DNA from: an uncultured Lachnoclostridium sp.
GTDB lineage: Bacteria > Bacillota > Clostridia > Lachnospirales > Lachnospiraceae
DNA: 38,760 bases
Assembly (NCBI GenBank): GCA_947369165.1
Contig: CANBKJ010000020.1
Location: forward strand, 1-38,760
Direction: 5' to 3'
The notes under the pieces were generated by a model that saw only the letters and a program-made list of their open reading frames with translations, was not told where the DNA came from and ran no database searches. Shown here one piece after another: positions 1 through 38,760 of the stretch. The translations under genes were made by a program, and so were the position numbers. The stretch's first letter is position 1; every line of letters begins with the position of its first letter.

Positions 1-414
1 TTTAATTCCAGAAGTAACCCAAATATATTTAACGGTTCCAGCGGTGGCAAAAGCATATGAATAAGCTTGGCGAACTGCTTGTTTAAACTCCTGTTCTGTT
101 ATCTCTTCTTTCTTACACTCTACAATAATATGCGGCTTCTTATATGTACTATCATTGTAAACTATAATATCTGCTTCTTTAACATCGGTTCCTACTGTTA
201 CTTTCACATATTGTCGAACCTGTTCAACAGGATAATTATATTTAAGTACCAATTCACAAAACGTTTCAGCCTGTATTTTTTCTTCGGGGTTATTATAATT
301 CCTAGATATATTTTGATTTAAGTATGTAATTGTAGATGAATCATCACTTATTTTTATCAAGTTATTATTTAGTCCTTCTAAAATAATTGTCTTTATTGCC
401 TCATTGGTTTTCAT
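1..414 (-). CDS. HsdR_N-domain restriction/modification protein, N-terminal fragment (runs off the window)
   Basis: I translated this open frame by hand: 138 codons with no stop down to base 1, so only the N-terminus is present. It starts at ATG 414 behind an AAGGAGAG ribosome site (421-428 region). Residues 80-82 read EAD and residues 98-102 read VECKK, separated by about 16 residues; this is the D...ExK core of a PD-(D/E)xK nuclease fold (D82, E99, K101). The downstream EQEFKQAVRQAYSYA stretch is typical of the type I restriction enzyme R-subunit N-terminal domain family (HSDR_N/HSDR_N_2). In many bacteria this domain stands at the start of either an HsdR helicase-nuclease or an N-6 adenine methylase-like protein. 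The missing C-terminus would decide which. The rest of any RM system must lie to the left. Confidence 0.7.
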   Translation of the reverse strand, partial: MKTNEAIKTIILEGLNNNLIKISDDSSTITYLNQNISRNYNNPEEKIQAETFCELVLKYNYPVEQVRQYVKVTVGTDVKEADIIVYNDSTYKKPHIIVECKKEEITEQEFKQAVRQAYSYAFATAGTVKYIWVTSGIK

Positions 415-543
415 CTTTCACTCTCCTTATACCACCAAAATAAAATGAAGTTCTTCGCATATACTTTTCGTGATATCTAATACTCTACTATTTCTCAGAT
501 TCCGCTAATCAAGCTCATCCTTTTTCATCTTTACCTCAACATA

Positions 544-1920
544 TCAGTCTGAATGAAGTTTGGACAATAAACATACCGTCTCCACCCCCCTGGTCCACGG
601 AAACATATCCACACACTCCGCCCGCTCCGGCGCGTACCCATGTTCCAGAAACATCTCCATATCCCTGGCGAGGCTGGTAGGCTTGCAGGAAATGTACAGG
701 ATCTGCTCCACACCATACTCCAGAATCTTTTTCAGAGCCTTGGGATGTACTCCTTCCCGCGGCGGATCCAGTACGATAACATCTGGTTTTTCCTGAATCC
801 CATCGATGACCTTCAGCACATCTCCGGCGATAAATTCACAGTTTTGCAGATGATTCTGTGCCGCATTTTCTCTGGCCGCCTCTACGGCCTCTTCCACGAT
901 CTCCACTCCGATCACCTTCTTCGCCACCGGCGCCAGTACCTGGGCTATGGTTCCCGTTCCGCTATATAGGTCAAAAACCACTTTACCCTCCACATCGCCG
1001 ATGTACCCGCGGGCTTTTTCATACAGCACCTCCGCACCAAGAGAATTGGTCTGGAAAAAAGAAAAAGGGGAAATCTTAAATTTTAGTCCCAGAATGTCCT
1101 CATAAAAATAATCCCGCCCATAGAGAATCTCGGTGGAATCTGCCCGGACCACATCGGACAATCCATCGTTTACCATATGGAGAATACCGGCTATTTTTCC
1201 CTCGTACTCTCCAGCCAGCAGCAGGTCACGGTACTCCGTGAGATCCATGGACAACTGGGACGTCGTTACCAGACAGACAAGAATCTCCCCCGTCTTTGCC
1301 GCTCCCCGCACCAGCAGATGACGCAGATATCCCTCATGGGTAATCTTGTGGAAAAAAGAAATGTCCCTGGAAGCAAAGTAGTCTGTCGTTGTAGATAAAA
1401 TCTTCCGGATATCTGAATTCACGATCTGGCAGTTTTTTACCGGGACGATATCATAAAAACTCCCCCGTTTATGTAATCCCAGTGTCAGAGCCCCTCCCTT
1501 GCACTCATCGCCAAAGGAAAACTCCATTTTATTGCGGTACTCCCAGACTGCCGGACTTGCCTCACATGAAGTCAGAGGAATCTCCGGACAGATCTTTTCA
1601 AACAAAGCCCTGACCTGTCTTAGCTTCAGCTCCTTCTGTCCTTCATAACTGAGCATCTGATAGGAACAGCCTCCACAATGATCAAAATGGGGACATGGAG
1701 GAATCTCTGTCTCCATTTCTGATTTCTCAAGTACTTCCAGCAGCCGTCCTTCTTTTCGATTCTGGCGGTTTTTCGTCAGACAAAAAGAAATTTTCTGCCC
1801 CGGAAGAACATTTTTCACCTGAACCTTTACCTCTCCCTCTTCTGTTTCCACTTTTACGATACCTTTATTCGGAAATTTCAAAACAGAAACTTCCCCCTCA
1901 TATATCTCATTCTTTTTCAT
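544..1920 (-). CDS. rlmD: 23S rRNA (uracil-5-)-methyltransferase, RlmD/RumA family
   Basis: This 458-residue SAM-dependent enzyme makes 5-methyluridine in 23S rRNA. The N-terminus (about 1-60) looks like a TRAM RNA-binding domain. C76, C82 and C85 in the CPHFDHCGGC motif, plus C164, match the four [4Fe-4S] ligands of RumA. The methylase domain carries the SAM loop FDLYSGTGT, the DPPREG motif and the nucleophile motif YISCKPTSLARD near the C-terminus. The length is normal for the family. In Firmicutes one enzyme may modify two uridines (RlmCD), so the exact target cannot be read from sequence. The MATE gene ends 21 bases upstream, so the two may be co-transcribed. Confidence 0.93.
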   Translation of the reverse strand: MKKNEIYEGEVSVLKFPNKGIVKVETEEGEVKVQVKNVLPGQKISFCLTKNRQNRKEGRLLEVLEKSEMETEIPPCPHFDHCGGCSYQMLSYEGQKELKLRQVRALFEKICPEIPLTSCEASPAVWEYRNKMEFSFGDECKGGALTLGLHKRGSFYDIVPVKNCQIVNSDIRKILSTTTDYFASRDISFFHKITHEGYLRHLLVRGAAKTGEILVCLVTTSQLSMDLTEYRDLLLAGEYEGKIAGILHMVNDGLSDVVRADSTEILYGRDYFYEDILGLKFKISPFSFFQTNSLGAEVLYEKARGYIGDVEGKVVFDLYSGTGTIAQVLAPVAKKVIGVEIVEEAVEAARENAAQNHLQNCEFIAGDVLKVIDGIQEKPDVIVLDPPREGVHPKALKKILEYGVEQILYISCKPTSLARDMEMFLEHGYAPERAECVDMFPWTRGVETVCLLSKLHSD

Positions 1921-1941
1921 TTTTCAAAACCTTTCATGTAT

Positions 1942-3306
1942 TTACACCTGTTTCACCCTGGATTTTTCCGATAATTCTTTCCACACCACACAGATCATCG
2001 TAAGAAAACAGGTAAGACCTCCCACCGCATTGGAAACCGGCTCTGCCAGATAGACGCCATCCACTCCCAGCCCCCATAGCTTTGGAAGAATCAGCGTCAG
2101 CGGCACCACAATGATCACCTTGCGGAACAAAGAGAAAAAAACGGAATATCTGGATTTTCCCAGCGCCACAAAAGTAGACTGTCCGGCAAATTGAAATGCC
2201 ATAAAGAAAAAGCCGAAAAAATACAATTTTAATGCTTCTTTACCCGGGGCTTCCATGGCAGGACTGTCACTAAACATACGGATAAACACCCCCGGCTCCA
2301 GCATAATAAAGATCCACACAGCCGTGGTATATAAAAAACCGATCAGTGAAGTAAACAAGATCGCCTGCTTTACCCTTTTATATTCTCCGGCACCATAATT
2401 AAATCCTAGCACCGGCTGCGCTCCGCTGGTAATGCCCACAATAGCAATATTGGTAATCTCCCGTACGGAATTTAAAATAGTCATAACGCCAATATATAAA
2501 TCCCCGCCATAAGACTTCAGGGTCACATTGCAGATAATCTGTACAAAACTGTTCGTCACCGCCATAATAAAACCAGAAGTCCCAAGGCCCACTATTTTTC
2601 TGACCAGAGGAAACTCCAGGCGCATACAGGCAGGAACCAGCCGGAACAGCGTCCTTCTGCCCACAAAAAATCTCAGTACCAGAACGGCAGAGACAAACTG
2701 TGAAATAACAGTGGCTGCCGCTGCACCCCGTATGCCCATCCCAAAGACAAAGATAAACAGGGGATCCAGGGCAATATTCAGGATGGCACCGCTCATCACC
2801 ACCATCATCCCCGTTTTCGGAAATCCCTGGGCATTGATAAACTGATTCATTCCTGTTCCCACCATTAAAAAAACCGTACCCAGAAGATAGATCATGAGAT
2901 ATTCCCTGGCATAAGGATATGTCGCCTCGCTGGCCCCAAATAGATACAGGATTTCCTTTTGAAATAAATAGCCGATGCTCATTAGGATAACTGCCGTCAG
3001 AACCAATAAGAAAAAAGTATTATTTAAGATCCGGGAAGCCTTCTTTTCCTCCCCGGCGCCCCTGGCGATAGAAAAAAGAGGCGCACCACCCATGGCAAAC
3101 AGGTTTGTAAAGGCCGCAATGATCGATATGATTGGAAATACCAGACCAATGCCTGTCAGAGCTTGTCCGTGGGTTCCCGGAAGGTGACCGATATAGATCC
3201 GGTCCACTACATTATAAAGCAGCTGGATCAGCTGCGCGATCGTAAGAGGAACTGCCTGCATCAAAATATGACGGCAGACATTTCCCTTAGAAAAATCATT
3301 TTTCAC
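1942..3306 (-). CDS. MATE family multidrug/cation antiporter
   Basis: This 454-residue polytopic membrane protein has about twelve hydrophobic segments arranged as two homologous halves, the MATE pattern. The N-terminal region has the family features PLTIAQLIQLLYNVVDRIYIG and TGIGLVFPI. The second half contains NFGAG-like (FNYGAGEYKRVKQA) sequence. MATE proteins export cationic drugs or metabolites using sodium or proton gradients; the substrate cannot be inferred. It lies directly upstream of rlmD with a 21-base gap, suggesting one leftward transcript. Length and ends are normal for the family. Confidence 0.92.
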   Translation of the reverse strand: MKNDFSKGNVCRHILMQAVPLTIAQLIQLLYNVVDRIYIGHLPGTHGQALTGIGLVFPIISIIAAFTNLFAMGGAPLFSIARGAGEEKKASRILNNTFFLLVLTAVILMSIGYLFQKEILYLFGASEATYPYAREYLMIYLLGTVFLMVGTGMNQFINAQGFPKTGMMVVMSGAILNIALDPLFIFVFGMGIRGAAAATVISQFVSAVLVLRFFVGRRTLFRLVPACMRLEFPLVRKIVGLGTSGFIMAVTNSFVQIICNVTLKSYGGDLYIGVMTILNSVREITNIAIVGITSGAQPVLGFNYGAGEYKRVKQAILFTSLIGFLYTTAVWIFIMLEPGVFIRMFSDSPAMEAPGKEALKLYFFGFFFMAFQFAGQSTFVALGKSRYSVFFSLFRKVIIVVPLTLILPKLWGLGVDGVYLAEPVSNAVGGLTCFLTMICVVWKELSEKSRVKQV

Positions 3307-3334
3307 ATATATCCCGGCTTTCTAACTTGATGTC

Positions 3335-3367
3335 GGGGGCAGCATGTTTGAAAATGTGTCTGCCCCC
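3335..3367. other. Intergenic hairpin between MIF-like and MATE genes
   Basis: GGGGGCAG (3335-3342) pairs perfectly with CTGCCCCC (3360-3367) across a 17-base loop. There is no T-run on either side, so it does not look like an intrinsic terminator. It may be an mRNA processing or stability element between the two leftward genes, or chance. Confidence 0.4.
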
Positions 3368-3418
3368 TGTGATCCACGGATTGCGCCGCCGAACAAAATT
3401 GCCGCCGTAAAACCGCCG

Positions 3419-3763
3419 CTACAGGTTGGATCCGTTCCATCCCCAGTTCTGGATCTCCTGATATTTCACATAGATCCGGTTTTTCGGGATTGACAGTTCA
3501 CTTTCAAAAATATCACAGATCACTCCGGTCAGTGCATTGAACGCAGAGGGGGAAGCTTTTCCATAAATGCTCACCTCAATAAAAGCACTCTCCTCTGATC
3601 TGTTTCCCTGAAAATACAGGTCGTAACTATCCTCAAAGCCCACCATCAGCCAGTTTTCAGACTTTCCAATGGTAGAAGCCACCGCCTCGCCCAGCCTGGA
3701 TTTTATGGCCTCCTTTTTCTCTTCTGTCATCTTAACAGTAACCTTAGAATTAATAAATGGCAT
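3419..3763 (-). CDS. Macrophage migration inhibitory factor-like tautomerase
   Basis: This 114-residue protein is the normal length for the MIF/phenylpyruvate tautomerase family. It begins Met-Pro-Phe; after removal of Met the N-terminal proline is the catalytic base of the tautomerase superfamily. The motifs ENWLMVGFED, FIEVSIYG and the C-terminal IYVKYQEIQNWGWNG are characteristic of MIF rather than of the short 4-OT proteins. The start is set by AAGGAG seven bases upstream. The role in bacteria is generally unknown; keto-enol tautomerisation of aromatic pyruvates is the family activity. Confidence 0.9.
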   Translation of the reverse strand: MPFINSKVTVKMTEEKKEAIKSRLGEAVASTIGKSENWLMVGFEDSYDLYFQGNRSEESAFIEVSIYGKASPSAFNALTGVICDIFESELSIPKNRIYVKYQEIQNWGWNGSNL

Positions 3764-3926
3764 AAAATAACTCCTTTCTTAATGCATTCATAATATCCGC
3801 TTCTGCTCACAGACTATTATAGACAATATTCATGGTAAACGCAACCATTTCCCAATTTTTTCATATATATTGTATTATCAACTGGATAGTTAATTGCTCA
3901 GGAAAACACAAACGCCACAAAGATAA

Positions 3927-3955
3927 TTGCTTTTTTTTTAAAAATAAGTTATACT
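3927..3955 (+). promoter_or_regulatory. Sigma-A promoter of the DUF1836 gene
   Basis: TTGCTT (3927-3932) and TATACT (3950-3955) are 17 bases apart. Transcription would begin near 3962, giving a short leader of about 50 bases to the ATG at 4011. Confidence 0.75.
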
Positions 3956-4010
3956 GTTCTATACGACTATTGTGTACACAGAAGCAAAAACTGTGAGAAA
4001 TGGAGTTGTC

Positions 4011-4604
4011 ATGAAAAAGAGCAACGAAGAAAGTATTATGGATATCATCAAAAAACTGAGGGAGATCGATTATATCTCTCCATCGGATATACCAAACATT
4101 GATCTGTATATGGATCAGGTCACGACCTTTATGGACGCACATCTGGAAGCCTGTAAAAGAACAGATGAGGATAAGATTCTTACCAAGACCATGATCAACA
4201 ATTACACAAAAAACAATCTTCTTCCGCCGCCGGACAAGAAAAAATACTCCAAAGAACATATGTATCTGCTGATCTTTCTCTACTATTTTAAAAATGTTCT
4301 TTCCATCAGCGACATCCAGAAAATATTTGCCCCTTTGACGCGTATGTTTTTTAATCATGCCTCCAAGGATATTTCTCTGGAGAAAATATACGAAGAAATT
4401 TTCAAAATGGAAAAAGAGCAGACCAACAATCTGACCAAAGATGTGGTGCGCCGGTTTAAGAGCTCACAGGAGATCTTTTCAGACGCCACCGACGAGTCAG
4501 AATCGGACTATCTGTCCCGGTTTGCTTATATCTGCATGCTGAGCTTTGACGTCTATATGAAAAAGCAGATCATTGAACGCATCATAGACGAGACACTGCA
4601 TTAA
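4011..4604 (+). CDS. DUF1836 domain protein, putative regulator
   Basis: This 197-residue protein belongs to DUF1836, a Firmicutes family with a MerR-like helix-turn-helix look (TKTMINNYTKNNLLPPPDKKKYSKEHMYLLIFLYYFK). I chose ATG 4011 over the upstream ATG at 3972. The upstream one lies too close to the predicted transcription start, while 4011 has TGGAG six bases before it. Residues about 55-100 hold the putative wing and helix region and the rest is helical. It has its own promoter and stands divergent from the MIF-like gene. Its TAA overlaps the TAA of the convergent PHP gene. Targets are unknown. Confidence 0.8.
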   Translation: MKKSNEESIMDIIKKLREIDYISPSDIPNIDLYMDQVTTFMDAHLEACKRTDEDKILTKTMINNYTKNNLLPPPDKKKYSKEHMYLLIFLYYFKNVLSISDIQKIFAPLTRMFFNHASKDISLEKIYEEIFKMEKEQTNNLTKDVVRRFKSSQEIFSDATDESESDYLSRFAYICMLSFDVYMKKQIIERIIDETLH

Positions 4605-5311
4605 AGCAGCGCTTTCAATTTTTCCACGGAGGTATTGACGATCAGATCCACAGGAAAATCGACCTCCTGGAGAAGTTCATCTGCATATTCAAAATTCAGT
4701 ATATCTTCCTCTGTATGCGCATCGCTCCCAACGACCACCGGAACTTCATATTTTTTACATAATTTCAGGATCTGTCGGTCTGCTTCCCTGGCATTTTTGC
4801 GAAAACTCGTGGGAGCCAGGGAGGAATTATTCAATTCTATCAGCTTTCCGTATTTTTTCGCTTCCCGAACCATTTTTTCATGATCAAACTCATACCGGAT
4901 ATCATCTGGATGTCCGATGATATCTACATGAGGGTTCCGTATGGCGCCAAGATATGCCCTGGTATTCTCCGCCGGACTGCCAGGCTCGATGCAGCGTACA
5001 TGCAGGCTTGCGATCACTACATCCATCTCTGCCAGAACCCGGTCCGGCAGATCCAGTTTTCCGTCGTAATCCACCACATTCACCTCTGTCCCAAGCAGCA
5101 GGGGAAGCCCATATTTTTCCCGCCTTGCCACCTTCAGATTCAAAAAATACAGCAGCCCCATCGTTCCCGGCATAGAAGGGGCATGATCCGTAATGCCTAA
5201 AAGCTGCAGCCCTTTTTCCTTCGCTGCCAACGCCATTTCATTCATCGTATTGTAAGCATGCCCACTGGCATAGGTATGGGTATGCAGATCCAGTACATAG
5301 ATATCTCTCAT
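4601..5311 (-). CDS. PHP domain phosphoesterase, YcdX-like
   Basis: This 236-residue metal-dependent phosphoesterase has the four PHP motifs: DLHTHT at residues 8-13, GITDHA, the histidine in DVVIASLHVR/DIIGHPDD, and VVVGSDAHTEED near the end. This set matches YcdX-type trinuclear-metal PHP hydrolases rather than the PHP module of PolC or PolX. The start is ATG 5311, preceded by AAGAGGAG; the longer frame to 5353 lacks a ribosome site. The stop codon TAA (4601-4603 on the plus strand) overlaps the stop of the convergent DUF1836 gene, so the two genes share a tail-to-tail junction with no spacer. Confidence 0.87.
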   Translation of the reverse strand: MRDIYVLDLHTHTYASGHAYNTMNEMALAAKEKGLQLLGITDHAPSMPGTMGLLYFLNLKVARREKYGLPLLLGTEVNVVDYDGKLDLPDRVLAEMDVVIASLHVRCIEPGSPAENTRAYLGAIRNPHVDIIGHPDDIRYEFDHEKMVREAKKYGKLIELNNSSLAPTSFRKNAREADRQILKLCKKYEVPVVVGSDAHTEEDILNFEYADELLQEVDFPVDLIVNTSVEKLKALL

Positions 5312-5378
5312 GACATTCTCCTCTTTTTCGCAATTCTTTAACCACAATACCATTTTCCCAAAAAAATTTCAATAGTTA

Positions 5379-5407
5379 TTGTCTTTTGTCCCTAACTATG
5401 GTATAAT
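5379..5407 (+). promoter_or_regulatory. Sigma-A promoter of pcrA
   Basis: TTGTCT (5379-5384) and a perfect TATAAT (5402-5407) are spaced by 17 bases. Its position excludes a translation start at 5379 and supports the start at 5445. Confidence 0.85.
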
Positions 5408-5444
5408 GAACATATGTTTGTCGCAGTGCGAAGGAGGATATGAT

Positions 5445-7727
5445 ATGTCAGCTATTTTAGACCATTTGAATGATAAACAGGAAGAAGCAGTCCTTCACTT
5501 TGAGGGTCCCCTTCTGATCCTTGCAGGTGCAGGTTCTGGCAAAACCCGGGTTCTTACCCACCGCATTGCCTATCTGATCGAAGAGCATCAGGTGAATCCC
5601 TGGCAGATCCTTGCCCTGACCTTTACCAACAAGGCAGCCAGCGAGATGCGGGAACGGGTGGACCATATCGTCTCTTACGGCGCCGAAAGTATCTGGGTCA
5701 GTACCTTCCACTCCACCTGTGTGCGGATCCTGCGCCGCTACATAGACCTCATCGGGTACAGCCGCAGTTTTACGATCTATGATACCGACGACCAGAAAAG
5801 CCTGATGAAAGATATCTGCAAACACCTGAATATAGATACCAAAAAATATAAAGAAAAGACCTTTCTGAATGCGATATCCAACGCAAAAAACGAGCTCAAA
5901 ACGCCGGAACAGTTTGCCGAAGAGACGGAAAAAGAATATAACCGCAAGATATTTGGCACGGTGTATAAGGAATACCAGAAACGTCTCAAACAGAACAACG
6001 CCCTGGATTTTGACGACCTGATCATGAAGACCGTAGAGCTTTTCAAAGACCAGCCGCAGGTACTGGAGCACTACCAGAACCGTTTCCGCTTTATTCTGGT
6101 GGACGAGTACCAGGATACGAATACGGCACAATTTATGCTTCTCAGCCTTCTTGCCTCCCGCTACCGAAATCTCTGTGTGGTGGGGGACGATGACCAGTCC
6201 ATTTACAAATTCCGGGGCGCCAATATTTATAACATATTAAATTTTGAAGAAATATTTCCAGAAGCAAAGACCATCCGCCTGGAGCAGAATTACCGCTCTA
6301 CAAAGCGGATCCTGGAGGCCGCCAACGAAGTGATCCGCCACAACACCGCCAGGAAGGAAAAGGCTTTGTGGACCAAGGCAGAAGAAGGCGAACCGATCCG
6401 CTATGTGCAGTATATGAATGAATATGAGGAAGCGGCCGGCATCGCCGGAGACATCCATAACGACATCCGGGAAAATGGCAGCAGCTATTCGGATTTCGCT
6501 ATACTCTACCGCACCAATGCCCAGTCCCGGGTCTTTGAGGAAAAACTGGTACAGGAAAATATTCCTTACCGCATTGTAGGCGCTATCAACTTCTATTCCC
6601 GAAAGGAGATCAAAGATCTTCTCTGCTATCTGAAGACCATTCATAATCCGGAAGATGATATCGCCGTCCGGAGGATCATAAATGTTCCCCGCAGGGGCAT
6701 CGGCGCCACGACGATCCAGCGGGTGACAGATTACAGCCTGGACCGGGGCATCAGCTTTTTTGCCGCTCTGCGGGAAGCCGATTATATCGACGGATGCAGC
6801 CGCGCTGCTTCCCGGATCCATGATTTTGTCAGCTTTATCGATCTGTTGAAAAGCCGTCAGGATGAGCCGGATTTTACCCTTCGGGGACTGATGGAAGAGA
6901 TCCTGGAATGCACGGGCTATGTCAAAGATCTGGAGGCAGAAGATACCGTGGAGGCAAATGCCCGCCTGGAAAATATCGACTCCCTCATCAATAAGATTAT
7001 CCAGTATGAAACAGATGCTGCCAGCGATCCCGCCGGCGAACCGGCCACACTGGGCGGTCTTTTGGAAAACATCGCCCTGGTGGCAGATATCGACACCGTG
7101 GACCCTGACACAGAACAGGTTCTGTTGATGACGCTGCACAGCGCCAAAGGACTGGAGTTTCCCAAGGTATACATATGCGGCATGGAAGAAAATATTTTTC
7201 CTGGTTCCGTCGCTGTATATGACCCCTCCGATGATGAGATGGAAGAAGAACGCCGTCTGTGTTATGTGGGAATTACCCGGGCCAAAAAACAGCTGACATT
7301 AACCTGTGCCAGACAGCGTATGCGAAACGGAGAGCCGAATTTTAATTTCCCATCCCGCTTTATCAGTGAGATCCCACGTTATCTCATACAGCAGACCGAC
7401 GGCGAAAAAACACGTCATTCCTCTTCCTCCCCTCACGACAGGGCGGCGGGACTGGACGACATCTTCTCTCCGGCTAAAAAATACAACAAACACTCCAAAA
7501 ATCCCTTTGCCGACAACCCCTATATAAAAAAGGGGGCTTCCTCTCTTTCTGCCCCTGCTGGCAAACCTGAATACAACGAGGGTGATGTTGTCTATCATAT
7601 CAAATTCGGCACGGGTAAGGTGCTGTCATTGACAAAGCTAAGTACGGATTATGAGGTTGTCGTGGAATTTAAAGATTTTGGCCAGAGAAAGCTTCGCAGC
7701 TCCTTTGCAAAACTTTCTAAAATTTAA
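5445..7727 (+). CDS. pcrA: ATP-dependent DNA helicase PcrA/UvrD
   Basis: This 760-residue superfamily 1A helicase unwinds DNA 3' to 5' in repair and plasmid replication. Visible motifs are the Q-motif LNDKQEEAV, Walker A AGAGSGKTR at about 27-35, TFTNKAASEMRERV, Walker B VDEYQDTN, VGDDDQSIYKFRGA, LEQNYRST, MTLHSAKGLEF and VGITRAKK. The C-terminal tail ends in the PcrA-specific tudor-like domain (GDVVYHIKFGTGKVLSLTK...), known in PcrA to contact RNA polymerase. The start at 5445 follows AAGGAGG by a normal spacing and its own TATAAT promoter lies just upstream. Complete and unremarkable. Confidence 0.96.
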   Translation: MSAILDHLNDKQEEAVLHFEGPLLILAGAGSGKTRVLTHRIAYLIEEHQVNPWQILALTFTNKAASEMRERVDHIVSYGAESIWVSTFHSTCVRILRRYIDLIGYSRSFTIYDTDDQKSLMKDICKHLNIDTKKYKEKTFLNAISNAKNELKTPEQFAEETEKEYNRKIFGTVYKEYQKRLKQNNALDFDDLIMKTVELFKDQPQVLEHYQNRFRFILVDEYQDTNTAQFMLLSLLASRYRNLCVVGDDDQSIYKFRGANIYNILNFEEIFPEAKTIRLEQNYRSTKRILEAANEVIRHNTARKEKALWTKAEEGEPIRYVQYMNEYEEAAGIAGDIHNDIRENGSSYSDFAILYRTNAQSRVFEEKLVQENIPYRIVGAINFYSRKEIKDLLCYLKTIHNPEDDIAVRRIINVPRRGIGATTIQRVTDYSLDRGISFFAALREADYIDGCSRAASRIHDFVSFIDLLKSRQDEPDFTLRGLMEEILECTGYVKDLEAEDTVEANARLENIDSLINKIIQYETDAASDPAGEPATLGGLLENIALVADIDTVDPDTEQVLLMTLHSAKGLEFPKVYICGMEENIFPGSVAVYDPSDDEMEEERRLCYVGITRAKKQLTLTCARQRMRNGEPNFNFPSRFISEIPRYLIQQTDGEKTRHSSSSPHDRAAGLDDIFSPAKKYNKHSKNPFADNPYIKKGASSLSAPAGKPEYNEGDVVYHIKFGTGKVLSLTKLSTDYEVVVEFKDFGQRKLRSSFAKLSKI

Positions 7728-7756
7728 AAAATTAGCTAGTATATTTTACATAGATA

Positions 7757-7765
7757 TGTTATACT
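7757..7765 (+). promoter_or_regulatory. Extended -10 promoter of the small membrane protein gene
   Basis: TG (7757-7758) one base before TATACT (7760-7765) forms an extended -10. No convincing -35 hexamer is seen. The ATG at 7808 lies about 35 bases past the expected start of transcription. Confidence 0.55.
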
Positions 7766-7807
7766 ATTAATAGATATTGAACATGAAGGAAAGGATGGTA
7801 GTGATAT

Positions 7808-8089
7808 ATGTGCGGAAAGATTGATGATCTTGTTAACAGCGCTAAGATCAACCAGCTGTTGAACAAAAAAAATGCGGATGAGGAAAGAAAAAATTGCCTG
7901 TTATGGGTTCTTGCGATCATTGGTGTCGTTGCTTCTGTAGCAGCGATTGCTTACGCGGTATACCGTCATGTAACTCCTCGTTATCTGGATGATTTTGACG
8001 GCGATTTTGATTATGATGAATTTGACGATGACTTTGATGACGACGACGAAGATGTCGATGTTTATGTAAAGCCATCTGAAAGCAAATAA
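7808..8089 (+). CDS. Small single-pass membrane protein with acidic tail
   Basis: This 93-residue protein is not one I can assign to a named family. Residues 1-29 are polar and charged, residues about 30-52 form one hydrophobic helix (CLLWVLAIIGVVASVAAIAYAV), followed by RH and then an almost purely Asp/Glu/Phe/Tyr stretch at about 59-85. The positive-inside rule would put the Lys-rich N-terminus inside and the acidic tail outside. The tail resembles low-affinity metal or basic-protein binding segments, but this is inference. It has its own extended -10 promoter, an AAGGAAAGGATGG ribosome region and a strong terminator at 8132, so it forms a monocistronic unit. Confidence 0.75.
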   Translation: MCGKIDDLVNSAKINQLLNKKNADEERKNCLLWVLAIIGVVASVAAIAYAVYRHVTPRYLDDFDGDFDYDEFDDDFDDDDEDVDVYVKPSESK

Positions 8090-8131
8090 TGAATAGCTTA
8101 TAAGAAGTTTTTGTTTTCCTCTTTTTCTACG

Positions 8132-8174
8132 AAACCGGCAGTAAATGGATTTTCCACTTACTGCCGGTTTTATA
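8132..8174 (+). terminator. Intrinsic terminator after the small membrane protein gene
   Basis: AAACCGGCAGTAA (8132-8144) pairs with a complementary arm ending CTGCCGGTTT (to 8170), with an inner TGG/CCA pair and a short loop, followed by TTTTATAT. The stem is long enough to act on leftward transcripts from degV too. Confidence 0.85.
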
Positions 8175-8180
8175 TATCTA

Positions 8181-8213
8181 TTTCAATTCTTTTAGTTCAT
8201 TAGATAACGTCAC
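8181..8213 (-). repeat. Duplicate of the degV 3' end (direct repeat with 8260-8292)
   Basis: These 33 bases match 8260-8292 at 31 positions. In the degV reading direction the copy encodes VTLSNELKELK followed by TAG, against VTLSNEPKELK and TAA in degV. The two copies are in different frames relative to each other, and nothing else in the 46 bases between them looks like degV. It may be the tail of a deleted tandem degV copy or a short tandem duplication. Confidence 0.8.
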
Positions 8214-8256
8214 GGGGCTGATGGGGTTTCCTTGATCAATACGCTGACTTGTACAT

Positions 8257-9132
8257 TTATTTCAATTCTTTTGGTTCATTGGATAACGTCACTGCCAGCG
8301 CCCCAGGTCCGATATGACAGGAAACACTGAGAGACAGCGGATCGATATGAATATTATGTTCTGGGAAGAGCATGTTTAGTTCCTCCCGGAATTTCTCCGC
8401 CTCTTCCCGGTTCTGGGTATGGGCAATGTCTATATACATGTTTCCTGAATCGGCAAAACGATGTTCCAGATCCGAAGTGATGGCCTTGATCATAGTCTGC
8501 TTTGCCTGTTTCAGCGTCTTAACTTTCGCGTAGGAATCCAGCTTGTCTCCCTGGATCTGCAGCACCGGCTTGATGCGCAGTACCGTGCCGATGGCCGCCA
8601 CAGCCGGCGTCAGCCTGCCACCCTTTTTCAGATATTTCAATGTATCTACCATAATATAGATACTGCTCTCAAGCTTATCTCTGGTCAAAATATCAAAGAT
8701 CTCCTTTCCAGAGAATCCTTTATCTGCCAGTTCCTTTGCCTGAAGTACCGATCTTCTTTGAGTCACAGAGATCCTCTGGTTATCCACCACATAGACCCTG
8801 CCCTCAAACTCATCCTCCTGCGCCAGCATCATAGCCGTAGCACAGGAGCTGCTGATGCCGCTGGACATGGGAATATGTACGATTTCATCGTACTCCTCCA
8901 GTCCCCGCGTCCACATCTCCATAATGGTCTCCGGTGACGGCTGGGATGTGGATACTTCTGCCCTGTCATCCGCAAGAGCCTGGTAAAAATCCTCCTGGGT
9001 CATCGTTATATCTTCGAGATACTGGGTCTCATTGATATAAAACGGCATCGGCACCACCTCAATGCCCATTTCCTTTCCCTGCCGCTGTGTGATCCCACTG
9101 TTGCTGTCTGTAATGATCTTTACCCTGCTCAT
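8257..9132 (-). CDS. DegV family fatty-acid-binding protein
   Basis: This 291-residue protein has the DegV fold signature: VKIITDSNSGITQRQGKEMGIEVVPMPF at the N-terminus, EVSTSQPSP at about 60, MSSGISSSC, and the C-terminal HIGPGALAV. In Firmicutes these proteins hold an acyl chain and pass it to the fatty acid kinase FakA. No fakA is adjacent. Its ATG overlaps the last bases of the upstream cbrT gene by 4 bases (9129-9132), so it may be read from the B12 transporter transcript. Its 3' end is partly duplicated at 8181-8213. Confidence 0.92.
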   Translation of the reverse strand: MSRVKIITDSNSGITQRQGKEMGIEVVPMPFYINETQYLEDITMTQEDFYQALADDRAEVSTSQPSPETIMEMWTRGLEEYDEIVHIPMSSGISSSCATAMMLAQEDEFEGRVYVVDNQRISVTQRRSVLQAKELADKGFSGKEIFDILTRDKLESSIYIMVDTLKYLKKGGRLTPAVAAIGTVLRIKPVLQIQGDKLDSYAKVKTLKQAKQTMIKAITSDLEHRFADSGNMYIDIAHTQNREEAEKFREELNMLFPEHNIHIDPLSLSVSCHIGPGALAVTLSNEPKELK

Positions 9133-9839
9133 AACCTGCTCTCCTTTTCCTGTTCAATCAAATGATATTTTATTTTAACCCTCGTCAGCCTGCTCAACAC
9201 CGGTTTGTGAAGCAGGACAAGGAATACAACTGTAGATATGCCGAACATAAGATTCATCGGCAAGCCTGTCCCGTATACCCACAGGATGGAATTCCATGTA
9301 TTTTCTCCCATGGAATAAAAGAGTGTGTTGATATCTACAATGCCTCCATAAACTACCACAACGGATATCAACCCATAGATTGAGATTGAAAGCCGGTTTA
9401 CCGGCACCTTTCGGAACACGATCCCGGCAAAAAAGCCCACTAAACCTAATGCAAACATTTGAAAGGGCGTCCAAGAACCCTGTCCAAAATAAAAGTTTGA
9501 CACAAAAGCACTGACAGCTCCTGTGATAAATCCGGACTCTGCTCCCAGCGAAATTCCTGTGATAATGACTACAGCCGCCAGCGGCTTGATCTGGGGAAGA
9601 ATAAAAAAAGAAACCCGCGAAACTACCCCAATGGCACACATTACCGCAATGATCGTCAACTCAGCCACAGAAGGCTTTCGGTTCTCAAACCCAAGAACGA
9701 ACAATATCACTCCTGCTAACATGATTGCCAGACTGACATAATAATATTCCCTGCCCCTCAATACCAAAAGACTATAGACTAGAAGTGCGATGCAAAAGAT
9801 CAGCACCACCAGGTGTCCCCACACTCTTTTATTCTTCAT
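9129..9839 (-). CDS. cbrT: ECF transporter S component, predicted cobalamin specificity (CbrT-like)
   Basis: This 236-residue membrane protein has six or seven hydrophobic segments and the S-component feature AELTIIAVMCAIGVVSRVSFF (alanine-rich segment 1 used to dock on the T unit), then IKPLAAVVIITGISLGAESGFITGAVSAFVSNFYFGQGSWTPFQM. The last motif is frequent in ECF S proteins. I take ATG 9839 (AGAAAGG upstream); it overlaps the 3' end of the ATPase gene. Gene order S-A-A-T with a DUF4430 protein next to a cobalamin riboswitch fits the predicted CbrTUV cobalamin transporter set. The substrate is inferred from context only. Confidence 0.8.
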   Translation of the reverse strand: MKNKRVWGHLVVLIFCIALLVYSLLVLRGREYYYVSLAIMLAGVILFVLGFENRKPSVAELTIIAVMCAIGVVSRVSFFILPQIKPLAAVVIITGISLGAESGFITGAVSAFVSNFYFGQGSWTPFQMFALGLVGFFAGIVFRKVPVNRLSISIYGLISVVVVYGGIVDINTLFYSMGENTWNSILWVYGTGLPMNLMFGISTVVFLVLLHKPVLSRLTRVKIKYHLIEQEKESRL

Positions 9840-11319
9840 AAATAAACCTTTCTGCGACGATCTGCGGATACCTGTCTCCCACAATCCGCTGAACTGCTGT
9901 CGTATAAAAAAGACCTCCCCGGAAAAAATCCTGTGTTCGCATCGGAGATGAAATCTCCCCATCAAAACTCATCGACATATATTCACAAGTATTGGCGGCA
10001 AATTCCACATCATGGGATACCACGATCACGGTCTTTCCCGCATGGGCTAATTCTGCCAGCCATAAGCCAAACTGTTTTTTCCAAAAAGGATCCAGTCCTT
10101 TCGTCGGCTCGTCAAACAAATAAATGTCCCCGTCCTGTTCATACAGGTACGCCATTGCGGTCCGCTGCATCTGCCCACCGCTCACATCATAGGGATGCCT
10201 GGTAAGAATCGAGTGCAGACCAAATTTTTCCACCGCCGCTTCCGTTTTTATTATATCACAGATCCGGTCTCCTATAAACATGTATTTTGGCTCCTGGGGC
10301 AGATAAGAAATCCTGTCCTGAATTTTCATTTTTCCGTGATAACATTTTTCTGTTCCCGCAAGCACTTTTAAAAAAGTAGATTTTCCGGTGCCGTTTCCGC
10401 CGGCGATACCATAAATCCGGCCGGGCACTGCCTCAAAACAAACTTCCCTCAGCACATCTTTTCCCTTTTTCTCATAGCGGAAAAACAAATTGCGGCACTC
10501 AATAGACGGTCTTCCCTCCGTCGCCTCCAGAGATAGTTCCGGATTCAAAGCCGGGCACTGAATATCATTGCCATAAAACCAGTTCCGGCATTCTTTCACA
10601 CTGGAGGGACAGGCATTTCTTTCCCGGGAAAACCGGTGGTAGAGCCGGACAAAAGAGGGCATATAATCTAAAAACTCTTCCGATAATTCAGAATGGCAAA
10701 TTTTTTCATATACCTGATGCAGCTCCCCCCAGGCAGCAATCTGCCCCTCATGGAGCACCAGCATTTTGTCACAAAGTGCCAGCACTTCCTCAAGACGCTG
10801 TTCCACAAGAATGACCGTGATCCCCAGCTGGGAATTCAGACGCCGCAGGATATCCAGAAAGGCAGATGCCGCCATAGGATCCAATTGTGCAGTGGGCTCA
10901 TCCAGCAGGATCACCTCCGGATCCATCACCAGTACCGAGGCAAGATTCAAAAGCTGTTTTTCCCCTCCCGACAGAGAACAGGTATCCCTCTCCATCCAGT
11001 CCTCCATCCCAAAATACGTAGCAGTACCAGCGATGGCATGCCGCATCTTCTCCGTCTGGATCCCCATATTCTCCATCCCAAAAGCCAGCTCATGCCGTAC
11101 CTTATCCGTCACGATCTGATTGGAAGGATTCTGGGATACATAGCCGAATTCCTGGTGTGCTTCCTTGATACAGCGCAGGAGCGTCGTCTTGCCAGATCCC
11201 GATGACCCGCAGACCACCACAAACTCTCCTCTTCCCACATCAAAGGAAACGTTTTTTAACACGGCTTCTGTACTTCCGCCGTATGTATAACTTATATCTT
11301 TGAAACAATATGTTTCCAT
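9829..11319 (-). CDS. cbrU: ECF transporter duplicated ATPase, CbrU-like
   Basis: This 496-residue protein contains two ABC ATPase domains in one chain, replacing separate EcfA1 and EcfA2. Domain 1: Walker A GSSGSGKT (38-45), Q-loop VSQNP, LSGGEKQ, Walker B VILLDEPTAQLD. Domain 2: GGNGTGKST, LPQEP, VSGGQMQR, IYLFDEPTKGLD, H-loop VVSHD. In domain 1 the H-loop histidine is replaced by Gln (VEQRLEEV, Q174), and only about 12 residues separate Walker A from the Q-loop, so the usual beta-subdomain is missing. Domain 2 is also compact. It overlaps cbrV by 28 bases and cbrT by 11, showing tight translational coupling. Confidence 0.9.
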   Translation of the reverse strand: METYCFKDISYTYGGSTEAVLKNVSFDVGRGEFVVVCGSSGSGKTTLLRCIKEAHQEFGYVSQNPSNQIVTDKVRHELAFGMENMGIQTEKMRHAIAGTATYFGMEDWMERDTCSLSGGEKQLLNLASVLVMDPEVILLDEPTAQLDPMAASAFLDILRRLNSQLGITVILVEQRLEEVLALCDKMLVLHEGQIAAWGELHQVYEKICHSELSEEFLDYMPSFVRLYHRFSRERNACPSSVKECRNWFYGNDIQCPALNPELSLEATEGRPSIECRNLFFRYEKKGKDVLREVCFEAVPGRIYGIAGGNGTGKSTFLKVLAGTEKCYHGKMKIQDRISYLPQEPKYMFIGDRICDIIKTEAAVEKFGLHSILTRHPYDVSGGQMQRTAMAYLYEQDGDIYLFDEPTKGLDPFWKKQFGLWLAELAHAGKTVIVVSHDVEFAANTCEYMSMSFDGEISSPMRTQDFFRGGLFYTTAVQRIVGDRYPQIVAERFIYEE

Positions 11320-12137
11320 CTGAGCTCCTCCCTGATATTTATACCCAAAGGAATAAAAAACAATAGAACAAATAGAAAGTACGCTCCCATGCCCATTCCA
11401 TCCCGGCTGTATTCCATATAAGGAAAGGCAAGAAATCTAGTCTGGGAGCAGGCATACATTCCCATCCCTACCAAAACTGTAAAAACCAGATATACAATCA
11501 ACGCCAGATCTCTTCCTTTAAACCCGCGGGCATAAATACTGGTCCTTCTTTTTCTCTCTGACTGTGTTCCGTACCCACGATCTCTCATAGCGGTGCCCAT
11601 TTCCAAAGAATCTTCCAATGCAAGTCCCACCAGCGTTGTGAGAATGCCTGACTGCAGTTTATGGTTCGCCCGAATCTTTTTATAATCCCGTCGGATTTTT
11701 GGGACCAGCCGCAGTGCCATAGAAAATAAAAGGGAAACATGAGGCAGTCGGTTTCCAAAAAGACACAGGATCTTCTCTGAAGTCAGTATCTTGCTGCAGC
11801 ACCCGAACATCACAAGGGAAGCTGCCAGAAGAGTCCCTGTCATACAGCCGTAGAATAAACATTCTGCTGTCACCGGAAGTTCACCCATCCAGCACAGTAC
11901 CGTGACTCCCCGGTGGTTGACCAGGGCATTGATCCCACCACAGATGACAACCATCCCCAGACATTTACCCACAAAACCCATTCCCTCAGACATACCTTTC
12001 AGATACAGGTAAAGGGCGCTCTGGCTGATAAGGGCAATTCCCAGGAGCACCGGATCAAATACAAAAATCGTTATGACCGTCACCGACACAAAATACATGA
12101 AGATCACCGCGGGATGATATTTGCTGAAACCATTCAC
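11292..12137 (-). CDS. cbrV: ECF transporter T component, CbrV-like
   Basis: This membrane protein couples the ATPase to the S component. I choose GTG 12137 because AGGAGG stands seven bases upstream; the longer frame to 12170 has no such site. The resulting 281-residue protein has about five hydrophobic segments and a cytoplasmic coupling region with RLVPKIRRDYKKI and AMRDRGYGTQ. The second matches the conserved Ala-x-Arg-x-Arg-Gly motif of EcfT coupling helices. Its 3' end overlaps cbrU. It follows the DUF4430 gene by about 50 bases. Confidence 0.88.
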   Translation of the reverse strand: MNGFSKYHPAVIFMYFVSVTVITIFVFDPVLLGIALISQSALYLYLKGMSEGMGFVGKCLGMVVICGGINALVNHRGVTVLCWMGELPVTAECLFYGCMTGTLLAASLVMFGCCSKILTSEKILCLFGNRLPHVSLLFSMALRLVPKIRRDYKKIRANHKLQSGILTTLVGLALEDSLEMGTAMRDRGYGTQSERKRRTSIYARGFKGRDLALIVYLVFTVLVGMGMYACSQTRFLAFPYMEYSRDGMGMGAYFLFVLLFFIPLGINIREELRWKHIVSKI

Positions 12138-12190
12138 AGGCACTCCTCCTTTCCATTTCAACGGCACCAATTAACTCGAACTGTCCCGGC

Positions 12191-13126
12191 TTAATATTCA
12201 CAGGTATAATTGAACACCACCTGATCGCCTTTTTTCAATTTGTATTTATTACAGCCGTTTCCCGGATCCTTTCCATTAACGGAATACATCCAACCGCTCT
12301 CATCTCCGCAGTCAAACTCATACAGATTATGTATTCCCTTGATATAATAGGTAGAATATAACGGCGTAAACACATAGTCCAGATGAATCTCTTTCTCTTT
12401 ACACACCCGTTTCAGCACATCAAAAACCGTCTCTCCCTCTTTAAATGTAAAAGTACCCTTCAAAATAATCCCATCTTTCGGAATTACTTTTTTGGCGCTT
12501 TCACTCAGCTTATCCATATGGGAAAAAACTTCCTGACAGGTGATGGTAAGACTGCATTCATTCTTTGCCTGTACCGTCGCACTCGCTGCAGCCGGAGACG
12601 GCGTCGGTGCTGGAGCAGCAGCCTGGGTACTTTTTTCTGGACTCTTTGTACTCTGTGACTTCGGTTCGGAGCCAGTGCTCTTTTTCGGAGACTTTATTTT
12701 TTCCGACGGTTTATCCACTGTCTTCTTATCTGCCTTTTGGTCTGTTTTCTTATCTGCTTTCTTGTCTGCTGACTTATCTGATTTTTTGTCCGTTTTTTTG
12801 TCTTCTTTTTTATCTGGTTCTTTGGTTCTATTCGGTTCTTTCTTATGATCGTTACTCTTCTTGGCAGACTCCTTCTTATTAGAGTGTTCTTTCTTCCGGA
12901 GAGCGGCAGAACTCACTGCTGCTTCTCCGGGACTGCTGGAAGATACGGCCGCTCTGGTCTCTTCGTCCTGAACCGCAGAAACAGTTCTTCTCTGGGAAAT
13001 TACTTCATTCTCAACTACACTCGTAGAACCATTTTCACCTTCCCCGATTCCCTTTAAGATCAACACCGTACACAGTACCGCGATGGCAAACAGGCAGCCT
13101 AAAATAATTTTTTTATTGCCCTTCAT
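12191..13126 (-). CDS. Membrane-anchored DUF4430 (transcobalamin-like) surface protein
   Basis: This 311-residue protein has an N-terminal membrane anchor (about residues 5-25). A long low-complexity spacer follows, with repeats of the type DKKx (about 105-145) and a Pro/Ala tract, then a C-terminal domain ending in SGWMYSVNGKDPGNGCNKYKLKKGDQVVFNYT. The GWMYSVNG and GD-x-V-x-F-x-Y pattern is that of DUF4430, related to the C-terminal fold of transcobalamin and intrinsic factor. It leads the cbrVUT operon and probably captures corrinoid at the cell surface. ATG 13126 is preferred over GTG 13135, which lies only two bases from AAGGAG. Four cysteines in the C-terminal domain may form disulfides. 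Confidence 0.85.
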   Translation of the reverse strand: MKGNKKIILGCLFAIAVLCTVLILKGIGEGENGSTSVVENEVISQRRTVSAVQDEETRAAVSSSSPGEAAVSSAALRKKEHSNKKESAKKSNDHKKEPNRTKEPDKKEDKKTDKKSDKSADKKADKKTDQKADKKTVDKPSEKIKSPKKSTGSEPKSQSTKSPEKSTQAAAPAPTPSPAAASATVQAKNECSLTITCQEVFSHMDKLSESAKKVIPKDGIILKGTFTFKEGETVFDVLKRVCKEKEIHLDYVFTPLYSTYYIKGIHNLYEFDCGDESGWMYSVNGKDPGNGCNKYKLKKGDQVVFNYTCEY

Positions 13127-13196
13127 ATTTGTCACATCTCCTTTTGCCTTCCATGTATTTTGACACTTAACTCTCTAACAAAAAGTCTATTAGGAT

Positions 13197-13284
13197 TTAT
13201 TCTATCATTATTTCTGTGCATGCTTTCTGCACATACCAAGTTGCGTAAGCAACTTGCTAATAAGTTCGCCAGAACTTATTTTAC
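13197..13284 (+). repeat. Left arm of the 88-bp inverted repeat around the B12 riboswitch gene
   Basis: This arm matches the reverse complement of 15207-15294 at 81 of 88 positions without gaps. It contains two tandem palindromes, AAGTTGCGTAAGCAACTT (13238-13255) and TAAGTTCGCCAGAACTTA (13261-13278), which share AAGTT half-sites. At the outer end (13199-13207) the minus strand reads TGATAGAAT, an extended -10 pointing at the DUF4430-cbrVUT operon. I see no recombinase gene beside it. Confidence 0.93.
13199..13207 (-). promoter_or_regulatory. Candidate extended -10 of the DUF4430-cbrVUT operon
   Basis: The minus strand reads TGA followed by TAGAAT. No clear -35 is present. The paired palindromes lie upstream, roughly 35-75 bases before the -10, a position suited to an activator site. 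Confidence 0.4.
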
Positions 13285-13434
13285 CATATTTTTTTCTTTT
13301 CTGCCAATATGTTTTTGTGTACATCGAATTGCATAATGCATCGTTTCTGATTTTAATAAAAAAGAAACCGTCGCTCATTGATAACAACAAATACAGAGAT
13401 GCCCAGTCTCTGAAGAATCCTCTACACCAACTCA

Positions 13435-13463
13435 TTGACATTTTTTCCAAAACATGTTAAAAT
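13435..13463 (+). promoter_or_regulatory. Strong sigma-A promoter driving the cobalamin riboswitch
   Basis: A perfect TTGACA (13435-13440) and TAAAAT (13458-13463) are 17 bases apart, with TG one base before the -10. Transcription should start near 13470, about 20 bases before P1 of the riboswitch. Confidence 0.88.
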
Positions 13464-13489
13464 AATATAATCTATTTTAATATAAGTAG

Positions 13490-13779
13490 CTGTATAGGTT
13501 TCTGGTGACACGATACTGTCACATTTGCATGCACAGGCATGCAGCCTGACGGCACCAAATCCAACCCGATTCGATTTGGTATCGTCAGGCTAAACAGAAT
13601 TAATAGGGAAGCCGGTTCGATTCCGGCACAGCCCCCGCTGCCGTATTTGAAGATGCCGATAACAGGACCGGATTGCTATTCATGCACCCCGGTCAGCCAC
13701 TGGAACAGCCCATCGGGCATAATTATCTGGGAAGGCGTTATCTGCAGTTGATGCATAAGTCGGAAGACCTGCCATACAG
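13490..13779 (+). promoter_or_regulatory. Cobalamin (AdoCbl) riboswitch
   Basis: The core reads AATAGGGAAGCCGGTTCGAT followed by TCCGGCACAGCCCCCGCTGCCGT (about 13600-13645), and the 3' part reads AAGTCGGAAGACCTGCC (13757-13773). These are the conserved B12-box segments. P1 is formed by CTGTAT (13490-13495) and ATACAG (13774-13779). A long peripheral stem pairs GCCTGACG (13544-13551) with CGTCAGGC (13583-13590), with ACCAAATC/GATTTGGT inside. It is followed by two terminator-like hairpins, so it should lower transcription of the downstream DUF4430 gene when cobalamin is abundant. Confidence 0.95.
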
Positions 13780-13835
13780 TATGAAATATAACCTTTCGGA
13801 GGGAGAGGGAATGTTTTGACAGCTTATCAAATTGT

Positions 13836-13865
13836 CCAATGATATGATTATCATTGGTTTTGTTT
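13836..13865 (+). terminator. First terminator-like hairpin of the riboswitch expression platform
   Basis: CCAATGAT (13836-13843) pairs with ATCATTGG (13850-13857) around ATGATT and is followed by TTTTGTTT. It is an AT-rich stem and may act as an antiterminator partner or a weak terminator. Confidence 0.5.
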
Positions 13866-13887
13866 GCATCCAGTTTTGTCATAACAG

Positions 13888-13926
13888 CCCTTTATACCCT
13901 TTCCCAGGTATAAAGGGATTTTTTGT
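13888..13926 (+). terminator. Rho-independent terminator of the riboswitch expression platform
   Basis: CCCTTTATACC (13888-13898) pairs perfectly with GGTATAAAGGG (13907-13917), with an 8-base loop and a run of six T from 13919. It lies between the riboswitch and its gene, as expected for transcriptional control. Confidence 0.9.
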
Positions 13927-14000
13927 TCTACTATATTAAATTAAGATCAAAAGAAACCAATAACACAACAAGCGCAAAATGCGCAGAAATGAGGATGAGT

Positions 14001-15215
14001 ATGAAAACAAAAAAACGATTCATTGCCCTACTTCTCTCTCTTGCCATGATCTTTTCTGTATCCGTGACAGATAGAGAAATTTCAGCAGAGGCAAAAGCAG
14101 CCAACGACACCATCACGGTTACATTGCGGGTTGAAGATTCCAGCAGAACTCTGATTCCGTCCACGAAGATCACACTGGACAAAGATACCGTGGCCACGAT
14201 CAACAACACCTTTAATGCCTCCGTAGAGACACCAGTACTTGAGACTGCACATGTAACCGCTGCCCATGCCCTGGCAAAATACATATCGGACCAATCCAAA
14301 ACACCGGCTTCTGACCTGACCTTTGCTTACGGCAATCCTGCCAGCATCCTGGGACAGGACACACTGGATGCCTCCTATTTCTGGTCCTTCCGGGTAAACA
14401 ATGTCTCTCCGGTCATGGAAGATGGTTTCACCCAGTACAACTTTACCAGCTGCCCGGTTCAGGACGGAGACAGTATCGTCGTATTCCGCCAGTATTATAA
14501 CTACACTACCAGCGAGTCCAGCTCCTATTCCTATTTTGATAAGGAATCCTATGAGACGGGAGTAAATGAAAAAGTTTCTGTCACACTAAAGAGGGAAATT
14601 TTCGATGAAAACTGGAACACAGTCGCAAAACCGATGGCAGATCAAAATATCATCATCGCCATGGACAATACAACAGGGTCCGGTCCGGTTCCTGCCATTG
14701 CTTGGATGACCACCACAGACAAAAACGGCACAGCAGAGCTCTCCTTTGATAAAGCGGGTACCTATATCCTGCTTTCCAGCAGTATGAATGCAGACGGCAC
14801 CCCGGCAGCTTCCCGCGCTTACGCGAAGATCACCGTGAAGGGAGTACAGCCTCCTGCCTCTGCCACTCCGGCTCCGCCAGTATCTGCTGTCACTCCCCCT
14901 CCAACAATACCACAACATCAAAGCTGTGTGATTAAAAAACCCGTTGTACCAAGAAAAATAAAAGCCAGGGTAAAAAAGAAAAAAGTCACAATATCCTGGA
15001 AAAAAACGGATGTCATAGACATAGAAGGATTTGAAATATTTTATTCAAAGAAAAATAAAAAGAACTTCAAAAGACTCTCCGTTACAAAAAAGGAAAAAAT
15101 AACAAAGAAATTTAAAAAAGGAAAATATTTTGTGAAATGTCGCAGCTATAGGCTGCAAGGTGGAAAGAAGGTTTACAGTAACTATAGTAAGATCATTTCT
15201 TTTAAAGTAAAATAA
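14001..15215 (+). CDS. Secreted DUF4430 protein with Lys-rich fibronectin III-like tail, B12-riboswitch controlled
   Basis: This 404-residue exported protein starts at ATG 14001 (GAGG six bases upstream); the longer frame begins inside the terminator. A signal peptide spans about 1-33 (KTKKRFIALLLSLAMIFSVS...AEAKA). The middle holds a DUF4430-type domain with YFWSFRVNN and DGDSIVVFRQYYNYT. A Pro/Ala/Thr linker follows, then a C-terminal beta-sandwich-like domain of about 90 residues that is very rich in lysine (KKKKVTISWKK, KKNFKRLSVTKKEK) and resembles fibronectin type III. The basic tail may bind anionic wall polymers. Being under the cobalamin riboswitch, it likely scavenges corrinoids outside the cell. 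Its stop codon lies inside the right arm of the inverted repeat. Confidence 0.87.
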   Translation: MKTKKRFIALLLSLAMIFSVSVTDREISAEAKAANDTITVTLRVEDSSRTLIPSTKITLDKDTVATINNTFNASVETPVLETAHVTAAHALAKYISDQSKTPASDLTFAYGNPASILGQDTLDASYFWSFRVNNVSPVMEDGFTQYNFTSCPVQDGDSIVVFRQYYNYTTSESSSYSYFDKESYETGVNEKVSVTLKREIFDENWNTVAKPMADQNIIIAMDNTTGSGPVPAIAWMTTTDKNGTAELSFDKAGTYILLSSSMNADGTPAASRAYAKITVKGVQPPASATPAPPVSAVTPPPTIPQHQSCVIKKPVVPRKIKARVKKKKVTISWKKTDVIDIEGFEIFYSKKNKKNFKRLSVTKKEKITKKFKKGKYFVKCRSYRLQGGKKVYSNYSKIISFKVK

Positions 15216-15294
15216 GTCCTGGCGAACTTATTAGCAAGTTGCTTACGCAACTTAGTATGTACAGAAATCACGCACAGAAATTATGATAAAATAA
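15207..15294 (-). repeat. Right arm of the 88-bp inverted repeat
   Basis: This arm is the reverse complement of 13197-13284 at 81 of 88 positions. It begins inside the last codons of the DUF4430/FnIII gene. It contains the palindrome AAGTTGCTTACGCAACTT (15236-15253) and the slightly imperfect TAAGTCCTGGCGAACTTA (15213-15230). At its outer end the plus strand has an extended -10, TGATAAAAT (15284-15292), pointing to the beta-propeller gene. Confidence 0.93.
15284..15292 (+). promoter_or_regulatory. Candidate extended -10 of the beta-propeller gene
   Basis: TG at 15284-15285, one base, then TAAAAT at 15287-15292. No -35 is recognisable. Start of transcription would be near 15299, three bases before a perfect hairpin. 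Confidence 0.45.
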
Positions 15295-15301
15295 CCTCTT
15301 T

Positions 15302-15332
15302 ACAAATAGGGCGCCCAACGCGCCCTATTTGT
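15302..15332 (+). other. Perfect 13-bp hairpin at the expected 5' end of the beta-propeller mRNA
   Basis: ACAAATAGGGCGC (15302-15314) pairs with GCGCCCTATTTGT (15320-15332) across CCAAC. No T-run follows on either strand, which argues against an intrinsic terminator. It could protect the 5' end of the mRNA or act as an attenuator; this is inference. Confidence 0.7.
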
Positions 15333-15369
15333 GAAAGATCTGAACGAAATACAGCAAAGGAGACCAGCT

Positions 15370-17070
15370 ATGAAACGAATATTATGCTTTCTGCTGATCG
15401 TCACTCTCTTTCTGATACCCTGCTCCAGTGTTTCTGCCTGGACATCTTTCCGAAATGAAGAAGGGCGGTCCGAAGCCAATACCATCCACGCTGCTACGCC
15501 TATTGACGCAAATACCACCGGGCCGAAATGGAAAAAAAGATTTTCCCAAAGTATGGGATCTGCCATGAATTCTACTCCAATTATAACAGAAAAAAACATC
15601 TATATTGTAAATAAGGATATTTTGTATAAGACAGACAAAGAAGGAACGATCCTTACAACCCTCCGGCTCTGTGCCTCCATGAATTCCATGTGCCACATGG
15701 CCTCCGACGGAACGTATCTATATATCCCCCTGGGAGGTGGTATTCTGCAGTGTGTCGATATGGACACCATGACTGCGGTCTGGACCAGCGAATCTTTCGG
15801 TGGACAGTCCCTAACTACCGTATACATTCATAATGGTCTGGTCTACGCAGGTACCACCAACGGAGACGGATCCGAGGGCTGCTATTACTGTGTAAGGGCA
15901 GAGGATGGGAAAACCCAGTGGAGCTATCAAAATGAGACGCTCCCCTGCGGATACTACTGGAGCGGTGCTGTTTCAGCCACATTATCCTCCGCTGAATGCC
16001 TTTTATTTGGCGGGGACAATGGCGTCCTGGTCTCTCACAGCCTGACTGAAGACCAGGTATATGACACTCTGGATCTCACGTCCATCACCGGCTCCAGGGG
16101 GAGGGTCCGCGCCGGGATCACATATGACGCCGTAACCGATGCCTTCTATACCACCTCAAATAACGGGTATCTGTACCAGATCCGCATGGACGAAAGTGGA
16201 AACTTTGATACGGTAAACGCTGCTTTTTTGGGAGATTCTACCGATAAAACGGTCAACTGCACCAGCACTCCCACGATTTACAACGGCAGGGTCTATGTCT
16301 GCAGTTATTATGACAATACTGGTCGCATCAGTGTCATCGATGCCGACACCATGCGCACCATTTATGCTGCCAACACCGCCGGTACCGCAGATATAAAATC
16401 CTCTCCTCTCGTATCCACCGGATATGCCACGGAAGAAAACCATCACCGGGTCTATGTATATTTTACCCAGAATACCGTGCCGGGAGGCATATATTATATT
16501 GAAGACAGTGCCATCTCTGACTCAGCAGATATAAAAACCTTATACGAGCCAAAATATAATCCCCAGTTCTGTCTACAAAGTCTGGCGTCAGACACAGATG
16601 GAACTCTGTACTACTCCAATGATTCCGGTACCTTTTTTGCAGTTCACGAAGGCTTTGCCGCCAATGACCTCCCGCCATCGCCCTCTCCCACCATCTCTCC
16701 TGAGACGCCGGCTGATTCCACAAAAAAACCGGAAACCGTCACTGATTCTTCCCCATCTCCGACGCCAGCCAACCAACAGACGACTTCCGGTACCACGCCA
16801 AAGAAAAAACTGCGTCCCGGTAAACCTTCCAGGATCAAATTAAAAACAAAGAAAAAATACCGCGGTAAATACAAGGTAACCCTTTCCTGGAAAAAGGGGA
16901 AGCATTCCAAAAAGACACAGATCAAAATAAAAGGCAAAAAGATGAAAACAGTCTCTGGCACCAAATACACGTTGTCACTCAAAAAAGGAGTCCATACCAT
17001 CCTTCTATATGGTTATATCTCTCCCTCACAAAAGAGCTCTGCCGCCAGAATACGCATCCGTGTATCCTGA
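15370..17070 (+). CDS. Secreted PQQ-type beta-propeller protein with Lys-rich C-terminal domain
   Basis: This 566-residue exported protein starts at ATG 15370 with AAAGGAG seven bases upstream. The signal peptide is about residues 1-23 (ending SSVSAWT). Residues about 45-440 hold repeated blades of the PQQ/WD40-like type (STPIITEKNIYIVNKDILYKT, NGLVYAGT, GKTQWSYQ, NGRVYVCSYYDNTGRISVIDADT). A Ser/Pro/Thr linker follows, then a basic beta-rich domain (KPSRIKLKTKKK...KVTLSWKKGK) like the tail of the preceding DUF4430 protein. No enzymatic residues are evident, so a binding or scaffolding role in surface corrinoid capture is my inference from position. Confidence 0.82.
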   Translation: MKRILCFLLIVTLFLIPCSSVSAWTSFRNEEGRSEANTIHAATPIDANTTGPKWKKRFSQSMGSAMNSTPIITEKNIYIVNKDILYKTDKEGTILTTLRLCASMNSMCHMASDGTYLYIPLGGGILQCVDMDTMTAVWTSESFGGQSLTTVYIHNGLVYAGTTNGDGSEGCYYCVRAEDGKTQWSYQNETLPCGYYWSGAVSATLSSAECLLFGGDNGVLVSHSLTEDQVYDTLDLTSITGSRGRVRAGITYDAVTDAFYTTSNNGYLYQIRMDESGNFDTVNAAFLGDSTDKTVNCTSTPTIYNGRVYVCSYYDNTGRISVIDADTMRTIYAANTAGTADIKSSPLVSTGYATEENHHRVYVYFTQNTVPGGIYYIEDSAISDSADIKTLYEPKYNPQFCLQSLASDTDGTLYYSNDSGTFFAVHEGFAANDLPPSPSPTISPETPADSTKKPETVTDSSPSPTPANQQTTSGTTPKKKLRPGKPSRIKLKTKKKYRGKYKVTLSWKKGKHSKKTQIKIKGKKMKTVSGTKYTLSLKKGVHTILLYGYISPSQKSSAARIRIRVS

Positions 17071-17078
17071 CGGCAGAG
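17037..17078 (+). terminator. Long imperfect hairpin at the end of the beta-propeller gene
   Basis: CTCTGCCG (17037-17044) pairs with CGGCAGAG (17071-17078), with CAG/CTG and ATACG/CGTGTAT pairs inside. The stem includes the stop codon. The sequence after it is only moderately T-rich, so terminator function is uncertain. Confidence 0.4.
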
Positions 17079-17085
17079 ACAAACA

Positions 17086-17631
17086 TCATTCTTCTGTTTC
17101 TTCACCGTCTGAACCCTCTGAGGAATCCCCTGATCCCTCACTGGAGGTCTGAGGGGAGGAAATGGATACACTGACTCCATCCTCCTCCTGCATCTTCTCC
17201 AGCAAGCTCTTATGCTTTTTCGGTTTGACATTCTGTGCGGCCATCATCTTGGCTTTCAGATAAAGATCGCTGTTAAAACGGAATAAAAAATTCTCATCCT
17301 TTGGCGGTACCTTCTCCCCCTTCATGATACGTCTCGCAATAGCGAGGGCCCGGGCAAGGGCGCCATAGGATTTCTTCTTTTTCTTCTGCGCCTTTTGCGT
17401 CTTCTGCGCCATCTGTTTCCTTTTCTCATTCATCTTCTGAAACGCTCGGGCAAGAGCCTTTCCTTCCTCCGACAGCTCTGCCACATCTGTATATTTCTTA
17501 GAAACTGCCTTTGTACTCTGACTTCCCTGGATCGCCGGTTTTTTTTTCGTATTCCCATGCCTTTGGCTCTGATCATCCACGTTTAGCATACCAGGGTGCT
17601 CCGAGTATTCCGTCCGATCTGTAACATTCAT
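17086..17631 (-). CDS. Highly charged hypothetical protein
   Basis: This 181-residue soluble protein belongs to no family I recognise. It has no signal peptide or membrane segment. Residues about 55-115 are a lysine/alanine-rich helix (SEEGKALARAFQKMNEKRKQM...KKKKKSYGALARALAIARRIMKGEKVPPKDENFL), and the last 30 residues are Ser/Gly/Glu-rich and acidic. The block of strong positive charge next to an acidic tail suggests a nucleic-acid or cell-structure binding role, but nothing proves it. The start has AAGGA 11 bases upstream. It is convergent with the beta-propeller gene and ends 15 bases from it. Confidence 0.65.
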   Translation of the reverse strand: MNVTDRTEYSEHPGMLNVDDQSQRHGNTKKKPAIQGSQSTKAVSKKYTDVAELSEEGKALARAFQKMNEKRKQMAQKTQKAQKKKKKSYGALARALAIARRIMKGEKVPPKDENFLFRFNSDLYLKAKMMAAQNVKPKKHKSLLEKMQEEDGVSVSISSPQTSSEGSGDSSEGSDGEETEE

Positions 17632-17753
17632 CTTTTATCACATCCTTGTTCTGTTACCAGGTCCCCTAAACAGTCTCCCAGCAACAAAGTCTCAGGGCAA
17701 TTCCATTTACCCATGTAAATAATCTCAATATATATATCGGACGATACAAAATA

Positions 17754-18755
17754 TTATTTAGTCTTCGGTGCTTTGCTGGCAAATTCCGTATTCACCAGTT
17801 CCTCATAGGAAACCCGGCTGCTGAGCTCTCCCCCGGATTCCAGAATATCCTGCAAAAGATCGAAACTCTCCTTCTCAAAAACAAGATTGTCTTTCCAGGT
17901 CCCCTGGTCATAATATCGTTCTACTATAGTAGTCAACGTTTCCCGCTCCGTCTCTTTGAACTGGGGCTGTATCACCTCCGCGATTTCCTGCGGCGTATGG
18001 CTTTTTACAAAATCCATCCCCTTCTGGAGAGCGTTGGTAAACTTCTGAATGGTATCCGCATTTTTCTTGATATAACTTTCCTTAGTAGAATAGGCAGTAT
18101 AGGGAACCATTCCGCTGTCTACTCCGAGAGAAGCCACCACCACACCTTTCTTCTCTTTTTCCAGGGAAGCTGCAAAGGGTTCAAATTCCACCGAGTAATC
18201 CCCCTGTCCTGAAGCAAAAGCTTCTGCGGTAAGTCCAAAATCGATATTTTGTACCATCTTCAGATCCTTCTGGGGATCTATGTTATTCTTCTTTAGTATG
18301 TATTCGAATACCATCTGCGGCATACCACCCTTCCTTCCTGCCAGTACTGTCTTCCCTTTCAGTTTATCCCAGGTAAAATCTTCATCGGCTTTCCTTGCCA
18401 CCAGAAAATTACCGGCGCGCTGCGTCAGCTGGGCAAAGTTGATAATCTTTTCTCCCGATCCCTCGTTAAACACATAGATCGATGCCTCCGATCCCATAAA
18501 TCCAATGTCTGCCTCCCCTGATAACACCGCTGTCATTACATTATCGGCGCCGGAACCATTGACCAGTTTTACATCCAGCCCTTCCTCTTTGAAATAACCT
18601 TTCTCAATAGCTACATACTGGGGAGCATAGAAAATGGAATGTGCCACTTCATTCAGTGTGATGGACGTCATCCCTTCCTCCTCCTTTTTAGCACAGCTGC
18701 ACAGAGAAAGTACCAATAGAGAAAAAATCAGCGCCAGAACCACGATTTTTTTCAT
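17754..18755 (-). CDS. ABC transporter substrate-binding lipoprotein, NMT1/THI5-like (orphan)
   Basis: This 333-residue lipoprotein has a signal peptide with lipobox L18-C19-S20-C21. The mature part has the NitT/TauT-SsuA-THI5 fold: SITLNEVAHSIFYAPQYVAIEKGYFKEEGLDVKL, GEADIGFMGSEASI, GKTVLAGRKGGMPQM, DFGLTAEAFASGQGD. Family members bind nitrate, sulfonates, riboflavin or the thiamine pyrimidine precursor. No permease or ATPase gene is adjacent: the next gene is a divergent sirtuin and the previous one is unrelated. It would need a partner elsewhere. AGGAGG upstream of ATG 18755 fixes the start. The nearby thiazole operon makes a thiamine-related ligand possible but unproven. Confidence 0.88.
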   Translation of the reverse strand: MKKIVVLALIFSLLVLSLCSCAKKEEEGMTSITLNEVAHSIFYAPQYVAIEKGYFKEEGLDVKLVNGSGADNVMTAVLSGEADIGFMGSEASIYVFNEGSGEKIINFAQLTQRAGNFLVARKADEDFTWDKLKGKTVLAGRKGGMPQMVFEYILKKNNIDPQKDLKMVQNIDFGLTAEAFASGQGDYSVEFEPFAASLEKEKKGVVVASLGVDSGMVPYTAYSTKESYIKKNADTIQKFTNALQKGMDFVKSHTPQEIAEVIQPQFKETERETLTTIVERYYDQGTWKDNLVFEKESFDLLQDILESGGELSSRVSYEELVNTEFASKAPKTK

Positions 18756-18838
18756 TCTCTTCCTCCTTGCCCGATGGCGGGCTATTTCCTTTTTTTATGA
18801 ATATATGTCAAAAAATACGTGTGGTGCAGGTCTTTTTG

Positions 18839-18847
18839 TGTTAAAAT
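18839..18847 (+). promoter_or_regulatory. Extended -10 of the sirtuin gene
   Basis: TG, one base, then TAAAAT (18842-18847). No good -35. About 35 bases separate it from the ATG at 18882. Confidence 0.45.
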
Positions 18848-18881
18848 AGAAGCAAAAGATGAATTGAGGGAGGGTTTTTTG

Positions 18882-19598
18882 ATGAATGAAATAGAACAAT
18901 TGAAACAATGGATCGATGAAAGTGATAATATCGTATTTTTTGGCGGCGCCGGCGTCTCCACAGAGAGTCATATTCCAGATTTTCGCAGTGTAGACGGACT
19001 GTATAACCAGAAGTATGATTTCCCGCCAGAGACGATTTTAAGCCACCGTTTCTTTATACAGAATACGGAGGAGTTTTATCGTTTTTACTGGGATAAAATG
19101 ATCTTTGAATATGCGGAGCCAAATCCTGCCCACAAAGCGCTGGCAAATCTTGAAAAAATGGGTAAACTCAAAGCTGTCATTACCCAGAACATCGATGGCC
19201 TGCACCAGAAAGCAGGAAGCCGGGAAGTTTTGGAACTTCACGGATCTGTCCTGCGCAATTACTGTATGAACTGCCAGAAATTTTATGGGTTGAAAGATAT
19301 TCTACCACAAAAGGGAATTCCCAAGTGCAGTTGTGGCGGCACCATCAAGCCGGATGTGGTGCTCTATGAAGAGGGGTTGGATTCTGATATTTTGGAAAAA
19401 TCCATCACTTATATCAGAAATGCAGATGTTTTGATCATAGGGGGAACTTCACTGGCCGTTTATCCTGCCGCCGGTCTGATCGACTACTATCGGGGGAATA
19501 AACTGGTTCTGATCAACAAATCCAGGACCAGCCGCGATGCCCACGCAAACTTGGAAATCCACGGGGCGATCGGTGAAACCTTAGGTTTTTATGCTTGA
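18882..19598 (+). CDS. NAD-dependent protein deacylase, Sir2 family
   Basis: This 238-residue sirtuin removes acyl groups from lysines using NAD. Motifs are GGAGVSTESHIPDFRS near the N-terminus, TQNIDGLHQKAGS, the catalytic His in ELHGS, and the zinc site CMNC...KCSCGG. The second pair is spaced C-x-C, a form I associate with Firmicutes sirtuins. GGTSLAVYPAAGLI and LINKS complete the NAD-binding fold. ATG 18882 has GGGAGGG upstream; the longer frame to 18819 lies before the -10. Divergent from the lipoprotein gene and apparently monocistronic. Confidence 0.93.
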   Translation: MNEIEQLKQWIDESDNIVFFGGAGVSTESHIPDFRSVDGLYNQKYDFPPETILSHRFFIQNTEEFYRFYWDKMIFEYAEPNPAHKALANLEKMGKLKAVITQNIDGLHQKAGSREVLELHGSVLRNYCMNCQKFYGLKDILPQKGIPKCSCGGTIKPDVVLYEEGLDSDILEKSITYIRNADVLIIGGTSLAVYPAAGLIDYYRGNKLVLINKSRTSRDAHANLEIHGAIGETLGFYA

Positions 19599-19716
19599 AA
19601 GTATAATTTATTTGTGATAGACTTACTCATGAAAGTTTGTTTAAAAAATACCTTCAACATGAGATGCATGACAGAGCAAAAGAAAACATCGTTACCTTTT
19701 AGAAATGAGGAAAATT

Positions 19717-20631
19717 ATGCCGATCAAGATCCCCAACTCTCTGCCAGCGACAGAGATATTGGAAAATGAAAATATATTTGTGATGACGGAACATCGTGCT
19801 ATGCACCAGGATATCCGTCCTTTAAGTGTACTCATACTGAATCTGATGCCCACCAAGATCATAACGGAGACCCAGCTGCTACGCAAGCTGTCTAACTCCC
19901 CGCTACAGGTCGAAGTGGAATTTTTAAAAACCGCCAGTTATATTCCGCAGCACACGGATCCTACGCACCTGGATACATTTTACACCACCTTTGACGAAGT
20001 CATGGACCGTAAATTCGATGGTATGATCATCACCGGTGCGCCTCTGGATAACATTGCCTTTGAGGATGTGGGCTATTGGAAGGAAGTGTGCCGGATCATG
20101 GAGTGGTGCAAAACTCATGTGCACTCCACCCTTCATCTGTGCTGGGGAGCCTTTGCCGCGCTTTATTTCTATTATGGAATTGAGAAAATAAATCTCCCGC
20201 AGAAATTATCGGGTGTTTACGAACACACCGTTGTAAAGAAAAATTCTCCCCTTTTCCGTGGCTTTGATGATATTTTCTATGCGCCACAGTCCCGCGCCAC
20301 CAGTGTGAAAACGGACGACATTCTGGCAGTAGAAGAACTTGAACTGATGGCAGTCTCAGAAGCAGCCGGTGCCACGATCATGAAGACTACAGACAGCCGG
20401 CATTTCTTCATGACCTGTCACCCGGAATACGACGCCGATACGCTGGCCAGAGAATACTTTAGAGATGTGGAAAAGGGACTGAATCCAGGCATACCATGCA
20501 ACTACTTTCCCGGTGACGATCCTTCCCAGGCACCAATTGTGCGCTGGCGCTCCACTGGGCAGCTGATCTTTTCCAACTGGTTGAATTATTATGTATATCA
20601 AAGTACACCTTACGATATTACTGACGTATAG
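19717..20631 (+). CDS. metA: Homoserine O-acyltransferase MetA
   Basis: This 304-residue enzyme activates homoserine for methionine synthesis. The start at 19717 gives the canonical MPIKIPNSLPA N-terminus and has GAGGA upstream. The catalytic Cys is C142 in HLCWGAF; the His-Glu pair is in CHPEYD; NLMPTK and TGAPL motifs are present. Position 111, which separates acetyl-CoA users (Glu) from succinyl-CoA users (Gly) in characterised enzymes, is Asp here (TGAPLDNIAFEDVGYW). That favours an acetyl-CoA-like site but is not decisive. A lone TATAAT at 19602-19607 may be its -10. The 3' end overlaps tenI on the other strand by 14 bases. Confidence 0.95.
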   Translation: MPIKIPNSLPATEILENENIFVMTEHRAMHQDIRPLSVLILNLMPTKIITETQLLRKLSNSPLQVEVEFLKTASYIPQHTDPTHLDTFYTTFDEVMDRKFDGMIITGAPLDNIAFEDVGYWKEVCRIMEWCKTHVHSTLHLCWGAFAALYFYYGIEKINLPQKLSGVYEHTVVKKNSPLFRGFDDIFYAPQSRATSVKTDDILAVEELELMAVSEAAGATIMKTTDSRHFFMTCHPEYDADTLAREYFRDVEKGLNPGIPCNYFPGDDPSQAPIVRWRSTGQLIFSNWLNYYVYQSTPYDITDV

Positions 20632-21208
20632 TCATAAATCCAGACATCACGCACACTCCTGCCGCGCCAGCCTGCACGACAGCTTCCGCGTTTTCCTGAC
20701 AAATGCCGCCGATGCCATATACAGGAATGTGTATACACCCGGACACCTTTTGGATAAAATCCAGTCCCCGTCCTGGCAGCCCTTTTTTGCAGTCAGTTTC
20801 AAACACATGACCGGCGATCACATAATCTGCCCCCAATCCCTCTGCCCTCTTTGCCTGTTCGATCGAATGTACAGAAGATCCAATTTTCTGAAAATAATTC
20901 CTCACCCCATCGGGCAGTGTTTCAAGAACCCCCAGGGGAAGATGGATGTTCCGGCAGTGCAACTTCCAGGCACTCTCCCAGAAGTTGTGAAGAATACACG
21001 TCATATTAGTCTCCTGACAGATCCGCTGTACATTTTCCGCCACCTTCTCATATTCACTCTGGGAAAGATCTTTTTCTCTCAAAAGAATAGCGTCCGCTTC
21101 CCTCTTCTGAGCGATCTGCCGGATTCTCTCATTAAAATCTCCCTGACACAGTTTTCTATTGGTGACACACAAACATGGGATTCCATCACCGCTACTTGTT
21201 TTATACAT
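20618..21208 (-). CDS. tenI: TenI-family thiazole tautomerase (ThiE-like fold)
   Basis: This 196-residue TIM-barrel protein resembles Bacillus TenI more than ThiE. It has SVHSIEQAKRAE, AGHVFETDCKKGLPGRGL and GIGGI...AGAAGVCVMSGF. TenI carries the His of GHVFETD as its catalytic base, whereas ThiE usually has GPvFpT there. The ThiE residues for pyrimidine pyrophosphate binding are poorly conserved (HNFWESAW instead of NDR). TenI aromatises the thiazole tautomer made by ThiG, which suits its place last in thiS-thiG-thiH-tenI. Its ATG overlaps the end of thiH by 8 bases, and its 3' end overlaps metA convergently. A true ThiE must lie elsewhere. Confidence 0.85.
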   Translation of the reverse strand: MYKTSSGDGIPCLCVTNRKLCQGDFNERIRQIAQKREADAILLREKDLSQSEYEKVAENVQRICQETNMTCILHNFWESAWKLHCRNIHLPLGVLETLPDGVRNYFQKIGSSVHSIEQAKRAEGLGADYVIAGHVFETDCKKGLPGRGLDFIQKVSGCIHIPVYGIGGICQENAEAVVQAGAAGVCVMSGFMTIRQ

Positions 21209-22406
21209 ATATATAATCGCTCATTACCGGCTGCAGCCCATGATCGCGGATCGCCTGGTACACCTCATCCACCGTCCTCGTGTCGTCAATCTCAAACTGT
21301 TCATCTCCCTTTTCCTCTCCACCCCGGCCTCCAATGCCAACATTTACCCCAGCAGAAATCTTGGTAGCAGCGATTTGTATCAAATGATCTCTCACCCTCT
21401 CACACTCTCTGGTGGAAACAGTTATATTAGAAAATGGCAGGAACAGCCGGTAGGCACACACAACCTGAAGCAGCTGCGCCTCTTGAACATCCATGGGGTT
21501 GATCTTGTCATTGTTAATGATCGGGCGCAGTCTCGGACAGGAAAATGCAATCTCTGCATGGGGATATTTTCGCTGAATATACCACGCATGCATGCCCGTG
21601 GCAAAGGCATCCCGCCTAAAATCATCCAGTCCCAGCAACGCCGCAAATCCCACGCCCCGCATTCCTCCCCTGACAGCTCTTTCCTGGGAATTCAGGCGAT
21701 AGGGGAAAATCCGTTTTCTTCCCGCCAGATGAAGCGTCTCATACTTACCAGAATGATAGGTCTCCTGAAATACTGTGACAAAATCGGCGCCACACTCATG
21801 AAGATATTGATACTCCTCAGAATTCACCGGATATATCTCCAGACCGATTACTTTGAAATATTTCCGGGCGATCTTGCATGCCTCCCCGATGTATCTGACA
21901 TCCGACATCTTCTGGCTCTCTCCCGTCAGAATCAAAACCTCCTGGAGACCCGTTTTGGCAATCTCCTGCATTTCTTTCTCAATCTCTCCCATGTTCAGTC
22001 TGGCACGTTTGATGTTATTGTGACAGTTGAAGCCGCAGTAAATGCAATAGTTCTCACAATAATTTGCAATGTAGAGGGGTGTAAACATAGCGATAGAATT
22101 TCCAAAATGTTTTCTTGTCTCCGCCTGTGCTGCCTGGGCAATCTCCTCCAAAAGAGGAAGAGCCGCCGGAGAGAGCAGCGCTGCAAAGTCTTCTGGCCCT
22201 TTCCTGTCATGGTTAAGGGCATTTTTAACATCCGCCGCCGTATAACGCTCACAATCAAATGCCTCCGCCGCTTTTATTACCAATTTATCAATCTCCGAAT
22301 CTAGAACCTCCATACCTTCCAAATAGGTCATATGATCTGTCCTGTTTTCTTTTAGATGTTCTTTGATCTCTTCATTTAAAATACTTTCATTGATTCTCTC
22401 TGTCAT
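21201..22406 (-). CDS. thiH: 2-iminoacetate synthase ThiH
   Basis: This 401-residue radical SAM enzyme cleaves tyrosine to dehydroglycine for thiazole synthesis in anaerobes. The cluster motif is CENYCIYCGF (C-x3-C-x2-C), preceded by FTPLYIANYC. The later parts, LTGESQKMSDVRYIGEAC, GLEIYPVNSEEY and ETYHSGKYETLH, match ThiH. The start is ATG 22406 with GGAGAAAGGG upstream. Use of ThiH rather than ThiO for dehydroglycine indicates an oxygen-sensitive lifestyle. Confidence 0.95.
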   Translation of the reverse strand: MTERINESILNEEIKEHLKENRTDHMTYLEGMEVLDSEIDKLVIKAAEAFDCERYTAADVKNALNHDRKGPEDFAALLSPAALPLLEEIAQAAQAETRKHFGNSIAMFTPLYIANYCENYCIYCGFNCHNNIKRARLNMGEIEKEMQEIAKTGLQEVLILTGESQKMSDVRYIGEACKIARKYFKVIGLEIYPVNSEEYQYLHECGADFVTVFQETYHSGKYETLHLAGRKRIFPYRLNSQERAVRGGMRGVGFAALLGLDDFRRDAFATGMHAWYIQRKYPHAEIAFSCPRLRPIINNDKINPMDVQEAQLLQVVCAYRLFLPFSNITVSTRECERVRDHLIQIAATKISAGVNVGIGGRGGEEKGDEQFEIDDTRTVDEVYQAIRDHGLQPVMSDYIYV

Positions 22407-22456
22407 TTTTCCCTTTCTCCATTTTATCGTTCTCACATGTTTCAATAAAGAGGTAA

Positions 22457-22476
22457 TTAGTGTGCCAGCACACTAA
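22457..22476. other. Palindrome between thiG and thiH
   Basis: TTAGTGTG and CACACTAA form an 8-bp stem around CCAG. No T-run follows, so it is more likely an mRNA processing or stability hairpin than a terminator. Confidence 0.5.
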
Positions 22477-22487
22477 TGTAACAAATA

Positions 22488-23270
22488 TTATGTATTGCTT
22501 CCATCCTGAATATATCCCGTCAGCGGAGAAGAGGCACTTCCTCCCCTTTCCAGTACTCTTCCCGTACCAGCAAGATAAGCGGTCCGCCCGGCCTCGATCG
22601 CCTTACGAAATGCCTCTGCCATGGCTGGGATATCTCCTGCTGTGGCAATTCCCGTATTTGCCATCACAGCCGCCGCCCCCATTTCCATCGCCTCACATGC
22701 CTGGGAGGGACATCCAATCCCCGCATCTACGATAATGGGAAGATCGATCTCATCGATCAATATCTGGATAAATTCTTTTGTACACAATCCTTTGTTAGAA
22801 CCAATGGGAGCAGCCAGAGGCATCACAGCCGCCGCCCCCGCATTATACAGATCTCTTGATATATTCAAATCGGGATACATATAGGGCAGCACCACAAATC
22901 CTTCCTTTGCAAGAATCTCTGTCGCTTTCACGGTCTCCTGATTATCCGGCAGAAGATATTTGCTGTCTCTCATGATCTCAATTTTTACAAAATCTCCACA
23001 GCCTATCTCTCTGGACAGCCTGGCGATCCGGACAGCCTCTTCCGCATTTCTGGCACCTGAAGTATTGGGAAGCAGTGTAACCCCCTCCGGTATATAATCC
23101 ATAATATTTGCCGCTCCCCCGGCATTTGCCCGTCTCAGGGCAAGAGTGATGATCTGCGCCCCTGCCTGTTCAACAGCAGCCTGGATCAGATCCAGCGAAT
23201 ATTTTCCAGAACCAAGTATAAACCGGGAACTAAATTCATGCCCTCCCAAAACCAACATATCATCATTCAT
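22488..23270 (-). CDS. thiG: Thiazole synthase ThiG
   Basis: This 260-residue enzyme builds thiazole phosphate from deoxyxylulose phosphate, ThiS-thiocarboxylate and dehydroglycine. It begins [20 protein letters not shown] and has the Schiff-base lysine region [42 protein letters not shown] and [34 protein letters not shown]. Length and all core motifs are normal. The start has GGAGAGGAT upstream. It lies 78 bases downstream of thiS and 81 bases upstream of thiH in one leftward transcript. Confidence 0.97.
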
Positions 23271-23348
23271 TTTTATCCTCTCCTCATCTTTCTTTTCTTA
23301 ACATCTTCTAAATTTATTCCAACATACGTGTTCCACAAAAATAAAGAA

Positions 23349-23546
23349 TCAGCCTCCTCCCACAAAACTCACCACCTCGACTTTATCTCCACTCTTCACC
23401 CTTGTTTCATTATAAATTGATTTGGAAATGATCTCCCCATTGATCTCTACTGCGATCTTACGACTATCATAACCTTCTCGTTCTAAAAGTTCCGTTAATG
23501 AGAGATCTGTATACTGCTCTTTTTCTTTTCCATTTAGTATTATCAT
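23349..23546 (-). CDS. thiS: Sulfur carrier protein ThiS
   Basis: This 65-residue ubiquitin-fold protein ends in VSFVGGG, the C-terminal diglycine that is adenylated by ThiF and turned into thiocarboxylate. The N-terminal MIILNGKEKEQ strand and SLTELLEREGYDSRKIAVEINGEII are typical. ATG 23546 is preceded by AAAGGAGGA, so the longer frame to 23594 is wrong. It heads the thiSGH-tenI operon. No thiF is found in the window. The ribosome site sits directly beside the closing stem of the structured leader at 23561-23784. Confidence 0.93.
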   Translation of the reverse strand: MIILNGKEKEQYTDLSLTELLEREGYDSRKIAVEINGEIISKSIYNETRVKSGDKVEVVSFVGGG

Positions 23547-23560
23547 GGTGTCCTCCTTTC

Positions 23561-23784
23561 TTGCGCCTTTAACCCGTCCTTTGTCGCCTCGCACCAGTCA
23601 CAGCGCTCCGCTTCTGTGACTGGTCGCGGCATTCGCCGCATACTCTGAAAAACATACCGGTCACATCGTGCAAGCACATGTGACCATATGTTTTCAGAGT
23701 GCGAGGCTCAAAGCTAACGCGCAAAAAGAGGATAGCACATGAAAGCTACACCCGCGGTGGTGTACCCCTTCATGAGATATCCTC
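23561..23784 (-). ncRNA. Candidate structured leader RNA of the thiSGH-tenI operon
   Basis: On the minus strand two folds lie between promoter and thiS. Fold 1 (23784 to 23728): GAGGATA/TATCCTC, CATGAA/TTCATG and TACACC/GGTGTA stacked with small internal loops, then five T (23727-23723 region), so terminator-like. Fold 2 (23724 to 23561): a closing stem of TTGCGC/GCGCAA, CTTTG/CAAAG and GCCTCGC/GCGAGGC encloses three hairpins, namely ACTCTGAAAACATA with GGTCACAT (23642-23700), GCGGC/GCCGC (23626-23639) and CAGTCACAG/CTGTGACTG (23595-23622). The closing stem ends two bases from the AAAGGAGGA of thiS. I see none of the TPP riboswitch signatures (CTGAGA, ACCTGAT). Confidence 0.65.
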
Positions 23785-23795
23785 AATCTTTTAAT

Positions 23796-23824
23796 ATCTT
23801 ATCATATATATCTGATGTTGTCAA
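23796..23824 (-). promoter_or_regulatory. Strong sigma-A promoter of thiSGH-tenI
   Basis: The minus strand reads TTGACA (23824-23819), 17 bases, then TAAGAT (23801-23796), with TG one base before the -10. Transcription should start near 23789, only about five bases before the first leader hairpin. Confidence 0.85.
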
Positions 23825-23858
23825 TTCAAGATAGCATATATCAAACTATTTTTATGAA

Positions 23859-24476
23859 CTATATACCATACTCCTCCATCAATAGCCCATGCAGAATCAG
23901 ATCCCTTGCTGCCATTACAATTTCTTCTGTTCTGCCATCCTCAGCCAGACAGACATTCAAATGATTTATTCGTTCTGTTGTTTCTACACGTCCTTCTTCT
24001 CGTCCTTCTGCCAGCAACGCCTCTGTAAATTCACACATATACCTCACTCCTTTCCCCTCTTCTTTCAAATATGCTACTCTTTTTCTTAAATTCTCAAACT
24101 TTACTGTATCCGGCGAAAATACTGTTGTTGAGTTTTTTATTTATTCCAACAATGCAGTCTGCTCCATTGTTGACGCTGGGAAAGTTAAATTAGCATAAAT
24201 TTCGTGTACCCCATTCGGTATCTCTCGGTTTGTACCTTTTATTATTCGAACTATCTCTGAACATCCCGTCTGCGTATTTAAAAAATCCTTTTCTGTAATA
24301 AAAATGAGATACAAATCCGGCAGATCTGCGTAACTGGCTCCTGTTCCCAGCACCCGGCTATCGATCCGGCTCTGGATAAATCGTGAACGTTTCAGATGAT
24401 CCTCGTCCTCAGCTATCTGAAGTTCAATATTATACTGTCTTTTCTGAGAGTCCTCCGCCCAGACATCAAGTACTTT
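23859..24476 (-). pseudogene. Decayed PD-(D/E)XK transposase-like gene (Rpn/PDDEXK_2 family)
   Basis: One frame continues from just after the ylqH stop codon to 23859. It has no start codon of its own, and one in-frame TAA at 24141-24143 interrupts it. The first part reads VLDVWAEDSQKRQYNIELQ (the nuclease core, with D and E-x-Q), RFIQSRIDSRVLGTG and LPDLYLIFITEKDF. After the stop come LRKRVAYLKEEGKGVRYMCEFTEALLAEGREEGR and a normal-looking C-terminus. The usual N-terminal 50-70 residues are missing. This family is widespread and multi-copy in Lachnospiraceae. The remnant is inactive as read. Confidence 0.82.
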
Positions 24477-24761
24477 TTACCGCTTATCCAATTTTTTTTG
24501 GATTTTTTCCATCCCGTCTACATAGATAAGTATTTCAGCCACAATACCATACAATTCGGGAGGGATATATTCCCCAACATCCAAAATCGACAGGCTTTTC
24601 GCCAGTTTTTCATCTTTATGAACCGGAATATCTGCTTTTTCCGCCTCTGTAATAATTTTGTCTGCTATATGTCCTCTTCCAGTAGCAATTACCTTCGGCG
24701 CCTGCTCCCCTGGCTCGTATTCAAGGGCAACTGCCGTCTTTTTGGGATCGAATTCTGCCAT
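24477..24761 (-). CDS. FlhB C-terminal domain-like protein, YlqH type
   Basis: This 94-residue protein equals the cytoplasmic export-switch domain of FlhB/YscU without its membrane part: KKTAVALEYEPGEQAPKVIATGRGHIADKIITEAEKADIPVHKDEKLAKSLSILDVGEYIPPELYGIVAEIL. The NPTH autocleavage site is absent, as in Bacillus YlqH. YlqH genes commonly neighbour rnhB, as here (8-base gap), though flagella-linked function is unclear. The stop codon is followed in the same frame by the transposase-like remnant, so the original C-terminus could have been altered by that insertion. Confidence 0.85.
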   Translation of the reverse strand: MAEFDPKKTAVALEYEPGEQAPKVIATGRGHIADKIITEAEKADIPVHKDEKLAKSLSILDVGEYIPPELYGIVAEILIYVDGMEKIQKKLDKR

Positions 24762-24769
24762 AAACTAAA

Positions 24770-25534
24770 TCACCTCATAAAATTTTTTATAAATGTCCTT
24801 CTGTGGATCGGACATGGTCCATATTTCTTTAACGCTTCTATGTGTGCAGAGGAACCGTAGCCTTTATGTCCCTCAAAACCGTAATCCGGGTATATTTCGG
24901 CAAACTCTGTCATCAGTCGGTCCCTGGTTACCTTTGCCATAATGCTCGCCGCCGCGATCGAGACACTTTTTCCGTCTCCCTTGATGATCCCCAGCTGCTT
25001 TATGGGAATCTGGGGAACCGTCACAGCATCATTCAAAAGCAAATCCGGCACCACCTGTAAATCCTGAACCGCATGGGCCATCGCCTCATAGGTGGCCTGC
25101 AAAATATTGATCTGGTCGATTCTCTCCGGTGAACTCATACCTATTCCATAGGATACCGCTTTTTCCTTTATTTCATCAAATAATTCGTCTCTTCTTTTTG
25201 CACTGAGTTTTTTGGAATCATTAAGGTACAAAATTTTGCAATCCTTGGGAAGCACAACGGCCCCAGCTACTACGGGGCCAGCCAAAGGGCCTCGCCCGGC
25301 CTCATCTATACCACAGATACAGGTATAATCATTTGCATATTTTCTTTCAAATTCCTGCATCACTTCCAGACGTCTGCATTCATCTTCATAAGCTTTCTGC
25401 CTTTTCTGATACGTCAATATCAATTTTGCTACACCAGATCTTCCATCTTCTCTATATAGATCAAATAACAGATTCCAATCTTTCATTTCAGCATGTTCAA
25501 ACTCATATTTTATATCGGCTATTTTCTTTGGCAT
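24770..25534 (-). CDS. rnhB: Ribonuclease HII
   Basis: This 254-residue enzyme cuts RNA in RNA-DNA hybrids and at single ribonucleotides. The catalytic region begins ICGIDEAGRGPLAGPVVAGAVVLP with the DEAGRG motif. LNDSKKLSAKRRDELF, LLNDAVTVP, IKGDGKSVSIAAASIMAKVTRD and FEGHKGYGSSAHIEALKKYGPCPIHRRTF follow. The N-terminal 75 residues are the extra helical domain seen in B. subtilis-type RNase HII. I take ATG 25534 with GGAGG upstream; the longer frame to 25651 crosses the pilus-operon terminator. Confidence 0.95.
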   Translation of the reverse strand: MPKKIADIKYEFEHAEMKDWNLLFDLYREDGRSGVAKLILTYQKRQKAYEDECRRLEVMQEFERKYANDYTCICGIDEAGRGPLAGPVVAGAVVLPKDCKILYLNDSKKLSAKRRDELFDEIKEKAVSYGIGMSSPERIDQINILQATYEAMAHAVQDLQVVPDLLLNDAVTVPQIPIKQLGIIKGDGKSVSIAAASIMAKVTRDRLMTEFAEIYPDYGFEGHKGYGSSAHIEALKKYGPCPIHRRTFIKNFMR

Positions 25535-25576
25535 AATAATCCTCCATTTTTTACAACCACGAGCATCACGCTTCGC

Positions 25577-25616
25577 GTAAAAAGATACCTGCGCCCAAAA
25601 CCAGACACAGGTATCT
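25577..25616 (-). terminator. Intrinsic terminator of the type IV pilus operon
   Basis: On the minus strand AGATACCTG (25616-25608) pairs perfectly with CAGGTATCT (25591-25583), followed by a run of five T. It lies 22 bases after the stop of the DUF5057 gene and before rnhB. Confidence 0.87.
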
Positions 25617-25637
25617 GAATTGTCCATACTTTCTATT

Positions 25638-28600
25638 TTATTGAAGGGCAAATAATCCTCTTTCTCCTATTGTAATCTCAGCAAACTGCTTAGATGTCTC
25701 AACCTGTTCCACGTTATCTGGATCTAAAGGGTTCTGTGTAGGTGCATACTTAGCCCCCGATTCCTTAGATGACCTCGCCACCCACTCCAGACGAACCTTT
25801 GTATAACCTTCCTGCCATTTTGATCTTAAAAATGGCAGTCGGAAACTCAGTGTCTGTTTCTCTGGAATAGGATATCCATTTATCTTTTCAAACAAATTCT
25901 GCTTCTTGTCAAAATCGATCAGCTTCATCTCAAATGGATTTCCCTCCAGATTCTCCGGTTTCAGCTTGATCGGTGCTTTGGATGAGTCATTTTCATTGAT
26001 TAGCGTAGCCGATTTGAGAATGGATGTCTCTTCATTGTCGGAATTGTTCAAACTGCAGAAAAGGTACATCGTCTTATCGCTCTTAAACTCTGCCGACTGA
26101 CTATAATCAATTAGCACACAATCATTTGAAATCCTCTGATAATACTTTCTCGTTTCCTTATTATTGTGAAGAGAAAATCCCATGGAAGGAGTCAGGACAT
26201 TTCCATTACTCAGGATTTGTTCTGTTAAATCCATCAGAAAATCGGCTATTCCACCGGCAAAAATTGAGAAGTTTCCATTGTTGGGCTGCCCTTCTTTATG
26301 GATTACCACGACGTTCTGATAATCATTAGAAGGATCTACCGTTCCTGTAATTCCCCCCATTGCAGTACCCGTTGGATCTTTATAATACCCCTGCAGATAC
26401 GCAACCACCGTGCTTTCCACGGAAGTCTTTAAAAAGCCATATTTTACAAAATTATCTGGAATTATGCCTGTATGGTTCCAGTTATAAAGAGAATCCTCAG
26501 GAGGCTCTGTTGCCACCTCCGGCAGGAAAGTAAGTATATTCCAAAGATAATAACACTTCTGTTTTTGCTTTTCATCAGTGTGCCCTGCCTCCTGACACAG
26601 CTTTCTCATATAAAATCCTGTATACTTTGCGGAATCCGGATCTCGGTGACTATCCTCCGTCAATGGCACCTGCCTTATATTATCGTACACATCATCCATA
26701 AAAGTCTGGACATACTCTACCTGATTGTTGGGTTTATCCTTATCTGCCGAGAGATCAAACTGCGTAGAAATCAGATACAGCTTTGTAATATTATTAAGGC
26801 TTCCCGAACGCTGTGAACACAGAACCTTATCATCCATATACATGTGGATATCCGTATTCCCTGTTCTTTTCACCCCCTCGTCGAGCAACATTCCCATCTG
26901 CCTTGAATAAAGCATTGGCAGGGAGCAGTCTCCGCTAAGCCGCTTGATGATCTTCATACAGTCAACCCACTCCAGATCATTCTCATGAAAAGAAGCAATT
27001 TCCCCATTATAAGAATGCCACTGATTCTTGTTTCTTACTGGATTGGAAAAATTATGATAGGAATCCATCAGCGCAGTTAAATCATCCGTATTGGTATCAT
27101 ATGTAGCGATATAAAACATATCTGCCCGTTCCACAATATCCAGGGTTTCCGGTGTATCCCCCTGATCCATCTGGTTGATCATCGAAGGAGTCAGTGTCAT
27201 CACCTTAACGTGAGTATCTTCGTACTGTTCATCCGCTGTTTTGATCACTTTACCATCGCTGTCCTTCTGATCCTCAAAATAAAACAGGGATCGCTTTAAA
27301 ATATCATTAAATTTAACACCAATTAACTCAAAACGGAAGATATATCCTTCGTAATTGTACTTAAATGTATATACTGTGCTGACCTTTAATTTCTGGTCGG
27401 AATTTTGAATGGATGTTACTTCTTTTAACACCGCCGGGAATCCATCTCCCACCTTCAGATTATTAAACGCATCCTGTACCTCCCAGCCCTGCTTGCCCTC
27501 AGGCCATATCTCGTTGTATGTCATGTCAGTGGGTATATCGCTGAGTTTTTCGTAATACTTCCATTTGTTCTGTGACAAATCCTCCCACTGCTGCACTTTC
27601 TTATTCGGAGCCTCATAGGGACCAACAGAAAAATCCCCCTTTCCGTCACCTACATATACAAAATATCCAATCACCTCGGACTTGCTCTCATGCTTCCAGC
27701 TATCTGTGCGCTCAATCTCTTTGTCTAAAACTTCCTCACCCTTTGTCGTCGCTGCAAAGAGTTCTCGATGAACCTTGGCAAACTGGGTCACTGTCATCTG
27801 ACCATTTGTCAGCTTTTCATAATCTGTTTTGACTTCAGCGGTATCATCCTCGAATTTTACTGTATACTCCTTCGTATCCTCCAGATCCTTTTCATACGTC
27901 CATTTCCACTGGGCATCATTTTTAAAATATTTAAAAGGAATTTCTTTCCCATCTTTATCCACAAAGTCCTCTGGATAAGCGGACTGAATCTCCGCAATTG
28001 ATCTTTTCGACAACCCATTGGAAATCTCAGAAGCAAAATTCTTATCTTTTCTCATTTCCACCGTATAATAGGTAATCAAATAGAAAAGTGGAGCCTTAGA
28101 GCGCTGATGTCGGCCATAACCACTCGTTTTAGCAGCCCCTACTACTGTCCCATTTGGATTATAGATCTCAAATCCGTGGTTATTATTATTAAACCAACCA
28201 TTAAAATTCTTTATATTTGTATTATTGAACAAATCTCCATTGGCTTCGTCACCAGGTTTCCATCCCTCTCCCACCAGTGCATCATGAAAGGCATATAGAT
28301 TATTACCGATCGGTTCCCTGCGACAGGCACCATTATCCAAAAATCCTATATTCTCTCCTTTTCTCAACGCCTCATAACTAAACTCCAGCGGATCAAAAGG
28401 CAGTCCTTCCTCCTGCGAAGATACCAGAAGGGAATACGCCTGCTGCGACATCTCTGGTACAATCTCCAGAAGAATAAAAGGATTATCCTTTGTTCCCTTT
28501 TGTGTGGATCCATTTGTCTTGGGCACCTCAGGCAAAGCCTTATAGCCGCGGATCAAAACCTCTGTCTCCTCTTCCGACTCTACCACCACTTTTAAATAAC

Positions 28601-29297
28601 GATATCCTTTCAGATCCACAGCTTCTTTTTTTACACCGTCTACATAAAAACGCATTCCTCCATTTTTATCTGGATTTTCTGTCGTAAAGCTTACACTGGA
28701 ATCCGCATTCCAGCTCGCATCTGTTCTGCATTCTTCATTATCTTTTGTCACAATAGATTCGTTGGCTGAAAATAGTGTAAGAACCCTCTTCTCAGAATCT
28801 TCTTTTCTCGTCTTTGTAAATTCAGCGGAATACACTTTTAGTCTCTGGCCACTTTTTTTCGTTAAAATAGAAATAGAAGAATAAAGATCACCAATACTTA
28901 GTTTATTCTCTAGATCAAACAGAATGGTACGTTTGCCTGTGAGCTTTGAAGTCCCAGTCTCCTTCTCCCTCTCCTGAAATCCCAGATATTCTAAGACTTT
29001 TGTTCCTGAATCTGTCTGTACAAGGGGAGCAGTCTTTTTCAAAGATTTATAAGAATTCTTCGCAGTAACTGTCAAATCTGGATTTGCCTCCGCCTCTGAC
29101 TGCACCAGTTCTGGATCATCTATATATTTCTGTGCTATATAAGGTTCATTTGCGATATATTTACCAAAAATAACACCATTCGAGATCAAATAATAAGCGA
29201 TAACGATCACACAGGTAAGCAGCACAGTAAAACCACCATACATCATTCCCCGCCTCAAAGGGCTCTTTTTACTATGTACATTCCTTTTTCCCTTCAT
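25638..29297 (-). CDS. Large DUF5057 surface protein, putative pilus-associated adhesin
   Basis: This 1219-residue protein has a basic N-terminus and one membrane helix (about 19-39), with the rest predicted outside. A beta-rich region spans about 80-260, and DUF5057-like sequence begins near residue 272 with TKDNPFILLEIVPEMS. I see no cysteine-rich, LPXTG or enzyme motif. It is the last gene of the pilus operon, 15 bases after a prepilin, and ends before a strong terminator. The position suggests a pilus-associated surface protein or tip adhesin; this is inference, since the domain has no known activity. Codon use looks like its neighbours. Confidence 0.78.
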   Translation of the reverse strand: MKGKRNVHSKKSPLRRGMMYGGFTVLLTCVIVIAYYLISNGVIFGKYIANEPYIAQKYIDDPELVQSEAEANPDLTVTAKNSYKSLKKTAPLVQTDSGTKVLEYLGFQEREKETGTSKLTGKRTILFDLENKLSIGDLYSSISILTKKSGQRLKVYSAEFTKTRKEDSEKRVLTLFSANESIVTKDNEECRTDASWNADSSVSFTTENPDKNGGMRFYVDGVKKEAVDLKGYRYLKVVVESEEETEVLIRGYKALPEVPKTNGSTQKGTKDNPFILLEIVPEMSQQAYSLLVSSQEEGLPFDPLEFSYEALRKGENIGFLDNGACRREPIGNNLYAFHDALVGEGWKPGDEANGDLFNNTNIKNFNGWFNNNNHGFEIYNPNGTVVGAAKTSGYGRHQRSKAPLFYLITYYTVEMRKDKNFASEISNGLSKRSIAEIQSAYPEDFVDKDGKEIPFKYFKNDAQWKWTYEKDLEDTKEYTVKFEDDTAEVKTDYEKLTNGQMTVTQFAKVHRELFAATTKGEEVLDKEIERTDSWKHESKSEVIGYFVYVGDGKGDFSVGPYEAPNKKVQQWEDLSQNKWKYYEKLSDIPTDMTYNEIWPEGKQGWEVQDAFNNLKVGDGFPAVLKEVTSIQNSDQKLKVSTVYTFKYNYEGYIFRFELIGVKFNDILKRSLFYFEDQKDSDGKVIKTADEQYEDTHVKVMTLTPSMINQMDQGDTPETLDIVERADMFYIATYDTNTDDLTALMDSYHNFSNPVRNKNQWHSYNGEIASFHENDLEWVDCMKIIKRLSGDCSLPMLYSRQMGMLLDEGVKRTGNTDIHMYMDDKVLCSQRSGSLNNITKLYLISTQFDLSADKDKPNNQVEYVQTFMDDVYDNIRQVPLTEDSHRDPDSAKYTGFYMRKLCQEAGHTDEKQKQKCYYLWNILTFLPEVATEPPEDSLYNWNHTGIIPDNFVKYGFLKTSVESTVVAYLQGYYKDPTGTAMGGITGTVDPSNDYQNVVVIHKEGQPNNGNFSIFAGGIADFLMDLTEQILSNGNVLTPSMGFSLHNNKETRKYYQRISNDCVLIDYSQSAEFKSDKTMYLFCSLNNSDNEETSILKSATLINENDSSKAPIKLKPENLEGNPFEMKLIDFDKKQNLFEKINGYPIPEKQTLSFRLPFLRSKWQEGYTKVRLEWVARSSKESGAKYAPTQNPLDPDNVEQVETSKQFAEITIGERGLFALQ

Positions 29298-29312
29298 AAT
29301 CCGCGCTCCTTT

Positions 29313-30026
29313 CTACTGATTTCTCATATAAATCCTTTTTCCACAACTATATTCCGGTACTACACTATCGTCAAAGACCAGATTAACATCCAAAACATAT
29401 TTTTTTGAGGCGCCATTCTCCAGAATCTTACAGTCAAATTCTTTCACCTCGTCTGCTAGAAGATAATTTTTCAGTAAATCCTCCTGGCTATTGATCGCAG
29501 TGATCTGTGATACGTCTACAATACTTGGCATGGATACACCCGGCGGTGCTGGTGTCGGTGTTGCCCCCGGTATAAGTGTCGGTGCTGGTCCTGGCGTGGG
29601 TGCTGGTGTCGATGCGGGAGAGCATTTTCCAAAATACACGCTATAGTCTCCACCAATATCAGCAATTCCATCATTGTTCTTAAACCAGTACACATACGAA
29701 TCCGATCGCATATCTTTGATATCAGCCAATGTTTTATCTCCATTTTCCAAATCTTTGATCATCTGACTGCCTTCTTTTTCGTCATAAAACAAGATAAGAA
29801 TACGATTCAATTGGTCCCAGTACGCTCGTTCGGCTTCCAAACTGTAGCTCTCGATATGATTCAATGCATCTTTTGCCTGATTTTGGAGTTCTACTCTCGC
29901 ATTCGTATCCCGCATGCTTCTGGAAGAAAAGGCGATAAGTGCTGTAATTGCCCCAAAAACAACGGTAGAAATGGCAACCGCCAACAATAATTCAACCAGG
30001 GAAAAACCTTTATTATTCAATTTCAT
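29313..30026 (-). CDS. Type IV prepilin-like minor pilin with Pro-rich insert
   Basis: This 237-residue protein has the type III leader MKLNNKG with cleavage before F8 (G7|F8) and Glu at mature position 5 (E12), then a hydrophobic helix AVAISTVVFGAITALIAF. The C-terminal half carries an insert of about 35 residues of Pro/Thr/Ala repeats (TPAPTPGPAPT..., about 142-175). GGAGGG upstream supports the ATG. It belongs to the PilW/PseudoK-type minor pilins by position and length. Confidence 0.88.
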   Translation of the reverse strand: MKLNNKGFSLVELLLAVAISTVVFGAITALIAFSSRSMRDTNARVELQNQAKDALNHIESYSLEAERAYWDQLNRILILFYDEKEGSQMIKDLENGDKTLADIKDMRSDSYVYWFKNNDGIADIGGDYSVYFGKCSPASTPAPTPGPAPTLIPGATPTPAPPGVSMPSIVDVSQITAINSQEDLLKNYLLADEVKEFDCKILENGASKKYVLDVNLVFDDSVVPEYSCGKRIYMRNQ

Positions 30027-30063
30027 CGTTCTTTTCCCTCCTCTTCTCTATCTGTCATCGTGA

Positions 30064-30570
30064 TCAATCAATAAAATGTTTGCCTGTACTGGTTACCAGC
30101 GTGACTTCATGTGCTGTACTGCTATCGGAAGCCTGGACCACCTTAATGGTGCTTGTAGGTGTAGCTGTATTGGTAAAAGCCCCATCTTTTCTCCTCACAC
30201 CGACGGAAACACATTTGGCAGGAATCGTAGAAAGATCCTGATTATCAAAATAGACTCTTAGTTTCTCATTTCCAACAACTTCACCCTCTGAATAATTTGC
30301 TGCTGAAGGAGTAAAGGAACTTGAATCGTTAAACAATATATAATAATCGTTATCGTAAAAGTATAAGTGCATATAAACTGATGATGTTTTTGACATGTTC
30401 TGAGATTTTAGTTTTGTCAATCCTGTGTCGATCTTCGCAGAACATTTCGAGGCATTGGCAAGATCCAGAAAACCAAATCCAGATATGCCCCCTACGACCA
30501 TGATCGCAACGATAGCAATGGCTATTATTGCCTCTATCAGCGTAAAACCTGAGTTCTCCAATTTTTTCAT
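30064..30570 (-). CDS. Type IV prepilin-like minor pilin
   Basis: This 168-residue protein has leader MKKLENSG with cleavage before F9 and E13 as the mature Glu5 (GFTLIEAIIAIAIVAIMVVGG). The remainder is a small beta-rich globular domain with two cysteines. AAGGTGAT precedes the ATG. By size it resembles a GspH/FimT-type initiator pilin. Confidence 0.9.
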   Translation of the reverse strand: MKKLENSGFTLIEAIIAIAIVAIMVVGGISGFGFLDLANASKCSAKIDTGLTKLKSQNMSKTSSVYMHLYFYDNDYYILFNDSSSFTPSAANYSEGEVVGNEKLRVYFDNQDLSTIPAKCVSVGVRRKDGAFTNTATPTSTIKVVQASDSSTAHEVTLVTSTGKHFID

Positions 30571-30592
30571 TCACATCACCTTCTTTTCTTCA

Positions 30593-33013
30593 TCAATCAG
30601 AGTTTCTCTCCCATTCCTCATAACTGATACAATCTGCCACATTCGCAGGACGTTTTTCCCTGTCATCCAGACAACGGAAATATTTCCACCAGTCTTTGTC
30701 CTTGCGGTTCTTAATGATATCTAAAATATCTCCCACGACAGCCGGATTTGCCTTGTAGCTTCCAGCAGCAGTGACAGAGACCCTGCCTCCGGCAATAATC
30801 AACCCTTCAAAATTACTGCTGACCGTCACATTCTTAGCACAGAGAACGATTCCCTTCTCAATGCCAGGATCGATCATATAATCGTCATTCTGGCAAATGA
30901 TTTTCCAGTCGCCATATCCCGGAACGTTATCGATACGATCCGGCAATGAGACACCGTCCTTCTCAAACTTATTATCTTCTTCTGATGGGTTTCCGTTTGT
31001 ATCTATAATATTCAGTACTATATTTTTAACCAACTCATCCTTGCTCTTATCATCCAGCATACCACGGACATCCGCCACACTTTCACTTCCAGAAGAAAGC
31101 AGTGCCATCTGCAGCCCAAGATAATTTCTCATCTTTGACTGTCCGTCGTCCAGAAGGCTCTTAACCGGTTTATTCGTCCCGTCAAAATAATTTGGAGACT
31201 GTTGCTTCGCACCCGTATTACTATAATAATCATGTACGATATTTCCAGCGATCAGATAAAGTGCCGGCGAAATCTTCATACTTCCGTCTAACGTAGCGAT
31301 ATAGGACTGTGCCCGGTCATCCAGATACTCCTTATTCGGCTTGGAATTATTCGGTGCCGATCCCTCTTCCTGGTTATAATAACAGGAAAAATATTCATTT
31401 GCCGCCACCTCATTCTTAAAATTCAGATAGAGGTATACATACTGGCCACTATTATTGTAGTTCGCCGTAATTTCCTCACCAGGCCTTAGGAAATCCGCCA
31501 TCGTCTTTCCTTCGTTTCCAACAGCAAGACTTTTTAAAGCCGCAATATTTACCTTATTCCTTGCATCTGTATCATCCCCCACCTCTGCTCCAACAAGAGG
31601 ATTGTGTCCATCCAGGATAAACTCTTCAGGGACAAGATATGCGATCTGGTTACTTTTCACTGCCAGCGACTCACCCATCATAATATCATCCACAGACTCC
31701 TGATAAGTTCCGTCAGCAAGTTTTTCATTCCTTTGCACAAAGGTTCTTCCTGCCAGAATCAGTTTTGTCAGGCCATTAGAGGTAAGCGTGGTATTTCTTC
31801 CATTGATCAGTATGGCACTGCTGTAATCAGAGCGCAGAGAAGCATTCCCCTCCGTCGAATCTGAATTATCCCGGTTATAACTATAGCCATAATAATTTCC
31901 ACCAAGATTTACCGTTGCATTATCATCCTCAATGCTCGTATCATCCAGAATATAAGCATTGTCATTGATATTTACATGGGAAGTCATAGCTCCCCCCACC
32001 GCTGGCGATGGCTTACGGACCACGATATTTTTTAACCACAGTTCCCCAAGGCTGTTTAAACCACTTAATCCGCTCATTTTTACATCGGCGCCGGAAAAAA
32101 TATTCAGATTTCCACGGCTGATGATCCGCTTGCTGTGAAATACAGCTTTTGTCCTTGGATGGATCTGAATCCCGGAGTCCTCATCATCGTTTGGACTCTC
32201 CATTTTTTTAGCAGTACCAGAATAAACATTTCCGGAAACCGTTGCATCCGACGAATTGTTGCCGGTATCAACACGCAATATATCATCACTAATCGAAATA
32301 TAATGTTTCAATTCCTCATAGGTCCGGTTTCCCTCAAAAGCATAGTCTGGCACACCAATTCTAATATCCGTTTTCACACTGGAACGATAATCCGTTTCAT
32401 CAGTGTACTTGATAATGAGTCCACGAATCACCAGATACAATTCTTTCTCGTCCTTATCATATTCAAAACGGTAACGAAGATCATTGGTGCCATAAGTTGA
32501 TCCTAATGTCCCCGGATTGGTGGACATCTTTTTGATCAGATCCATACTTAACTGTTCCCAATCCGTAGTCACTTTTGAATCCGTCGCCGGCTGTGACTCA
32601 ATATCTTTGATCTCCGCAGAAGTTTCCGTGGGAACCAAAGCATCATGATTCAATTTTCTAACAATCCCAGTCAGATATTTCTTCCCAAATATTGTCTTCA
32701 TCTGACTGGTCATCTTCGGTGACGTATAATGTTCCACCACTTCCAGGTAAGCCTTCTCATTGGCTTTGCCAGCAATTTCCTCAATCCCGCTTCTTATCTC
32801 TGATAAATATCCCTCTGTCTGGTAAAAATTGTCTGTTGAGTAATGATCCACTATAACAGTCGTTACATAGTTTGTAGCCACAGACAGAACTGTGGCTCCT
32901 ACAATTGATACAAACATAACACCGATCACAACAAAGATAAATGCAGAACCGCTGTCATCCTCCCTGATCTTATCCAGTTTTTCTTTCAGTAGGCTTCTTA
33001 ATTTCTGAAACAT
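30593..33013 (-). CDS. Large PilX-like pilus component
   Basis: This protein of about 806 residues has a short basic segment, DDSGSAFIFVVIGVMFVSIVGATVLSVATNYV (hydrophobic helix at about 22-45) and a long extracellular region. The start resembles PilX N-terminal domains, which lack a normal leader, and GSAFI sits where a cleavage site would be. The body has beta-helix-like repeated turns (SGNVYSGT, NLNIFSGADVKMSGL, NDNAYILDDTSIEDD, TVNLGGNYYG). I favour ATG 33013 behind GGGGGG; ATG 33028 has no ribosome site. Its place among minor pilins suggests a tip or priming subunit. Confidence 0.8.
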   Translation of the reverse strand: MFQKLRSLLKEKLDKIREDDSGSAFIFVVIGVMFVSIVGATVLSVATNYVTTVIVDHYSTDNFYQTEGYLSEIRSGIEEIAGKANEKAYLEVVEHYTSPKMTSQMKTIFGKKYLTGIVRKLNHDALVPTETSAEIKDIESQPATDSKVTTDWEQLSMDLIKKMSTNPGTLGSTYGTNDLRYRFEYDKDEKELYLVIRGLIIKYTDETDYRSSVKTDIRIGVPDYAFEGNRTYEELKHYISISDDILRVDTGNNSSDATVSGNVYSGTAKKMESPNDDEDSGIQIHPRTKAVFHSKRIISRGNLNIFSGADVKMSGLSGLNSLGELWLKNIVVRKPSPAVGGAMTSHVNINDNAYILDDTSIEDDNATVNLGGNYYGYSYNRDNSDSTEGNASLRSDYSSAILINGRNTTLTSNGLTKLILAGRTFVQRNEKLADGTYQESVDDIMMGESLAVKSNQIAYLVPEEFILDGHNPLVGAEVGDDTDARNKVNIAALKSLAVGNEGKTMADFLRPGEEITANYNNSGQYVYLYLNFKNEVAANEYFSCYYNQEEGSAPNNSKPNKEYLDDRAQSYIATLDGSMKISPALYLIAGNIVHDYYSNTGAKQQSPNYFDGTNKPVKSLLDDGQSKMRNYLGLQMALLSSGSESVADVRGMLDDKSKDELVKNIVLNIIDTNGNPSEEDNKFEKDGVSLPDRIDNVPGYGDWKIICQNDDYMIDPGIEKGIVLCAKNVTVSSNFEGLIIAGGRVSVTAAGSYKANPAVVGDILDIIKNRKDKDWWKYFRCLDDREKRPANVADCISYEEWERNSD

Positions 33014-33064
33014 CGAAAAACCCCCCATTCATCTTTTCCGTATCCGGCACCCCTCCATTGACTG

Positions 33065-34387
33065 CTACTCTGCATAGGTAGACTCTATATGAGCCAGCAC
33101 ATTATCTTTGGTAAACTCCTGCACATTTGTTGCAAATATGTCTACATACATCTTCCCGATGCGTCGCTTTTTAATCTTGGAAACATAGGAATCATACTTA
33201 TTTAATGAATTCTTTTGCAGCGTAAAATTAGCATTAATACTATTATCCGGATAATCCGGCCGGTTCAGATTGGAATAATACTTTGCATGAACAGCTTTAT
33301 TCATATCACTGCTGTCCATCAACAACGTATAAGTACCGATATCTGTCACCCCTGGCGCCGGAGAAACGGATGGATCTGGTGTCTCTCCCGGTGCGGGCAC
33401 TGACAGATCCTGATAGGTAAAGTAAATATTTATCTTTTTCATTTCATCTTCAGTAAATCCTGGATCACTGATCACCTTAAAATGTTCCTGCCTGGAACTG
33501 TCCCATGCCGGCTTATAAAAGATAAAGATGTTATTCAACTTGGATTTACTGATCTCTGTCTGCTCTAAAGTTACTTCTTTCTGGATCACCTTTCCCGGCG
33601 TAGAAGCCGCCATGACATCGGTGTAGATCTCACTCACTGCCGAATCCACTTCGTCATCCTCAGAAGCCACTACATTCGTATCTCCATACACTTCACTGGG
33701 ACTTGGAATATGATAATCGTTATATTCGGAATCAATATTCGATCCGTCTTTCGCCCTGGTTTCACTGCCATATGCATCAAAATCAAAATGAACTTTGGCT
33801 TTATATTTGGTATTATTCACCACCACATTACGCGTAATATCCATGGGTAGAGGATCCGCATCCGGCTCCACAGTATACTCCGGCAATGGTGAAGGGTCTA
33901 CAGACCATACTTCTGTGCTGTCTGGAGTCGCCATCGGAGAAGCGCCCGGTGTTGGGGATGGTGTCGTTGCTCCTGCAAGCTCATTTGTTCCCTCTTGAAT
34001 ATCCAGACAGATCACACGGCTCAAACCATGTTTGATCACTCCCGGATTTACAGCCGATATATTCGATGGAACCGTATAAGAATACTTGTAAAACACTCTG
34101 ACCAAATAAGTAGAATTTGTAACAGGTGGTGCAGCCGTTGCTCCTGGAGCCGGCGCCGCCACCAGAGCTTCAATCTGTTCAACATTAGAACATGCTTTTA
34201 ATTCTTCTGCGACATCTTCCGCCGCCATCGTAGCCGTCTGCCGTTCCCGCCCATCAATCGTCTTTACTGAAGAATAGGTAAAATAGTTGATGACCGGCAG
34301 TGTTACCAGTGCCAATATAGTAAGTGCCAGTATAACCTCCACCAGCGAAAAGCCACTATTATCTTCTAACCACTCCTTACAACGCAC
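33065..34387 (-). CDS. Type IV prepilin-like protein with three Pro-rich inserts
   Basis: This 440-residue protein begins at GTG 34387, chosen because AAGGCGGT (seven of eight bases of the perfect site) lies six bases upstream. The leader MRCKEWLEDNSG is cut before F13, with E17 as the mature Glu5 (GFSLVEVILALTILALVTLPVI). The long C-terminal part contains three Pro/Ala/Ser/Thr-rich segments (APAPGATAAPP, TPSPTPGASPMATP, APGETPDPSVSPAPG) inserted between beta-rich stretches. Its size is well above a normal minor pilin. Confidence 0.85.
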   Translation of the reverse strand: MRCKEWLEDNSGFSLVEVILALTILALVTLPVINYFTYSSVKTIDGRERQTATMAAEDVAEELKACSNVEQIEALVAAPAPGATAAPPVTNSTYLVRVFYKYSYTVPSNISAVNPGVIKHGLSRVICLDIQEGTNELAGATTPSPTPGASPMATPDSTEVWSVDPSPLPEYTVEPDADPLPMDITRNVVVNNTKYKAKVHFDFDAYGSETRAKDGSNIDSEYNDYHIPSPSEVYGDTNVVASEDDEVDSAVSEIYTDVMAASTPGKVIQKEVTLEQTEISKSKLNNIFIFYKPAWDSSRQEHFKVISDPGFTEDEMKKINIYFTYQDLSVPAPGETPDPSVSPAPGVTDIGTYTLLMDSSDMNKAVHAKYYSNLNRPDYPDNSINANFTLQKNSLNKYDSYVSKIKKRRIGKMYVDIFATNVQEFTKDNVLAHIESTYAE

Positions 34388-34417
34388 GTTCACACCGCCT
34401 TTCTCTGCATCCAAAAA

Positions 34418-35137
34418 TTACTCTTTATCCTTGCTGAAATCACCAAACACGTTATCCACTCCATAAGTAAACTCAGATACATCCAGTTCTTTATAGGGTA
34501 CACCGTTTCCAAGCATGGAATAAAAATGAATGCCAATACTGCCCGCCAGCTTCCCGCTGCTTCTGTCAAATGCCAAATTTACATCTCCAACAGAAAGCTT
34601 TTCTTTATTTTCAGTAATCCAATCCAATGCTTTATAAACCTGTTTGGTAGTTCCTGAAAAGTTAATGGTATAGGTAGCTGTCGAACCAATCATCTGATCC
34701 ATATCAACTACTGTGATCTCCGACATGGTCTCCTCTTCATTTTCTTCTGGCGCCGCATTTCCATCGGTAATCTGTCCTTTATAATAGAAAGGCTGCTGTT
34801 CTCCAGGTGTAATGCTTTCAATATCAATTCCAGTATTAATCATAAGACGATAGATCAGATAAACTGACCTCTGCTGGGTAATCTTAACCGGAAACGACTG
34901 AATAAAATCCTCAATATCATCTGTATACAAAGAGGTAAACACCTCAAGATCTGTCACTTTTGGCTGCAGACTCTCCAAATATGCAACCCGTTCATTCGTA
35001 TCCGCAGTTCTCTTATCAAAATCAGCTGCTTCATCCATATTGGTCTGGTAAACAAAGAAGTAAGTAAGAACGATTAACATAACTGCTACCAGTATAAGAA
35101 TAACTCGAATCTGTGCCAGTGTAAGTTTTCCCTTCAT
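34418..35137 (-). CDS. PilO-like pilus alignment protein
   Basis: This 239-residue protein has a short basic N-terminus, one membrane helix (about 12-30), a helical stretch (about 35-60, NMDEAADFDKRTADTNERVAYLE) and a C-terminal beta-alpha domain. This is the topology of PilO. It follows the PilM-PilN fusion with a 2-base gap, the place PilO takes in pilMNO operons. Sequence similarity to PilO itself is weak by eye, so the call rests on topology and gene order. Confidence 0.75.
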   Translation of the reverse strand: MKGKLTLAQIRVILILVAVMLIVLTYFFVYQTNMDEAADFDKRTADTNERVAYLESLQPKVTDLEVFTSLYTDDIEDFIQSFPVKITQQRSVYLIYRLMINTGIDIESITPGEQQPFYYKGQITDGNAAPEENEEETMSEITVVDMDQMIGSTATYTINFSGTTKQVYKALDWITENKEKLSVGDVNLAFDRSSGKLAGSIGIHFYSMLGNGVPYKELDVSEFTYGVDNVFGDFSKDKE

Positions 35138-35139
35138 AA

Positions 35140-36966
35140 TTATTTCGCCTCCTCATTCGCCATAAGTATATCCCCCAAGTATTCAAGTTCTACTGTATCC
35201 ATCAATTCCAGATCTGAGATATATTTGAATGAAATCGTGTATTTATACTGTCTTTTCTTTGTGACATCATCCTCTGTCTTGGCAATGGAACTTGATATGG
35301 TAACGTCTTTAATTCCCTGAAGCAGATTCAGGCGAACTACAAGCGCTGAAACAGAAGAAAACTTATCTCTCGATGTACAGCTTATCGTCCCCCCCTCATC
35401 TGTGGTAGAAATCGAATCGATAAAGAAAGAATCCGGACACCCTTCCTTAATATCATCCAACACCTTATGCAGCTGGTTATTGCTGGTATTTACCCTGTTC
35501 TGGATCAGGCGGTATGTTCCAACCTTCTTTCTCGTTTCTTCCAACTCTTTGTACTTCGCTTCCACCGGCAGAAGAGACAGCTCCTTTGCGTGTGCGGCAT
35601 CATATCTGCTTTTTGCCGAATTGAGTTCAATCACGGAAAAAAGAGAGACCCCAATACAAAGAACAATAGCTGCCACAAAAACTGCCGCGATGCTCATGAC
35701 CGAATCCTTTGTAGCCACTTTATTTTTTATCTCATCGGGAATAAAATTAACCGGACTGTAAACTGCACCAAAGCATCCTACATACTGGAGAATATTTGCA
35801 TTCACTTCTATCTGACGGTTAAATGAGACGCCGATCAGTTCATTCGGAGTCCGTGCCGGAATCCCAAGCTCATTGTTCATCAATTCATGAATGCCTGCAA
35901 TGTTGGCTCCATTTCCTGTAACAATAATAGACTGGATCCGCTCCTCTCGATACCTTGAATTATAATACTCCATAACACGATATATGTTACCAATCAATGA
36001 TGAGGCACTCTGCGTCAATTCAATACGTTTCTGCATGGATAAATCACCCTGCGGATTCGACGGATTCAACGTATGAAGAAGTACTCTCTGGGAAGCCAGA
36101 AGATGGACTGCCTTATCGTATTCCGGCACCTGGAATGCCGGTTCTGACATTGCCGCTTCAATGATGTTAGTAGCTCCATACGGAATAACACGCTGTAAAA
36201 GCAGCTTCTCTTTGCTCATGATGTTGATCAAGGTATTGTCACGGTTAATCTGAACAGCCATTTCTACGCCTTCTGCCACCTGACGTTTCATGATCTGGAA
36301 AATACCATTTCCATCAACCTCAATACCTGCGACTCTAAAATCACATCCCTCTGCCAGGGCATAGTAGGATCGCACCAAATCAATCGGTGCAGCATATACA
36401 AGAAGGTCGATTACCCGCTCTGTCTGCTTTTCCCTCTCTTTTCCTTTTTTGTCCTCTTCAGGATTCTTACTCTTTCTGTCTTTCTTTTTCTTCTTTTTCT
36501 TGGTATCATCCGTTATCTCCGGATTCTCCGCCTTTTCTTTTTCCCTCTCCTTCTCACTGCCATCCGTCACTTCTTCATTTTCGCCGATATCTCGCCCATT
36601 TCCCTGTTTCACATAGGAAAAAATATACCGTTCCTTATCCACAGGAAACATATCTCCGACTTTCGCATCTACAATGGACTGAATTTTGCTGTCCTTCACA
36701 AATGGAATCGTCGTCTCACGATTGGCAATTTTAGAAGAACTAAGAGAAAATATAACATCCTTTGTGGTTATTCCCTTTTCCTGGCATGCCTGTTTGATTC
36801 GTCGGCTCACATCTATAATATTTTTGACTTCCCCATCTACCACAGATCCCTGGGGAGTCGGTACACGAACACAGCCATAAACCGTAGGATTCACTGCTGA
36901 ATTATCCATATGTACAATTCTTATCGTCTTTGTCCCCACACGAACTACTACAACCTTTTTAGCCAT
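35140..36966 (-). CDS. PilM-PilN fusion protein of the type IV pilus
   Basis: This 608-residue protein joins two usually separate subunits. Residues 1-122 and 183-400 form the PilM actin-like fold (VVVVRVGTKTIRIV phosphate loop, ITTKDVIFSLSSSK, AVQINRDNTLINI, IIVTGNGANIAG). A Lys/Glu-rich insert at about 123-182 splits it. At 406 VNFIPDEIKNK, like the PilN start, leads to a membrane helix (423-445), a helical coiled-coil (448-490) and a beta-domain to the end. In unfused systems the PilN N-terminal peptide docks on PilM; here the link is covalent. ATG 36966 has AAGGAGGT upstream. Confidence 0.87.
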   Translation of the reverse strand: MAKKVVVVRVGTKTIRIVHMDNSAVNPTVYGCVRVPTPQGSVVDGEVKNIIDVSRRIKQACQEKGITTKDVIFSLSSSKIANRETTIPFVKDSKIQSIVDAKVGDMFPVDKERYIFSYVKQGNGRDIGENEEVTDGSEKEREKEKAENPEITDDTKKKKKKKDRKSKNPEEDKKGKEREKQTERVIDLLVYAAPIDLVRSYYALAEGCDFRVAGIEVDGNGIFQIMKRQVAEGVEMAVQINRDNTLINIMSKEKLLLQRVIPYGATNIIEAAMSEPAFQVPEYDKAVHLLASQRVLLHTLNPSNPQGDLSMQKRIELTQSASSLIGNIYRVMEYYNSRYREERIQSIIVTGNGANIAGIHELMNNELGIPARTPNELIGVSFNRQIEVNANILQYVGCFGAVYSPVNFIPDEIKNKVATKDSVMSIAAVFVAAIVLCIGVSLFSVIELNSAKSRYDAAHAKELSLLPVEAKYKELEETRKKVGTYRLIQNRVNTSNNQLHKVLDDIKEGCPDSFFIDSISTTDEGGTISCTSRDKFSSVSALVVRLNLLQGIKDVTISSSIAKTEDDVTKKRQYKYTISFKYISDLELMDTVELEYLGDILMANEEAK

Positions 36967-37052
36967 AATAACCTCCTTCGTAATGCACCGCACTTTCCTA
37001 ATCTACTTATATACAATCAGTGCATATACCCTCCTCATTTCTCATTTTATGG

Positions 37053-37080
37053 ATTTTACTGCCTTTTCCGTCTTTATCAA
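37053..37080 (-). promoter_or_regulatory. Possible internal promoter before the PilM-PilN gene
   Basis: The minus strand reads TTGATA (37080-37075), 16 bases, then TAAAAT (37058-37053). It lies in the 195-base gap between the peptidase and PilM-PilN genes and could uncouple assembly proteins from the major pilin. Confidence 0.45.
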
Positions 37081-37161
37081 TGAGGTTCTAGCCAAGATAA
37101 ATAGAAAATAAAAAAGAAAAAACACTAAAATCCACAAAATCACATGTCAGAAATATCTCCC

Positions 37162-37920
37162 CTATAATACGCATAGACTGAGATACCAGTCAATAAATCT
37201 GTCACCCCAGAGCATAGCGACAAATACCCCTACCGAAAGGTAAGGTCCCATAGCAAACTTTGTTTTATTTTTCGTCACTGCAATAATGATACACTGGATT
37301 ACCGAACCAATGATACAGCCAGCTGCCAGAGCGAGCATGATATTCTGCCATCCCAGACATAACCCCGCCACCGCCATCAATTTGATGTCTCCTCCACCAA
37401 TTCCCTTCCCTCTTGTAAGAATAAGGCACAAGAACAGAAAAAGGCTTGCTGAAAAGAAGCCAATTAAATAGTGAATCCAATTTTCAAGATCAAATGCAAT
37501 ATGTACGATTCCGATTCCCAAAATAACGGCATTAATTTTCACAGGGATCTCCAACGTACGATAATCGATTACACTCAATGTAAGAAGAGAAGAAGTCAAT
37601 AGCGCATACAATACACTCTCAACATTCATGCCATTCACCCCGAACACAACAAGATATAGAATTCCATTCAACAATTCGATCAAGGGGTACTGGTAAGACA
37701 ATTTGCTCCCGCAGTACCGGCACCTCCCTTTCAAAAAGAGGTAACTGAACAACGGGAACAAATCATACCAAGCCAACTTATGGCCACAGTTCATGCAATG
37801 GGAATTCACCATGACAACGCTTTCTTTATTTGGAATCCGATATATACATACATTTAAAAAACTCCCGATCACGATGCCATATATGAAAATGATTATGTAA
37901 AGAAAATTTTCTATTGCCAT
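37162..37920 (-). CDS. pilD: Prepilin peptidase (A24 family)
   Basis: This 252-residue polytopic membrane protease cuts prepilin leaders and methylates the new N-terminus. The N-terminal zinc site is C42-x2-C45...C67-x2-C70. The catalytic aspartates are D119 in VIDYRTLEIP and D178 in GIGGGDIKL. Length and motif order are those of full bifunctional PilD. It follows the major pilin gene by 43 bases. Confidence 0.95.
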   Translation of the reverse strand: MAIENFLYIIIFIYGIVIGSFLNVCIYRIPNKESVVMVNSHCMNCGHKLAWYDLFPLFSYLFLKGRCRYCGSKLSYQYPLIELLNGILYLVVFGVNGMNVESVLYALLTSSLLTLSVIDYRTLEIPVKINAVILGIGIVHIAFDLENWIHYLIGFFSASLFLFLCLILTRGKGIGGGDIKLMAVAGLCLGWQNIMLALAAGCIIGSVIQCIIIAVTKNKTKFAMGPYLSVGVFVAMLWGDRFIDWYLSLCVL

Positions 37921-37963
37921 GATTTTTCTCCCATTTGCATCTGTTAACTTAAGTAAAAGTCCA

Positions 37964-38482
37964 TTAATTGCTAACCATCAGAGGCGCATTGTCATTATAC
38001 TGGCAATTCTGTACAGTAACATTTGTGCTACCGATACTGAATGATTTAGATTCACCGCCAGAAGCTGTATCATGCTGTTTAACATAACATACCACTTTGT
38101 TGTTAGCCGTATCATAGCAGCATACAATAGGCTGTCCTGCACCGTACTGTGAACTTAATGTAAGGGTTGCTTCACCAAGTGTCTGGCTCATAGCGTTCCA
38201 AACCTTACTTTCAGAACCAGTTGCATTTACACTTCCACTGGCATCGATAGAAAATGATCCGGTTCCAGTAGCTTTGGTATCTGCAACTGCAGTAGTAAGC
38301 GCGCTGCAGATCGTATCCAATGCCTGCAGATCTTTGGACTCACGGCTCTTCTCCAGATATGGAATAACTGCCAGAGCAACTACCCCAATCAGAATAGCCA
38401 TAATGGCGATAACGATGATCAACTCAACAAGAGAAAAACCTTCGTTAGAACCGCTTAAGTACTTCTGAATTCTTTTCTTCAT
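37964..38482 (-). CDS. Type IV pilin, putative major subunit
   Basis: This 172-residue prepilin has leader MKKRIQKYLSGSNEG with cleavage before F16, E20 as the mature Glu5, and a long hydrophobic helix (FSLVELIIVIAIMAILIGVVALAVIPYLEK). The globular domain is beta-rich with three cysteines (two adjacent in IVCCYD). AAGGAG upstream fixes the start. Its own strong promoter and first position in the operon suggest it is the most abundant subunit. Confidence 0.93.
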   Translation of the reverse strand: MKKRIQKYLSGSNEGFSLVELIIVIAIMAILIGVVALAVIPYLEKSRESKDLQALDTICSALTTAVADTKATGTGSFSIDASGSVNATGSESKVWNAMSQTLGEATLTLSSQYGAGQPIVCCYDTANNKVVCYVKQHDTASGGESKSFSIGSTNVTVQNCQYNDNAPLMVSN

Positions 38483-38537
38483 AACCTCATTCTCCTTTTT
38501 TCTTTTTTCATCACATAATTATGATGTATTTTATATC

Positions 38538-38566
38538 ATTGTATCATTTACTTTATCTATTTACAA
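38538..38566 (-). promoter_or_regulatory. Sigma-A promoter of the type IV pilus operon
   Basis: The minus strand reads TTGTAA (38566-38561), 17 bases, then TACAAT (38543-38538), with TG one base before the -10. Transcription would begin near 38531, giving a leader of about 50 bases. Confidence 0.78.
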
Positions 38567-38645
38567 GAAAATTTTGGATATCTTTATATTTTTTTAATAA
38601 ACATGTAATATTTTTCATATTTCCCCCAAACTTTAACTTAATTTA

Positions 38646-38674
38646 TTGAAAAACAACGATTTAAATGATAAACT
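38646..38674 (+). promoter_or_regulatory. Divergent promoter at the right edge
   Basis: TTGAAA (38646-38651) and TAAACT (38669-38674) are 17 bases apart, with TG one base before the -10. It points to the partial frame that starts at 38693 or 38714. Confidence 0.55.
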
Positions 38675-38692
38675 ACTTTATATATACAATCT

Positions 38693-38760
38693 ATGAAAGG
38701 ATTACTTAAAATCATGAAAGCACCTACTTTTTTTCTCAATCATAAAAAATATTTATTCCT
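38693..38760 (+). CDS. Possible start of an unidentified gene (cut by the window edge)
   Basis: An open frame begins at ATG 38693 (MKGLLKIMKAPTFFLNHKKYLF) and stays open to the end. A second in-frame ATG is at 38714. The ribosome site is weak, but a promoter lies 20-45 bases upstream. Too short to identify. Confidence 0.35.
   Translation, partial: MKGLLKIMKAPTFFLNHKKYLF

What the first reader, a model, noticed from the sequence alone, without database searches (positions are those of the whole stretch)
23561..23824. Undescribed-looking structured leader replaces a TPP riboswitch before thiSGH-tenI
Seen: a strong extended -10 promoter starts transcription about five bases before a long three-tier hairpin ending in U5. 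This is followed by a cloverleaf-like fold of three hairpins closed by a GC-rich helix that stops two bases from the thiS ribosome site. Known: thiazole operons in Firmicutes usually carry a TPP riboswitch, whose conserved CTGAGA and ACCTGAT segments I cannot find here. Inferred: the leader is a cis-regulator (ligand or protein sensing, attenuation plus control of translation), or the first hairpin is released as a small RNA.
Basis: partly seen in the sequence, partly recalled or inferred. Interest (0 to 1): 0.78.

Follow-up and report, generated by a model that had tools for sequence, protein, structure and literature searches.

The report
Riboswitch plus inserted cloverleaf RNA element
The leader before the thiamin gene thiS is two separate things: a known riboswitch class that senses the thiamin precursor HMP-PP, and just after it a cloverleaf-folding element of a poorly understood family scattered through gut bacteria, where copies also sit inside the gene for RNase P RNA.

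Summary

(1) 23789-23723(-) is an HMP-PP riboswitch ("thiS motif", Atilho 2019): terminator-embedded hairpin, invariant GG/CC pseudoknot partners, a competing P1 and the thiS context. No Rfam 15 family matches it at E<=10. So it is not undescribed. No TPP riboswitch was found in this draft genome.

(2) 23722-23576(-) is a four-way-junction cloverleaf, in 6 of the 14 thiS leaders read. A covariance model matches 36/39 genus genomes (12 matches in this one) and 63/150 family genomes, but 3/51 genomes of other families. Covariation is strong (0.443 against 0.174 shuffled). Copies abut terminators, gene ends, T-box/TPP/lysine/HMP-PP leaders and tRNAs, and fill the P12 loop of some rnpB genes.

Late finding: many relatives score, mostly below threshold, against Rfam Clostridiales-1 RNA (RF01699, function unknown). 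The window copy does not.

Best reading: a known ON riboswitch followed by a divergent Clostridiales-1-like interspersed element, kept as a folded strand and probably not a thiS regulator.

The parts
23796..23824 (-). sigma-A-type promoter TTGACA-17-TAAGAT with extended -10
   Evidence: similar -35/-10 boxes are read before the same hairpin in relatives
23723..23789 (-). HMP-PP riboswitch (thiS motif): terminator-embedded aptamer; terminator stem 23784-23728, T5 23727-23723
   Evidence: alignment A2 and pair counts; description in PMC6478431
23576..23722 (-). cloverleaf element (model R1 match, 132.4 bits; this copy is in the training set), divergent Clostridiales-1-like
   Evidence: relation of its relatives to RF01699
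23642..23700 (-). arm A of the cloverleaf: long variable hairpin with GCTTGC apex
23626..23639 (-). arm B: GCGGC-GAAT-GCCGC
23593..23624 (-). arm C: variable hairpin with C-GNA-G triloop
23701..23707 (-). 5' strand of the inner closing stem GCCTCGC (partner 23592-23586, GCGAGGC)
   Evidence: GCCACGC/GCGTGGC in G004 is a compensated change
23349..23546 (-). thiS, sulfur carrier protein
   Evidence: TIGR01683, 73.2 bits
22488..23270 (-). thiG
   Evidence: PF05690, 332.6 bits; no NCBIfam family
21201..22445 (-). thiH (start codon uncertain)
   Evidence: TIGR02351, 521.5 bits
20618..21208 (-). tenI/thiE-like gene
   Evidence: PF02581, 140.2 bits; below the NCBIfam TenI and ThiE cut-offs

Best explanation
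Transcription starts a few bases before an HMP-PP riboswitch. Without HMP-PP the terminator hairpin forms and the RNA ends at the T5 run. With HMP-PP, P1 (UGAG/CUCA) plus a GG/CC pseudoknot forms, the lower terminator stem cannot close, and thiSGH-tenI is transcribed (mechanism published for the class; inferred here from sequence). Just after the U-tract lies one copy of an interspersed cloverleaf element: a closing stem, a long sequence-variable arm A with a GCUUGC-type apex, a short arm B and a variable arm C. The family is centred on one bacterial family (Lachnospiraceae by the named records), sits at the 3' edges of transcription units and of structured RNA genes, sometimes duplicates in tandem, and is related to Rfam Clostridiales-1 RNA. 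Its fold is maintained on the sense strand. It most likely behaves as a non-autonomous interspersed structured element, tolerated as a self-contained fold, and does not itself control thiS.
For: Riboswitch: over 10 aligned leaders (of 14; four near-identical ones left out) the terminator plus pseudoknot pairs 94.6% of cells, covariation 0.230 against 0.142 shuffled (0/500); pseudoknot GG/CC is invariant 10/10; the competing P1 pairs 90% of cells; thiS follows the hairpin on the same contig in 13 of 14 leaders, one of them with the hairpin cut by the contig end, and lies on another contig in G001 (thiS in relatives by reading). Published strictly conserved G26 and C35 fall on our G24 and C33 with one offset (my mapping, figure not seen). 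Cloverleaf: in 6 and not in 8 of 14 leaders; a 75% relative after the trpE T-box terminator; covariation 0.443 against 0.174 in A1 (0/500), 0.550 against 0.138 in the CM-fitted A3; 36/39 genus, 63/150 family, 3/51 other-family genomes; 27 of 69 copies have a hairpin and T-run directly upstream against 2/69 and 3/69 at control positions; it fills the P12 loop of RNase P RNA in 2 of 20 loci scanned, E about 1e-90, and by sequence in 11 records; near-identical copies stand at different sites in G204; copy number and presence are polymorphic. G.U exceeds A.C 37:15 when pairing treats both as mismatches.
Against: No biochemistry. T5 is shorter than the six or more U the paper gives. P1 shows little covariation beyond shuffles (18/500 reach the score). 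Copies at the same place persist across species, which could mean a function. At the amtB-like site the genomes without it keep a remnant of the 3' repeat, so this looks like loss rather than an empty target. No mobilising enzyme was found; Y1 transposase shows no association. Only 8 of 60 genus copies have a terminator directly upstream by my rule; many start at a stop codon instead. The RF01699 relation is mostly below gathering score and absent for the window copy.
Confidence: 0.8

Rival explanations
1. The cloverleaf is a cis-regulator of thiS translation: in read-through RNA the freed 3' strand of the terminator (CCUCUUUUU) pairs with the thiS Shine-Dalgarno across the cloverleaf, which acts as a rigid spacer.
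For: With the aptamer part removed, predicted SD accessibility is 0.03-0.10 in 4 of 4 element-bearing leaders given to the call (of 6) and 0.72-0.90 when the terminator 3' strand is cut off.
Against: 8 leaders without the element give 0.14-0.83, so the pairing is partly generic to U-tract against SD. It would oppose an ON switch. Module copy number varies from 1 to 3, with another insertion in G001, and copies occur at gene ends far from any leader.
Confidence: 0.1
2. The cloverleaf is a functional small RNA or mRNA 3'-end module (Clostridiales-1 as a true ncRNA): it stabilises or processes transcript ends after terminators and stop codons and was recruited into rnpB.
For: Strong covariation and one-strand polarity of G.U and G.A mismatches; copies kept at the same gene ends across species; position at 3' ends; Clostridiales-1 was rated probably RNA, not cis-regulatory.
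Against: Matches per genome range from 0 to 20 in the genus, and 87/150 family genomes have none at the filter used; in leaders it lies beyond the U-tract, so it is absent from terminated RNA; no expression data.
Confidence: 0.3
3. The fold is a passive dsDNA palindrome kept perfect by arm-to-arm copying, with no selection on a single strand.
For: Arms are near-perfect palindromes of unrelated sequence.
Against: Isolated mismatches are strand-polar: G.U 37 against A.C 15, G.A plus A.G 54 against C.T plus T.C 0 in 60 arms. Among pairs of copies at least 90% identical I count 59 one-sided changes that keep a pair, 25 that break one and 37 double changes (rows; pairs of copies are not independent).
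Confidence: 0.07

Closest known systems
HMP-PP riboswitch / thiS motif (PMC6478431; PMC6429828)
   Same: Terminator-embedded hairpin with conserved loop, GG/CC pseudoknot partners, competing P1, directly upstream of thiS
   Different: Nothing essential. T5 rather than six or more U; the downstream leader carries an extra cloverleaf in 6 of 14 leaders read; no TPP riboswitch in tandem (approximately 30% of the class has one)
Rfam RF01699 Clostridiales-1 RNA (PMC2864571)
   Same: Closing stem of about 7 bp, long hairpin with GCUUGC apex, two further hairpins; Clostridiales and human gut
   Different: 1 of 60 genus loci reaches the gathering score. Of 20 of these scanned permissively, 11 more match below it at E<=0.0025 and one at E 2.7. 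The window copy has no match at E<=10. Middle arms align poorly. Positions at terminators, gene ends and rnpB P12 are not in the passages I saw
BOX / RUP / BIME-type interspersed repeats (PMC3049150, passages read)
   Same: Small interspersed folded elements; BOX is modular with variable copies of an inner module; enriched between convergent genes, that is at gene 3' ends; held to be non-autonomous
   Different: Fold conserved with almost free arm sequence; low copy; repeated placement in regulatory leaders and in RNase P RNA
STRR-expanded P12 of cyanobacterial rnpB (recalled, comes from no call)
   Same: Repeat-derived expansion of the P12 loop of RNase P RNA
   Different: Different sequence and fold; here a self-contained four-way junction

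Membership tests
HMP-PP riboswitch | Terminator-like hairpin followed by a U-run, upstream of thiS or other HET-P genes | tested here: met
   the T-run is T5 here, the paper says six or more U
HMP-PP riboswitch | Unusually conserved loop with pseudoknot G and C positions | tested here: met
   GG and CC invariant in 10/10; offset mapping to published G26/C35 is mine
HMP-PP riboswitch | Alternative P1 that excludes the lower terminator stem | tested here: met
   90% of P1 cells paired; weak covariation, 18/500 shuffles reach the score of the ON structure
HMP-PP riboswitch | HMP-PP binding and read-through | not testable with these tools
   needs in vitro transcription
TPP riboswitch RF00059 | Covariance-model match | tested here: not met
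Clostridiales-1 RNA RF01699 | Score at or above the gathering threshold (48 bits), cloverleaf family as a whole | tested here: inconclusive
   1 of 60 loci over threshold, none of the 20 loci; of 20 scanned permissively 12 at E<=0.0025 including that one, 1 more at E 2.7; of two other copies of this genome L389 scores 32.1 bits and L382 has none
Clostridiales-1 RNA RF01699 | Covariance-model match of the window copy | tested here: not met
   none at E<=10
MITE / BOX-type mobile repeat | Terminal inverted repeats | tested here: met
   closing stems such as GCAATGAGCC ... GGCTCATTGC, read; degenerate at the 3' side in the window copy
MITE / BOX-type mobile repeat | Target site duplication and an empty pre-insertion site | tested here: inconclusive
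   polymorphic site shows a remnant; target duplication not tested
REP/RAYT system | Co-occurrence with a Y1 transposase | tested here: not met
   36 both, 27 element only, 51 Y1 only, 36 neither of 150; Fisher p 0.87; none in G000 or G204
tRNA-like or group II intron | ARAGORN or Rfam match at the element | tested here: not met
   ARAGORN on 4 loci; Rfam at gathering score on 20 and 60 loci: no such match overlaps the element

The most novel reading that the evidence does not exclude
The cloverleaf family, of which Clostridiales-1 is a corner, is a mobile folded-strand element (RNA or ssDNA intermediate) that inserts next to hairpins and transcript ends by recognising structure rather than sequence. 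It has been domesticated at riboswitch and T-box leaders and inside the P12 loop of RNase P RNA, where the host ribozyme must carry it.
Probability: 0.3. Interest if true: 0.8.

Novelty: new variant of a known kind. Interest (0 to 1): 0.5.

Why it matters
It explains a puzzling leader by a published riboswitch class for which no Rfam 15 family matched here. It also gives an Rfam family of unknown function a wider circle of relatives, a sharper architecture and clear contexts. A folded element whose arms change freely while pairing is kept, and which is carried inside RNase P RNA, is a natural test of how far a catalytic RNA tolerates structured insertions. It also warns that strong covariation upstream of a gene need not mean regulation of that gene.

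Tried and rejected
TPP riboswitch: absent. First-hairpin small RNA: not needed once the HMP-PP class fits; a short terminated RNA is still expected. tRNA-like or group II intron nature of the cloverleaf: no match. 16-mer scan of viral contigs: 105 stretches, not followed up, since an exact 16-mer in so large a set gives many chance matches. Y1 transposase as partner: no association. Arm-to-arm copying as sole cause of pairing: against the strand polarity. Target-site duplication: not resolved. Translation gating through SD pairing: kept only as a weak rival. Paper searches for the cloverleaf or for such a repeat listed nothing that describes it; they cover one open-access library, and one search listed 10 of 8,671. 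The Clostridiales-1 link came only.

Rows dropped or chosen before counts: the 14 thiS leaders were found by DNA similarity to this leader, not by a survey of thiS. One search used 69 of 78 model matches (9 under 101 bases dropped; L258 among the 69 is probably chance). In one search four of the 15 genomes (G175, G191, G325, G439) show no palindrome and are probably chance. In one search at least one of the 77 (L243, a Pseudomonas record) is chance. In one search one of the 11 genomes (G013) has the string in a coding repeat. One search read 30 ordinary rnpB loci and matched 26. Searches took 60 genus matches down the score list, mostly leaving out loci already held (L465 repeats L399); many are the same place in sister species. 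One search took 20 of those 60. One search was given 4 of 6 element-bearing leaders (G001 and G018 are split over contigs). over all its pairs of copies: 414 double changes that keep a pair, 227 one-sided that keep it, 532 one-sided that break it, 139 double that break it; distant pairs align poorly, so I lean only on the close ones.

Full report
OBSERVATION. The region on the minus strand reads promoter, hairpin, T5, cloverleaf, Shine-Dalgarno, thiS. The fold is far beyond chance (-118.9 kcal/mol, z -9.85, 0/200 shuffles). The promoter is TTGACA-17-TAAGAT with an extended -10. Rfam finds nothing in the leader at gathering threshold. At E<=10 it gives five weak hits in 23300-24000, best a microRNA family at 0.19, all far below their gathering scores and none over hairpin 1. 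thiS, thiG, thiH and a TenI/ThiE-like gene follow.

TWO PARTS. A search with the leader in 61 genomes gave partial matches that break close to the border between hairpin and cloverleaf. These led to 14 thiS leaders (found by similarity, so not a survey). Hairpin 1 is in all 14. The cloverleaf is in six (G000, G001, G004, G017, G018, G024) and not in eight (G005, G023, G025, G029, G030, G031 twice, G034). In G001 and G018 the contigs break inside the cloverleaf; thiS of G001 is on another contig.

HAIRPIN 1 IS THE HMP-PP RIBOSWITCH. Atilho et al. (PMC6478431; abstract, section 6 and passages read) describe a terminator-embedded aptamer upstream of thiS, an ON switch for HMP-PP, with a pseudoknot between conserved G and C positions and a P1 that competes with the lower terminator stem. 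Stav et al. (PMC6429828; passages) report the motif's discovery. In ten aligned leaders (four near-identical ones left out) the terminator plus pseudoknot pairs 94.6% of cells, six pairs change on both sides (14/500 shuffles reach that), and covariation is 0.230 against 0.142, 0/500; the number of pair types is not in excess. The pseudoknot partners are invariant. P1 pairs 90% of its cells, with little covariation. Numbering from AGATTGAGG, the published G26 and C35 fall on G24 and C33 with one offset; I did not see the figure, so this mapping is mine. No TPP riboswitch is found in this genome, which is held at 92.6% completeness. An NMT1/THI5-like solute-binding protein at 17754-18755 fits a cell that handles pyrimidine precursors.

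THE CLOVERLEAF IS AN INTERSPERSED ELEMENT. A relative of about 75% identity lies after the T-box terminator upstream of trpE (named by reading) in the same genomes. The exact arm-B string is in 11 of 39 genus genomes, ten of them as elements, also after a tRNA-Thr gene and after an ordinary terminator. These records are why I take the unnamed family for Lachnospiraceae. Of 121 unique hits there, 77 have a single-loop hairpin of at least 18 bp with the apex motif between the two pattern ends. Of the other 44, 34 have a title and 30 of these are outside Clostridia, as chance predicts. A covariance model from 12 copies matches 36 of 39 genus genomes with 12 matches in this one, 63 of 150 family genomes, and in an order-wide draw 5 of 5 family genomes (own included) but 3 of 51 others, one strongly (G057, E 1e-13) and two at E about 0.001. 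On the 12 training copies covariation is 0.443 against 0.174, at most 0.112 when partners are slid. On 78 matches it is 0.550 against 0.138, at most 0.083 when slid; that alignment was fitted by the model and holds a few chance rows.

WHERE IT SITS. Of 69 copies in the named records, 27 have a hairpin and T-run directly upstream, against 2 and 3 at control positions. Of 60 genus copies, 8 do; many of the rest begin at or in the stop codon of the preceding gene. In those 60, Rfam sees a short way upstream three T-box leaders (one over threshold, two at 89.7 bits against 93), a TPP and a lysine riboswitch, 6S RNA twice and tRNA five times. Among 20 other loci it sees eight tRNAs (one, L197, in the opposite sense), two T-boxes and two RNase P RNAs. 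In these two the whole class A model aligns at E about 1e-90 with the element as an insert in the P12 loop. Eleven records show this by sequence, P12 segments of 164-235 nt against 40-70 nt in 26 ordinary ones; two of the eleven are the loci.

MOBILITY. G204 has ten pattern matches. The nine that I read start at the same border in different surroundings, and there the cloverleaf is the left part of a longer mosaic without a long reading frame in its first 520 nt. At a valS-like T-box leader the window genome and G018 carry two tandem copies and G017 and G004 one. At an amtB-like leader G000 and G018 carry it and G017 and G024 do not, with a remnant of the 3' repeat left, so loss is as likely as insertion. 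No partner enzyme is known; Y1 transposase is not associated.

WHICH STRAND MATTERS. In the fitted alignment G.U pairs outnumber A.C 127 to 46, and slid partners give about equal numbers. With pairing that treats both as plain mismatches, 60 arms give 37 against 15 (p 0.003), 47 non-redundant arms 29 against 10, and in the 60 arms G.A plus A.G is 54 against none for C.T plus T.C. So a folded single strand of sense polarity is what is kept, as RNA or as ssDNA; the data do not separate the two.

WHAT IT IS CALLED. At gathering score 1 of the 60 genus loci matches Rfam RF01699, Clostridiales-1 RNA, over the element, and none of the 20 loci does. Scanned permissively, 13 of 20 of these genus loci match over the whole model: 12 at E<=0.0025, one at E 2.7. 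Alignments agree in the closing stem and the long GCUUGC-tipped arm and are poor in the middle arms; a long hairpin alone may carry much of the score. One other copy of this genome (L389) scores 32.1 bits, L382 and the window copy have no match. The source paper (PMC2864571; passages with the table row) rates the motif probably RNA, not cis-regulatory, not a riboswitch. So the cloverleaf is best filed as a divergent relative, membership not settled.

EFFECT ON thiS. In read-through RNA the terminator's 3' strand is predicted to cover the Shine-Dalgarno in 4 of 4 element-bearing leaders tested, but leaders without the element show it too, less evenly. The leader tolerates one to three inner modules, the last often cut short, and a further insertion. 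I therefore think the element is carried, not used, in the thiS leader, with low confidence.

Noticed in passing
window 13560-13790 +: Cobalamin riboswitch, 81.2 bits, the only Rfam hit in the window at gathering threshold.
   Followed up: no
window 17754-18755 -: NMT1/THI5-like solute-binding protein, a possible pyrimidine-precursor importer near the thi operon.
   Followed up: no
L382 (own genome contig C55), upstream of an amtB-like start: A promoter-like sequence followed closely by a terminator hairpin with a cloverleaf copy after it, upstream of an ammonium-transporter-like gene (named by reading); could be another terminator-embedded sensor.
   Followed up: partly
L181, L439-L450 (genome G204): A high-copy mosaic of inverted repeats with 89 partial matches; L181 carries a TwoAYGGAY RNA (RF01731) match beside the cloverleaf.
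   Followed up: partly
   Followed up: no
L029 (G001 contig C123), between module copies and thiS: Unrelated sequence inserted inside the repeat modules of the thiS leader.
   Followed up: no
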